The position numbers were made by a program, and so were the translations under genes. A DNA stretch of 53,327 nt from SAR86 cluster bacterium (GTDB taxonomy: Bacteria; Pseudomonadota; Gammaproteobacteria; Pseudomonadales; Pseudohongiellaceae), in assembly GCA_002746215.1 (NCBI GenBank), contig NVWI01000004.1, positions 63,554 through 116,880 on the forward strand, written 5' to 3'. Shown one piece after another: positions 1 through 53,327 of the stretch. Position 1 is the stretch's first letter. Each line of letters starts with the position of its first letter. Under the pieces are notes generated by a model. The model searched no databases and was not told the origin of the DNA. It saw only the letters and a program-made list of their open reading frames with translations.

Positions 1-1233
<1,233 letters not shown>

Positions 1234-1350
1234 ACTTCCCCTGAGCTTCCCTTGTTTAGCTGGATAAGAGTAATTAAAATCAATTATGCCTATACAACCT
1301 GGATTTTAGAAGTGACCTGCAAAACCAAGCGGCTCGGATTTTCCAACCTT

Positions 1351-3780
1351 ATGCCATATCCTAATCTGCACATCGCAGCCCCGCTTACGGCAATACTTGT
1401 TACGACAATCATATCACTGTTACTTTCTAACCCTTTACTCGCACAGCAATCTTCTCAAACCATAACGCCAAATGTACCTCTGGAAAACTGGGTGAGCTTG
1501 CCTGATCTAAGTATAGAGCAACTCGCAGAAGTTCCCACTGCTTGCTGCGGACTCTACGTGGGGACAGACCTCCCAGCAGCAATAACAGACGGTAGTTTAG
1601 TGCTTAACGCTGGCAATGGAGAATTTAATAGTGACACTCAACAAGTCATCATTAGCAACGGCATAAATATTCGTTATGAGGATATCTGGTTACAGGCAGA
1701 CAATGGAATCTATGACCAGCTTCAAGCCGTAATTGAGTTAAATGGAAATATTCGGTTGCGACAATCTGGACTAGCTATTGGCGCAACTTCTGCCAATTTC
1801 AAACAAGCTGAAGCCATTGCTGAGCTACGGAATACTTCATATGTATTGTTTTCTCAGGCTGCTCGTGGCACTGCTGAAGAAATAATTTTTCACAATAAAA
1901 ATGGCTCCCTTAGCATCACTGAAGGCAGTTATACCGTCTGTGAACCCGGTGATAACAGTTGGTTGTTGGTAGGCCAAAGCATAGAACTCAACCAACAAAC
2001 CGGGCGTGGCGTAGCACGTAATGTCGTGCTGCACATAAAAGATATTCCCATTCTGCCGATTCCCTATATTAGCTTCCCAATTAACGATGAGCGCAGTTCT
2101 GGATGGCTTTACCCCAGCATCGGCAATACTCAAGAAGGCGGCTTTGAAATTTCTGCGCCTTATTATTTCAACCTGGCACCAAACTATGATGCAACGCTTA
2201 CACCTCGCTTGATGACTGAAAGAGGCTTAATGCTAAACCTGGAAGCTCGGCACCTTGGCGAAAATTCTAACAACACCATTGAACTTGCTTATTTGCCAAG
2301 TGACTCACAATTTGATGCCGCAACAACAGCGCTGCCACTAACAGAAAGCCCTCCTCAAGCTAAGCGCTGGCAGATAAACTATTTGGGGACTGCCGAATTG
2401 AATGATTCCTGGAGCGCCTCTGCCGACTTTTCTGCTATTAGTGACCTGGATTTTTTTCAGGATTTTGGTAATAACGGTTTAAATGACACCAGCAGAAGTT
2501 ACCTCTATCGCCAGGGCGAACTCAATTACTGGCAGCCCAATTGGCACTTACAGGCTGCTTTGCAAAGCTATCAGCTGATTGATCAATCCCTAACCAGCTT
2601 GGACAAACCCTATTCCAGCTTGCCTAGAATTAATCTGGACTATGCTAAGCAAAGCGAAGCAGGTTTGCTTTATGGTATTGATGCTGAATATGTATATTTT
2701 GATCGTGATTTTGATGCGGCTACTTTTACCCAAACACAAAGAGATAATGGTGTTCTACTCTCCGGCCAACGCTTGTCTCTAGAACCGAAATTAGCTTGGG
2801 ATATAGAAACTTCCGGGCTATTTTTCAACCCGGAACTCAAATATAAATATGCGGCTTACCTCTTAGACGATCAAGCCTTAGCTAACTCTAGTAAACCTGA
2901 GCGCGGCATTTTCGTTGGCAAGCTCGACAGTGGTTTGATTTTCGACAGGGCACTGGATTTGCAGGGAAAGGAATATACGCAAACGCTGGAACCCAGACTT
3001 TATTATCTTTACAGCGAATATGAAGATCAACGTGATATCCCACTGTTTGATACGGCAAATTTAACCTCAGGTTACAATCAGTTATTCCGTGAAGATCGCT
3101 TTAGTGGGAAAGACCGAATTGGCGACAGTAATCAACTCACGCTGGCACTAAGCTCAAGCCTACTCAATAGTGCTGGCCAAGAAAAAGCCCACATTAGTGT
3201 TGGGAGAATTTTCTACTTTGAGGATCGCAGAGTTGGCCTGACGGCTCCTCTTGCACCCGTACAACAATCAAGTTCTTCGATGGCGGGAGACTTCAGTTAC
3301 CACTTCAGTGATAACTGGCGCCTAAGGGCTTTTCATGAATGGAATACAGACAACAATAATTTTAATAACGGCAGTTTTCAATTTCGCTATCAATCTGATA
3401 TAAATCACATCCTAAATTTGAGCTACCGCTATCGCAAGAGTCCTAATTTACCCGGCCTGATCAAACAAACAGATATTTCAGCATTATGGCCCTTAACAGA
3501 TAATCTAAAATTTATTGGTCGTTGGAATTACGATCAAGAATATAATCGCAATTTGGAAACTATAATCGGACTGGAATACAGCAACTGTTGCTGGGATATG
3601 CGAGTCATTGCACGCAAATGGGTAGATAACACTGAAATCTCAGGTGCATTTGCTGAGAACAACGCCGGTATTTTTCTACAATTTGAACTAAAAGGGCTAG
3701 GCAACATCTTAGGTGGTAGTATTGATTCACTAATCGGAGAAAGCATCGCAGGTTTTAGATCTTATGCTGAAAACTATTAA
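1351..3780 (+). CDS. lptD: LPS-assembly protein LptD (outer-membrane beta-barrel)
   Basis: LptD inserts lipopolysaccharide into the outer leaflet together with LptE. From the ATG at 1351 the protein has 809 residues: a signal peptide ending near LLAQQSS, an N-terminal OstA/jellyroll domain (about residues 80-210, including GSYTVCEPGDNSW), then a long aromatic-rich beta-barrel domain. The Cys-Cys pair near the mature N-terminus (TACCGLY), the single Cys of TVCEPG and the pair near the C-terminus (NCCWDM) fit the inter-domain disulfides known in E. coli LptD. The frame stays open upstream to a TTG at 1252, but those 33 residues would precede a complete signal peptide, so 1351 is preferred although no clear ribosome binding site is seen. 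It overlaps surA by 17 bases. Confidence 0.93.
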   Translation: MPYPNLHIAAPLTAILVTTIISLLLSNPLLAQQSSQTITPNVPLENWVSLPDLSIEQLAEVPTACCGLYVGTDLPAAITDGSLVLNAGNGEFNSDTQQVIISNGINIRYEDIWLQADNGIYDQLQAVIELNGNIRLRQSGLAIGATSANFKQAEAIAELRNTSYVLFSQAARGTAEEIIFHNKNGSLSITEGSYTVCEPGDNSWLLVGQSIELNQQTGRGVARNVVLHIKDIPILPIPYISFPINDERSSGWLYPSIGNTQEGGFEISAPYYFNLAPNYDATLTPRLMTERGLMLNLEARHLGENSNNTIELAYLPSDSQFDAATTALPLTESPPQAKRWQINYLGTAELNDSWSASADFSAISDLDFFQDFGNNGLNDTSRSYLYRQGELNYWQPNWHLQAALQSYQLIDQSLTSLDKPYSSLPRINLDYAKQSEAGLLYGIDAEYVYFDRDFDAATFTQTQRDNGVLLSGQRLSLEPKLAWDIETSGLFFNPELKYKYAAYLLDDQALANSSKPERGIFVGKLDSGLIFDRALDLQGKEYTQTLEPRLYYLYSEYEDQRDIPLFDTANLTSGYNQLFREDRFSGKDRIGDSNQLTLALSSSLLNSAGQEKAHISVGRIFYFEDRRVGLTAPLAPVQQSSSSMAGDFSYHFSDNWRLRAFHEWNTDNNNFNNGSFQFRYQSDINHILNLSYRYRKSPNLPGLIKQTDISALWPLTDNLKFIGRWNYDQEYNRNLETIIGLEYSNCCWDMRVIARKWVDNTEISGAFAENNAGIFLQFELKGLGNILGGSIDSLIGESIAGFRSYAENY

Positions 3781-5050
3781 CATTTTATTTTCACTCGTTT
3801 TATTACTGGCTATTGTTCCAGTTCAAGCTCAGCTAAGCGACAGAGTTATTGCTGTAGTGGATAATGACGTTATTTTAGAAAGTGAGTTTACTGTTCGCAT
3901 GAACTCTGTCAGGGAGCAAATTGCTGCTGGCACTATTCCCAGAGGCATACCCATTGAGGAACTAGAAAGCCAGTTGCTGGATCAACTTATCCTTGAGAAT
4001 TTACAGTCACAGCTAGCAATACGTTCAGGTATCCGTATTGATGACAACACCCTAAACCAGGCCTTAACTACGATTGCACAGCAAAATAACATGAGCTTTG
4101 ATGAATTTCGCTCAGTGCTCAATCAGGATGGTCAGTATCAATCATTTAGAGAACAAATTCGCCAGGATATGATGCTCAACAATCTCCAGAGCGGAACTAT
4201 CAATCAACGCATCACTATTACCCGTCAGGAAATTGAAAACTATCTGCGCTCTGAAGCCGCTCAAGCTGATATTTCCCCGGAATACCGTGTGCAACATATT
4301 TTAGTGCCAGTCGACAACCCTACACAAAATGCTCTGCAAAAAGAACTTGCTGATCTGATCTATCAGCAGTTACAGGATGGTGCTGACATATTGGAACTCT
4401 CTGCCTCCAGACAAATTCTTGGCCTGCCCGTAGGTGGTGGTGATCTTGCAGGCTGGCGCAAAGCTGAGTCTTTACCTACTATGTTTCGCTCTGTCGTACC
4501 GGATATGGAAATTGGCGAAATTACCGAGCCATTCACCAGTGACAACGGATTTCATATCGTTAAATTAGTTGAAAAGCGTGGTGGAGTAGATTTGCAGGTA
4601 GACCAGGCTCAACTGCGTCATATCCTTATTCAACCCAATGAAATTCGCACTGCACAACAGTCAGAAGACCTCATTCATGAGCTTTATCAACGCATACAAG
4701 ATGGCGAAGATTTTGGTGATTTAGCACGTGTATTTACAGATGACCCAGGTTCCATGGTCTCAGGTGGCGACCTCGGTTGGATGACACAAGGTCAACTTCC
4801 ACCCCTGTTCGAAGTAGCTGTCAGTGAATTAACCATCGGGGAACTCTCTCAGCCATTTCAAAATGGAGAGAGCTGGCATATTGCTCAGCTTATGGATCGA
4901 CGAGTTGAGGATGTCACAGAAGAAAATGCCCGCTTTCAAGCAGAACAAATTCTACGCGAACGTAAATATGATAATGAGTTAGAAAACTGGCTGACTGAAA
5001 TCCGGGATACTGCTTATGTAGACATCAGACTTGGAGAAGAAAGCGATTAG
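3764..5050 (+). CDS. surA: Periplasmic peptidyl-prolyl isomerase and chaperone SurA
   Basis: SurA escorts unfolded outer-membrane proteins, including LptD, through the periplasm. The 428-residue protein has a signal peptide ending at VPVQAQ, the N-terminal chaperone domain starting LSDRVIAVVDNDVILESE, two parvulin domains (about 172-272, with QHILVP, and 283-382, with RHILIQ and DDPGSMVSGGDLGWM) and a C-terminal helix. Length and architecture match the family. It starts inside the end of lptD and its own end overlaps pdxA, the classical lptD-surA-pdxA-rsmA order, implying one transcript. Confidence 0.96.
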   Translation: MLKTINILFSLVLLLAIVPVQAQLSDRVIAVVDNDVILESEFTVRMNSVREQIAAGTIPRGIPIEELESQLLDQLILENLQSQLAIRSGIRIDDNTLNQALTTIAQQNNMSFDEFRSVLNQDGQYQSFREQIRQDMMLNNLQSGTINQRITITRQEIENYLRSEAAQADISPEYRVQHILVPVDNPTQNALQKELADLIYQQLQDGADILELSASRQILGLPVGGGDLAGWRKAESLPTMFRSVVPDMEIGEITEPFTSDNGFHIVKLVEKRGGVDLQVDQAQLRHILIQPNEIRTAQQSEDLIHELYQRIQDGEDFGDLARVFTDDPGSMVSGGDLGWMTQGQLPPLFEVAVSELTIGELSQPFQNGESWHIAQLMDRRVEDVTEENARFQAEQILRERKYDNELENWLTEIRDTAYVDIRLGEESD

Positions 5051-6068
5051 CCCAACAGCTCTTATTGCCATTACTCCTGGTGAACCAGCAGGGATAGGCC
5101 CTGATATTTGTTTACAACTGGCACAAGGTTATATCGCAGAAACTTCTTCTGTTTTTAACACATTCATTCCTGTATTTATTGCTGATCAAAAATTAATGGC
5201 TGAGAGAGCAGAGCTATTAAAAATAAACATCCCTATTAAATCATTTAAAGAATTTAAGGCTGATCAAAGAGCCATGTGGGTAGTGCCAACACCACTGAAA
5301 AAACCTGTGCAATGTGGTGTGCTTAATTCAGCTAATGCCAGTTATGTTCTTGCCTGTCTGGATAGAGCAATTAGTGGCTGCTTAAACAATGAGTTTCAGG
5401 CTTTAGTAACCGGCCCATTACAAAAGAGCATCATCAATGATGCCGGCATAGCCTTTAGTGGGCATACAGAATATCTGGCTGCATACTGTAAACGTGAAAA
5501 AGTCGTCATGATGCTTGCAACAGAAAAACTAAAAGTTGCATTGGTGACGACTCACCTCCCTCTAAGTGAAGTGCCTGCAGCCCTTACACAGCAAAATTTA
5601 GAACGCACAATTCGAATACTAGATCAGGATCTCCGACATACATTTGCTATTAACGACCCTGCAATATTAGTTTGTGGTTTAAACCCACATGCGGGTGAAA
5701 ACGGGCATTTAGGACGTGAAGAGATTGAAATAATCGAGCCGGTGCTAAATAGCTTAAGGCGCGAAGGGCTGAACTTGAACGGGCCTTTACCAGCCGACAC
5801 CGTGTTTACACCTAAATATTTAGATTCTGCTGACGCCGTGCTCGCTATGTATCATGATCAGGGTTTACCCGTCTTAAAATCACAAGGTTTTGGTGAGGCT
5901 GTTAATATAACCTTAGGGCTTCCCATCATCCGCACTTCTGTTGATCATGGCACCGCGCTAGATCTTGCGGGCAGCGGCAAGGCTAAAATGAGCAGCTTAT
6001 CCGAAGCTTTTTCGATGGCCGTTAAAATGAGCGGCAAGCAGCCTGATCAAAAAAACCGTGTCTACTAA
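5031..6068 (+). CDS. pdxA: 4-hydroxythreonine-4-phosphate dehydrogenase PdxA
   Basis: PdxA oxidises 4-phosphohydroxy-L-threonine, a step of DXP-dependent pyridoxal 5'-phosphate synthesis in the cytoplasm. The N-terminal ITPGEPAGIGPD motif, SGHTEYLA, NPHAGENGHLG and MYHDQGLPVLK segments supply the known metal- and substrate-binding residues. Length is about 340 residues, as expected. No ATG exists at the N-terminus: candidates are the TTG at 5031, 20 bases inside surA, or an ATT at 5046 that overlaps the surA stop and sits 6 bases behind GGAGAAG. The end overlaps the rsmA start by 11 bases. Confidence 0.95.
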   Translation: MEKKAISPTALIAITPGEPAGIGPDICLQLAQGYIAETSSVFNTFIPVFIADQKLMAERAELLKINIPIKSFKEFKADQRAMWVVPTPLKKPVQCGVLNSANASYVLACLDRAISGCLNNEFQALVTGPLQKSIINDAGIAFSGHTEYLAAYCKREKVVMMLATEKLKVALVTTHLPLSEVPAALTQQNLERTIRILDQDLRHTFAINDPAILVCGLNPHAGENGHLGREEIEIIEPVLNSLRREGLNLNGPLPADTVFTPKYLDSADAVLAMYHDQGLPVLKSQGFGEAVNITLGLPIIRTSVDHGTALDLAGSGKAKMSSLSEAFSMAVKMSGKQPDQKNRVY

Positions 6069-6858
6069 AAAACTTACGCATCGCGCTCGTAAACGTTTCA
6101 GTCAAAACTTTCTGACTGATTTCTCCATTCTTGAAAAAATTGCGAAGGCAATAGCACCCGATTCAATAGATAAAATTATTGAAATTGGTCCAGGCAAAGG
6201 CGCGCTCACTGAGCTTATACTCAACAGCGATGTTGAACTGCATGCTATTGAAATTGACCGCGACCTATCTGCTTATCTGCGTGAACATTTTGCCAGTCAA
6301 GACAACTTTCATTTACATGAAGACGATGTCCTAAAAGTAGATTTCAACGCTTTACTCTCAGCTACTCAGCCAGCCCGCATTGTTGGCAATTTACCTTACA
6401 ACATTTCCACGCCATTGATCTTTCACTTGCTGAACTACTTGCCTGGTATCAAAGACATGCTATTCATGTTGCAGCTCGAAGTCGTGGAACGTATGGCAGC
6501 CAAACCCGGCTCTAAAAGCTACGGCCGTCTCAGTGTTATGGTGCAGTATCACTGCAAAGTTGAAAAATTATTTAATGTGCCTCCGTCAGCATTCTCACCT
6601 GCACCAAAGGTTGAATCAGCCATTGTAAAACTCACGCCTCTTAAACGAGATCCCGATTCTTTGGTCTCTTCTGAAGAACTCACTAACTTATTACGCCAGG
6701 CTTTTGCGCAACGCAGAAAAACATTACGCAATAATTTACGCAATATAATTAGCGCTGAAGAATTGGAAAGCATAAGCATCAATCCAGGCTTAAGACCTGA
6801 AAACCTTTCTCTGGATGACTATGTTAGAATTTGCAAACATTTGCACCCTTTACACTAA
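6058..6858 (+). CDS. rsmA: 16S rRNA (adenine1518-N6/adenine1519-N6)-dimethyltransferase RsmA/KsgA
   Basis: RsmA dimethylates two adjacent adenines in helix 45 of 16S rRNA late in small-subunit assembly. The protein has 266 residues, normal for the family, with RKRFSQNFLTD at the N-terminus, the S-adenosylmethionine loop EIGPGKGALTE, the acidic EIDRDL, the catalytic GNLPYNISTPLIFHLL motif and the C-terminal AFAQRRKTLRNNL helix. It starts at a GTG that overlaps the end of pdxA. It belongs to the lptD-to-cca run. Confidence 0.96.
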   Translation: MSTKKLTHRARKRFSQNFLTDFSILEKIAKAIAPDSIDKIIEIGPGKGALTELILNSDVELHAIEIDRDLSAYLREHFASQDNFHLHEDDVLKVDFNALLSATQPARIVGNLPYNISTPLIFHLLNYLPGIKDMLFMLQLEVVERMAAKPGSKSYGRLSVMVQYHCKVEKLFNVPPSAFSPAPKVESAIVKLTPLKRDPDSLVSSEELTNLLRQAFAQRRKTLRNNLRNIISAEELESISINPGLRPENLSLDDYVRICKHLHPLH

Positions 6859-6887
6859 GCCAAAGTTTTAATCTCGAGTTGAACCCC

Positions 6888-7277
6888 ATGGATCAAAAAT
6901 CAGCAGCAGATTGCGGCATCCTTATCCGCGTAAAAACCCGCTATCTGGATAAACAATCAGATATTCTTAATAACGCCCACGCTTTTTCCTACACCATAAA
7001 TATTCAAAACAACCGCAACGATACTGTGCAACTTTTAAATCGGCACTGGATCATTACTGACCAGAACAACAAGGTTGAAGAGGTTAAAGGCAAAGGTGTA
7101 GTGGGTAAGCAGCCGTTTATCAAACCGGGTGAAAGTTTTCAATATTCAAGCGGCACCATAATGAATAGCAATATTGGTGATATGCACGGTAGCTATACGA
7201 TGCAAGCTGAAAATGGCGAAAATTTTGAAGCAGAAATCCCTCTGTTTGTGCTGGCAACACCCAACATGCTGCACTAA
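6888..7277 (+). CDS. apaG: ApaG domain protein (Co2+/Mg2+ efflux-associated)
   Basis: A small FN3-like beta-sandwich protein of 129 residues from the ATG at 6888, the usual ApaG length (about 125). Typical family features are the RVKTRYLD start, FSYTINIQNNR, LLNRHWIITD and VVGKQPFIKPGESFQYSSG, ending in FVLATPNMLH. The frame is open back to 6831 inside rsmA, but those 19 extra residues are not ApaG-like. The biochemical role is unsettled; it is associated with cobalt/magnesium tolerance in enterobacteria. Its position between rsmA and apaH is the conserved one. Confidence 0.92.
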   Translation: MDQKSAADCGILIRVKTRYLDKQSDILNNAHAFSYTINIQNNRNDTVQLLNRHWIITDQNNKVEEVKGKGVVGKQPFIKPGESFQYSSGTIMNSNIGDMHGSYTMQAENGENFEAEIPLFVLATPNMLH

Positions 7278-7327
7278 ATACCATATGCTAAGTAAGAACA
7301 TAATAACTGCGCTGGAGCCTTAGCAAT

Positions 7328-8152
7328 ATGGCCGTTTACGCTGTAGGAGATCTTCAGGGTTGTTATGAACCTCTAATCAAACTACTCGATAAAATAAATT
7401 TTGACCCGACTAAAGATCGCTTATGGTCTGTAGGCGACTTGATTAACCGCGGCCCTGACTCACTAAAAACCTTACGTTTTTTAAAGCAACTTGGGTCTGC
7501 TTTTACTGCTGTTCTTGGCAATCACGATTTACATTTTATGGCCTTGGCAACAGGCGCTTATACTGGTGGAAAAAAGAAAACGCTAAAAAAATTACTTGCC
7601 GCACCTGATTGCGCTGAACTCTGCGAATGGGTTCGTAATCTACCCATTTTGCATTACGAAAAACTGGAAACAGATACGGGTGAGCAAGCTTTCTTGATGG
7701 TCCATGCGGGTATAGCGCCAGGTTGGAGCCTTAAGCAAGCACTAGGCTATGCAAAAGAAATAGAAGATGTCCTGCGTGGGGAAACTTACACCAAATTCCT
7801 AAATAAGATGTACGGTGACCAACCCGATATCTGGCATGATGAACTTGCTGGCATGGAGCGCTTGAGAGTCTTGACTAATTATTTCACTCGCATTCGATTC
7901 TGTAATAAAGAAACGCAACTAAATCTTGCCATAAAAACCGGCATAAGCACGGCACCAAAAGGTTTTAAACCCTGGTACCAATATCAAAAGCTAAGTAACG
8001 AAATGGTAATACTATTTGGTCACTGGGCGACACTTAATGGTGTAACGGATACCGAGAATGTTTATGCTTTAGATACTGGCTGTGTATGGGGAAGGTGTTT
8101 AACTGCTTTACGCCTGGAAGATAAACAAATATTCTGTATTGACTGCGATTAA
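7328..8152 (+). CDS. apaH: Symmetrical bis(5'-nucleosyl)-tetraphosphatase ApaH
   Basis: Hydrolyses Ap4A to two ADP and can remove Np4 caps from RNA; cytoplasmic calcineurin-like metallophosphatase. The 274-residue protein carries all expected metal motifs: GDLQGC, GDLINRGPDS, GNHDLHF, VHAG and a late GHWATLNG. A GGAG lies about 11 bases ahead of the ATG. It lies 50 bases after apaG and 19 before cca and is likely co-transcribed with both. Confidence 0.96.
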   Translation: MAVYAVGDLQGCYEPLIKLLDKINFDPTKDRLWSVGDLINRGPDSLKTLRFLKQLGSAFTAVLGNHDLHFMALATGAYTGGKKKTLKKLLAAPDCAELCEWVRNLPILHYEKLETDTGEQAFLMVHAGIAPGWSLKQALGYAKEIEDVLRGETYTKFLNKMYGDQPDIWHDELAGMERLRVLTNYFTRIRFCNKETQLNLAIKTGISTAPKGFKPWYQYQKLSNEMVILFGHWATLNGVTDTENVYALDTGCVWGRCLTALRLEDKQIFCIDCD

Positions 8153-8171
8153 CGAAAACTAAATTGTCATT

Positions 8172-9368
8172 GTGAAAATCTATCTCGTTGGCGGCGCTGT
8201 CCGCGATAAGCTCCTCGGACTTCCTGTTAAAGACAGGGATTGGGCTGTGGTGGGGGCATCTCCCGAAGAAATGCTGGAGTTGGGTTATCAACAAGTTGGT
8301 AAAGATTTCCCCGTTTACCTTCACCCTGAGACTAAAGAAGAATATGCGCTAGCCCGCACTGAAAAAAAAACCGGCTTAGGCCATTCGGCCTTTAGTGTCG
8401 ATGCTGCTCCTACTATCACCATTGAAGAAGATTTATTACGCCGAGATTTAACGATTAATGCGATGGCTGAGGATGAAGAAGGCAATTTGATTGATCCCTA
8501 TGGCGGCCAGGAGGATTTAAAAAACAAAATTCTACGCCATGTGTCACCTGCATTTTCAGAAGACCCTTTGCGGGTTTTACGAGTAGCACGTTTTTCTGCT
8601 CGCTTTGCCCATTTAGGCTTTGAAGTTGCCCAGGACACCTTAACACTCATGCAACACCTGGTGAATAACAGTGAGCTTGATCAGCTGCCAGCAGAGCGAG
8701 TGTGGCAAGAGTTTAGAAGAGCCTTGGGAGAAATTACGCCGGCTTTCTTCTTCATTACACTTAGAGATTGCTATGCCTTAGGTGTCGTCATGCAAGAAAT
8801 TGAAAGTTTATTTGGTATCTCTCAAGAAAAAGCCAGATTGAGTTTAATGGCTTTAACCAAGGCAGCAGAACTGAGCCCCGATACGGCTATACGCTTTTCT
8901 GCATTATGTTATGAGCTCCCAATAACGCATGATTTCTCTCTGGTCAAAAATTTAAGAAAGCTCGAGGCCTTATGTCAGCGCTTAAAAATTCCAAATGATC
9001 ACAAAGATCTGGCCACCATAACCTGTCTTCATTGGGATAGTTGTGCGGCATTAACACTGCACGAAGCAGAACCCATATTAAGACTTTTTGAAAATTGCGA
9101 TGCCATTCGCCGACCCGAACGTTTTCAGTTTTTTCTCACTGCCTGTAAAGCAATACGTCAAGCCTCTGATGAAAATGAAGCACATATTGATTTTAGAAAT
9201 CATTCTTTGCTTAATATACTTAAGCTTTGCCAAGATGTAGATTCCAGTGTATTAATTGAAGCTGGCTATGAAAAAGAAGAAATTGGCATTCAACTTCGCT
9301 TGCTTCGATTAGAAACAATTGAGAATTACTTAGAAAGCTTAAACAAAATTTCAAACAATGAGGACTGA
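8172..9368 (+). CDS. cca: CCA-adding tRNA nucleotidyltransferase with a degenerate HD domain
   Basis: Adds or repairs the 3' CCA end of tRNAs. The N-terminal 200 residues follow the E. coli enzyme closely: GGAVRDKLLGLPVKDRDW (catalytic Asp21 and Asp23), LARTEKKTG, RRDLTINAMA, and the nucleotide-recognising EDPLRVLRVARF. Starts at GTG 8172. The C-terminal half is unusual: where E. coli Cca has the LCHDLGKG metal motif of its HD phosphohydrolase, this protein has LCYELPIT, and the following His-rich HHGHGPAG segment is missing. The nucleotidyltransferase should be active; the phosphatase/2',3'-cyclic phosphodiesterase activities are probably lost. Its end overlaps the next gene by 11 bases. Confidence 0.93.
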   Translation: MKIYLVGGAVRDKLLGLPVKDRDWAVVGASPEEMLELGYQQVGKDFPVYLHPETKEEYALARTEKKTGLGHSAFSVDAAPTITIEEDLLRRDLTINAMAEDEEGNLIDPYGGQEDLKNKILRHVSPAFSEDPLRVLRVARFSARFAHLGFEVAQDTLTLMQHLVNNSELDQLPAERVWQEFRRALGEITPAFFFITLRDCYALGVVMQEIESLFGISQEKARLSLMALTKAAELSPDTAIRFSALCYELPITHDFSLVKNLRKLEALCQRLKIPNDHKDLATITCLHWDSCAALTLHEAEPILRLFENCDAIRRPERFQFFLTACKAIRQASDENEAHIDFRNHSLLNILKLCQDVDSSVLIEAGYEKEEIGIQLRLLRLETIENYLESLNKISNNED

Positions 9369-10125
9369 TAAGCCTATTGTAAAAGTTGCTCTTATAACTG
9401 GCGGCGCTGCAAGAATTGGAGCAAGTATAGCCAGACACCTACATAAGGCCGGTTACAATATAGCCCTACATTATCGCCAGTCTAAAAGTTCTGCCGAATC
9501 TTTAAGTATTGAACTAAACGATATTCGAGCTAATTCAATTCACTGCTTTGAAGCTGATCTCCTGAAGCTTAATGACATAGAACAACTCGTGAAAAACACA
9601 CTCGCTCAATGGGGCCGGCTTGACGTTCTTATCAATAATGCTTCCAGCTTTTATCCAACGCCTTTAGTCAGCATTAATGAAGAACAGTGGCATGATTTAA
9701 TAGGAATAAATGCAAAGGCACCTGCTTTCTTATCTAAAGCCTGCTCGCCAGCTTTGCGAAAATCTAGTGGCTGTATCGTCAACATTAGTGACATAGCCGC
9801 TAATACAGGGCGAAAGGATTATCTTATTTATACTATGGCTAAAGCTGCACTGGCCACCTTAACCAAATCACTGGCCAAAGAACTAGCGCCAGAGGTGCGG
9901 GTTAATGCCGTTGCCCCCGGCGCGATATTACCGCCGAATTTTTCTGCTTCACAACCAGGCTTAGGAAATGTTGAAGCAATTGTTTCGTCTACCCTAGCCG
10001 TCAGTTGCCTGAGTTACCCCGGCACAGTCAACGATATTGCTTATGCAGTCGCCTTCCTCATTCAGAGTACTTACATAAGCGGGCAAACACTGACTGTCGA
10101 TGGCGGCAAAAAACTGCTAAGTTAA
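9358..10125 (+). CDS. folM: Pteridine reductase-like short-chain dehydrogenase (FolM-type)
   Basis: A 255-residue NADPH-dependent short-chain dehydrogenase. The cofactor loop is TGGAARIG, the Arg-containing form typical of pteridine reductases and FolM rather than TGxxxGIG. Also visible are NNASSF, the catalytic Ser of NISDIA, YTMAK (catalytic Tyr and Lys) and the closing SGQTLTVDGGKKL. This group reduces dihydropterins/dihydrofolate or dihydromonapterin. A pterin role is supported by the facing phhB, folK and folB genes. It starts inside the end of cca. Substrate is inferred; a generic oxidoreductase is possible. Confidence 0.78.
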   Translation: MRTDKPIVKVALITGGAARIGASIARHLHKAGYNIALHYRQSKSSAESLSIELNDIRANSIHCFEADLLKLNDIEQLVKNTLAQWGRLDVLINNASSFYPTPLVSINEEQWHDLIGINAKAPAFLSKACSPALRKSSGCIVNISDIAANTGRKDYLIYTMAKAALATLTKSLAKELAPEVRVNAVAPGAILPPNFSASQPGLGNVEAIVSSTLAVSCLSYPGTVNDIAYAVAFLIQSTYISGQTLTVDGGKKLLS

Positions 10126-10160
10126 AAGTCAGGCTTGCTAGTGCTTTACCCGACAAGAAA

Positions 10161-10180
10161 ATAAAAAGCTTACTGAGCTT
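10161..10180 (-). terminator. Weak possible intrinsic terminator of the tsaD-to-GST operon
   Basis: On the minus strand AAGCT and AGCTT form a 5-bp stem around CAGTA, followed by TTTATTTT. It overlaps the stop codon of the glutathione transferase-like gene and lies between two convergent genes. The stem is short, so this is a weak call. Confidence 0.35.
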
Positions 10181-10820
10181 ATAAGTAGAGGTTTTCATCA
10201 CCAGCTTGCCATAACTCATGCTTTTTAAAAGCCTGACCAAACCATAAAGTATTCAGCATAAGTTTTAACCAGTGCTGTAAGACCGGATAAGGCGACTCAT
10301 CAAACCAGGTCTTATCAACCATTGAGAATTGACGAATAAAGGGAAATATAGCGACATCAGCAATACTGATGCGCTCTGCGAGAAGAAATTTATTCTCTTG
10401 AAGCATTATGTTTAATGCTTCAAGGAAGCTTTCACAACGACCCCGATAATATTTCATCGACTGCTCAGGAAAACGCTCAGCATATTTGTATTTATCAAGA
10501 TTCTGTTTGAAGGAAACATCATTAAGCTCGACTAAAGGTTCTGCTTTATGCTGGTAAACATTGTTTGCTCCCAACCAGTTCTCAGGGTCATTTTGATTAA
10601 GCGCCCACTTCATAATATCCCAGCTTTCAGCCATAGACTCGTTTTCATTAATGACTAAAGTCGGTACCGTTGCATGCGGTGAAACAGCAAGCACTTCTAC
10701 AGGCAAATTTCTTAGGGCTACCGTACGCAGAATTACCTTACGGTTGGAATAATCAAGCGCCATATGTGCACGTATGCAATAGGGACACCGTCTAAAACTG
10801 TATAAAACAGGGATATTCAG
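10179..10820 (-). CDS. Glutathione S-transferase family protein, probably starting at a non-ATG codon
   Basis: A soluble GST-fold protein of about 213 residues. The first ATG in frame (10763) would remove the beta-1 strand and active-site region. The same frame continues upstream as [19 protein letters not shown], the N-terminal thioredoxin-fold segment with a CPYC motif (about residues 12-15). The only plausible start is CTG at 10820-10818, which overlaps the phhB stop and has GGAAAAG a few bases ahead, so translation may be coupled to phhB. Further family features are ATVPTLVI, the [10 protein letters not shown] helix and [14 protein letters not shown]. Substrate unknown. Last gene of the tsaD-folB-folK-phhB run. 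Confidence 0.78.
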
Positions 10821-11116
10821 AGGTACTTTTCCATTTGCAAAGCCAGATCAAAGTCTTTTTCAGAAACTCCCCCAACTTCATGAGTCGTCAACTGCACTGC
10901 GACCGTTTTATAAACGTTAAACCATTCCGGGTGGTGATTAACTTTTTCAGCATAGAGCGCAACTTTACTCATAAAACCAAAGGCTTCTATAAAATTTTTA
11001 AATACGAAGGTCTTGCTTAACTTCCCAGAATCCAAAATCCAGTGCGATTCTAAAGGCTCGTTTAATAGCTTAAGTCGTGCAGAAACTTCTTCCGAATTTA
11101 ACGCTGCAATAGTCAT
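10817..11116 (-). CDS. phhB: Pterin-4a-carbinolamine dehydratase PhhB
   Basis: A 99-residue enzyme that dehydrates 4a-hydroxytetrahydropterin, recycling the cofactor of aromatic amino acid hydroxylases. Diagnostic residues are the adjacent histidines of HHPEW (residues 61-65), [20 protein letters not shown] and the final [11 protein letters not shown]. No phenylalanine hydroxylase gene is in the window, so the physiological partner is not shown; some bacterial homologues also act in molybdopterin metabolism. It follows folK by 16 bases and its stop overlaps the likely CTG start of the GST gene. Confidence 0.93.
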
Positions 11117-11132
11117 TTTTATTTACTGTTAT

Positions 11133-11654
11133 TTACTGTGCCAGTTTTTCAGAAATTTTTCGACCGTGCCATACAAAATCAACCGGCCATAAATTTTGTG
11201 ATGTTTTATCGTAATCTTTCCACAGTTGCTTGTAGCTTTGTTTCAACACTGGATGCTGACGCTGTTCAGAAAGTTGTGAGAGCGGCCAGAGCACAAACGC
11301 ATTTTCTGTAATTTCGGGCCTCGGCAGTTTAATACCTGAATCGGTGCCCGACCTCTTGCCATAAACCAGCACATCAATATCAAGTGTTCTGCCACTAAAG
11401 CGAGGCTGGTTTCGATCTCTGCCGCAATCATCCTCAATTTTTTTTACAGTGTTAATTAATAGTTCCAATGACATGTCCGTTTCAAATGTGACTACCATAT
11501 TAAGGAAATTATCACCTTGAAAGCCTATCGCCTCACTTTCAAAGACTGATGACAAACTCAAATCATTGAACTTTAATAACAAGGCATCCAAACATGAACG
11601 GATATTAACTGCAGGTTCCATATTAGAACCAAGACTTAACGCTACCCAGGTCAA
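11133..11654 (-). CDS. folK: 2-amino-4-hydroxy-6-hydroxymethyldihydropteridine diphosphokinase FolK
   Basis: Transfers pyrophosphate from ATP to 6-hydroxymethyl-dihydropterin in folate synthesis. The 173-residue protein has the HPPK features: ALSLGSNMEP at the start, NFLNMVV, RFSGRTLDIDVLVYG (ATP/Mg site) and LPRPEITENAFVLWPL. The start is a TTG whose second and third bases begin the TGA stop of folB (TTGA overlap), with AGAGGAG about 10 bases upstream. It therefore appears translationally coupled to folB. Confidence 0.95.
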   Translation of the reverse strand: MTWVALSLGSNMEPAVNIRSCLDALLLKFNDLSLSSVFESEAIGFQGDNFLNMVVTFETDMSLELLINTVKKIEDDCGRDRNQPRFSGRTLDIDVLVYGKRSGTDSGIKLPRPEITENAFVLWPLSQLSEQRQHPVLKQSYKQLWKDYDKTSQNLWPVDFVWHGRKISEKLAQ

Positions 11655-12010
11655 GACTGCTTGACTCCTCTTTCAATAATGACGCCGACATCTCTGGAAC
11701 CAGTAACAGCACCCGGCTTTCCAAGAGAAAGCTTCAACCAGCTAACATCAAATTCTGATAAAACAATCTCAGAAATTTTTTCAGCCAGTGTTTCAATGAG
11801 TTGAATTTCACTTTCTTCAACAAAAGAAATGAGACGCTTGGAAACAGATTTATAATCCAGTGCATCAGAAATTTCATCGCTTGCTGCGGCTTTTTTAATA
11901 TCACTCGCCATTTCAATATCAATCGTGATTTTCTGCTTTATTGCTTTTTCCCAGTCATAAATGCCAATAACGGTTTTTACTTCCAGCCCTCTTATATAAA
12001 CAATATCCAT
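11651..12010 (-). CDS. folB: Dihydroneopterin aldolase FolB
   Basis: Converts 7,8-dihydroneopterin to 6-hydroxymethyl-dihydropterin and glycolaldehyde, the step before FolK. From the ATG at 12010 it has 119 residues, the normal length, beginning MDIVYIRGLEVKTVIGIYDWE, with the conserved GIYDWE and the glutamate/lysine segment LSLGKPGAVTGSRDVGVIIE at the C-terminus. An AGGAAAG lies just upstream of this ATG, so it is preferred over the longer frame back to 12067, which would enter tsaD. Confidence 0.95.
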   Translation of the reverse strand: MDIVYIRGLEVKTVIGIYDWEKAIKQKITIDIEMASDIKKAAASDEISDALDYKSVSKRLISFVEESEIQLIETLAEKISEIVLSEFDVSWLKLSLGKPGAVTGSRDVGVIIERGVKQS

Positions 12011-12036
12011 AACTTTCCTATAAACCGTAAAAGTCC

Positions 12037-13074
12037 TTAAAGTGCCGCTAACTGATCCAGGGGCCAACGTGGCTTGGCCAATATAGTCAAATCATCATGC
12101 TGACCAGCCAGCAAACGTTGACATCCTGCATAAGCGATCATAGCGCCATTATCTGTACAATATTGTAAGCTCGGGTAATATATCTCCCCACCTTCCTTTT
12201 CTACCATAACAGTCAACACTTCTCTTAATCTTTTATTGGCACTAACGCCACCAGCAATGACCAAGGTACGCATCCCAGTTTGTTGTATGGCTCGCTGGCA
12301 TTTGATACGCATAGTATCAGCCACAGCCTCTTGAAAAGCATGGGCGATATCAGCCTTACTTTGCTGGTCAATTTTTGTTGTATCAGTGTCGCCATCCAAT
12401 AAGCTCAAAATAGTATTCAAGGTAAAGGTTTTTAAGCCGCTAAAAGAAAAATCCAAGCCCGGTCGGTTCGTCATAGGTCTGGGGAAGGTAAAACGACCCG
12501 CTTCACCACTTTCTGCAAGTGTCGAAATATGTGGCCCACCTGGGTAAGGTAAACCCAGCATCTTAGCGACTTTATCAAAAGCTTCACCCGCCGCGTCATC
12601 CAATGATTCACCAAGCAAACGATAGGCTCCTATACGTTCTACTTCTACTAATTGGGTATGACCTCCGGATACCAATAAAGCCACAAAGGGAAATGTTGGC
12701 CCCTTTTCTTCCAGCAGAGGTGCTAATAAATGGCCCTCCATATGGTGTACACCAATAGTAGGAATATCCCAGGTCATGCCAAGCGCACGACCAATAGATG
12801 CCCCGACCAATAGGGCGCCGGACAAACCAGGACCAGCCGTGTAAGCCAGGCCATCTATATCACTTTTTGTACATTCGGCCTTACTCATGACTTCCTGAAT
12901 TAGAGGCAAAGTCTTACGAATATGATCACGTGACGCTAATTCAGGAACCACGCCTCCATATTGCTGATGAATTTCCACCTGACTATAGAGCGCTTCTGCC
13001 AGCAAACCCTGATCACTATCGTAAATTGCTATCCCTGTTTCATCACAGGAAGATTCAATACCCAATACTTTCAT
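12037..13074 (-). CDS. tsaD: tRNA N6-adenosine threonylcarbamoyltransferase TsaD
   Basis: Transfers the threonylcarbamoyl group to A37 of ANN-decoding tRNAs with TsaB and TsaE. The 345-residue ASKHA-fold protein starts [13 protein letters not shown] and contains the iron-binding HMEGH (residues 111-115), [20 protein letters not shown] and [14 protein letters not shown]. It is the first gene of a minus-strand operon with folB, folK, phhB and the GST gene. In E. coli it lies directly divergent from rpsU; here rpsU is about 14 kb away. Confidence 0.97.
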
Positions 13075-13125
13075 TTCACTATCACCTTAATTAAGCGTGA
13101 ACTCCCTCAAACTTAGAGGTAAGGC

Positions 13126-13154
13126 ATTATACATTGCCTGGAAAATATGGATAA
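13126..13154 (-). promoter_or_regulatory. Candidate sigma-70 promoter of tsaD
   Basis: On the minus strand a perfect TATAAT (13131-13126) lies about 50 bases ahead of the tsaD start, with TTATCC 17 bases upstream as a weak -35. The -35 half falls inside the most 5' possible start of the divergent mltD gene, a further reason to place that start at 13186. Confidence 0.45.
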
Positions 13155-13185
13155 TGAGGCCGCAGTTAACACCTCGGAAAGCTTT

Positions 13186-14907
13186 ATGTTGGTATCGACC
13201 ATTTTTTCTCGGCGGAAGTTCTCAACCAGCCCCACCTCTCACATCATGGTTCTACTCGTTAGCCTCATGATGGCAGCCTGTACGTCAATTGAACCTCAAG
13301 AAAGCCGTGAAGGGGCAATTGCAATAAACCAAATAATTACAACCGACAATAATACTGAACAAGTTGTAGAAGGACTGGTAAGTTCTGCTGGCAATTCCGG
13401 TGACCGTGATATTGAGAATATTCTGTTAGACCCTATCTCAACTGAGCCGGCAAGCGTGCAACCTGTTGAACCCGCCGTGGCGATGACCGCCAATCGAGTT
13501 GTAGAACTTGAAATAAATGATTACCTGCAGAATCGTAGAAATCTATTAAAAATATGGATAGAGCGTGGCCGAATATGGTTCCCCATGGTCGAAACAATTT
13601 TCGCCGAAGAAGGTATTCCTGATGAACTGAAATACTTGGCACTAGGAGAAAGTTCTCTTAATCCAACCGCAAGAAGCTATGTAGGCGCGGCAGGCATGTG
13701 GCAATTTATGCCCGCAACAGCAAGAAGTGAAGGCCTGCGTGTGGATAGTTGGATTGATGAAAGAAGAGATCCGGAACTTTCTACCCGAGCGGCGGCAAAA
13801 CACTTAAAAACTCTTTATGAATCTTACAGTGGCAACTGGCACCTTGCGCTGGCTGGATACAATTGCAGTTATCGCTGTATTACTCGAGCCGTTAATCGTG
13901 CTGGTGGTTCGATTAACAACCCACCTTCATTTTGGGAAATTTACCCTTACTTACCACAACAAACCCGCAACTTTATCCCAAAATTTATCGCAGCTGCCCT
14001 GCTTGTTTCTGACCCGGAACGCTATGGTATTCAGGTAGATGATCTTGGCCAGGAATATACTTACGATATCGTGCTGATTAATGGCATGCTTAGTCTGGAA
14101 AGTGCTGCTGAACTTGCAGGTGTTGATGTGGCTACCATTAGAAGCCTTAACCCTTCAGTACGCAAAGCCACTTTACCTGCTAACGCAGAAGCTTTTCCTT
14201 TAAAAATTCCCGCTGGTAGCTATCAAAACTTTATTAGCGCTTTTGCTTCTTTACCTGATGACGAAAAAGTTGCACCCACTGAATATACAATTCGTTCGGG
14301 AGATACTCTCGACAGTATTGCTCGGCGTTTTGAAACGACGGTAGTAGAGCTACAAGCTGTGAATAATATTCGCAATCATCTTATTTTTCCTGAGCAAGTA
14401 GTCATGATCCCCGGAAGAGGCGTTAATACCAATATCTCTCTTGCAACAAATACTAATGTAATGCAATTGATGCATTATGGTGATGCCATTTATCGCCCAA
14501 TAAGGCTAGCCGAAGGCTTTCAATTGGTAGAACAGGCAGGCTCTACACCGGACAACTTGCTAATGGCTGTCAGCCTGAGTAACGATATCGTTGATGATTT
14601 AGTTGTACCCACAATCTATAAGGTACGCCGTGGAGATACACTAGGGCAGATTGCCGATCGTTTTGATATTTCTGTCCGGAACATCCAAAGCTGGAATAAT
14701 ATTCGCGGCACCACTATCTACGCCAACCAGGAATTAACTTTGCATACCGCTGCTTCAGCGCCTAACCCACAGCTTTATAAAGTTCGGCGTGGCGATAACC
14801 TCGCGGCCATTGCTCGCCGCTTTGGTCTCACCGTGACTAGCCTGAAACGGTTAAATGGCCTGAATAGTGATCTAATCTTTGCTGGGCAGGATTTACAACT
14901 CAATTAA
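13186..14907 (+). CDS. mltD: Membrane-bound lytic murein transglycosylase D with three LysM domains, lipoprotein
   Basis: Cleaves peptidoglycan glycan strands to 1,6-anhydro products. The ATG at 13186 has GGAAAG 4 bases ahead; an earlier ATG at 13147 is possible but lies in the tsaD promoter. A lipoprotein signal ends in LMMAAC. The SLT domain holds the catalytic Glu in LALGESSLNP (about residue 155), then AAGMWQFMPATA and LALAGYNCS. Three good LysM repeats follow, starting YTIRSGDTL, YKVRRGDTL and YKVRRGDNL, plus a degenerate region before them. 573 residues is longer than E. coli MltD (about 450), mainly because of the extra LysM. It stands alone, divergent from tsaD. Confidence 0.9.
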   Translation: MLVSTIFSRRKFSTSPTSHIMVLLVSLMMAACTSIEPQESREGAIAINQIITTDNNTEQVVEGLVSSAGNSGDRDIENILLDPISTEPASVQPVEPAVAMTANRVVELEINDYLQNRRNLLKIWIERGRIWFPMVETIFAEEGIPDELKYLALGESSLNPTARSYVGAAGMWQFMPATARSEGLRVDSWIDERRDPELSTRAAAKHLKTLYESYSGNWHLALAGYNCSYRCITRAVNRAGGSINNPPSFWEIYPYLPQQTRNFIPKFIAAALLVSDPERYGIQVDDLGQEYTYDIVLINGMLSLESAAELAGVDVATIRSLNPSVRKATLPANAEAFPLKIPAGSYQNFISAFASLPDDEKVAPTEYTIRSGDTLDSIARRFETTVVELQAVNNIRNHLIFPEQVVMIPGRGVNTNISLATNTNVMQLMHYGDAIYRPIRLAEGFQLVEQAGSTPDNLLMAVSLSNDIVDDLVVPTIYKVRRGDTLGQIADRFDISVRNIQSWNNIRGTTIYANQELTLHTAASAPNPQLYKVRRGDNLAAIARRFGLTVTSLKRLNGLNSDLIFAGQDLQLN

Positions 14908-15233
14908 TTTTCAATTTAATTTTTATTTTTCGGTCTTAGTTTACTGTAAAGCTACAGCGCCTAGTTTAGATAGATAAAAGTAGCAGTGCCCATATTTCTT
15001 GCATAATTTACCCTTATATTCATTCACAAGATTAGCGCATGAGCTCACTGGAAATTATCGGGCTTATAACATTAAATAAGTAGACGACTTTCAAATAGCC
15101 GTTTATTCTCCAAGACCTTGTGAGTAATGAATAAAGCCTTAATCCGTTTTATAAAGTAAGGCTTTGCTTCAAAACGCATGATAGTTTCAACAACTAGCTG
15201 ATTTTAAAATAAAAATAACTTTAGGAGTCAAAA
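14908..15233 (+). other. Intergenic region of 326 bases with one inverted repeat
   Basis: AT-rich and with no convincing reading frame. The only clear structure is a perfect 9-bp inverted repeat, AAAGCCTTA at 15133-15141 and TAAGGCTTT at 15157-15165, with a 15-base loop. No T-run follows, so it is not a typical intrinsic terminator; it might lie in the 5' leader of the next gene. TAGGAG precedes the GTG start at 15234. Confidence 0.4.
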
Positions 15234-15941
15234 GTGAAATCTTCTCAAATTAAATTAACACTTATTACCGCAATAACTCTACTTGCCAGTTCCACTACAT
15301 TTTCTCAGGTCAGAGGAATGTCAGCCGAGCAGGATATGAACTTTTTCGTGACCAGCGCTGGTTCAGGCCATGGTGGAAATCTTGGCGGACTAGCAGGCGC
15401 AGATGCCCGTTGTCAGGCTTTAGCAGCTGTTGCTGGTGCTGGTGATCAAACCTGGCACGCTTATTTGAGCACTCAAGGCTCAAATGCCGTTAATGCTCGC
15501 GATCGAATTGGTTCAGGCCCATGGTTCAACGCCAAGGGAACAATGATTGCCAGAAATCTTGAAGAATTGCACCAGGAAGAAACTAATCACCTTAGTGTGG
15601 AAAACGCACTTGATGAACATGGCGCTCCAGTGCCTTACGTGGGTGTTGATAATAATGGCGTGCCCTTGCCGATAGAGCTGCAAATCACTCCAAATGTTGA
15701 GCATGACGCACTAACGGGATCAGATGTTAATGGCATGGCCTTCCCAGCTGGGGAAGATCAAACTTGTGGCAACTGGACCTCTAATGATGAAGGCAGTGCG
15801 ATGCTTGGTCATATTGACCGTCGTACTCTCGGACCAGGTTTATCACCTTGGAGCGTTGCACATCCTTCTGCCGGTTGTAGCCAACAAGCTTTGATCAATA
15901 CTGGTGGTACAGGTCGTTACTATTGCTTCGCTACTGATTAA
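15234..15941 (+). CDS. Exported lectin-like protein, DUF1554 type
   Basis: 235 residues, GTG start with a good AGGAG. A signal peptide ends near TTFSQV. The next segment, FFVTSAGSGHGGNLGGL followed by AGADARCQALA, then WHAYLST and ARDRIGSGPW, resembles the DUF1554 (C-type-lectin-like fold) proteins of Leptospira and some proteobacteria, with CGNWTSNDEG and a final GRYYCFATD supplying paired cysteines. Function is unknown: the fold suggests a carbohydrate or protein binder in the periplasm or outside the cell. It lies 12 bases ahead of the next gene and heads a run of four exported proteins, so co-expression is likely. Family assignment is from motif recall. Confidence 0.7.
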   Translation: MKSSQIKLTLITAITLLASSTTFSQVRGMSAEQDMNFFVTSAGSGHGGNLGGLAGADARCQALAAVAGAGDQTWHAYLSTQGSNAVNARDRIGSGPWFNAKGTMIARNLEELHQEETNHLSVENALDEHGAPVPYVGVDNNGVPLPIELQITPNVEHDALTGSDVNGMAFPAGEDQTCGNWTSNDEGSAMLGHIDRRTLGPGLSPWSVAHPSAGCSQQALINTGGTGRYYCFATD

Positions 15942-15953
15942 TAAAGATTTTTT

Positions 15954-16865
15954 ATGATCAAACGACTATTTTGCCTGGCCATTTTAGGCCAGGCATTTTC
16001 AGTACATGCCCAGGAAGCCGATATTGTTGGATCTTGGAATCAACCAGCTCCTGGGCTTTCTTTAGGGGGGGTTGCGGCATTATTCGGCTTCATTGAAGAT
16101 GCCATTGAGCGGGCTGATGGCCCACCAGTTGTTGACTTTTTAGGCATCCCACTCAATGAAGAAGCTCTCTCCAGGGCCTTGGCCTATGACAGCGCTTTGC
16201 TAGGAGTGCCCGAACATGTGTGTATGCGGCACCCTTCGCAATATTCCTATTGGGGCCCAGCTCAACTACGTATTGCGGCCCAGCTTGACTATAATCTTGA
16301 TGCTATATCATACACAATAGGCGGCACTTTCCGACGTGCCGACCGAACCATCTGGCTGGATGGTCGAGACCACCCTTCAGAATATGCACCTCATACCTGG
16401 GCTGGATTTACTACCGGACATTGGGAAAATGGTACGCTAATTACCACCACTACCCATCTTAAATGGGGGTGGATACGCCGCAATGGGGTGCCTAGTAGCG
16501 ATCAAGCTACGGTCACAACTTACTATCAGCGCAACGGTGATGTCCTGACGATAACCTGGTTTGTAGATGACCCACATTACCTGACTGATACCTATATCAA
16601 ATCCGTTGATTTTATCGTTACACCTCGCGGAATCTCTACTGCATCATTTACTGTGGAAGCTGCCGATACTGGTAGCGATGTCTTTTCTCAGTGCCTGAAC
16701 AGGGCTGAAATTTTCAGACCTGAACTTCACTATGTTCCACACTACCTGCCTGGAGAGAATCCATTTATCGGGGAGTGGGCTGAAGAAATAGGTGTCCCAG
16801 TGGAAGCCACCCTTGGTGGTGCAGAAACCGCTTACCCTGAATACAAAGAACAATTACAAGAATGA
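15954..16865 (+). CDS. Exported conserved protein of unknown function
   Basis: 303 residues with a signal peptide ending SVHAQEA. Recognisable segments are PEHVCMRHPSQY, IWLDGRDHPSEYAPHTWAGF, the threonine-rich TTTTHLKWGW, IRRNGVPSSDQAT and VDDPHYLTD. The same segments recur in the protein at 38952-39857 and more distantly at 21135-22067, so this is a family with three members here. I know similar proteins from acidobacterial and marine gammaproteobacterial genomes beside DUF6152 proteins, but know of no assigned function. The single cysteine and the aromatic/His-rich core suggest a beta-rich binding protein (inference). The stop overlaps the next start by 4 bases. Confidence 0.75.
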   Translation: MIKRLFCLAILGQAFSVHAQEADIVGSWNQPAPGLSLGGVAALFGFIEDAIERADGPPVVDFLGIPLNEEALSRALAYDSALLGVPEHVCMRHPSQYSYWGPAQLRIAAQLDYNLDAISYTIGGTFRRADRTIWLDGRDHPSEYAPHTWAGFTTGHWENGTLITTTTHLKWGWIRRNGVPSSDQATVTTYYQRNGDVLTITWFVDDPHYLTDTYIKSVDFIVTPRGISTASFTVEAADTGSDVFSQCLNRAEIFRPELHYVPHYLPGENPFIGEWAEEIGVPVEATLGGAETAYPEYKEQLQE

Positions 16866-17851
16866 CTCCTTATACCCTTCGACTATTCAAAACAATACAG
16901 TCAGCTTCATTAGCGTTGATTCTGTGCATGGGCGCTACTTCACTCTCCGCACAAATAGTCCCGACCGAACCGCCAATATCAGGAGAGCTGGAAGTATTGC
17001 ATGTACAAGGCAATGTCTGGCTGATTGCCGGTGTTGGCGGCAACATTGTAGTACAAGCGAGTGAACAGGGTGTTTTTGTAGTTGATACTGGCGCTAACGG
17101 ATTTAGTGAAGAAGTCATTGCAGCCATTGCTAAAATTTCTGATCGTCCAATCCGCTACCTCGTTAATACTTCAATTGCAGCTCAACATATCGGTGGCAAT
17201 GCTGAAATGGCAGGGCTTACTGGAGGCTCAACCAGAGGAGCAGAAAGAGGCGTCAGAATAAATGCAATTGCCCAAGAGAATGTTTTGTTCAGAATGAGTG
17301 TTGGCAGAAATTCTGACGGCGAGCGAATCTATCCTCAGCTGGCATGGCCAACAGACGGTTATTATGAACCACAACGGGGGCAGATTTTTAATGGCGAAGC
17401 CATCGATATTATTCACATGCCGAATGCCTATAGTGACGGCGACAGCATCGTATATTTCAGGGGTTCAAATGTGTTGGTCAGTGGGGATGTTTTTAGCAAC
17501 ACCAGCCTGCCAATGATCGACTATGCTAAAGGCGGCTCATTTCAAGGCGTTATTTCTGCACTGGATCGCATGCTGGATATCACCATTTCTGATGATCTGG
17601 CAGAAGGTGGAACCTATGTCATACCTGGGCATGGCTATATTTCAGATGAAGCTGATCTGGTTGAATACCGAGATATGACCTATATCGTCCGTGACCGCCT
17701 GCAAAGATTGATTATCGAAGAAGGCTTAAGCCTTGAGCAAGTCAAGGAAGCTCAGCCTGTTCTTGGTTGGGAAAGCCGCTATGGTCGCCCTGAGTGGACA
17801 GTCGATATGTTTCTTGAAGCCGTCTATAACGAGTTTCAGGGTAAAAATTAA
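16862..17851 (+). CDS. Exported metallo-beta-lactamase-fold protein with most zinc ligands replaced
   Basis: 329 residues, signal peptide ending SLSAQIV. The fold is recognisable from VWLIAGVGGNIVVQ, VFVVDTGANGF, VSGDVFSN and VIPGHGY. However the HxHxDH motif reads NTSIAAQHIGGN: Ser104, Ala106 and Gln108 replace His, His and Asp, and only His109 remains. The third-ligand region, normally AHTDGDS, is AYSDGDS with Tyr190. Asp209 and His257 are kept. A normal di-zinc site is therefore unlikely, and the protein may be a binding protein or use another metal arrangement. It overlaps its neighbours by 4 bases and 1 base, indicating tight coupling. Confidence 0.83.
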   Translation: MTPYTLRLFKTIQSASLALILCMGATSLSAQIVPTEPPISGELEVLHVQGNVWLIAGVGGNIVVQASEQGVFVVDTGANGFSEEVIAAIAKISDRPIRYLVNTSIAAQHIGGNAEMAGLTGGSTRGAERGVRINAIAQENVLFRMSVGRNSDGERIYPQLAWPTDGYYEPQRGQIFNGEAIDIIHMPNAYSDGDSIVYFRGSNVLVSGDVFSNTSLPMIDYAKGGSFQGVISALDRMLDITISDDLAEGGTYVIPGHGYISDEADLVEYRDMTYIVRDRLQRLIIEEGLSLEQVKEAQPVLGWESRYGRPEWTVDMFLEAVYNEFQGKN

Positions 17852-18681
17852 TGACATCAATGAAAAATACAGTTAAACAGAAATACCATAAAAGCCTGTT
17901 TACCAAGGCCTGTGCTATTTTGTTAATTGTGTCTATCCCGGTTCAAGCTCAGCAATCAGATGAATCATTTTACCAGCGTTTTTCCCCGATTGAGTTAACT
18001 GGCAACTGGGTCTCAGTGATTACCGAAGATTGGCATATCCGCATGATTTCACCTCCGAAGGGGAATTTTGATGGCTTACCACTAAGTACTAGAGCACAAG
18101 AAGCCGCTAACGCCGTTGACCTGGAACAGCTTGTAAGAGATGGGCAAGCATGTCAGGCATATGGTGCTGCCAGACTTCTTAGAGAGCCTGGACGTCTACG
18201 CATTTCCTGGGAAGACAGTGATACATTACGTATTGATACAGATGCAGGCGAACAAACACGTTTACTGCATTTTGATAACATTCCTGCTCCAGGTGCTTCT
18301 AGCCTACAGGGGCTTTCCATCGCTGAGTGGCAATATGCTGGTGGTTTCGACCCTGTGAGGACCGTATTAAACCCTGGACAAATAGGCGGCCGAAGACTAA
18401 GTCGTGGATCTTCCCTGGAAATGATGGGAGGCAAGCTCTATGTTGAAACAAATAACCTTAGCCCATCAATGTTACGTAAGAATGGGGTTCCCTTGAGTGC
18501 TGACACTGAACTTAAAGAATATTTCAACACCTTAAGAGAGCCTGACGGAACAGAATGGCTCATCGTGACAACCATCGTGCGTGACCCTTTAAACCTCCTG
18601 GTTAATCACATCACCAGCACCAACTTTCAACGTGAACCGGATAACTCAAAATGGAATCCGACGCTTTGTACTTTATTTTAA
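17851..18681 (+). CDS. Exported conserved protein of unknown function
   Basis: 276 residues with a long N-terminal region and a signal peptide ending SIPVQAQQ. Distinct segments are LTGNWVSVITEDWHIRM, PPKGNFDGLPLS, a region with DGQACQAYGA and ISWEDSDTLRIDTDAGEQTR, then MLRKNGVPLSADTELKEYF and VRDPLNLLVNH. The end resembles the end of the 303-residue protein two genes upstream (RRNGVPSSDQAT then DDPHYL), so the two may share a fold. Similar proteins accompany DUF6152 and metallo-hydrolase genes in acidobacteria; function unknown. Its ATG overlaps the previous stop by one base (TAATG). Last gene of the four-gene run. Confidence 0.75.
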   Translation: MTSMKNTVKQKYHKSLFTKACAILLIVSIPVQAQQSDESFYQRFSPIELTGNWVSVITEDWHIRMISPPKGNFDGLPLSTRAQEAANAVDLEQLVRDGQACQAYGAARLLREPGRLRISWEDSDTLRIDTDAGEQTRLLHFDNIPAPGASSLQGLSIAEWQYAGGFDPVRTVLNPGQIGGRRLSRGSSLEMMGGKLYVETNNLSPSMLRKNGVPLSADTELKEYFNTLREPDGTEWLIVTTIVRDPLNLLVNHITSTNFQREPDNSKWNPTLCTLF

Positions 18682-18755
18682 TTTTTCATTTTACTTTAAT
18701 AACGCTAGACTAACTTAGTAGTTAGCACTCGCTAACAACAAAAGAAAAGCTCTTT

Positions 18756-20486
18756 TCAACAAGCATCAAAATTACTAAGAACACAAGCGCTGGCATTTTC
18801 CTTGGCCATATCTATCTGATCAGCACTCAATTCCTGTTCAAGCGCCTGCACATAAATTGCTGCTTGCTCGTTGCCCTGTTCTGCAGCAACCCATGCCCAC
18901 ATATAAGCGATAGACAATGAAGATTCAGGCACACCTCGTCCATTCACATACATAAGTGCAAGATTGGCCTGAGCAGGTGCAAACCCCAGTTCCGCTGCAG
19001 ACCTAAAAAAGTTTACCGCCTCGCCATAATCCTGATCAACGCCTTGCCCGTTGACATACATATTGCCTAAACTCAGCATGCTCTGCGCATCATTTTGCTC
19101 AGTGGCTAAGCGATAATAGCGTATGCTTTCAGCAAAATTTTGCTCAAGCCCCAAACCATTGGCATATAACCAGCCTAAATTGACGAAAGCCTGTAAGTAA
19201 TCTTGCTCAGCAGCTAAACGATATAGACTGATTGCGGCATCAATATCTTGGTCAACCCCTTGCCCATTTGTATACATAACCGCAAGGTTGGCTTGTGCTT
19301 CAGGGTTTTGCTGATCAGCCGCTAAACGGTAATAACGAGCGGCCTCAACAAAATTTTGCGGAAAGCCTACGCCTACATAGAACTTATTTGCCAGAGAAAC
19401 TTGAGCCTGAGTAAAGCCTTGTTCAGCTGCAAGCTGATACAAACTGGCTGCAATAGTGGCATTTTGTGGATAGCCCTCGCCCGTGTCATATTTCACCCCA
19501 AGGGTATATTGCGCCTCAGCACTGCCAAAATCAGCAGCTCTTTCATAAAGCCTTAATGCCTGATTGAAATTAACATTAACGCCATAGCCATATTCGAATA
19601 AAACACCCAGCATAAAAATGGCATCTTGGTCACTTTCATCTGCCGCTTCAGTAAAAAGACTTTTCGCAAGATCATAATCCTGAGAAAGCACTGTACCTTC
19701 AATATAGATATTTCCTAGAAACACCTGGGCTGGAGTATAGTCTTGTTCTGCCGCAAGCTCATACAGTTCAATGGCTCTATCAAAATCCTGCTCTACTCCC
19801 TGCCCTATATAATATTGATTCCCTAGATTAACCTGGGCTGGCGCATAGTCCTGATCAACTGCTTGTTGATAAAGCCTAACGGCTTCATTCAAATCACGCT
19901 CAAGCCCTTGCCCAGTCACATAGAGGTTGCCTAATGCTACGAGAGCTTGATCATTCCCTTGTTGTGCCGCTGTTGAGTAATAACTAATGGCTTCGTCGAT
20001 ATCCTGCTCGACTCCCTGTCCATTAAAATACATATTACCGAGCTTCATTTGAGCCGGAGCATAGCCCTGGCTTGCTGCCAGCTGGAAAAGACGATAAGCC
20101 TCTTCTTGATCAGGGATACCTTCCAGCCCTGAAAAATATCGATCCCCCATCGCTACCAATGCTTCTGCATTACCAGCATCTGCAGCTAGCTTGAACAGCC
20201 TACCGGCCTCAACAACGTTCTCCTCTACACCTTCAGCATTGTCGTACATGGAACCCAATCTAACTTGAGCATCGACATTTCCCTGGTTGGCCAATTCAGC
20301 ATATATTGCTATAGCTGTTTCGAAATCATCTGCTTCAAAAGCCAACAAAGCATCCTCCAGTTCTGCTTCGGCTGCGCGAATATTTTCTGAAAAAAATGAA
20401 CAAAAAATAATAAATAACAGGCAATGAAAACTTACAGTTTTGCAATGCAAAAAAGGGCTAATTAAAAAATGTCTACGTTCTGCCAT
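18756..20486 (-). CDS. Exported Sel1-repeat protein with about 13 repeats
   Basis: 576 residues: a signal peptide ending ENIRAAEAE, then about thirteen 36-residue Sel1-like repeats with the pattern LAAEQGxxxAQxxLGxMYxNGxGVxQD, and a C-terminal tail with two cysteines (ASACVLSNFDAC). Repeat length is almost invariant; one repeat is degenerate around VNVNFNQAL. Such alpha-solenoids mediate protein-protein contacts, and periplasmic ones occur in signalling and envelope functions. The target cannot be read from the sequence. The gene is convergent with the preceding four-gene run and monocistronic. AAGGA is very close to the ATG, so the exact start is less certain. Confidence 0.88.
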   Translation of the reverse strand: MAERRHFLISPFLHCKTVSFHCLLFIIFCSFFSENIRAAEAELEDALLAFEADDFETAIAIYAELANQGNVDAQVRLGSMYDNAEGVEENVVEAGRLFKLAADAGNAEALVAMGDRYFSGLEGIPDQEEAYRLFQLAASQGYAPAQMKLGNMYFNGQGVEQDIDEAISYYSTAAQQGNDQALVALGNLYVTGQGLERDLNEAVRLYQQAVDQDYAPAQVNLGNQYYIGQGVEQDFDRAIELYELAAEQDYTPAQVFLGNIYIEGTVLSQDYDLAKSLFTEAADESDQDAIFMLGVLFEYGYGVNVNFNQALRLYERAADFGSAEAQYTLGVKYDTGEGYPQNATIAASLYQLAAEQGFTQAQVSLANKFYVGVGFPQNFVEAARYYRLAADQQNPEAQANLAVMYTNGQGVDQDIDAAISLYRLAAEQDYLQAFVNLGWLYANGLGLEQNFAESIRYYRLATEQNDAQSMLSLGNMYVNGQGVDQDYGEAVNFFRSAAELGFAPAQANLALMYVNGRGVPESSLSIAYMWAWVAAEQGNEQAAIYVQALEQELSADQIDMAKENASACVLSNFDAC

Positions 20487-20604
20487 GTCCTTAACACATA
20501 GTTTTTATTTGCTTAGAGAATCTGAATCTATGCTTTTTTAAGCTCTGTTGCAATTCACTGCCTTAAATAGAGCAAAAGAATTCAATATTCAGCTATTTCA
20601 AATC

Positions 20605-20634
20605 AAAAAAAAGGCCAGCAAAATGCTGGCCTTT
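20605..20634 (-). terminator. Intrinsic terminator after the DUF6152 gene pair
   Basis: An 11-bp perfect stem, AAAGGCCAGCA (20610-20620) and TGCTGGCCTTT (20624-20634), with loop AAA. On the minus strand it ends in a run of T from the A-tract at 20605-20612. It lies about 45 bases past the stop of the minus-strand DUF6152 gene. Confidence 0.88.
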
Positions 20635-20677
20635 CTCGACTAACTACTTTCTTAATACACTCTGTAATCTCTACTAA

Positions 20678-21073
20678 TCATTCATCTGCAGGATTAATAG
20701 CAAAACCATTTCCAGGGTTCATTGTTTCACCATTAATTACGGCATCAAACCAGGCTGCAGCAGGGCGACCATCTGAAATAGGGTTGCCACGAATGGTTAT
20801 AGGTGTACCAGGGGGTAAATCACCACGTCGAATACCTGCTCGCATCAAAGAGCTTGGTCCTTCCGCCTCAAAACCCCAGGTCGTTACCGAGCCATCTTCA
20901 TTGGTCACATCAACAATGAGCCATGAATGCGGGTTAGTATATTGAAACTGCTTAACAACACCTGTTACTTCAATCAGCTGTGAGTAATCAAACATCGCGC
21001 CTGAATGATGCGCAAAACCGGGCATGCTGAAAAGAGACAGCAAAACCAAACCAGTAAATATTTTTTTCTTCAT
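20678..21073 (-). CDS. DUF6152 family exported protein
   Basis: 131 residues. A signal peptide ends at PGFAHHSGA; the mature protein starts with the family hallmark HHSGAMFD, then VTGVVKQFQYTNPHSWL, WGFEAEGPSSLMRAGIRRGDL and ITIRGNPISDGRPAAAW. The small beta-rich domain probably resembles an OB or copper-binding fold; no function is established. The adjacent histidines directly after the cleavage site could bind metal at a free N-terminus (inference). It follows the 310-residue exported protein by 61 bases and the pair ends at a strong terminator, so they form an operon. Confidence 0.85.
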   Translation of the reverse strand: MKKKIFTGLVLLSLFSMPGFAHHSGAMFDYSQLIEVTGVVKQFQYTNPHSWLIVDVTNEDGSVTTWGFEAEGPSSLMRAGIRRGDLPPGTPITIRGNPISDGRPAAAWFDAVINGETMNPGNGFAINPADE

Positions 21074-21134
21074 TATCTTTCTCCCTAAATATACTTAAAA
21101 AATTGCTTAACCTTGTTGCTCAAAAAACCGCAAC

Positions 21135-22067
21135 TTATAATCCATCTAAAAAATCAAACTCTGAAAACTGACTAGTACCATCATCAAGAATGATAATGTC
21201 ATTGTTTTGGTTTTCACCACACCACCAATAACGAATTCTTAATAAAGTGTCATCATTTGCTAACTCAATCCAGCTCTGACGAGAATACCATGGCTCTGTC
21301 AGATTAACCGGATCAAAAACCCAAAAATCTGCTTCAAGCAAAATGCCATTAACTTTACGCCAGCGCTCAACTACTTCGACTTGATCTGAATAATCAGGTT
21401 GTGCTCCACGCTGATATTGTCCGGCATTAAGATAGGCAGTATGAGTAACCAAAACACCATCGTCCCAGAAACCTATTGTGTCACCATTCCAGGTTGGATA
21501 AGCATCTTCAGGTGCCGTGTGAGCTCGACCATCTGTATAAACACGACGTGCATCATTCACCATCTCATTAACTAACCAAGTTTGATCTGGCGTCACGATA
21601 AATTCATGTAAAAAAGGCTCTGAAGCCCAGCGCGGGTGTCCGGGAGGGCGGCAATCTGAAATCGGATCGTACTCCCCACCAGTAGCAGCAAGTTGATCAA
21701 TTTTTTCCTGTCTTGCTGCAGCGCCTGCTTCAGTAAGTTGAGCGGTAGTTTGATCAGAAGGAATATCAGGATCGAAAGAAAGACCACCTTTTGTTCTTGT
21801 ATAGATGCCTGACCAATCAAACTCAGGTCGATCCATATCTTCCCAGCTCAGTTGATCGCCACCACCGGCCTGGCGTTCCAGATATTCATACATATCGAAG
21901 GCATTATCGAATTCTTCACCGAATGCTTGCAGGCGTTGTTTGTTGTCTTGCCACTGCGCATCACCTTCTCCATAATCCAGCCAGCCTACGAAATCTTGCC
22001 CTAAAGCACTATAGGATGCCGAAATAGCTACCGTAAGTGCTGTTGCTTTAATTATCGATGTTTTCAT
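21135..22067 (-). CDS. Exported conserved protein of unknown function, DUF6152-associated
   Basis: 310 residues with a signal peptide ending YSALGQDF. After an acidic N-terminal region it shows ISDCRPPGHPRW, RRVYTDGRAHT, AYPTWNGDTIGFWDDGVLV and WVFDPVNLTEPWY. The order of these segments (Cys with Pro/His, DGRxH, PTWxGxxxGxW, DPxxL) matches the proteins at 15954-16865 and 38952-39857 distantly, so I read it as a divergent relative. Function unknown. It is the first gene of a two-gene operon with the DUF6152 gene; such pairs are recurrent in acidobacteria and marine gammaproteobacteria. Confidence 0.75.
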   Translation of the reverse strand: MKTSIIKATALTVAISASYSALGQDFVGWLDYGEGDAQWQDNKQRLQAFGEEFDNAFDMYEYLERQAGGGDQLSWEDMDRPEFDWSGIYTRTKGGLSFDPDIPSDQTTAQLTEAGAAARQEKIDQLAATGGEYDPISDCRPPGHPRWASEPFLHEFIVTPDQTWLVNEMVNDARRVYTDGRAHTAPEDAYPTWNGDTIGFWDDGVLVTHTAYLNAGQYQRGAQPDYSDQVEVVERWRKVNGILLEADFWVFDPVNLTEPWYSRQSWIELANDDTLLRIRYWWCGENQNNDIIILDDGTSQFSEFDFLDGL

Positions 22068-22299
22068 ATTTCTAACTCCACCCCGTAAAATTACTATTTA
22101 TAACGACTACACAGTATTATATAAATGATCATGCCAAAGCTCCATAGCATATAGCAAAAGACTGTAAATTTCCTAGACCTTCAATAAAAACAAGACTATT
22201 CTTGACCGGATCACAAAATAGAGCATTCTAAGATTCTAAAAAAGAAATGTAACTAGTTTTATGTAGTTAGTGGCATTGTGATTCCGAGGATCACGCCCA

Positions 22300-23808
22300 A
22301 TGTGCAAACTATTCAGTAAAGTAACTCTGAGATTAGTCGTCTTCTTTTATATAGCATCCTTTGCTGCCACTACTTACTCTCAGGCTTTATTTGACCCTGC
22401 TAATCTGATTTTTGAAATCACGCTACCTTCAGAGGCTGAAGCAGAATTGACTGCCTCAGATGAAGTGGCAACTAATGAAGCTTATATTGCTTTAATTGAT
22501 TCCGTCGAACTTTATCAAAGCGCCATCAATGACATCCAGCTAGCAACTAACAACCCTTATAACTTTGAATTACTCGAAGAGTACAGTGACCTCGGCGATG
22601 CCTATAAATCTCTGGGACAACATGACGCAGCAATTAGTAGTTATGATAATGCTATTCAAATTACCAAAATTCAAAATGGGCTTTACAACTTAGACCAGCT
22701 GCCACTGCTACAAAAAACAATCCAAAGCTATCTGTCATTAGGAGATATGGACAATGCAGCGCTTTGGCAAGAACATAGACACTATTTGCATCTGAAAAAC
22801 TACGCTGCAACTGACCCAGCTATGGTTGTAGCAACATTTGCATTGACTGAATGGTATATCGCGACCTTCTTCAGGAACAATTTCCAAAGTGCCAATCAAA
22901 AATTGCAAATGATAGCTAACATGACACCACACCAGTCTCGAACATTCGCAAGATTGATTGAAAATGAATCCATAGCGGACAGTTTTCTGGCTAATCCCAA
23001 TCAAGCTCAGTTTGATAACATCTTAAATGGTGACATAAGGCGAATAAACCCCAGAGATATAGAGCATCCGCTATTGTTGAAAGTAGGGGGCATCTACGAA
23101 GAGCTGCAAGAAAGTATCTATGCTTCTGAACAACCAGATATAGGATCTATCATTCAAACAGCCCGTCGAATAGCCGAATTGTCCTTTATTACCAAACAAG
23201 AAATGGATTTTGAAAGACAATATCCTAATTTTAATGTCAATTACATTAATAGCAGAGAGCAATTATATAGAAATTCTCAACAGAGATTGGATCAAAGTTA
23301 TGACAGTGGTAGAAATGCGCTGCAGTATATTGTTAGCTTATTGAAAGATGTAGAGGCTAGTCCTAGGTTATTAGCCTCAGCTTTAGTTGAGTTAGGTGAT
23401 TGGCACCTTGCCTATGGCAAAATTCAGACAGCCGAAACCACTTATCAAGAAGCTTACAATGTCATGGCAAGTATGGGCATTCCAACGGAAGCCGCTGACG
23501 AAGCTTTCAATGACCCGATCCCCAAACAAATCCCTCGCATGGCAACTCATATGTTTACACGTAGGAGCTCCGGTATTTCCAGTGATGCTAATTTGGCATA
23601 CCAAGGCTATATTGACGTAAGTTTCAACATCGATGGCCAAGGTAACATTGAAGATATTTCATTTGGTGACAGTAGTCCGGACGAAGCCAGGGAAATTCAA
23701 CGTTTTATTGAGTCCAGCCTAAGAATGGCCAAATATCGACCATACTTTAACAATGGCGACCTTATCAACTCCGAAAGAATTAACCTTCGCTACCATTACG
23801 CTTACTAA
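22300..23808 (+). CDS. Exported TPR-like protein with a TonB-like C-terminal domain (first of a tandem pair)
   Basis: 502 residues, signal peptide ending ATTYSQAL. Residues about 85-160 look like tetratricopeptide repeats (LEEYSDLGDAYKSLGQHDAA then ISSYDNAI). A long helical middle follows, including ARRIAELS, KQEMDFERQYPNF and a second TPR-like unit GDWHLAYGKIQTAETTYQEA. The C-terminal 80 residues, GYIDVSFNIDGQGNIEDISF to KYRPYFNNG and LRYHYAY, have the beta-alpha-beta pattern of the TonB C-terminal domain, but no membrane anchor or Pro-rich linker is present. GAGGA lies about 10 bases ahead of the ATG. The next gene is a clear paralogue. Role unknown. Confidence 0.8.
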   Translation: MCKLFSKVTLRLVVFFYIASFAATTYSQALFDPANLIFEITLPSEAEAELTASDEVATNEAYIALIDSVELYQSAINDIQLATNNPYNFELLEEYSDLGDAYKSLGQHDAAISSYDNAIQITKIQNGLYNLDQLPLLQKTIQSYLSLGDMDNAALWQEHRHYLHLKNYAATDPAMVVATFALTEWYIATFFRNNFQSANQKLQMIANMTPHQSRTFARLIENESIADSFLANPNQAQFDNILNGDIRRINPRDIEHPLLLKVGGIYEELQESIYASEQPDIGSIIQTARRIAELSFITKQEMDFERQYPNFNVNYINSREQLYRNSQQRLDQSYDSGRNALQYIVSLLKDVEASPRLLASALVELGDWHLAYGKIQTAETTYQEAYNVMASMGIPTEAADEAFNDPIPKQIPRMATHMFTRRSSGISSDANLAYQGYIDVSFNIDGQGNIEDISFGDSSPDEAREIQRFIESSLRMAKYRPYFNNGDLINSERINLRYHYAY

Positions 23809-23942
23809 AATACACTTTTTAAAATAGTAACTATTGCTCGGTAGCATAAGCTTAAATTCATATTTATGTTCTTATGAATTATGCTGTCTGGATCAAACCA
23901 ACCCCAAAGCTAATAAAAATATCGATGTCAAAGGGGCTTAAC

Positions 23943-25403
23943 ATGCGCACAATTCAACTACAAGCAGGCAGTCAGCCCTTACGGCTCTTAGTTTGTATTA
24001 TTTTTTCTACACTTAGCCCTTTCATCTCTTTGCCAGCCCATGCTCAGGATGACGAACTAACAAACCTCTTCTTTACTCCAGTTCCTTTATCACAAGCCGA
24101 CCTAATCACACTTAATGCAGGCAGCTTATCAGACGTGGATAAACAATCAGCAGCAGAAGCCATTCCCCGGCTTCAAGAAGAATTAAGTGAAATGGAAACT
24201 GAAGATTCTAGTGATCCAGAATTGTTACTTCAGTTGAATACACTTGGGCTAGCGCAGCAAGCAATTGAGCGACATGAAGAGGCTATTACAAGCTTCGATA
24301 GAGCTGCTGCACTAGCCGTTGAACTTTATGGTGAAAGTAGTCTTCAACAGGCGCCGATGCTAGAGCAATCAATTATCAGCCACCTTAAATTAAATAATAT
24401 TTCTGAAATTACTGACATAGAAGAGCTTCTTTATGAGCTCAGATCAGAGCAATATGCTGCAGATTCTGCTGAAATGTATACAGCTATGACAAACTTAGCT
24501 GATTGGTACAGTGCTGCATATATGAAGGAAGGTTACCTCTCACGAGAGACAGGCTTTATCCCCAGAACAAATGCTCGCCTAAGAGGTGATCAAGCGATTG
24601 GCCTTCCGCCTTCAGTCACTTTTGTTGGCTTTATACCCCCAAGTATTAATGAAGTTCTCGATATCCGGCTACGAAAACTTGAGAGTCTGTATGAAAAATA
24701 TCAAGAAAGTTACACTAGCAATACAACTCTTACTATAGTTGTCGATGTCGCCCGCCGAATAGCTCGCCTTGCTTATCACGCTGAACAGGAAATGGATTAT
24801 GAAAGAGAATTCAATGTTTTCTCTCGCAATTACAGAGGCTCACCTGAAGAAGGTGTTCGCAATTCAACAGATCGTCGTGATAAAAATTATGATGCTGGTA
24901 GAATAGCCTTGGAGTATGTAGTAGACCTGGTACGGCAAGCAGAAGGCGTTGGTGCCCAACAAGTCGCTCTGGCCTTTCTTGACCTTGCAGATTGGAAACT
25001 AGCTTACGGTCAGATTAGAATTGCTAGAGAAGGCTATCAGTCTGCCTATCAAGTATTGCGCGATGAAGGCTTTAATGATGCAAGTATCGATGCGGCGTTG
25101 ACTACAGCAGTGCCACTGCCAATTCCCAGGATTGGAGCCTTCCCTGCGACCCAGCAAACATCAGGCAGCCTCGGCCTTATTCCTGTTCCAAATTACACAG
25201 GTTATATCGATGTAAGTTTTGCCTTGAATGATATAGGGAATACTACTGATATTACAGTGTTAGGCAGCAGTCAAAACGATATTGGAAGAATCCAAAAAAT
25301 TCTGGAAAACCAAATTAAATTAACCAAATACCGCCCTCTTTTAATGGCCGGAGAGCTAGTTGCCCAAGGTCGACTTGAATACCGCTATTATTATTCCTAC
25401 TAA
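23943..25403 (+). CDS. Exported TPR-like protein with a TonB-like C-terminal domain (second of a tandem pair)
   Basis: From the ATG at 23943, preceded by AAAGGGG, the protein has 486 residues and a signal peptide ending LPAHAQDD; an upstream ATG at 23874 would only lengthen the N-terminus. It matches the preceding gene product along its length: TPR-like ERHEEAITSFDRAAAL, then VARRIARLAYHAEQEMDYE, RNSTDRRDKNYDAGRIALEY, LADWKLAYGQIRIAREGY, and C-terminal YTGYIDVSFALNDIGN with TKYRPLLMAG and LEYRYYYSY. This indicates an old tandem duplication. The 134-base gap may or may not hold a separate promoter. Partner and substrate unknown. Confidence 0.8.
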   Translation: MRTIQLQAGSQPLRLLVCIIFSTLSPFISLPAHAQDDELTNLFFTPVPLSQADLITLNAGSLSDVDKQSAAEAIPRLQEELSEMETEDSSDPELLLQLNTLGLAQQAIERHEEAITSFDRAAALAVELYGESSLQQAPMLEQSIISHLKLNNISEITDIEELLYELRSEQYAADSAEMYTAMTNLADWYSAAYMKEGYLSRETGFIPRTNARLRGDQAIGLPPSVTFVGFIPPSINEVLDIRLRKLESLYEKYQESYTSNTTLTIVVDVARRIARLAYHAEQEMDYEREFNVFSRNYRGSPEEGVRNSTDRRDKNYDAGRIALEYVVDLVRQAEGVGAQQVALAFLDLADWKLAYGQIRIAREGYQSAYQVLRDEGFNDASIDAALTTAVPLPIPRIGAFPATQQTSGSLGLIPVPNYTGYIDVSFALNDIGNTTDITVLGSSQNDIGRIQKILENQIKLTKYRPLLMAGELVAQGRLEYRYYYSY

Positions 25404-25514
25404 ATAGCTAAGCTTTGTATAATATTTTATTAGGTAGTAAATAGTCGTCTAGCAGTTTTATACTGCCCAAGCTTTTTCTTTCTCATTAAACTCAAAATTA
25501 GTCAGGAACTTATA

Positions 25515-26843
25515 ATGAAAAAAATAATTTTAACTTTCTTGTTTCCACTCATTATTGTTGCCTGCTCTCAAGAAGCAACTGATCAAAGCACACAGCTTTC
25601 AAATTCTCCAACCTCAGTTGTAATGACAGACCTCACTGCTGAAGCTATTCCAATAAATGGCTTTGTTATTAATAACGCCAAAATACTTGATGGAATGGGC
25701 GGCATTATTGAACGTGGCTCTATTGTTGTTCAAGGAGACAGAATTGTGTCCGTCAATACGGGAGACTCCAATGTTCCTGGGGCATTAACTATTGATGCTG
25801 AAGGCCGAACGTTAATGCCCGGCTTCATTGATGCCCATCGTCACATCATTACTGGAGATGACCCCGCAGATTGGCTTGCTAATGAGGCTGAACCCGATAT
25901 GCAGGCATTTCTTGAGGCAGGCTTTACTACCGTATTGTCAGCTGGTGATGCCCCCCAACAGATTCTCGAATTAAGACGCATGACTGCCGAAAATGAAATA
26001 GTAGGCCCCCGAATTATTGCGGCTGCATTTACTGGGCTTGCTGCTGGAAATGCGCTTGCTGGAATAGAAGGAGACCCTGCACGCTTTGATAATGCTCGCC
26101 CTCCATTAAGAGCTACCGAAGCCATGCCTGCACTTCCTGAAGAGGTCGTGCGAGGTCAGATACAAGCTCTGTTTGATAGTGGTTTTGACGCTGCTAAAAA
26201 TGTCATCAACATTTCCCCTGGCGGCCCTGAGGAAGAAGCACTTAAAATGATCGTTGAAGAAACTCAACGCCTTGGCATCCGTACCATCACTCATGCGGTT
26301 ACTGTCATTGATACACTGGCCGCAATGAGGGCAGGCGTTGACCAGCTCGTTCATACGCCACATATTGGGATGTTAACGTTAGAAGAAGCACAGCAAATAG
26401 CTGATTCTAATATCCCAATGACATCAACGCTTGGCATATTTGTACCCTTCTATGATGAAAACAATGACCCAATCTTTCGTGACGCCCTGCCTTTCCCCTG
26501 GGATACGATTTCCAGTGCTGGTCAAGGCCCAGTTAATGCTCGCCTCTTATGGGAGGCTGGCGTCGTATATGGCTATGGCACTGATACTACCTATGCACCT
26601 AGTTTAACCTTCAAGCATGAATTGAAATCTTTATTCTTAGTCTTTTCAGAACAGGACATCCTGAAGATCATGGGGCAAAATGCCGCGATCAATATCGCTA
26701 TGGAAGACCAGATAGGTACTATAGAAGCTGGAAAATTAGCAGATATCGTATTAGTTAACGGAGACCCAGAAACCGATATTTTTGACTTGCTTAATGTCGA
26801 TGTTGTCATTAAAAGCGGACAATTTGTCGTCGATAAACGCTAA
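25515..26843 (+). CDS. Amidohydrolase family lipoprotein (imidazolonepropionase-like)
   Basis: 442 residues. The N-terminus MKKIILTFLFPLIIVACSQ is a lipoprotein signal with the acylated Cys at residue 17. The TIM-barrel amidohydrolase signature is complete: GFIDAHRHI (metal His108 and His110), the Lys of FDAAKNVI as probable carbamylated bridge, THAV, QLVHTPHIG and the Asp of YGYGTDTTYAP. The closing IGTIEAGKLADIVLVNGDPE is standard. Members hydrolyse amide or ester bonds in cyclic or peptidic substrates; envelope-anchored ones include dipeptidases and xenobiotic hydrolases. The substrate cannot be told from the sequence. Confidence 0.88.
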   Translation: MKKIILTFLFPLIIVACSQEATDQSTQLSNSPTSVVMTDLTAEAIPINGFVINNAKILDGMGGIIERGSIVVQGDRIVSVNTGDSNVPGALTIDAEGRTLMPGFIDAHRHIITGDDPADWLANEAEPDMQAFLEAGFTTVLSAGDAPQQILELRRMTAENEIVGPRIIAAAFTGLAAGNALAGIEGDPARFDNARPPLRATEAMPALPEEVVRGQIQALFDSGFDAAKNVINISPGGPEEEALKMIVEETQRLGIRTITHAVTVIDTLAAMRAGVDQLVHTPHIGMLTLEEAQQIADSNIPMTSTLGIFVPFYDENNDPIFRDALPFPWDTISSAGQGPVNARLLWEAGVVYGYGTDTTYAPSLTFKHELKSLFLVFSEQDILKIMGQNAAINIAMEDQIGTIEAGKLADIVLVNGDPETDIFDLLNVDVVIKSGQFVVDKR

Positions 26844-26910
26844 TTTTCAATTCTTAGACTATTCGCCAAAACGCACTCTCACGATTAGTTTTAATTCTGG
26901 CTTATAACCT

Positions 26911-26939
26911 TTGCAATTAAGGACATTAGGCTTTAGAAT
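26911..26939 (+). promoter_or_regulatory. Candidate sigma-70 promoter of rpsU
   Basis: TTGCAA at 26911-26916 and TAGAAT at 26934-26939 are separated by 17 bases. Transcription would start near 26946, about 35 bases ahead of rpsU, whose ATG is preceded by CGGAG. Both boxes are close to consensus and the spacing is ideal. Confidence 0.65.
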
Positions 26940-26980
26940 CGCCGCCCTGATTATGTATACAACAAAACTTCGGAGCATAA

Positions 26981-27196
26981 ATGCCTGTTGTAAGATTAAA
27001 AGAAAATGAGCCATTTGACGTCGCCTTACGCCGCTTTAAGCGTTCTTGCGAAAAAGCCGGTGTTCTGGCTGAAGTCCGTCGCCGTGAATTCTATGAAAAA
27101 CCTACATCCGTCCGTAAGCGTAAAGCTGCGGCAGCCGTAAAGCGTCATGCGAAAAAAGTTTCACGCGAAACTCGAAGAACCAAACGCCTTTACTAG
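26981..27196 (+). CDS. rpsU: 30S ribosomal protein S21
   Basis: 71 residues, the standard size. The sequence begins [20 protein letters not shown] and continues with [21 protein letters not shown] and a very basic C-terminus ending [12 protein letters not shown]21 binds the 30S platform near the 3' end of 16S rRNA and assists initiation. First gene of the rpsU-yqeY-dnaG-rpoD block. Confidence 0.98.
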
Positions 27197-27233
27197 CCCA
27201 CCCTCTTTACAATAAAACAGATCACCTCCTGAC

Positions 27234-27686
27234 ATGACTGAGCAGACCATAAAACCCAGAATCAGCGATGCCATGAAGGATGCCATGCGCGCCAAGGATA
27301 AGCCTCGCTTATCCGCTATTCGTTTAATGCTTGCTGAATTGAAAAAAATTGAAGTCGACGAGCGAATTGAGCTGGAAGATGATCGCATACTCGGTATTCT
27401 CGACAAAATGTTGAAACAAAGAAGAGATTCCATCAAACAGTATACGGCAGGCAATCGTCAGGACCTTGCTGATGTTGAACAAGCTGAAATTAATGTCATC
27501 CTGGAATTCATGCCTGCAGCACTGACTGACGTAGAAATAACAACTATAGTCGAAGATGCTATTCTCGAGTCTGGAGCCGCTTCCATGAAAGAAATGGGCG
27601 CAGTCATGAATATTGTACGACCTAAAGTAATGGGGCGTGCCGATATGGGCCAGGTTAGCGGCCTGGTTAAAAGCAAACTATCCTGA
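27234..27686 (+). CDS. yqeY: GatB/YqeY domain protein
   Basis: 150 residues, matching the YqeY family: RISDAMKDAMRAKDKPRLSA, MLAELKKIEVDERIEL, the RRDSIKQYTAGNR segment, and the C-terminal region with MKEMGAVMNIVRPKVMGRAD. This C-terminal domain is shared with the GatB subunit of Asp/Glu-tRNA amidotransferase and binds tRNA, but free-standing YqeY has no settled role. Position between rpsU and dnaG is conserved in many gammaproteobacteria. It follows rpsU by 37 bases; no strong ribosome binding site is seen. Confidence 0.95.
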   Translation: MTEQTIKPRISDAMKDAMRAKDKPRLSAIRLMLAELKKIEVDERIELEDDRILGILDKMLKQRRDSIKQYTAGNRQDLADVEQAEINVILEFMPAALTDVEITTIVEDAILESGAASMKEMGAVMNIVRPKVMGRADMGQVSGLVKSKLS

Positions 27687-28099
27687 TTCTTTACTATCTT
27701 TAAAACACTTCGTTTCATTTTTAAGTTATTCTGCACTGATTAAAAATAGACAACCCACTTAGCCCCAAAGAAAAAGCTTTGATCTAAAACTATGACAATA
27801 GTCGGCACTATTCTGGTTGGCCTTGGTCTGGCTGGAGTAATGGTATTTGTGGCTGAAAAAAATTGCACTAAAATGACTGCTTGAGCCCATTCAAAGACTA
27901 CGAGAAGAAATAGAGAAAGAAATTAAGAGATAAAAGAGAATCAGGGCAAATCGATCTCTATGATGAGACTGCGTCATCAGCGCAGCACAAACGAGGCAAC
28001 AAATAAAATTAATGAAAGTGCATACATCTAGAGCATGTAACTGAATTAATTTTATCTGTTAACGAAGTATGAACAAGCGCAATAGCAGAAAACATTAAA
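27687..28099 (+). other. Intergenic region of 413 bases between yqeY and dnaG
   Basis: No full gene is seen. It contains a 30-codon frame at 27792-27884 encoding MTIVGTILVGLGLAGVMVF, one possible membrane helix. In the next frame immediately after (27880-27933) is LEPIQRLREEIEKEIKR, a charged helix. The pair looks like a small membrane protein broken by a frameshift, but could be chance. Near 27961-27979 TGATGA and TCATCA form a small hairpin. An 11-bp inverted repeat at 28003-28055 lies just before dnaG. Confidence 0.45.
28003..28055. repeat. 11-bp inverted repeat upstream of dnaG
   Basis: ATAAAATTAAT at 28003-28013 and ATTAATTTTAT at 28045-28055 are perfect inverted copies separated by 31 bases, ending 44 bases ahead of the dnaG start. 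The arms are A/T only, so chance or a weak stem in the dnaG leader are both possible. Confidence 0.4.
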
Positions 28100-29875
28100 A
28101 TGTCCGGCTTTATCCCACAATCCTTCATCGATGATTTACTTTCACGTGCAGACATAGTGGATGTAGTAGGAGCATGTGTCACTCTTAGAAAAACAGGTAA
28201 AAATTATAGCGGACTTTGTCCTTTCCATCAGGAAAAAACCCCCTCTTTCTCGGTAGAGCCAGCCAAACAGTTTTATTATTGTTTCGGTTGCGGCAAAGGC
28301 GGTAATGCCATTGGTTTTATAATGGATTACGAGAATATCGAATACCCCCAGGCGATTGAATCACTCGCAAATAGCATGGGCCTAGAAGTTCCCAGAGAAG
28401 AGTCTGTCCAACTACAACAACAGCGCGAACTTAATCAAAGGCTTTATGATGTACTGCAAGATGCATCAAACTATTATCAACAGCAGCTACGCAAACACCC
28501 AGAAAAAAATACTGTCATTAAATATCTTAAAGACCGTGGCTTAAGTGGTGAAATCGCTCGCGACTTCAAACTAGGTTTTGCTCCGCCAGGTTGGCAAAAT
28601 TTACTGGGAAAACTTGGAGCGACTACAGACACGAAAAAAGCTTTACTTAATGCCGGCTTTTTAATTGAAAATCCTGAAAATAAACGCAACCCGATTTATG
28701 ACCGTTTCCGAAATCGCATTATGTTCCCAATTCGAGATCAACGGGGACGGGTGATGGCCTTTGGTGGAAGAGTCATTGGTGACGACAAACCTAAGTACCT
28801 TAATTCTCCGGAAACTCCGGTTTTTCACAAAGGAGAAGAACTTTATGGACTTTATGAAGCCAAACAAAAGGTGCGCAAACTTGAACGCATATTAATTGTT
28901 GAAGGTTATATGGATGTAATTGCCTTAGCTCAAAACGACATTAATTATTGTGTTGCAACCCTGGGAACAGCAACCTCTACTTCCCACTTAAAAAAGCTAT
29001 TTAAATTAGTCCCTGAAATTGTGTTTTGCTTCGACGGAGATAATGCAGGCCGTGATGCTGCCTGGCGAGCTTTGCAACAAGCCATTCCCCTTATGGAAGA
29101 TGGGCGAAGTGCACGTTTCTTGTTTTTGCCTGATGGTGAAGATCCGGATAGTCAGGTTAGACAAATTGGCTCTAAAGCTTTTGTTAATTCTATTGGCAAA
29201 GCTACTCAATTAGCAGAATTCTTTTTTGAAAATTTGTGCTCTCAAGTTGATATGGAATCACTTGAAGGCAAAGCTAAATTAGGCACGCTCGCAATGCCCC
29301 TTATTAAGCAATTTCCTGCTGGTCTACTACACCAGCTTATTCTTGATCAACTTGCAAAGATAACGGGTGTTGATTTAGACACTTTAAGCAAGATGAGCGA
29401 AGAAAAATCAATAGCTACTGAATCTCATCCTAATGCACCAGCAGAACAGCCCGTTTTTGTAAATAAGCCTGTTGACACTTCAAATAAAAAAGCTCGCACT
29501 AAATCTACTCATTCGGCCTGTAGAAAAGCAGTTAACCTTATTTTACTGAAACCAGGCATCGTAAATAATGTTGAGGTAAACAGTTCAATCAGACAACTTA
29601 ACAATAGTGATGCCGATTTATTGTTCGAAGTTATCGAGCTAGCCAAAAACACTGCCGCTAAAAGCACTCATGAGTTACTGGCAAGCATTTATGGCACCCC
29701 TATTGGCTCCCAGTTAATACAATTACAGGATCGTGAGCAAATTACACCCGCATCAGGCATTGAAAGTGAATTTAAAGAAATTGTGCAATATTTAGCCCGT
29801 ATTGCTAAGCGGAAAGAGACGCAAAATGCGCTTTTAGCGGAAGCTAGAAAAAAATTAGCAGCAAAAAAACAGTAA
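28100..29875 (+). CDS. dnaG: DNA primase DnaG
   Basis: Synthesises RNA primers for lagging-strand replication with the DnaB helicase. The 591-residue protein has the CHC2 zinc finger (Cys40, His43, Cys61, Cys64), the primase core with FGGRVIGDDKPKYLNSPE, the TOPRIM domain (IVEGYMDVIALAQ and FCFDGDNAGRDAAWRAL) and a C-terminal helicase-binding domain from about residue 470. Length is normal. It lies between yqeY and rpoD in the conserved order. Confidence 0.97.
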   Translation: MSGFIPQSFIDDLLSRADIVDVVGACVTLRKTGKNYSGLCPFHQEKTPSFSVEPAKQFYYCFGCGKGGNAIGFIMDYENIEYPQAIESLANSMGLEVPREESVQLQQQRELNQRLYDVLQDASNYYQQQLRKHPEKNTVIKYLKDRGLSGEIARDFKLGFAPPGWQNLLGKLGATTDTKKALLNAGFLIENPENKRNPIYDRFRNRIMFPIRDQRGRVMAFGGRVIGDDKPKYLNSPETPVFHKGEELYGLYEAKQKVRKLERILIVEGYMDVIALAQNDINYCVATLGTATSTSHLKKLFKLVPEIVFCFDGDNAGRDAAWRALQQAIPLMEDGRSARFLFLPDGEDPDSQVRQIGSKAFVNSIGKATQLAEFFFENLCSQVDMESLEGKAKLGTLAMPLIKQFPAGLLHQLILDQLAKITGVDLDTLSKMSEEKSIATESHPNAPAEQPVFVNKPVDTSNKKARTKSTHSACRKAVNLILLKPGIVNNVEVNSSIRQLNNSDADLLFEVIELAKNTAAKSTHELLASIYGTPIGSQLIQLQDREQITPASGIESEFKEIVQYLARIAKRKETQNALLAEARKKLAAKKQ

Positions 29876-29955
29876 AATGTGCTTAAAACTTGAATTTTAG
29901 CCCGCAAACCCCATCTAAATACAAGTAAGAGCTAGCATCAATTTAACTGCTTGGA

Positions 29956-29961
29956 TATAAT
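29956..29961 (+). promoter_or_regulatory. Candidate -10 element of an internal rpoD promoter
   Basis: A perfect TATAAT preceded by GA lies 70 bases before the rpoD start, in the 155-base dnaG-rpoD gap. The -35 at ideal spacing is poor (TAGCAT at 29933-29938). An internal promoter ahead of rpoD would fit the E. coli arrangement. Confidence 0.4.
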
Positions 29962-30030
29962 AGTCGGTTAGTTTTTCTCCATTGAACACTCCATTCCTTT
30001 CACAGGTTATACCATAGGTGACTTAGTCAT

Positions 30031-31878
30031 ATGAGCGATATCGGCACTCAACAATCCAGCCTCAAAACCTTAATTGCAAAAGGGAAAGACCAAGGCTACT
30101 TGACTTATGCTCAGGTGAATGACCATTTGCCTGAATCTATTTCTGACCCAGATCAGGTTGAAGACATTATTCAAATGATTAATGACATGGGCATCAAGGT
30201 TTATGAAAACGCTCCTGATGCTGATGAATTGCTCATGCTTGAAAATGAGTCGACCGACGAACTCGCCGCCGCTGAAGCTGCTGCGGCCCTTGCCGCTGTA
30301 GAAAATGAGGCTGGACGTACAACCGATCCCGTTCGTATGTATATGCGAGAAATGGGCACAGTTGAGTTGCTGACACGCGAAGGTGAAATTGTCATTGCCA
30401 AGCGTATTGAAGAAGGTATTCGCGAGTTAATGGCCGCTATGGCATTCTTCCCTGGAACTGTTGAATTCATACTTAATGAATATGCTCAATACGAAAAGGA
30501 AGAACGTAAACTCAGTGATATCATGACCGGTTATCTTGATACTAATGACGATCTCATTATTCCACCGCCACAGGTTCAAGTTGCGAACGTTAGCGCAACT
30601 AATGATAGTTCAAATAATGATGGCACAGCTACGACTACAGACGATGATGATGATGAAGCCAGCACTGGACCAGATCCGGAAGAAGCAAAAATCCGTTTTG
30701 CTGAACTGAAGAAGTCGTATAGTGCCAGCCAACGCGCGCTTAAAAAATATGGTCATCAACATGAAAAAGGAATTGCTGCCCTAGTATCGTTAGGTGAAGT
30801 CTTTAAATACTTCAAACTGATTCCAAAGCAGTTTGATCCATTACTTGAGCATATCCGAGGCATACTAAACCGCATCATGCGACACGAACGAAACATACAA
30901 AAACTCGTTGTGCGCACGGCTAAAATGCCCCGCCCATCTTTTATCCGAGAATTTCCTGGTAATGAAATTAACCAAAAATGGATTGAACCTTATTTAAAAG
31001 GCAAACCTTATTCTGAAGCTTTAGCGAAAGTTAAAGTGGAGGTTGTCCGTGCTCAACGAAAATTATCATTAGTTGAGTCTGAAACTGGACTCACCATCTC
31101 AGAGATAAAAGATATCAATCGCCAAATGTCGATTGGAGAAGCTAAGTCTCGTCGCGCCAAAAAAGACATGGTTGAAGCAAATTTACGTCTGGTTATTTCC
31201 ATTGCCAAAAAGTACACCAACAGAGGTCTACAATTTCTTGACCTTATTCAAGAGGGCAATATCGGCTTAATGAAAGCCGTGGATAAATTTGAATATCGAC
31301 GTGGTTATAAGTTTTCAACGTATGCCACATGGTGGATTCGCCAAGCGATTACCCGCTCAATTGCTGACCAAGCCAGGACTATTCGTATTCCAGTGCATAT
31401 GATTGAAACCATCAACAAACTCAATCGTATTTCCAGGCAGATGTTGCATGAAAAAGGACGTGAACCAACACCAGAAGAGCTTGGTGAACGTATGGAATTA
31501 TCAGAAGACAAAATTCGCAAAGTCTTAAAAATAGCCAAAGAACCCATTTCCATGGAAACCCCAATTGGCGATGATGAGGATTCACATCTAGGCGACTTCA
31601 TTGAAGATGCCAACATTGACTCACCAATAGACTCAACCCTGGATGAAGGCCTTAGGGAAGCGACTAAAGATGTACTAGGCAGTTTAACTGCACGGGAAGC
31701 CAAAGTACTACGCATGCGCTTCGGCATTGACATGAATACCGACCATACCTTGGAAGAAGTAGGCAAACAATTCGATGTCACCCGTGAGCGTATTCGCCAA
31801 ATCGAAGCCAAAGCCTTAAGAAAACTGAGACACCCAACCAGATCAGATCACTTGCGCAGTTTCTTGGACGAAAACTAA
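30031..31878 (+). CDS. rpoD: RNA polymerase primary sigma factor RpoD (sigma-70)
   Basis: 615 residues, the size of gammaproteobacterial RpoD. Region 1.1 is at the N-terminus, region 1.2 is [16 protein letters not shown], and a large non-conserved insert contains an acidic stretch ([10 protein letters not shown]). Region 2 begins [14 protein letters not shown] with the -10-reading helix [11 protein letters not shown]; region 3 follows; region 4 has the -35-reading [17 protein letters not shown] and ends SFLDEN. The gene ends the macromolecular synthesis block and is followed by a strong terminator. Confidence 0.98.
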
Positions 31879-31899
31879 GCAAGACTGGCATGAACTCTT

Positions 31900-31929
31900 G
31901 GGGCGCACTATAATGCGCCCCTTCTTTTT
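31900..31929 (+). terminator. Intrinsic terminator of rpoD
   Basis: Stem GGGGCGCA (31900-31907) and TGCGCCCC (31914-31921) around CTATAA, followed by TTCTTTTTG. It starts 22 bases after the rpoD stop. Confidence 0.9.
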
Positions 31930-32026
31930 GTAACGAATATATTTCTTAAAACACCGAAGATTTACAAAAGTTACATTGAGAAAGCTTCACCCTTACAATC
32001 TCAATGCAAGCAGTAGCGATAAATAA

Positions 32027-32103
32027 GGGCCCGTAGCTCAGCTGGTTAGAGCATCCGACTCATAATCGGCAGGTCGAAGGTTCAAGTCCTTCCGGGCCCA
32101 CCA
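32027..32103 (+). tRNA. ileX: tRNA-Ile2 with CAT anticodon
   Basis: 77 bases including the encoded CCA. The acceptor stem GGGCCCG pairs with CGGGCCC, the D-arm contains AGCTCAGCTGGTTAGAGC, the anticodon loop is CTCATAA and the T-loop is GTTCAAGTC. A CAT anticodon can belong to elongator Met or to Ile2, whose wobble C becomes lysidine. The position directly after rpoD matches E. coli ileX, and the G/C-rich acceptor stem resembles it, so Ile2 is preferred. A modest -10 (TACAAT, 31994-31999) precedes it. Confidence 0.88.
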
Positions 32104-32440
32104 TTTTTATCTCACTTAACCGTAAAACCCCAAACATTTCTTATGCTCTATAATTAAGAATAAGACTCTACCATTTAAAAAAATAAATTCAGCTCTTGTG
32201 GTAGCTGCTCAGCTTCTTCGAATTGCTTAATAGCCTATTTATTGTGCACTAGTTTTAATAAGCAAATTAGTTAATTCTAAATGTTTTTAAAAGCAGCATT
32301 CCTTAAGCAATAAGGTATAATGCGGCGCCTCATGCGCACTAGGGGCTATTCATGCGCACTAGGGCTATTATTCGCTCTTTATCTGTAAAGAATTGTATGT
32401 ATTTTAATCTAGTTTTAATTAATCCAATAGCAGTCACCTA
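32104..32440 (+). other. Intergenic region of 337 bases between the tRNA and the exporter gene
   Basis: No gene seen. A TATAAT at 32316-32321 lacks a good -35. A tandem repeat follows at 32331-32369. The exporter ATG at 32441 has no clear ribosome binding site (AGTCACCTA precedes it). Confidence 0.4.
32331..32369 (+). repeat. Near-perfect tandem duplication of 19-20 bases
   Basis: CATGCGCACTAGGGGCTATT (32331-32350) is directly followed by CATGCGCACTAGGGCTATT (32351-32369), differing by one G. It lies 71 bases before the exporter gene and may be a recent slippage duplication or a doubled regulator site. Confidence 0.8.
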
Positions 32441-33658
32441 ATGAGCGAACAAGCCCCACCTGAAAAAATTTCTTTATCTTTTATCACATTGATGGCTGCG
32501 CTTATGTCATTAACTGCAATATCAATTGATGCCATGATGCCTGCTTTGGGGCAAATAGGCGAAGATCTAAATGTTAAAAACCCCAATGATGTTCAATTTA
32601 TTATCACCAGTTTATTGCTGGGTTTAGCACCAGGGATACTTTTTTTCGGGCCTTTCGCAGACTCCTTTGGCAGGAAAAAAGCCATCTATCTAGGGGTCAG
32701 CATTTTCCTTTGTGGTTGCATAGCATCAATATTTTCAACAAGTTTTGAAATCATGCTGTTAGGCAGGCTACTGCAAGGCTTTGGCACTGCCTCTTGCCGT
32801 GTAGCCACGATTTGCATGATACGAGATCAATTCGAAGGCAATGCTATGGCTAGAGTCATGTCCTTTATTATGATCATTTTTATACTCAGCCCGGCATTGG
32901 CGCCATCGTTAGGTCAAGTGATCTTATTATTTGCCCACTGGCGTGCAATTTTCGTTGTAATGTTTATCCTCGGGATTACCTCTGTTATCTGGCTAGCATT
33001 TAAGCAAGAAGAAACCTTAAAACCTGAGAACAGACACCCTTTCAAAATAAAACCTATACTTCGCGCTGTTCTTGAAACTGTGAATAACAGAACATCCAGA
33101 GGTTACACCATAGCCTCAGGAGTAATCTTTGGCGCTTTTGTTGGGTATCTGAACTCGGCTCAACAAATTCTGCAGGAACAATATGCATTAGGTGAAGCCT
33201 TTGCTTTAGTGTTCGGCTTTTTAGCTCTGGCATTAGGCATCGCTTCTTTTGCTAATTCAAGGTGGGTGTATAAATATGGCATGGAAAAAATTTGCCACAC
33301 CTCTTTACTAGTCATGGTAGGGGCTACAACTATCTTTTTACCCATCAGCTTGTTATTAAACGGACATCCGCCGCTTATTCTCCTTATTACCTACCTCTTC
33401 GTTGCGTTTTTCTGCTGTGGTTTACTATTTGGCAACTTTAATACTATGGCAATGCATCCTCTTGGCCATATTGCTGGAGCTGCCAGCTCAGTAATCGGCT
33501 GCCTCCAAACCCTGCTTTCAGCCAGCCTGGGAGCAATTATTGGTTATCTCTATGACGGAACTATAAACCCCTTAATCATAGGCTTCTTTTTACTGGGGAT
33601 TTGGTCTTTTCTATTGGTTTCACGACTAACTAAAAACCCACAAGCTCAATCAGTCTAA
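32441..33658 (+). CDS. Bcr/CflA-type multidrug efflux transporter (MFS)
   Basis: 405 residues forming about 12 hydrophobic segments, standard for the drug:H+ antiporter group. The N-terminus LTAISIDAMMPALGQIGEDL, with an acidic residue in the first helix, and the loop GPFADSFGRKKAI (MFS motif A) are typical of Bcr/CflA proteins, as is GRLLQGFGTASCRVATICMIRD (motif C region). Homologues export bicyclomycin, chloramphenicol or dipeptides, but the substrate here cannot be deduced. It stands alone. Confidence 0.88.
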   Translation: MSEQAPPEKISLSFITLMAALMSLTAISIDAMMPALGQIGEDLNVKNPNDVQFIITSLLLGLAPGILFFGPFADSFGRKKAIYLGVSIFLCGCIASIFSTSFEIMLLGRLLQGFGTASCRVATICMIRDQFEGNAMARVMSFIMIIFILSPALAPSLGQVILLFAHWRAIFVVMFILGITSVIWLAFKQEETLKPENRHPFKIKPILRAVLETVNNRTSRGYTIASGVIFGAFVGYLNSAQQILQEQYALGEAFALVFGFLALALGIASFANSRWVYKYGMEKICHTSLLVMVGATTIFLPISLLLNGHPPLILLITYLFVAFFCCGLLFGNFNTMAMHPLGHIAGAASSVIGCLQTLLSASLGAIIGYLYDGTINPLIIGFFLLGIWSFLLVSRLTKNPQAQSV

Positions 33659-33937
33659 ACTTGCTAGCTGTATGCACAGCCACACAAGATTACACCATTG
33701 TTTTATCTCAATTATTGCACAATTTGACGTTAACTCCCGCTAACTGATAGTGGTACTATCTGTGTTGGAATGCTTTTGGCACAATGCAAATTTAAGAGTA
33801 ACATCAACTGGTTTGTAACTGGAAGTTGATAAAATTCTTAAAAAGATTTCTTAGAAATCAATGAGTAAGTACAGTCTGAAACGATAACTCCGACATTTCC
33901 TGAAACAGGAAATATCACCGCTCACTAGGGGGATACA

Positions 33938-35503
33938 ATGAAAACAATACAAATTGTTAAAACAAAAATTTTTGCTTTTATTCTAATACTAGGATTAACA
34001 CAGCCTGGATATGCTGCTTTGGTAGATATGGCAGAATATCAAGACTGGGATGGGGTTGAAGCTTCCATTTCTACTGAGGATATTAATGCTCTGCAACCGG
34101 ACGGCATGAGTGCATTATTTTGGGCAGCGTATTATGAAGAAACTGATATGGTTAGTCTTTTATTAGATGCTGGCGCAGACGCCAGTGTTCAAAATAGATA
34201 CGGCCTGACGCCTCTTATTCAAGCTTCAATTACCGGCAATGGTGAAATCATTTCATTGTTATTAGATGCTGGCGCCGATGCAAATGCTAGAACACTTCAA
34301 GGTGATACGGCCTTAATGAATGCCGCTAAAGCCGGCACGCTCCAAGGTGTTCAAGCCCTGATTGAGGCCGGAGCAGACGTAAACGCCAGAGATTCTTATT
34401 CATTTCAAACGCCAATGATGTGGGCGGCTGCTTTCAATAGCGCCGAAATAGTCCGTATTTTGGGAGAAAATGGTGCCGACGTTGATGCGCGTTCTGCTGA
34501 ACTTATTTTTTCAGGTGTCCAGCAAGGTGGTGTAGCCGGTGATTTCCCAAATGGCGGCTTAACTTCACTGCACCATGCTGCACGTGAAAATGCGATTGAA
34601 GCCGTTGAAGCACTTTTAGCGCTAGGTGCTAATCCCGACATTTTGGACCCCCAAGGTATTTCACCACTGCGGGTTGCTGCTACCAATGAAAATTTAGACC
34701 TTGCCAAAGTTTTAATAGAGGGCGGTGCAGATATTAATGATGGTTCACTAGTGGATATCATGGAAATCCCCTACAAAAGATTAGCTTGGCAGCACGCTGC
34801 AAGAAACTACGACGACCAGACAACCGTTGAAGAGCTCACTGCATTAATGATTGAGATGGGCGTAGATGTAGATTCCGCTCCTGATAATGCGACGCCTGTT
34901 TTCAGCACAAACTTTGTTGGAGATGCTGGGACTAAAGACCAAACAGCGTTATATAACGCGGTATTAGGTGATCGCCTTGAAATAGTAACAATGCTACTTG
35001 AGCATGGAGCAAATGCTAATTCTCTTAACGATGGCAATACTCCACTAGCAGCCCTGTTCAATATTTACACTGGATTTCGCCCGCCAAATGCAGTCAATGG
35101 AGAGGTCGCAGATGAAGAACCCACTCTAGAAGAAAAAATGGCTCTGGCGGATTTACTATTTGAGTATGGTGCAGATATTAATGCGGTCATAGGAACGGGT
35201 GGCAATATCCTTCATCAAGCAGCTTCGTTAGGAGAAGATGAAATTGTTGGATTCCTGATTGAAAAAGGTGTCGATTTATCTGTGAAAGACGATAGCAACC
35301 GAACGGCTTTAGACATTGCCAGTGGTGTTCCACCTGTTGGTGGCGAGAAACCAGCCATGTTTGGTATGCCTACACCAGAAACTCCAATCTATGAATCCAC
35401 CATGGCTATACTGACTGAAACTATGAATGTTCAGGGTGTTGCTATTGAAGAATATGTAGCACCTCCTTCTGAAGAAGGTGATGAGGACTCTGAAGAAGCT
35501 TAA
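33938..35503 (+). CDS. Periplasmic ankyrin-repeat protein
   Basis: 521 residues. Signal peptide ends near PGYAALV. Then follow about eight to nine ankyrin repeats with typical GxTALxxAA and LLxxGADxN elements, for example MVSLLLDAGADASVQNRYGLT, QALIEAGADVNARD and HHAARENAIEAVEALLALGAN. Two longer inserts interrupt the solenoid, around residues 265-300 and 375-405. The acidic tail is SEEGDEDSEEA. A good AGGGGG precedes the ATG. The gene is 63 bases ahead of the DUF1592-type gene and likely co-transcribed with it. Ankyrin proteins of this type precede DUF1592 genes in other marine gammaproteobacteria, as I recall; a scaffold or protective partner role is inference. Confidence 0.88.
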   Translation: MKTIQIVKTKIFAFILILGLTQPGYAALVDMAEYQDWDGVEASISTEDINALQPDGMSALFWAAYYEETDMVSLLLDAGADASVQNRYGLTPLIQASITGNGEIISLLLDAGADANARTLQGDTALMNAAKAGTLQGVQALIEAGADVNARDSYSFQTPMMWAAAFNSAEIVRILGENGADVDARSAELIFSGVQQGGVAGDFPNGGLTSLHHAARENAIEAVEALLALGANPDILDPQGISPLRVAATNENLDLAKVLIEGGADINDGSLVDIMEIPYKRLAWQHAARNYDDQTTVEELTALMIEMGVDVDSAPDNATPVFSTNFVGDAGTKDQTALYNAVLGDRLEIVTMLLEHGANANSLNDGNTPLAALFNIYTGFRPPNAVNGEVADEEPTLEEKMALADLLFEYGADINAVIGTGGNILHQAASLGEDEIVGFLIEKGVDLSVKDDSNRTALDIASGVPPVGGEKPAMFGMPTPETPIYESTMAILTETMNVQGVAIEEYVAPPSEEGDEDSEEA

Positions 35504-35566
35504 GTTCTAACGGACTAAGCTACTGGGCAACAATAAATACTTAAAAAACAATGTAGGTATCGACAA

Positions 35567-38026
35567 ATGAGAAAACGAACTTTATCCGCACTTATTATTG
35601 CAGGTTTAGGCTTAAGCTTAAGTGCCTGTAATAATTCTGCAGAGGATGCTGGCACGACTGAAGCTGGAACAGCCCCTCAGCTTGCTGTACAAGAGCTCCC
35701 TCCACTGGAAGATCAATGGAATATGATTTATGACTACTGTGTCGATTGTCATAATGAAACTGATTACACTGGTGGGCTTTCAATAGAATATGCATCACCT
35801 GATTTCGTTCATGAAGAAGGAGAAGTCTGGGAAAAAGCTATTAAGAAACTAAGCACTGGCCAAATGCCTCCGCTTGGTGAGGCACAGCCTTCTCCAGAGC
35901 AACGTCAGACTTTTATTGCTTCTTTAGAAGCTATTCTTGATCAGGAAGCACGAGATAATCCTAATCCAGGCGCTCCTGTCCTGCCACGTTTGAATCGTAC
36001 AGAGTATCAGAACACCATTCGTGACTTATTAGCGCTGGAGATTGATGCTTCCACTATGTTGATATCTGATGATTCGGCAGAAGGCTTCGATAACATGTCA
36101 TCAGCTCTGCAGATTTCACCTACACTTTTAGAAGGGTATGTGGCTGCTTCTGGTCGCGTAGCAGCCTTAGCAGTAGGTAACCCGGATATGCAACCTGACT
36201 TTGTTACCTACCGTGTATCTCAGGATACTAGTCAGAATAAGCACATCCTAGGCTCTCCTATCGGCACTGTAGGCGGCGTCACCTTTGAGCACTACTTTCC
36301 TTTAGATGGTACTTATGAGCTTAGTCCAGCACTAGCTAGAACCATTCAGGATGAAGCCCGCGGTATTGAATTTCCAAGCACTCTTGAAATTACTATCGAT
36401 AAAGTACCCGTACATACGGCTGATTTTGGAGGCTATCAAGATACAGAAGAATCTGAGTTTGGTAGTAATAGTTTCCAGTTAGCTGAAGAAATTGATGGCC
36501 GTTTTCAGTTCAGTACTTTCATGTCGGCTGGAGCGCACACAATTTCTGTGAATTTTTTGCGTGTCCCAGGTGGCCCAAATGGTGAAATATGGAAACAACA
36601 CGAACGTACTTCGCTTGACCTTGACCCCTTAAAAGGCCCTCCTCATCTTCAAAAAGTTGAAATCCGTGGGCCGTTTGAAGCTACAGGTACTGGGATTACA
36701 ACTGCTCGTGAAAAGATATTCATTTGTGAGCCTGGTGCTCTAGAAGATGAGCAGTTAGCGTGCGCCAATGAAATTCTATCTACTCTGGCAAGACAAGCTT
36801 ATCGTCGTCCTGTTACTGAGAACGAAGTGTCTGACCTCTTAGGATTCTATGAGATTGGTAATGAGATCGGTGGTTTTGAAAAAGGTATAGAAACAGGAAT
36901 ACGTAGAATTATTTCTGGCCCTGAATTCCTGTTTCGAGTTGAGACTGCTCCAGCTGGCGTAGCAGAAGGTCAACCATTTCAAATTAGCGACCTTGAGCTA
37001 GCATCCAGATTAGCTTTCTTCCTGTGGAGCTCGATCCCGGATGAAGAGCTTATCAATATTGCTGCTGAAAGCAGATTAACTGACCCAGGTGCGCTGGAAG
37101 AACAGGTTGTGCGTATGCTGGCCGATCCTAAAGCTGAAAACCTGACTACGAACTTTGCTTCTCAATGGTTCACTCTACGTAACTTGCAAGCAATTGTTCC
37201 TGATCCACTGACTTTCCCGGATTATGATGACAACTTAAGACAGTCTTCAATTTTGGAAACTCAGATGTTGTTCCAAAGCATTATTGATGAAGACAGAAGT
37301 ATTCTTGATGTCATTAATGCAGATTACACTTTTGTTAATGAAAGTCTGGCAAAAGTTTATGGCATCTCTGGAATTATTGGCAGCCGTATGCGCCGAATTG
37401 AAGTTGAAGATGAGAACAGAAGAGGTGTTCTAGGGCACAGCAGCATTCTGACTTTGACTTCACTAGGCATCAGAACTTCGCTAGTGACTCGTGGGAAATG
37501 GTTCCTTACCAACTTGGTAGGCACCCCTCCTCCTGAGCCACCAGCTGATGTTAATACCGACCTGGAAAGGTTTAATGATGGTACGCCAAGATCATTGCGC
37601 GACCTGATGGAATTACATCGATCTGATCCGGTTTGTTCATCATGCCATTACATGATGGATACCATTGGTATCGCCATGGAAAACTTCGATGGTATTGGAC
37701 GCTACCGTACTTTCGATGGAGAAGTACTAATTGACCCTGTTGAGACTTTATTTGACGGTACTGAGATCGACAGTCCTGCTGCCCTTCGTGAATGGCTGAT
37801 GGGACGTCCGAATATCTTTGCAGGTACAGCAACAGAGAAGATGATGCAATTTGCCTTAGCCAGACCTTTGGAATGGTCTGACATGCCTCATGTACGAACT
37901 ATCGTTCGTGACGCGGCTCAAAATGACTATAAATTTTCATCAATTATTATGGGTATTGTACAAAGCGTACCTTTCCAGATGAGAGTTAATGAAGGTTCCT
38001 CTGAAGCAGTCGCTTCTACGAACTAA
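35567..38026 (+). CDS. DUF1592/DUF1588/DUF1585 multidomain c-type cytochrome lipoprotein
   Basis: 819 residues with a lipoprotein signal ending LSLSAC (Cys21). A heme-c motif CVDCH (residues 58-62) lies in an N-terminal planctomycete-type cytochrome domain. It is followed in family order by DUF1587 (LNRTEYQNTIRDLLAL), a carbohydrate-binding-like beta region, DUF1595 (ARQAYRRPVTENEV), DUF1592 (ASRLAFFLWSSIPDEEL), DUF1588 (GVLGHSSILTLTSLGIRTS) with a second CSSCH (690-694) in VCSSCHYMMDTIGIAMENFD, and DUF1585. These proteins occur in planctomycetes and other degraders of complex organic matter; the enzymatic role is undefined. The usual DUF1552 partner is absent downstream. Confidence 0.9.
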   Translation: MRKRTLSALIIAGLGLSLSACNNSAEDAGTTEAGTAPQLAVQELPPLEDQWNMIYDYCVDCHNETDYTGGLSIEYASPDFVHEEGEVWEKAIKKLSTGQMPPLGEAQPSPEQRQTFIASLEAILDQEARDNPNPGAPVLPRLNRTEYQNTIRDLLALEIDASTMLISDDSAEGFDNMSSALQISPTLLEGYVAASGRVAALAVGNPDMQPDFVTYRVSQDTSQNKHILGSPIGTVGGVTFEHYFPLDGTYELSPALARTIQDEARGIEFPSTLEITIDKVPVHTADFGGYQDTEESEFGSNSFQLAEEIDGRFQFSTFMSAGAHTISVNFLRVPGGPNGEIWKQHERTSLDLDPLKGPPHLQKVEIRGPFEATGTGITTAREKIFICEPGALEDEQLACANEILSTLARQAYRRPVTENEVSDLLGFYEIGNEIGGFEKGIETGIRRIISGPEFLFRVETAPAGVAEGQPFQISDLELASRLAFFLWSSIPDEELINIAAESRLTDPGALEEQVVRMLADPKAENLTTNFASQWFTLRNLQAIVPDPLTFPDYDDNLRQSSILETQMLFQSIIDEDRSILDVINADYTFVNESLAKVYGISGIIGSRMRRIEVEDENRRGVLGHSSILTLTSLGIRTSLVTRGKWFLTNLVGTPPPEPPADVNTDLERFNDGTPRSLRDLMELHRSDPVCSSCHYMMDTIGIAMENFDGIGRYRTFDGEVLIDPVETLFDGTEIDSPAALREWLMGRPNIFAGTATEKMMQFALARPLEWSDMPHVRTIVRDAAQNDYKFSSIIMGIVQSVPFQMRVNEGSSEAVASTN

Positions 38027-38047
38027 GTCATAATCTTTACCGTATAT

Positions 38048-38075
38048 AAAAAAGGCAGCCTAGGCTGCCTTTTTT
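38048..38075. terminator. Bidirectional intrinsic terminator
   Basis: AAAAAAGGCAGCC pairs with GGCTGCCTTTTTT across a TA centre. A- and T-runs flank the stem, so it can stop both the DUF1592-type gene (plus) and ompW (minus), which converge here. Confidence 0.92.
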
Positions 38076-38125
38076 ATACTTACTATTCTAAGATGAAACC
38101 AAACTCAAATAACTTAGTCCTAATC

Positions 38126-38803
38126 TTAGAACTTATAACCAAGCCCTAACATATATACCCAAGGATCAATTTCTAAATCCACCCTTAAGGTATTAGCAAC
38201 TTCAATGGTAGTGCCTATATCCATTTTCCATACTGCTGCATTGACCATAAGCCTGTCAGTCAAATTAATATCCACACCCACTTGAAAGGTCAGTCCTATT
38301 GAATCATCAGCATCAATACTATAGTTTCCTCCCGTGCCTATAGTGTCCATTACTGCCCTACCATTAGCTGTTGACTCTGTTTCCAATAACATCAAGTAAT
38401 TGATGCCTACACCAACATAAGGATTAAATTTACCCTCAGTATTGAAAAAATACTGTCCACTTAAAGTTGGAGGCAGATGCTTAGCGGTAGCCAGTGAACC
38501 TAATGCGCCCAGGTCCCCCGCAAAATTAATTGTATGAGTAAATGGTGATGAAGCTAGTAATTCGACAGCCCAATTATCAGTAAGCATGTAAGTAAAAGTT
38601 AGGCCCAAAGCCGTATCACTATCGATATTCACTCGTCCATTGGGTGAGACAATTGTTGGCTGAATAACACCGCTGTCTTCCGACGGGTTTATCGAAGCGA
38701 TTCCCGCCCTGACAATAAAATCTCCAGCTTCATGTGCTTGACTAAAACTGCACCCTAAGCAGGCAATTCCGATAATTCCCGCTAAATATTTTTTCTTTAT
38801 CAT
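38126..38803 (-). CDS. ompW: OmpW family outer-membrane protein
   Basis: 225 residues. Signal peptide ends FSQAHEAG. The mature part follows the OmpW pattern: GDFIVRAGIASINPSEDSG, a variable loop, LGLTFTYMLTDNWAVELLAS, an extracellular loop with LPPTLSGQYFF, NPYVGVGINYL, and the terminal strand ending LGLGYKF with C-terminal Phe. It is an eight-stranded barrel with a hydrophobic channel. OmpW proteins take up small hydrophobic compounds and respond to osmotic or redox stress. Monocistronic, ending at the shared terminator. Confidence 0.93.
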   Translation of the reverse strand: MIKKKYLAGIIGIACLGCSFSQAHEAGDFIVRAGIASINPSEDSGVIQPTIVSPNGRVNIDSDTALGLTFTYMLTDNWAVELLASSPFTHTINFAGDLGALGSLATAKHLPPTLSGQYFFNTEGKFNPYVGVGINYLMLLETESTANGRAVMDTIGTGGNYSIDADDSIGLTFQVGVDINLTDRLMVNAAVWKMDIGTTIEVANTLRVDLEIDPWVYMLGLGYKF

Positions 38804-38886
38804 CTCTTTTCCCCAAGTATTTCAGAAGGGTTCAAGATAATAAATATTTAGTTACACCTCATTGATAGAAATCAGAAAAAACAACT

Positions 38887-38913
38887 AAAAAAGGAGGCAT
38901 TTGCCTCCTTTTT
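38887..38913. terminator. Intrinsic terminator, A- and T-flanked
   Basis: AAAAAAGGAGGCA and TGCCTCCTTTTT form a compact stem with a TT centre. It lies 38 bases past the stop of the minus-strand gene at 38952-39857. Confidence 0.88.
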
Positions 38914-38951
38914 ATTACCCTCACAGAGAAATACTGAATCTGGGTTTACTT

Positions 38952-39857
38952 TTACTCACTTACTGGAAAAATATTACCATCACCATTGCGTTCTTCTGCT
39001 GTCATGTTTTCATTTCGCCATTCTCGAACAACTTCCATGAACTCGGGCAACATAGTAATTCCACCGCCTCGACCAGCTTCCATAGGAACACCTAGCATTT
39101 CAGAAAATTCAGCAGCATAGGTCGACTCACCTGGCAGATTATGAGGGATATCTCCGGGGGCTCTCACAACCTCAGTTGCAGGACGACAAGGGTAAGGTTG
39201 CATCGTTATGCCTGCGCGTTTCGAAAAACCATTTGATTTAAAAAAAACATTATTGAGATAAACTGGATCCTGAATCATGTAAATATGCAATATGGCCTCG
39301 TCATCACCTTGTGGGGTAAAGCGTTCAACCATAGTGGCCTGATCACTTAGGGCTAAACCATTTCTGCGCATCCAGCCAGCTTTTAGATGAGTCGTTGTCA
39401 CAACCAATGTGTCGCCTTCCCATTGCCCTGTAGAAAAACCCTGCCAGGTATGTGGAGCCATTTCATCGGGGTGAGGACGGCCATCCATCCAGATTTCTCG
39501 GCGCTGAGCCTGCCAACGGATATGCGTGCCTATCTTAACCAAAGCAAGGGAATTTGGGTCCAGCTCTTGCCATATATATAGATTACCAACGCCACGAAAA
39601 CCGTAAGTGGATGGATGTGGTTTACATTGGTGCTCAGGTAAAGTCAGTAATGAAGGCTGCCAACTATCTGCACGCATACGCGCTGCCTCATTTATAGGAA
39701 GCCCTGCATAATCTCCAACAAAGGGACCTGGAATTCGTTCTTCAAAATCTTCATGCATTATGGGATCCCAGTGGCCAAATATTCCTTGAGCCTGAACCGA
39801 GCTTGTAAGAAAAAATATTAGAATTGAAGCAAGCAGTGGTCTAAATGAGCAATGCAT
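38952..39857 (-). CDS. Exported conserved protein of unknown function (paralogue of the one at 15954-16865)
   Basis: 301 residues, signal peptide ending SSVQAQGIF. It shares long segments with the 15954-16865 product: FGHWDP near the start, LTLPEHQCKPHPSTYGFRG, REIWMDGRPHPDEMAPHTW, GFSTGQWEGDTLVVTTTHLK, MRRNGLALSDQATMVERF, IQDPVYLNN, and a similar tail with HNLPGES and EMLGVPMEA. The two are same-length paralogues separated by 22 kb, this one monocistronic with its own terminator. Function unknown; secretion, the conserved Cys and the many Trp/His residues are what can be said. Confidence 0.78.
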   Translation of the reverse strand: MHCSFRPLLASILIFFLTSSVQAQGIFGHWDPIMHEDFEERIPGPFVGDYAGLPINEAARMRADSWQPSLLTLPEHQCKPHPSTYGFRGVGNLYIWQELDPNSLALVKIGTHIRWQAQRREIWMDGRPHPDEMAPHTWQGFSTGQWEGDTLVVTTTHLKAGWMRRNGLALSDQATMVERFTPQGDDEAILHIYMIQDPVYLNNVFFKSNGFSKRAGITMQPYPCRPATEVVRAPGDIPHNLPGESTYAAEFSEMLGVPMEAGRGGGITMLPEFMEVVREWRNENMTAEERNGDGNIFPVSE

Positions 39858-40062
39858 CCTAAACGCTCCTGAATATAGTTATCGTTATTATTTGAGACAA
39901 AAAAATATACCGCAAATTATTATAAATGCATACTTATAATTCTCTAGATATGAGTAATACTTGCGGTATGCAAAATGCTTATCTCCTTATAAATCTAGTA
40001 TTACACTGACTTTATAAGAACAGGTATACTCGTGGATTCCCATGAATATCTGGAGCCCTCTT

Positions 40063-42468
40063 ATGAGAGCATTTATATACACCTTATTATTTATATTGAG
40101 TTTTTCTGCCAACGCGCAGATAAACCAAAGCAAAGGTGATTTCGAAGATAAGTTTCGCCAGCTAGATGAAGTATTACCTACCGCCAATAGCTATCGTACA
40201 GCTTCAGGAGCACCGGGCAACGAATATTGGCAACAACAAGTAGATTACTTCATTGAGGCAACTCTAGATGAGGAAAATCAGCGTATCCTCGGCTCCGAAC
40301 GCATAACTTACACCAACAATTCTCCAGACACCCTGAACTATCTCTGGATACAACTTGACCAGAACCGTTTCCAAAACGATTCAATTGCCCGATCATCCGA
40401 AACGGCTGGTAGCAATGACCGCCTAGCATTCTCTACTCTGCGCCGAGAGCGTAGCTTTAATGATTTTCAAGGTGGGTTTCAAATAAGTCGAGTACAGGAA
40501 GTCAGAGGCAACGATCTTAATACTCAAATCAATGGCACCATGATGCGGGTAGACCTGAATGAACCGCTAGAATCTGGAGATAGCGTTAGTTTCGAAATCG
40601 ACTGGGAACATAACATCATCAATCAAAGCATCCTTGGCGGACGTGGCGGTTATGAGTATTTTGAAGAAAGTGATACCTACCAGTTTGCTATATCTCAATG
40701 GTATCCACGCCTGGCGGCATATACTGACTATGATGGCTGGGTAAATAAACAATTTGTTGGCACCGGTGAGTTCACGCTCGAATTTGGAGATTTTGAAGTT
40801 CATTTAACCGTTCCTGCAGATCACATTGTTGCTTCTACAGGCGTCCTGCAAAACCCTAATAATGTGTTAACTGATGAACAGCAGGATCGTTTGGAACAAG
40901 CTGAAGATTCTGCTACGCCAGTATTTATCGTGACGCCAGAAGAGGCTATAGCCAACCAGGAAACAAGAACAGATGAAACTGTAACCTGGATCTTTGAAGC
41001 TGAAAACGTGCGTGATTTTGCCTGGGCCAGTTCACGTAAATATATTTGGGATGCCCTCGGCCATCAGCAAGAGAATGCAGATAATCCTTTAGTTATGGCC
41101 ATGTCATTCTATCCGCCAGAAGCTGAACCTTTATGGTCACAATACTCTACACATGCTGTTGCCCATACTATGGATGTTTATTCACGTTTTTCTTTTACTT
41201 ATCCCTACCCCGTAGCAATTTCAGTTAACGGCTGGGAACGCGGTGGTATGGAATACCCCATGATAACGTTCAACGGTTATCGCCCTGTAGAGGATGAAGA
41301 AACTGGAGAGCTGACTTATTCCCGCCGCACCAAGTATGGTTTGATTTCGGTAGTTATCCATGAGGTTGGCCATATTTATTTCCCCATGACCGTCAATTCT
41401 GATGAGAGACAATGGACCTGGATGGATGAAGGGTTGAACACCTTCTTACAGTTTATGGCCGAACGTGAATGGGAAGATAATTATCCTTCTCGCCGTGGCG
41501 ACCCAGCAAATATTACAGGCTACATGCTTTCACAAAATCAGGTTCCTATCATGACCAATTCAGAATCTGTTCTGCAGTTGGGCAATAACGCTTATGGCAA
41601 ACCGGCGACTGCTCTAACTATTTTGCGAGAAACAATAATGGGTCGTGAGTTATTTGATTTTGCGTTTAAAGAATATTCTGAACGTTGGATGTTTAAACGC
41701 CCAACACCTTCCGATTTCTTCCGCACCATGGAAGATGCTTCAGCCGTTGATTTGGACTGGTTCTGGCGGGGCTGGTTTTACACCACCGATCATGTTGATA
41801 TTGCCCTCAGTGACATTCGTGAATACAGCATATCGACTCAGGATCCTGACATAGAATTCCCTGTTCAGCGCGAAGAAGAAACTGCAGAGCCTGTCTCACT
41901 GACGCAAATCCGAAATGAGGATTTATCGAAACGGGTTGAAGAATTTCCAGAGTTGCTGGACTTGTATAACGAAAATGACGAATTTACAGTATCTAATGCT
42001 GATCGTAATGAATACACCAGCTTTCGCGAAGGCCTAGAGGATTGGGAACTAGAATTACTCGACCAGTCAATCGCAGAAGGCTTAATGATTTACTTCCTGG
42101 ATTTTGAGAATATCGGCGGCCTGGTTATGCCTTTGCCGCTGCGGATTGAATATGCTGATGGTCAAACAGAGGACATAATGCTGCCAGCTGAAATCTGGCG
42201 TAGAAGCCCTCATCAAGTCACTCGCATGGTATTAAGTAATCAGCCTATCGTTGCGGTTGAGCTTGACCCTTTGCAGCAAATTGCAGATGCAGATAGAAAT
42301 AACAACCGCATCCCGCAACAAATACAACGCTCTCGTATTGAGCTCTATCGTTCCAACAACCCTGCTCGTGATTTGATGGCCGATCTCCTGGTTGAGTTAG
42401 AGGAAGCAGAAACCGGCGAAGAAGTTGATACGAGCAGTGAAGTGCCGCTGCAAGCAACAGGGGAATAA
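40063..42468 (+). CDS. M1 family metallopeptidase (exported aminopeptidase-like)
   Basis: The ATG at 40063 has GGAG 7 bases upstream, so it is preferred over 40042, giving 801 residues with a signal peptide ending FSANAQINQ. The catalytic zinc site is complete: HEVGH (His433, Glu434, His437) and Glu456 in MDEGLNTF, 18 residues on. The substrate-anchoring exopeptidase motif appears as GGMEYP. The N-terminal domain is beta-rich (LNYLWIQLDQNRF) and the C-terminal part extends past the catalytic domain. Such proteins cut N-terminal residues of peptides in the periplasm. A DUF6702 gene begins immediately after the stop. Confidence 0.93.
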   Translation: MRAFIYTLLFILSFSANAQINQSKGDFEDKFRQLDEVLPTANSYRTASGAPGNEYWQQQVDYFIEATLDEENQRILGSERITYTNNSPDTLNYLWIQLDQNRFQNDSIARSSETAGSNDRLAFSTLRRERSFNDFQGGFQISRVQEVRGNDLNTQINGTMMRVDLNEPLESGDSVSFEIDWEHNIINQSILGGRGGYEYFEESDTYQFAISQWYPRLAAYTDYDGWVNKQFVGTGEFTLEFGDFEVHLTVPADHIVASTGVLQNPNNVLTDEQQDRLEQAEDSATPVFIVTPEEAIANQETRTDETVTWIFEAENVRDFAWASSRKYIWDALGHQQENADNPLVMAMSFYPPEAEPLWSQYSTHAVAHTMDVYSRFSFTYPYPVAISVNGWERGGMEYPMITFNGYRPVEDEETGELTYSRRTKYGLISVVIHEVGHIYFPMTVNSDERQWTWMDEGLNTFLQFMAEREWEDNYPSRRGDPANITGYMLSQNQVPIMTNSESVLQLGNNAYGKPATALTILRETIMGRELFDFAFKEYSERWMFKRPTPSDFFRTMEDASAVDLDWFWRGWFYTTDHVDIALSDIREYSISTQDPDIEFPVQREEETAEPVSLTQIRNEDLSKRVEEFPELLDLYNENDEFTVSNADRNEYTSFREGLEDWELELLDQSIAEGLMIYFLDFENIGGLVMPLPLRIEYADGQTEDIMLPAEIWRRSPHQVTRMVLSNQPIVAVELDPLQQIADADRNNNRIPQQIQRSRIELYRSNNPARDLMADLLVELEEAETGEEVDTSSEVPLQATGE

Positions 42469-42975
42469 ATGCGACCTGGCCTTATCTTGTGTGCATGGCT
42501 TGCACTGTTTCCTATCCTGGGAGCAATGCAAGCACAGGCTCATCTTGAGCAAACCCTGCTAACAACAATCACGCTTAACTCGCGCACTCAGAGGCTGGAA
42601 ATTATTCACCAAATTTATGCGCACGATATTGAGCATGCTTTTGGTAATGCAGTACAGGCTGATGGCGGGCTCGATCGTATTCCGGCCCAGGCAATGGTGG
42701 GAATCGAACTGAGTAGTACCTTTAAATTATGGGATGCTGACGGTGAAGAGATACCCTTGACATTGGTTGGTGCAGAACTGGAAGCTGAATTTTTTTATAT
42801 CTACCAGGAAGCAGAGCTTACTAGTATTCCTGAAGTAATGAGAGTTGACCATGGCATGCTAAGGAATCATTGGCCGAATATGCAAAACTACCTCAACGTT
42901 GATTATGGTAACTTCATTAAAAGTTTAATTTTTTCCAACAACGATGGTGCAAAAACTATTACTAATGAGCAATAA
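42469..42975 (+). CDS. DUF6702 family exported protein
   Basis: 168 residues whose ATG directly abuts the stop of the M1 peptidase gene, implying translational coupling. Signal peptide ends MQAQAHLEQT. The mature part, TTITLNSRTQRLEIIHQIYAHD, then a His/Glu region HDIEHAF, FKLWDADGEEIPLTLVGAELE and RNHWPNMQNYLNVDYG, fits DUF6702. Proteins of this family recur directly downstream of M1 peptidases in Bacteroidetes and gammaproteobacteria, as I recall. A partner or inhibitor role is inference only. Confidence 0.75.
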   Translation: MRPGLILCAWLALFPILGAMQAQAHLEQTLLTTITLNSRTQRLEIIHQIYAHDIEHAFGNAVQADGGLDRIPAQAMVGIELSSTFKLWDADGEEIPLTLVGAELEAEFFYIYQEAELTSIPEVMRVDHGMLRNHWPNMQNYLNVDYGNFIKSLIFSNNDGAKTITNEQ

Positions 42976-42990
42976 GAATCCTCTTTCATC

Positions 42991-43025
42991 GCTTAAATAC
43001 ATATTTCTAGCTTAAATACATATTT
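42991..43025 (+). repeat. Direct repeat of 16 bases with a 19-base period
   Basis: GCTTAAATACATATTT occurs at 42991-43006 and again at 43010-43025, separated by CTA. It lies just after the DUF6702 stop in the 143-base gap before the DsbD-like gene. Confidence 0.8.
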
Positions 43026-43118
43026 TTTGCATATTTCAACTTACTCTAAAGCTGAAAAATCCCGTAAAAATCAGTAATATATGTAACATATCACTATCAA
43101 AAGACTCTTTAACGACCT

Positions 43119-45251
43119 ATGAAAATTACTTTCTCAAAAATTCTAGCTTCCATACTGCTCCTGCTAAGTTATTCCGTTCAGGCACAAGTGGTTATTGGCG
43201 AGCATGTCGATGCCGAACTCGTCGCTGAAATGACGGGTGTTACTCCCGGACAGAGCACATGGGTAGCCTTACGCTTAGATCATATGGAAAACTGGCACAC
43301 CTATTGGAAGAACCCGGGTGATGCAGGTCGTGCCACTGAGATTAACTGGACCCTGCCTACAGGAGTCAGTGCCGGTGAAATCGTTTGGCCCACCCCAAAA
43401 CGTATCGTATTACCTGCCGACTTGATTGACTTCGGTTATGAAGATGAGATTTTTTTACAAGTTCTCCTCAGTATCCCGGCTTCATATCAAGGTGAAAGCC
43501 TGGACATTAGTGGCAATGTGCAATGGCTAGAATGCGAGGATATTTGTATTCCAGGCGGAGCCGTTGTTGCTTTGTCATTACCAGTTTTAGAAGAATCACA
43601 AATTACACAAAACGCACAATGGATCGTGGATTTTGCAACAACTCGGGCATCAATACCCACCAGTGATGTTAGTTTTGACGCCACTTATTCTATCGCTGAA
43701 GGCCGTTTAAATATTCTAGTCCAGGCAACCGAAGCTGTATTTGAGAATGCCAGCGAGATAAGGTTTATTCCTAGTGAACACAGAGTGTTTGATTATATTT
43801 CTCCTCAGGACATTACTTCTCAACTTTCCAGTTTGCAGCTGTCTCAAGGGCATCACCCTCGCCTCAGCGAAGCCCCTGAAGAAATTACTGGGCTCTTACT
43901 GGTCACTGATGATAATGGCCGACTAACCTCTTATGAAATTGCGGCAACACCAGATGGCATCAGTACTGCTGATCTTGGTCTGCTGGCTGCAAGTGCTGAT
44001 ACGACAACAAGCTCTAGCAGTTCTCAAATGAGCCTCTTACTAGTCTTCGGCTTTGCCCTGCTTGGCGGTATGATTCTCAACCTCATGCCTTGTGTATTCC
44101 CCATACTGTCTTTAAAAGTGCTTAGCCTGGCTTCCAGCAGTAACTCAACACTACGGGAAAAACGTTTACATGGGCTAGCTTATGCCGCGGGCGTGATTTC
44201 TGCTTTTTTAATCCTGGCTTCCGTATTACTGGTATTGCAAGCCGGTGGTTCTTTGATTGGCTGGGGCTTTCATTTACAGTCCCCCTGGTTTGTCAGCGTG
44301 TTAATCTTTCTCTTCTTTGTTATGGGTTTATCCATGTCTGGCGTAGTTGAGTTTGGCACCAGCATTATGGGAGTCGGTACGGAGCTACAGGATAAAGAAG
44401 GGTATTCCGGCTCGTTTTTTACCGGCATTCTCGCCAGTGTCGTTGCCAGCCCATGTACTGCCCCGTTTATGGGTGCCGCCCTGGGTTTTGCTTTCACCCA
44501 ATCGGCTATTGTTGCCTTAGCTGTATTCTTTGCTTTGGGCCTGGGCATGGCCCTGCCCTTTCTTTTAATTTCATTTAATCCAACACTTTCAAGCCTGCTG
44601 CCACACCCTGGAAAATGGATGCTGACCTTTAAACAAGTTCTAGCCTTTCCTCTCTATGCGACAGTGGTCTGGCTACTGTGGGTACTAGGCAATCAGACTG
44701 GAACCGATGGTATGGCTCTGGTGGTCGCCAGTTGCGTGCTACTGGCTTTTGCCGCCTGGCTCTATCAACGCCGCCATGGCATCCAGTCATCTTTCTGGCG
44801 TTATACCAATGCGCTAGTCATTTTATTCTGCCTGGTCATCACACTAGGTGTAATCAGATCCCCCATGTTAGAAACTCAGGCCATCGCGCAAGTCGTCAGT
44901 GAAGATGCTAACTATGAAGTGTATAGCAATGCCCGTCTGGCTGAGCTACGTGAAAGTGGGCAACCCGTCTTCGTTAATATGACCGCCAGTTGGTGCATTA
45001 CCTGCCTGGTTAATGAGAAAGTTGCCCTTGGCTCTGAAGCATTTATAAGCGCATTAGAAGAAAATAATGTGACTTATCTGAAAGGTGACTGGACGAATAA
45101 TGACCCTGAAATTACCGCAGTATTGAGACGTTATGAAACCAGTGGTGTCCCTCTTTATCTAATGTTCCCCGCTGACCCATCACAACCCGCCGAAGTACTA
45201 CCACAGATACTGACTACGAATATCGTTCTTGGCGCACTAGAAAGAATATAA
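43119..45251 (+). CDS. DsbD/ScsB-like transmembrane protein-disulfide reductase
   Basis: 710 residues. A signal peptide (about 1-22) is followed by an N-terminal periplasmic domain with a Cys pair, CEDIC (139 and 143). A transmembrane DsbD domain (about 300-590) carries LNLMPCVFPILSLK and ASPCTAPFMGAALG, whose two cysteines carry electrons across the membrane. The C-terminal thioredoxin domain has the active site WCITC (626 and 629) and the cis-Pro in SGVPLYLMF. Electrons pass from cytoplasmic thioredoxin to periplasmic substrates. The N-terminal domain is of the ScsB/DUF type, not classical DsbD-alpha. The substrate, perhaps a peroxiredoxin, DsbC-like or cytochrome-maturation protein, is not visible nearby. 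Confidence 0.9.
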   Translation: MKITFSKILASILLLLSYSVQAQVVIGEHVDAELVAEMTGVTPGQSTWVALRLDHMENWHTYWKNPGDAGRATEINWTLPTGVSAGEIVWPTPKRIVLPADLIDFGYEDEIFLQVLLSIPASYQGESLDISGNVQWLECEDICIPGGAVVALSLPVLEESQITQNAQWIVDFATTRASIPTSDVSFDATYSIAEGRLNILVQATEAVFENASEIRFIPSEHRVFDYISPQDITSQLSSLQLSQGHHPRLSEAPEEITGLLLVTDDNGRLTSYEIAATPDGISTADLGLLAASADTTTSSSSSQMSLLLVFGFALLGGMILNLMPCVFPILSLKVLSLASSSNSTLREKRLHGLAYAAGVISAFLILASVLLVLQAGGSLIGWGFHLQSPWFVSVLIFLFFVMGLSMSGVVEFGTSIMGVGTELQDKEGYSGSFFTGILASVVASPCTAPFMGAALGFAFTQSAIVALAVFFALGLGMALPFLLISFNPTLSSLLPHPGKWMLTFKQVLAFPLYATVVWLLWVLGNQTGTDGMALVVASCVLLAFAAWLYQRRHGIQSSFWRYTNALVILFCLVITLGVIRSPMLETQAIAQVVSEDANYEVYSNARLAELRESGQPVFVNMTASWCITCLVNEKVALGSEAFISALEENNVTYLKGDWTNNDPEITAVLRRYETSGVPLYLMFPADPSQPAEVLPQILTTNIVLGALERI

Positions 45252-45599
45252 CCTCCCCAGAATAAGGTTTTGGAAAGTGCCTTGATTATAAATCCGAATA
45301 TTAAAAAATATTGTCCTTATCGGTGGTGGACACACCCACGTCTTCCTGATCAATAAATCACTACGTGTAAGCTCAAGATAAGTCACTCTTCCAATCAAGC
45401 TTGTAAATGCTTACTACAACAGATCCAGTGATACTTATTCTAAAATTAGAAATTTTCTATTTTCGAAATCACCTCGTCACTTTCTATTTACCAACATCCC
45501 TATTTTTTATCTTAAGAACAGTGAGTTCTGATTGAGAAAATTTGAAAAAAATGCTCATAATTGAACCGAGTTACATACAAATATTCTTTAGGAGGGTAT
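45252..45599 (+). other. Intergenic region of 348 bases with a gene remnant
   Basis: Apart from the coding remnant at 45292-45381 there is no gene. AAAATT and AATTTT (45442-45456) form a small hairpin, and AGAAC/GTTCT flank AGTGA near 45515-45529. The following gene has a strong AGGAGGG just before 45600, so its frame between 45561 and 45599 is probably untranslated. Confidence 0.4.
45292..45381 (+). pseudogene. Remnant of a pyridine nucleotide-disulfide oxidoreductase N-terminus
   Basis: The frame encodes IRILKNIVLIGGGHTHVFLI and then stops at TAA 45379-45381. VLIGGGHTHV is a beta-alpha-beta FAD-binding start of the form found in NADH-dehydrogenase-like and SelD-associated oxidoreductases (consensus around LVGGGHSHV). 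No start codon of the usual kinds is present (a stop precedes at 45289) and nothing of the remaining roughly 350 residues exists. It therefore looks like a deletion remnant, although a chance match of about ten residues cannot be fully excluded. Confidence 0.55.
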
Positions 45600-47186
45600 A
45601 TGAAACAGCATCGCTTACTTTTTATCGGTACGGTCTTCTTGTTATTAGGGCAAGCTGGCCTGACCCAATCTACACAAGCTGATCAATTCATGGGTTTAAA
45701 AGCCGAAGCAGTAGAAGCCGTAGACAATAATGCCAAACTAACGCAAGAAATCATCGACAGCCTTTTTTCATTTTCTGAGCTCGGATTTCAGGAGTTTGAG
45801 ACTCAACGTTATTTAACTGAAATCCTAACTGCCAACGATTTTTCAGTGGAATTAGGCGTTGCAGGTATCCCATCCTCCTGGTGGGCCTCTTGGGGCAGCG
45901 GTGAACCCGTCATTGCACTAGGTTCCGATGTTGATGGTATCCCAAGAGCCTCACAAATGCCGGGAGTTGCTTATCGGCAGCCCATGATTGAAGGAGCGCC
46001 AGGGCATGGTGAAGGCCATAATTCAGGACAAGCCGTTAATATCATTGCAGCACTTGCTGTCAAAGAATTGATGGAGCGAGAAAATTTGCCCGGCACTATT
46101 GTTCTCTGGCCTGGAATTGCTGAAGAGTTATTGGGTACTAAAGCCTGGTATGCCCGAGACGGTTTGTTTGAAGAAGTTGATGCCGTTTTATTCACTCATG
46201 TTTCCAATAACCTTAGTGTGACTTGGGGGCAAGGTCGGGGCACTGGTTTGATCTCAGCCGAATTTATGTTTGACGGTGTTGCAGCGCATGGAGCAAGTGA
46301 TCCCTGGAGAGGGCGTAGTGCTCTTGATGCAGTCGAATTGACTAATATTGGCTGGAATTTTCGACGCGAACATTTACACCCCCTACAACGATCTCATTAT
46401 GTAATTACTAACGGTGGAGACCAGCCTAATGTGGTTCCCTCCTATGCCAGTGTATGGTATTTCGTTAGGGAGATGACCGCTGAAGGTATACGAGAAAATT
46501 TTGCAACCTTACAAAGAATTGCTGACGGTGCGGCAATGATGACTGATACAACGTTAAGCCGCCGCATTGTCGGAGCAGCATACCCAAAACATTTCAACCA
46601 ACCTATTGCATTAGCGATGGGTGAAAATATTCAAACAGTTGGTCTACCTCAATGGTCAGAAGATGACCAGAGCTTTGCTAGAGCTATTCAGACTTTAATG
46701 GGAGAAGACGACCCTCAGGGCTTGGCAACAGAGGTGAGTGGTGTTTCTGGCCCCATTACTCCACCCGTTTCAGGTGGCTCTGATGATATCGGTGATGTTT
46801 CCTGGAATGTCCCAACGGTGACTTTACGTTTTCCGTCGAATGTTCCAGGTATGCAAGGACACCATTGGTCAAGTGCTATGGCTATGGCGACGCCGATAGC
46901 CCATAAAGGTGCCATTGCCGGCGCCAAGGTCATCGCGACCACTTTGCTCGATTTGATTCTAAATGAAACGCTACTTGAAGAGGCGCAGTCATATTTCGAC
47001 GATATTCAAACGGCTGAAGAGGAATATATTCCTTTTATTGGCCCGGATGATAATCCCGCTATAGAGAAGAATGCCGGAGTAATGGCTGAATACAAACCAT
47101 TACTAGAAGAGTTCTATTATGACCCCTCTCGCTTTGATACTTATCTAGAGCAACTAGGGATTAATTACCCTCAGCTAGAACCCTAA
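45600..47186 (+). CDS. M20 family amidohydrolase/peptidase (AbgB-like), exported
   Basis: The ATG at 45600 follows AGGAGGGTAT, a strong ribosome binding site; the frame starts earlier at 45561 but that start lacks one. 528 residues with a signal peptide ending around STQADQF. M20 features are FSELGFQEFETQ, LGSDVDGIP, GHGEGHNSGQA, AEELLGTKAW with the catalytic Glu, FTHVSNN, GVAAHGASDPWRGRSALDAVEL and a late PGMQGHHWSSAMAMATP. It most resembles the AbgB subgroup (p-aminobenzoyl-glutamate hydrolase) and related amidohydrolases, but the export signal implies a periplasmic substrate. Ends at a strong terminator. Confidence 0.9.
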   Translation: MKQHRLLFIGTVFLLLGQAGLTQSTQADQFMGLKAEAVEAVDNNAKLTQEIIDSLFSFSELGFQEFETQRYLTEILTANDFSVELGVAGIPSSWWASWGSGEPVIALGSDVDGIPRASQMPGVAYRQPMIEGAPGHGEGHNSGQAVNIIAALAVKELMERENLPGTIVLWPGIAEELLGTKAWYARDGLFEEVDAVLFTHVSNNLSVTWGQGRGTGLISAEFMFDGVAAHGASDPWRGRSALDAVELTNIGWNFRREHLHPLQRSHYVITNGGDQPNVVPSYASVWYFVREMTAEGIRENFATLQRIADGAAMMTDTTLSRRIVGAAYPKHFNQPIALAMGENIQTVGLPQWSEDDQSFARAIQTLMGEDDPQGLATEVSGVSGPITPPVSGGSDDIGDVSWNVPTVTLRFPSNVPGMQGHHWSSAMAMATPIAHKGAIAGAKVIATTLLDLILNETLLEEAQSYFDDIQTAEEEYIPFIGPDDNPAIEKNAGVMAEYKPLLEEFYYDPSRFDTYLEQLGINYPQLEP

Positions 47187-47191
47187 GAAAT

Positions 47192-47229
47192 TATGATGTA
47201 GACACTATGATTTAGATATTATGATTTTT
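47192..47229 (+). repeat. Short imperfect tandem repeat, 14-base period
   Basis: TATGATGTAGACAC, TATGATTTAGATAT and a partial TATGATTTTT follow one another directly after the M20 gene stop. The units differ at a few positions. Confidence 0.7.
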
Positions 47230-47240
47230 TAAAGTGAATC

Positions 47241-47272
47241 AAAAAAGCCAGGGGGTTATCCCTGGCTTTTTT
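47241..47272. terminator. Intrinsic terminator between convergent genes
   Basis: AAAAAAGCCAGGG pairs with CCCTGGCTTTTTT around GGTTAT. Flanking A- and T-runs make it usable from both sides, serving the M20 gene (plus) and possibly the Tat-exported gene operon (minus). Confidence 0.9.
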
Positions 47273-47371
47273 ATGTAGAGCTAAGTCTAACGATATAATC
47301 GATCTAACTACTTAACTATGAGGCAATCAGCTAGCAGGAATAAACCCCCCTTCCTGCCTAAATTGAACTTT

Positions 47372-48070
47372 CTAAGTCACCTCGTAGGCCGGCGCAATAA
47401 TCCAAGATGTCAGAGCTTGCTCGGCAGCTGTATCTACTATTAGGTTACTCTGCCCCGCATAAGATGTTTTCATGAACTGAGCATTAGCATCCGTTAAGGG
47501 TCTGTTATGACCCGTATGTTCAGCGAAGTCCGATGTCACGATCTCTGTCGCGCCTGATTCACATCCCATAATCAACTCAGCCAACGATTTCCCGGCAGTA
47601 GACTCCGATTTGAAATCCAGCTGATTCTGGCACTGAGCCATCATTTCTGCTGGCCCCTCAAGCCGATGTGCAATACTTCCATCTTCCGCATAGAAATGCT
47701 CACCACGGTAAATAACACGGGTTCCATAAGTCCTTCCCAACTGCTGCAGACAAAATAAAGGCCTGAAATTGGTAACCCCTGCAACCGCAACGGGTAAGGT
47801 TTGCCATATCTTACTCAATTCTTCATTCCAGAAAACCGTAAGATCGCCACCTTCCAATTCGTGAACATCAAAGCCTCGTTGATCCATTTCTTCAGCAAAA
47901 GCCATACTTTCCGGATAACGTTTGTCCGCAATTATTTTATAAAAAGGGATACTTTCCTTGCTAGTATCAGAAAAGAAAGCCCGCAGAGTATTTGCTTTAA
48001 CAGAAGCCGCCGCTAAAGACGCAGAAGAAGATGCTATGCCTATTTTTAAAAACTGTCTTCGATTAGCCAT
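47372..48070 (-). CDS. Tat-exported protein of unknown function
   Basis: 232 residues starting MANRRQFLKIGIASSSASLA, a twin-arginine signal (NRRQFLK) with a probable cleavage after VKA. The mature part has no motif I recognise; notable are YKIIADKRYPESMAFAEEM, TVFWNEELSKIWQ, VAGVTNFRPLFCLQQLGRTYG and IYRGEHFYAEDGSIAHRLEG. Tat export suggests a folded or cofactor-bound product. It is the third gene of an operon with a cytochrome c and an FAD-dependent oxidase-like gene, 52 bases behind the cytochrome stop, so an accessory role for that flavocytochrome is the simplest inference. Confidence 0.75.
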   Translation of the reverse strand: MANRRQFLKIGIASSSASLAAASVKANTLRAFFSDTSKESIPFYKIIADKRYPESMAFAEEMDQRGFDVHELEGGDLTVFWNEELSKIWQTLPVAVAGVTNFRPLFCLQQLGRTYGTRVIYRGEHFYAEDGSIAHRLEGPAEMMAQCQNQLDFKSESTAGKSLAELIMGCESGATEIVTSDFAEHTGHNRPLTDANAQFMKTSYAGQSNLIVDTAAEQALTSWIIAPAYEVT

Positions 48071-48122
48071 GATTTTTTCCTAATTTTTTATATTCAATCA
48101 AAAAGGTCATAATTCCGGAAAT

Positions 48123-48482
48123 TTAATTCGGATTATTTCTGGTTAAATAGGCCTTCAATGCCTCCAGGTCTACATCACTCACTTCAGTTTTTCTGAAGAA
48201 AGGCATCAAACTAATCCCACTCCTAACAATTGTTTCAATAAAAATCGGCGCTAAATTTGTCCTATCTTCAAGCTTTGCAGGCATTACTCCTTGATACCTC
48301 TCCTGTAGCCTTTGCGTACCGATCATATCATTCGGATTAGCAGGCTCACCGTGGCAAGCCCGACACCATGTATCGAATACCTGACTGCCTTGCCCAATCA
48401 ACTCTCGATCTTGACCATAGCCAGGGGCACTAATACAAACTGAAAACAGCGTTGCTAGCAGAACAGCGTTACTTTTTCTCAT
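48123..48482 (-). CDS. Cytochrome c subunit of a p-cresol methylhydroxylase-like flavocytochrome
   Basis: 119 residues from the ATG at 48482, which overlaps the flavoprotein stop in an ATGA motif and has GGGAGGA upstream; the frame starting at 48512 would extend into that gene. Signal peptide ends APGYGQDR. One heme site CRACH (Cys40, Cys43, His44) and a later SLMPFF that can give the axial Met. Small monoheme cytochromes of this kind accept electrons from the VAO-type flavoprotein encoded immediately upstream (PchC or EhyA pattern). Confidence 0.88.
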   Translation of the reverse strand: MRKSNAVLLATLFSVCISAPGYGQDRELIGQGSQVFDTWCRACHGEPANPNDMIGTQRLQERYQGVMPAKLEDRTNLAPIFIETIVRSGISLMPFFRKTEVSDVDLEALKAYLTRNNPN

Positions 48483-50074
48483 GCCTGATCCTCCCGCAAA
48501 TATCTCGGCCAAATTCCGCCTCGTCCAGGTGCAATAATGCCATTCGGGTCAATTCCATCTTTCAATTCTTCACAGAATCGCCTTAAAATATTATTGTTGA
48601 ATGAATAGGCATTCATAACCTCGGTGGCAAAAGCTGGCGGTGCTCGATACTCTCCCCAACCTTCAGCTGCAGCTGCCTGAATACACATACTGAACGCCTC
48701 CCTGACACGCGCATTGTGATCCGTGTCGGTACGACTAAGAGAGAAACCATTAATCAGGATGAACGCCCTTGGGTGCCAGGTTGCAGCCCCCTGGTAAGGA
48801 TTGGGGCCACTGCCAAGCCCCATTTCCCGATAGATTTCACCGAATACTTGTTGACCTCTGAATATGGCTTCGGCACTGCGCGGCGTTAATGCCGAAAAAT
48901 ATAGCAGGCCATCCTGCGGCACGATTCGGAATATTTCCATATTGGGAACCCCAATCGCAACACGATGCGGGAAGGTTCGTTTTTCCTCGTCACTCATCGG
49001 GAAACGATAAAGCTGACCGTCTTCAAACTGCGCCCCGTCAATCGACTCGGCTATCTTGCGACGAGCAAACGCCCAGTTAGCTAATACGCTTTCTTCGGGA
49101 CCATAAAACTGTAAATTTACCGACCAGGAGCCTACCCCACGCCTCGCGGAGAGAGCATCAAGCTCATCATCCGTCGCCCCACCTGGCCGCGACATCAATT
49201 CCTGTACCTCAGGATTCACACCAAAGCCTCCCGCTGGACTGCCATATTCAGGCTGCCCGATCAGACCAAGATCTTCGAAGTTATTAACATGATTGACCAA
49301 AGCGCCCAGGTCACGTCTACGAGGTACGATAACCTGCCCGGAATAATAAGCCTCGGGTTCAGGCAATAAGTGAAACGCCATTTTGGTCACGATACCAAAG
49401 TTGCCCTGGCAAAATAGGCCATCTATCCCCGGCCCAAAACCATAACGGTAGTTGCCTAATTCACCATTGGGTAGCGCACCCATACCCGTTCGCATGACCT
49501 CACCATTTGGCAGCACGGCTTCAAGCCCGGCGCTGGAACCGAAATGGTCTCGGAAGCGGTTGTAGGTATAGCCTACGCCACGATCCAGCGCATTCCCCAC
49601 GGGGCTACCCCAGCCCGGATCAGGACAATCGATCCAGACTTTCAGACCGCGCTCATTAATATAGTTATAAAGATCAAAGTAGGAGACACCCGGCTCTACA
49701 ACCGCGTAGTTTTTATCTTCACTGACTTCGATTATTTGGTTCATCCGTTTCAGATCAACGATAACGCTACCTGAAAGATTCGGTGCCGACCCTCCATAAC
49801 CCAGGTTCTTTCCCGTTGAAATGGGATAAAGTGGAATTTGGTACTGATTAGCTATCCTGACAATCACCTGCACTTCTTCAGTAGATATTGGCGCAACCGC
49901 CGCTGAAGCTTTCAACATGCGATCTTCTTCTCCCCAAAACGGCGAATAGGCATCACGGTACAAATCTACGTCCTCGTCCGTAGTAAACACCCATTCAGCA
50001 CCTATTGCATTGCGAAACTCATTAAGCGCAGTTTCAAATGTTTGGTTATTTACACCCGGTGGTAAAGTAGGCAT
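48479..50074 (-). CDS. FAD-binding oxidoreductase, 4-cresol dehydrogenase/eugenol hydroxylase flavoprotein-like
   Basis: 531 residues, VAO/PCMH family size. The FAD domain includes YPISTGKNLGYGGSAP, a GSVIVDLKRMNQIIEV strand, VVEPGVSYFDLYNYI and CPDPGWGSPVGNALDRGVGY with FRDHFGSSAGLEAVLPNGE; the cap domain follows, ending with AAAEGWGEYR and NGIIAPGRGGIWP. Such enzymes dehydrogenate and hydrate para-alkylphenols (p-cresol, eugenol, vanillyl alcohol). The adjacent cytochrome gene supports PCMH-type electron transfer rather than oxidase activity. No signal peptide is seen, as in many homologues that are exported with their partner. Divergent from a LysR gene 355 bases away. The exact substrate is not readable. 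Confidence 0.87.
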   Translation of the reverse strand: MPTLPPGVNNQTFETALNEFRNAIGAEWVFTTDEDVDLYRDAYSPFWGEEDRMLKASAAVAPISTEEVQVIVRIANQYQIPLYPISTGKNLGYGGSAPNLSGSVIVDLKRMNQIIEVSEDKNYAVVEPGVSYFDLYNYINERGLKVWIDCPDPGWGSPVGNALDRGVGYTYNRFRDHFGSSAGLEAVLPNGEVMRTGMGALPNGELGNYRYGFGPGIDGLFCQGNFGIVTKMAFHLLPEPEAYYSGQVIVPRRRDLGALVNHVNNFEDLGLIGQPEYGSPAGGFGVNPEVQELMSRPGGATDDELDALSARRGVGSWSVNLQFYGPEESVLANWAFARRKIAESIDGAQFEDGQLYRFPMSDEEKRTFPHRVAIGVPNMEIFRIVPQDGLLYFSALTPRSAEAIFRGQQVFGEIYREMGLGSGPNPYQGAATWHPRAFILINGFSLSRTDTDHNARVREAFSMCIQAAAAEGWGEYRAPPAFATEVMNAYSFNNNILRRFCEELKDGIDPNGIIAPGRGGIWPRYLREDQA

Positions 50075-50429
50075 GCCATTCTCCTTCAGGAAACATAAAT
50101 TTATTATTTAAGGATTGTCACAGAAAGACCATTTGCATTGCAAAGAACTCAGTTTTCTTATTTATGAACAATCGCCGAACTGAAATTACTATATCCCTTA
50201 GCTTGATTCAGCGCGAATAAAAAAGCATCTTTTTTACCCGAAAATTTTCCACCTTCTGCGGGAAAGGCCTTCAAAAAATTAACTTGGCACGACCCTCATC
50301 GATAATTAGATTCTTATATGGATTAAATCTTCGCCTTTTTATTTAAAAAACGTTTTAATTCTTTTCTTTCATTTATCTATATAGAATAGGAAAGTAACTA
50401 AAAATAATTCTGAAGAAATAAAAAAATAT
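50075..50429 (-). promoter_or_regulatory. Divergent control region of the flavocytochrome operon and lysR, 355 bases
   Basis: No gene seen. It contains the perfect palindrome at 50132-50144, a GAAAATTTTC palindrome at 50240-50249, and an A/T hairpin (TAAAAAAG with CTTTTTTA, 50218-50236). AGGAGAATGG, read on the minus strand, lies directly ahead of the flavoprotein start. Confidence 0.55.
50132..50144. promoter_or_regulatory. Candidate LysR-type operator
   Basis: TTTGCA-T-TGCAAA is a perfect 13-base palindrome matching the T-N11-A pattern bound by LysR-type regulators. It lies 58 bases upstream of the flavoprotein start, the usual position of an activator site. Assignment to the divergent LysR gene is inference. 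Confidence 0.5.
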
Positions 50430-51320
50430 ATGGATCTCAATTCACTCTTAGTTTTCACCAAAGTTGCAGAAAACTTAAGCTTTACAAAAGCAGCAAAAGA
50501 GCTCGGTATCGAAAAATCCGGTGTGAGCATGAAAATATCAGACCTGGAAAGCCGGCTTGGAGTTCGATTGTTACACAGAAGCACACGCTCTGTGGTTCTG
50601 AGCGAAGCTGGCGAAAAGTACTATCACTACTGCAGACAAATTGTTGATAAAGCTCAAGAGGCTGAAGACTTCATTAAAGAATTTGGCTCTGAGCCACAGG
50701 GCTTGTTGAGAATTTCAGGACCTAATGGCATCGGCCGTATTTTATTTAAAGATCTAATTAGTAAATTTCTGAAAGATAACCCATCAATAGATGTGCAGGT
50801 TAATCTGGAAAGCAGAATGGTTAATCTGGTTCAAGAACGGTTTGATATTGCATTACGAGCCTGCAAGATTACACCCACTTTTTCAAGCTTGGTTACTGAA
50901 CATATATTCAAAATTGAATGGGGATTCTGGACTTCTTCAGAATATTTAAAAATACATAAAAAAATAAACACTCTTAACCAATTTGAAAGCCATTCATTTA
51001 TTTCATCTGAGGAAAAACAACTCAAAGAATTCATTGTCTATAAGGGCAATAACAAATACAGCTTCATCCCAAAACAAAGGGTAACTATCAACAATATGGA
51101 TGCCTGTGTGTATGCTATTCAAGAAGGCATTGGCATAGGTTTATTGCCTACTTCCGCTGTAAAAGATGAAGTTAAGAATGGGTCAATTGTTCAAGTCTTA
51201 GCTGATTATAAAGTTCCATCAACCGAGCTTTTTGCCATTTATCCCCGATTGGAATGGCAGGCTCCAAAAATACAAAAATTCCTTGAATTTCTTCATGAAT
51301 GGAAAAAAGATATTCAATAA
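50430..51320 (+). CDS. LysR family transcriptional regulator
   Basis: 296 residues, normal length. The N-terminal winged helix-turn-helix is MDLNSLLVFTKVAENLSFTKAA followed by KELGIEKSGVSMKISDLESR and LGVRLLHRSTRSVVLSEAGE. The inducer-binding domain follows, with LLRISGPNGIGR and GIGIGLLPTSAV. It diverges from the flavocytochrome operon, so it most likely senses the aromatic substrate or a product and activates that operon, in line with family practice. Few GC-rich codons are used, like its neighbours. Confidence 0.93.
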   Translation: MDLNSLLVFTKVAENLSFTKAAKELGIEKSGVSMKISDLESRLGVRLLHRSTRSVVLSEAGEKYYHYCRQIVDKAQEAEDFIKEFGSEPQGLLRISGPNGIGRILFKDLISKFLKDNPSIDVQVNLESRMVNLVQERFDIALRACKITPTFSSLVTEHIFKIEWGFWTSSEYLKIHKKINTLNQFESHSFISSEEKQLKEFIVYKGNNKYSFIPKQRVTINNMDACVYAIQEGIGIGLLPTSAVKDEVKNGSIVQVLADYKVPSTELFAIYPRLEWQAPKIQKFLEFLHEWKKDIQ

Positions 51321-51369
51321 AGTTCCACTATTTCTAATTAATTCGAATAAACAATATAGAAATAGAACT
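51321..51369. repeat. Imperfect inverted repeat between lysR and the MutS-like gene
   Basis: AGTT-CCA-CTATTTCTA (51321-51336) pairs with TAGAAATAG-AACT (51357-51369), giving 13 base pairs with a CCA bulge and a 20-base loop. It starts at the lysR stop between converging genes. There is no T-run, so its nature is uncertain. Confidence 0.45.
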
Positions 51370-51416
51370 CTGAATGCCTGGTAATAATTACCGCTAAGTA
51401 CAGTTTAAAGCTCTAA

Positions 51417-53276
51417 TTATTCTCGGGGTAAACGAATATGATTGAGTATCGCTTCAGCTCTCTTCAAAATCCCACCATGCGCAGAACCCAATACTTCACT
51501 GGCAATAATCAAGGCCTCACTATCTCTTTCTGAACCATACTTAAACTTGTGGTCATGACCAATGGAAACAGTTTTTGCATTGCGACCACCTTTGGGGTTA
51601 ATCGCATCATTAGGACGACCATGTGAGCCTTTTATGTGCTCATAACCTTGCGGGTCACTGTAATATTCCAGATCCCGATTGTGCGTAGAAATCATGACGC
51701 GCAGACTTCGCTCAGAACATTCTTCTAGAAAAGCCCAGGCCAGCGCCAACTGATAATCAGAACTGGTGCCATTAAACAATTCATCGAATAGCCCTAGGCT
51801 ATCGATAGTCGCGTGATCCAGAAAATCTTTAATATTTTCCAGTTGTGCTTTAAAGGTACTGCGTTGATGTGTGAGATCATCTTCCACATTGAAGTTATGA
51901 TAAACCTGATCTGGCACTGTCAGTTCAGCACGTTCTGCGGCAACCGTTCTTCCCATTAAAGCGCCCTGTAAAATCAAACCCAAGGCTTTTAGAGAAGTGG
52001 ATTTCCCTGCCATATTTGGAGAAGGTAGCACCACAACGGTTACCTCTTCGCCACTATCAGCGTCAATTTCCCCTAAAGAAAAATCGCCAAAATCCTCACT
52101 GACACTGTTTATAAAATGCTCAATAAGCTGTTTCCTAAGGGCGCTATCTTTACTTTCAGTTTTGCTGAATGCATCAAGCGCACCTTCTAATTCCTGCAGT
52201 GTTCTGGATTCAGCCCAACGTAGCCTGTTCGTACGTCCCCCACGAAAATCATTCTCGCGCTTCACCAGTTCGGTGACTACTCCACGTTCCTGCAAATGCT
52301 TCATTAGCGCTTCAGTACCACCTTGCTCTTTATACATCTCCGCAGAAATATCAATCCCAGGTATGCCACCCTGCCCTTCACGCAGAAGGTAAGCATGATG
52401 AAATTTATGAAATGAAAATCTTAAGCCCTTACCATCCGCTGGAAGAACCTTGGGGAAGACCCCATAATAAAGGGCATCAATATTCCGCACACTTTCTGCA
52501 TACTCGACCAATTGCGCTACAACCATTGCTTCCTGAGCATATTTTTGCAAACCACAAACCTGTACATATTCTGCCGCTGCGTTGCCTGGCAAGTGACAAT
52601 GACTTTTTATTTCTGTCGTTTCGATATTCAATTTTTTGGCAACTTTGGGATCAAGTCTGACAACCATACCTAAATCATCCAAAGTAAGACCTGACGTCTT
52701 TATCGTATCTGAGCCATCAGGTTCCATCGCTAAATTTTGAACAATTTCATCAAGAATCTGAATGTTGCTGGCTACTTTTTCAATATCTTTTAAACCATCC
52801 CATTGCTTCAGCTTGCCACCATGTTCTGCAATAATTTTTTCCATTACTACAAGCATTTTTAAAAAATAGGCATATTTATCATGCGCAATACGAATATTAT
52901 CCGCAGCTTTCTCACTATCACTGGGCTTCGAAAAAGAAAAATGATCGCCTCTCGACGTATATTTAAATTTCGCATCTGTAATATCCGCACTAACCAAACC
53001 CTGAATCATGGTAATTAACTCGGCATCCTGAAAAGGCCTATACTCAATTGCTTTAGTAAAAATTTTCCCGGTCTCTCCTTTAAAAATATTTTGTAGAACC
53101 TGATCCCCGTTACTGTTTCCACTAAGACGGTTACCTTCAAGATTATAAATATCAAAAAAAGCACGAGTCGTGGTTAATGCTTCTTCATCAATGCCTATTA
53201 ACGTGCAATATCGCCCCAAGATTCCATTAGAATGATTTTTTAAGCGCGCACTTATTTCTGTATCAATAAATTTCAT
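51417..53276 (-). CDS. MutS-like ATPase without a mismatch-recognition domain
   Basis: 619 residues. The C-terminal 210 residues form a MutS-type ABC ATPase: Walker A SPNMAGKST (419-427; MutS has GPNMGGKST), QRSTFKAQLENI (471-482), Walker B LGLFDEL (494-500) followed by FNGTSSDYQLALAWAF, and ISTHNRDL. The N-terminal 400 residues are mostly helical with no clear MutS domain I and no Phe-x-Glu wedge. They are acidic and include HKFHHAYLLREG. True MutS is about 850 residues, so this is a shorter relative of the MutS-family type found alone or in pairs in some bacteria; its role is unknown. No signal peptide, so cytoplasmic. Confidence 0.82.
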   Translation of the reverse strand: MKFIDTEISARLKNHSNGILGRYCTLIGIDEEALTTTRAFFDIYNLEGNRLSGNSNGDQVLQNIFKGETGKIFTKAIEYRPFQDAELITMIQGLVSADITDAKFKYTSRGDHFSFSKPSDSEKAADNIRIAHDKYAYFLKMLVVMEKIIAEHGGKLKQWDGLKDIEKVASNIQILDEIVQNLAMEPDGSDTIKTSGLTLDDLGMVVRLDPKVAKKLNIETTEIKSHCHLPGNAAAEYVQVCGLQKYAQEAMVVAQLVEYAESVRNIDALYYGVFPKVLPADGKGLRFSFHKFHHAYLLREGQGGIPGIDISAEMYKEQGGTEALMKHLQERGVVTELVKRENDFRGGRTNRLRWAESRTLQELEGALDAFSKTESKDSALRKQLIEHFINSVSEDFGDFSLGEIDADSGEEVTVVVLPSPNMAGKSTSLKALGLILQGALMGRTVAAERAELTVPDQVYHNFNVEDDLTHQRSTFKAQLENIKDFLDHATIDSLGLFDELFNGTSSDYQLALAWAFLEECSERSLRVMISTHNRDLEYYSDPQGYEHIKGSHGRPNDAINPKGGRNAKTVSIGHDHKFKYGSERDSEALIIASEVLGSAHGGILKRAEAILNHIRLPRE

Positions 53277-53327
53277 GAATCTTACTTCTTAGCAGTGAAT
53301 TAATTTTCGAATTCGAGGAGGGCTTCG
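53277..53327. other. Right edge of the window
   Basis: The last 51 bases upstream of the MutS-like gene contain no recognisable gene. Confidence 0.3.

Follow-up and report, generated by a model that had tools for sequence, protein, structure and literature searches.

The proposal of TolQ-like/vWA motors dates from 2025 and was based on synteny and on structure models; the available part of that article assigns them no function (PMC12204202). The locus analysed here resembles the TolQ-like/TPH-vWA systems described there in having a TolQ-like gene with a heterologous vWA pair, an Asp in the membrane helix, and no ExbD/TolR match among the locus proteins scanned; a TPR–TonB_C protein is not mentioned for that family in the text available, although a TPR gene is named there in connection with a different vWA family. 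According to the accessible part of its description, TtpD2 of the Vibrio TonB2 system (PMC6957404), compared by description only, is a TPR protein needed by an Exb/Ton-type system; it differs in having 425 aa, with TPR motifs as the sole feature named, and in acting beside a separate TonB2. The Agl-Glt gliding machinery of Myxococcus, as set out in the available portions of two reports (PMC3169522, PMC5349195), contains a TolQR-type motor, exported TPR proteins, and TonB_C proteins (GltG and GltJ), but its TPR and TonB_C parts lie on different proteins, the TonB_C ones have a transmembrane helix, and its function is motility. What is new here is the tie of a family of TPR–TonB_C proteins to the TolQ-like/"TPH-vWA" motor locus, which accompanies all 66 strong family matches among 293 genomes of the order.

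The window, i.e. the whole stretch of 53,327 nucleotides that was analysed, contains two such genes, P1 and P2. Both open reading frames of the preliminary description were found at the same coordinates, and the motifs it had named were all located in the two protein sequences: ARRIA at residues 288 (P1) and 293 (P2), QEMD at 300 and 305, RNS at 324 and 329, YDSGR at 334 in P1 and YDAGR at 339 in P2, GYIDVSF at 436 and 443, and KYRP at 478 and 485. Alignment gave 30% identity between P1 and P2 across the full length, and the genome search 34% over residues 64–502. The true start of P2 is perhaps the internal ATG at 23943, as the orthologues start close by in the alignment. The tandem paralogues are kept together as a pair in all five genomes of the genus that were examined, and therefore they are not a chance pair of ORFs. 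A third family copy was found in the same genome (G000:C17:213855-215072) by genome search. The features are collected in the table.

Table 1. Features of P1, P2, and the downstream gene, in window positions.
Feature	Position	Strand	Basis
P1, probably exported TPR–TonB_C protein, 502 aa	22300..23808	+	ORF list, family profile, kept in 5/5 genus genomes
P1 putative signal peptide, residues ~1–27 (T-Y-S | Q)	22300..22380	+	by eye; family consensus A-x-A-Q in alignment A1
P1 predicted TPR superhelix, residues ~58–403	22471..23508	+	Pfam TPR matches, model m60fe487e7521, VIA
P1 'central block' ARRIA...YDSGR, residues 288–338	23161..23313	+	motif positions; within superhelix
P1 predicted TonB_C-fold C-terminal domain, residues 432–502	23593..23805	+	profile searches, predicted model, fold comparison
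P2, paralogue of P1, 509 aa counted from first ATG	23874..25403	+	ORF list
P2 predicted TPR superhelix, residues ~86–411	24129..25106	+	P1 alignment, Pfam
P2 TonB_C-like C-terminal domain, residues 439–509	25188..25400	+	alignment to P1
Amidohydrolase downstream of P2	25515..26843	+	adjoins pair in 5/5 genus genomes

The export of both proteins, which the preliminary description had stated, agrees with the signal peptides read from the sequence. No lipobox was seen by eye in the P1 signal peptide. A crude script run on 100 family ORFs, some of them present twice, recorded an AxA-like site in 92, a lipobox-like motif in 2, and an N-terminal hydrophobic stretch above the set limit in 74. P1 and P2 are probably exported and soluble in the periplasm, an uncleaved signal anchor being the alternative.

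The TPR-like repeats were supported by Pfam matches and by the predicted fold alike. In P1, TPR_8 and TPR_2 were above the cut-off; TPR_12 fell below it in both proteins (29.8 bits in P1 and 27.9 in P2 vs 30.1), and P2 had no TPR match above a Pfam cut-off. Across the family, the Pfam scan found TPR_12 at E ≤ 0.1 in 33 of 34 members. The P1 model, in which residues 203–248 are of low confidence, matched the TPR of kinesin light chain in VIA (Z 15.9). The conserved central block of the preliminary description does exist, but it is not a separate domain or a new module: in the P1 model its residues belong to helices (281–307, 319–324, and 327–350) of a single TPR-like superhelix.

We then compared the predicted C-terminus with known TonB_C folds. 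The Pfam cut-off for TonB_C (PF03544) was not reached by P1 (16.1 bits vs 24.6, E 0.016), and P2 was not listed; the Pfam scan gave TonB_C at E ≤ 0.1 in 12 of the 34 family members, with a best E of 7.5e-5. The profile-to-PDB search found 2k9k (Vibrio TonB2) at E 2e-7, and hhalign against a TonB-type profile from the same genome gave a probability of 83.9 and an E of 7.7e-6 over 63 columns. Because the TPR part crowds the fold-search list of the whole protein and masks the C-terminal domain, this domain of P1 was modelled alone; the model has a b-b-a-b topology and is of moderate quality (mean pLDDT 76.5, pTM 0.64, 15 sequences). The 16 best PDB matches in Foldseek were all TonB-type domains, the best at E 1.6e-3 and none reaching 0.001. 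In VIA, the domain matched 6i97_D with Z 7.2 (84 aligned, 4.2 A), and the 22 best rows consisted entirely of TonB, TolA, and paralogues of these. The invariant residues of the domain are present in both P1 and P2. The results point to TonB_C homology by profile and a shared predicted fold, in agreement with the likeness noted earlier. The preliminary description had also remarked on a TonB_C tip devoid of an anchor and a Pro-rich linker, and this held: the SHLS motif (S-x-H-x-L-x-S) was not found in P1 or P2, neither has a proline linker, and at least 12 Pro within 40 residues occurred in just 1 of 100 family ORFs (by script, some ORFs counted twice).

No Pfam or NCBIfam entry spans the whole protein, and the layout remains one that belongs to no named family. 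On P1 and P2 these libraries gave TPR matches, the sub-threshold TonB_C match, and weak unrelated ones; no match of P1 or P2 was above the curated NCBIfam cut-offs, and the NCBIfam matches of the 34 members were weak (best 8.5e-5, with cut-offs given for P1 alone). P1 and P2 resemble TonB and TolA (PF03544) in the predicted C-terminal fold, and the partner genes of their family include a TolQ/ExbB-type channel. They differ in having a predicted TPR superhelix in place of domain II, and a signal-peptide-like N-terminus where TonB and TolA have a motor-binding helix.

The motor locus has a conserved order: one to three TPR–TonB_C genes, a Ser/Gly-rich lipoprotein-like gene, a lipoprotein-like gene, a TM+TPR protein, a PEGA/FGE-sulfatase-like protein, and a small exported protein, followed by the TolQ/ExbB-like channel, an approximately 440-aa protein with no Pfam match, two membrane-anchored vWA proteins, two lipoprotein-like genes, and an M48 peptidase (the lipoprotein-like genes were judged by eye). 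Outside the window's lineage, the TPR–TonB_C gene is usually the first in the locus. The channel protein matched Pfam MotA_ExbB (E 1.3e-14 and 1.6e-14). F-L-D in the N-terminal membrane helix was found in 27 of 27 vWA1 genes of a set not chosen by motif, and the C-G-x-G part in 25 of the same 27; F-L-D was visible in 26 of 27 vWA2 genes, the remaining ORF (L150) being over-extended. In alignment A7, the vWA1 rows came from a scan requiring L-D/I-D and the C-G motif, and their invariance is therefore partly by choice. The motor proteins were also considered as a defence system, and this was rejected, as the PADLOC matches were weak (LmuB for vWA1, best 7.5e-5; ZorA2 for the channel, 4.2e-4); P1 and P2 had no PADLOC match.

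The family is genetically linked to the TolQ-like gene and the vWA pair; the window's genus, with its split locus, departs from this. Among the 293 genomes of the order, a family match at E ≤ 1e-20 was present in 66 and vWA1 in 68; both occurred in 66, and the family was never found without vWA1. The cut-off was set after viewing the table, within a gap from 5.9e-21 to 1.2e-9, and the Fisher test on this co-occurrence ignores shared ancestry. Five taxonomic families mix vWA1-positive and vWA1-negative genomes, and the strong match tracks vWA1 in all five. When the family gene and the motor genes shared a contig, they were 7.7–13.9 kb apart in 51 of 52 cases, the sole exception being the window's own genome; 14 further genomes have them on different contigs. 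The two genomes of the order with vWA1 and no strong match were G016 and G180, and in the latter the contig stops just upstream. In a class-wide sample of 369 genomes, all nine family-positive genomes were among the 31 with vWA1, and the other 22 of these 31 had no family match at E ≤ 1e-15. Six class-wide loci of this kind, read by eye at the ends of ORFs of at least 180 aa, had no evident divergent TPR–TonB_C gene upstream; in two more (L141 and L144) the ends are too near to judge. The motor may therefore dispense with the protein in such loci or use a partner that was not recognised, and the absences are soft, since both the order and class searches scored four to six candidates per genome.

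In 30 loci from 30 genomes of the order outside three expanded genera, all picked for a family match, Lip6 is preceded within 4 kb by the family gene in the same orientation. The family gene was upstream in 32 of 44 loci with Lip6 (L065 and L097 belonging to one genome) and not in the other 12, namely five from genera g2 and g8 (one ending within 0.15 kb), five at the class level, and two ending within 0.75 kb. Most Lip6 loci were fetched for their family match, and the count shows the neighbours of the gene and not the frequency of loci lacking it; it is also ORF-based, and greedy gene calling drops genes under long opposite ORFs, such as the family gene of L125. Genetic linkage to the motor locus does not by itself mean that the protein touches the motor.

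In the window's genome, the family gene is outside the motor locus, which persists as two halves, and the neighbours of P1 and P2 are unrelated genes. In the tree, a single branch (support 100/98) sets apart 44 copies from three genera, the pattern that one relocation with later amplification would give. The labels 'linked' and 'unlinked' were set per genus (g1, g2, and g8 as unlinked) and not gene by gene, and several very long branches meet in the tree, of which the deep order among motor-linked copies was left unused. We conclude that in the lineage of these three related genera the gene has left the motor locus, probably once. It has multiplied there, with relocated copies arranged in tandem twos or threes or scattered singly; the window's genome has three family copies and the sister genera more, with as many as 15 match segments in a single genome, a number that counts some genes twice.

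The whole is best explained, with a probability that we put slightly above even, if P1 and P2 are soluble adaptors of a proton-driven trans-envelope motor. A TolQ-like pentamer would drive the vWA pair, and the TPR–TonB_C protein would be an exchangeable periplasmic adaptor of this motor, its TPR groove gripping one motor-side or lipoprotein partner and its TonB_C tip exposing a beta-edge for a client in the outer membrane or among the lipoproteins. Motor contact, docking by strand addition, and the transfer of force would follow from this scheme, and the multiplication of copies after relocation, as if for several clients, may reflect client specialisation. A bolder version, a 'detached TonB' in which the vWA pair moves, the tip rides on a separate, exchangeable soluble TPR arm, and the repertoire of a lineage lets one motor reach many outer-membrane clients, is considered tentative and rather less probable; no such arrangement was found in the literature searched, some of it available in part.

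The preliminary description had suggested docking on an outer-membrane receptor or on a periplasmic partner. It is conceivable, if unlikely, that the tip binds to TonB-dependent receptors and there modulates, or helps, uptake through the canonical TonB-ExbBD system, with paralogues for subsets of receptors. The fold comparisons by Foldseek and VIA agree with this, the window's genome has 18 Plug-domain matches and encodes other TonB_C proteins resembling anchored TonB or TolA, and the 68 vWA1-positive genomes have a median of 35.5 Plug candidates. The counts, for which the candidates of a loose first look were taken since scoring covered 15 per genome, do not, however, track the family: 11 genomes of f24 carry 43–74 candidates without it, the highest counts without it in f30 and f47 are 57 and 66, and G173 (f14) has 70, whereas G119 and G076 have the family with three and four candidates. 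A sample of 21 order-level genomes had given its three system-bearing genomes the top three counts, and the larger sample erased this. No receptor-like conserved neighbour cluster was noticed either, the receptor-domain scan having covered part of the clusters. General docking on outer-membrane receptors is thus disfavoured, and a periplasmic partner is nearer the evidence, the family occurring with the motor locus in 66 of 66 genomes.

TPR proteins commonly serve as chaperone or trafficking factors. P1 and P2 could have such a role for the PEGA protein and the lipoproteins encoded in the locus, with the TonB_C fold as a forceless beta-edge clamp, and the family gene does adjoin lipoprotein-like genes (judged by eye) and the M48 peptidase; yet this role alone would leave unexplained both the TonB_C-like tail of the motor-linked copies that were inspected and the amplification after departure from the locus, and we consider it improbable. 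We give similarly little weight to the idea that the relocated copies in the window's genus are cut off from the motor and have another job, e.g. with the amidohydrolase. The fixed P1-P2-amidohydrolase order in five of five genomes, the long branches of some relocated copies, and the position of the window's genome as the one exception to same-contig linkage are in its favour, but all five genomes of the genus retain the TolQ-like and vWA genes, and the invariant C-terminal residues are intact in P1 and P2.

The adaptor reading is preferred. A family with a predicted TonB-type docking domain, whose strong matches are confined to motor-bearing genomes among the 293 and which usually opens the cluster, is a candidate partner for this motor. 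If the proposal is true, the TonB tip would be separable from its anchor and could be multiplied.

The features at and around P1 and P2, the tandem exported TPR–TonB_C paralogues, are collected in the table. The genes after the YqeY-like gene were read as dnaG and rpoD. The order of this neighbourhood, divergent genes included, was the same in 5/5 genomes of the genus, and the YqeY gene was not called in L055. The DUF6152 protein and the exported protein without Pfam match also stay beside P1/P2 in all five. The first ATG of P2 (window 23874) is probably too early as a start, and the orthologues begin near an internal ATG at 23943.

Features at and around P1/P2 in the window
Feature	Position	Description
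Exported protein without Pfam match; DUF6152 protein	20678-22067	divergent to P1/P2
Sel1-repeat protein		also divergent to P1/P2
P1	22300-23808	502 aa
P2	23874-25403	509 aa; same strand as P1, adjacent, 65 bases between
Amidohydrolase		3' of P1-P2
YqeY-like gene		after the amidohydrolase; basis Pfam

P1 was modelled with AlphaFold (15 sequences, mean pLDDT 79, pTM 0.77; low confidence at residues 1–29, 53–57, and 203–248) as a single helical superhelix, spanning about residues 58–403, and a C-terminal domain of b-b-a-b topology. The superhelix matched kinesin light chain TPR domains (VIA Z 15.9, 225 aligned, 5.5 A), which says ‘TPR’ and not function, because helical repeats generally score high. 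When the C-terminal domain was modelled alone, its 16 best Foldseek matches were all TonB-type domains (best E 1.6e-3), the VIA comparison with the TonB fragment in 6i97 gave Z 7.2, and the 22 best VIA rows were TonB, TolA or their paralogues. A profile-to-PDB sequence search matched the family profile to 2k9k (TonB2 of Vibrio anguillarum) at E 2e-7, and hhalign of the family against five TonB_C proteins of the same genome gave a probability of 83.9 (E 7.7e-6, 63 columns). The sequence evidence agrees with the predicted fold, and by alignment the anatomy of P2 appears to follow that of P1.

Another TonB_C without linker was observed in the same genome: L035 (C22:319470-319646 and around), a 128-aa exported-looking protein, is hardly more than this domain (51 bits, over the cut-off). 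Three family-related proteins of 365–406 aa in genera g3 and g4 (L151, L152, and L153) have the TPR part and no TonB_C-like tail at the end; the tail may be dispensable, or may have been lost in them.

Outside the window's group of genera, a recurrent gene set comes after the family gene: the motor locus, in which Pfam recognized PEGA plus FGE-sulfatase, MotA_ExbB, and M48; of its vWA pair, vWA1 scored over the cut-off and vWA2 under it. For the 440-aa protein that follows the channel, the Pfam scan gave no match. Both vWA proteins start with a membrane helix around F-L-D, which was present in 27/27 vWA1 genes picked without regard to the motif. The TPH-vWA family, in the passages of PMC12204202 that describe it, comprises heterologous vWA gene pairs beside tolQ-like genes, with no tolR/exbD, an Asp in the transpore helix, and no known function. 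By these described features, the vWA pair of the motor locus fits TPH-vWA. A distant TolQ-like gene and an FGE-like gene containing an internal stop gave the same scores at C4:202106-209191 as at C17:555918-563003 of the window's genome, which could reflect duplication of a segment or a repeat in the assembly.

A search with P1 found three copies in its own genome and matches in 38/57 relatives. With a 34-member family profile, 116 of the 293 genomes of the order matched at E<=0.001, and 66 at 5.9e-21 or better; after a gap, the next genome was G123 (E 1.2e-9), whose listed match spans the TonB_C end alone (profile 426–494). The family-positive cut of 1e-20 was set at this natural gap after the table was seen. 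One copy 35% identical to P1 (L086, JAHEEO010000062.1) lies on a contig labelled Rhodospirillales, which may be mis-binned or transferred.

The results showed that vWA1 was present at E<=1e-20 in 68/293 genomes of the order, including 66/66 family-positive ones, a co-occurrence whose p-values are inflated by shared ancestry. The two with vWA1 and no family match were G016 and G180, and the G180 contig starts 300 bases before vWA1. Both genes shared a contig in 52 genomes, 7.7–13.9 kb apart in 51 of them, the sole exception being the window's own genome (140 kb); in 14 genomes they were on separate contigs. In each of the five families mixed for vWA1 (f16, f24, f40, f46, and f47), a strong family match occurred exactly where vWA1 did. 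In a class-wide sample (369 genomes, cut E<=1e-15), 9/9 family-positive genomes were among the 31 vWA1-positive ones, 22 of which had no strong family match; six such loci, read directly, had no recognizable partner upstream. Thus, the family appears to depend on the motor, and the motor does not appear to depend on the family.

The family gene has moved out of its motor-locus slot in three genera, g1 (the window's own), g2, and g8. In L119 and L120, one example each from g2 and g8, the Ser-rich lipoprotein-like gene comes <0.4 kb after hyuA, and the remaining genes of the locus follow it. In the window's genome (3.1 Mb, 22 contigs), the locus is in two halves. The first, mutM-hyuA-SerLip-Lip6-TPRtm-PEGA, occupies roughly C17:228-238 kb, and its hyuA and SerLip genes are about 50 bases apart; the second, with the TolQ-like, vWA, and M48 genes, occupies roughly C17:350-358 kb. 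The third family copy (C17:214-215 kb) is separated from the first half by some 13 kb. In a 79-row tree, the 44 relocated copies formed one side of a single branch (100/98), whereas shuffled linked/unlinked labels required 26 changes. This fits a single relocation followed by amplification. Genomes of the three genera each gave 2–15 match segments in the P1 search, except G016 with 0; some single genes accounted for two segments. Elsewhere, multiple copies occur within or beside motor loci (three in L127 and L133, two in L134 and L135). In L087 (JAURLQ010000176.1, 4394-5771), a tandem paralogue is split into two ORFs (145 aa and 309 aa) and may be an array member in decay.

General docking on TonB-dependent receptors is not favoured, since Plug domain counts do not track the family; docking on single receptor clients may occur. 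Beyond the results proper, namely the predicted fold, export signal, linkage, and relocation, we infer the partner, docking, and force of the family protein from known systems. As described in PMC12204202 and PMC5349195, TolA/TonB C-terminal domains attach to targets by beta-strand addition, and proton-driven TolQ-type channels move their partners; in those cases, an anchored protein carries the TonB_C tip, whereas in the P1/P2 family the tip belongs to an exported TPR protein. Parts similar to those of the family and motor are paired in the Vibrio TonB2 system, which requires the TPR protein TtpD2 (PMC6957404), and in Agl-Glt, where a TolQR-type motor is combined with TonB_C proteins and exported TPR proteins (PMC3169522; PMC5349195). 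By analogy with these modes of attachment, drive, and pairing, we favour a role for the family protein as an adaptor that would connect the vWA motor to a client, either a lipoprotein or a component of the outer membrane.
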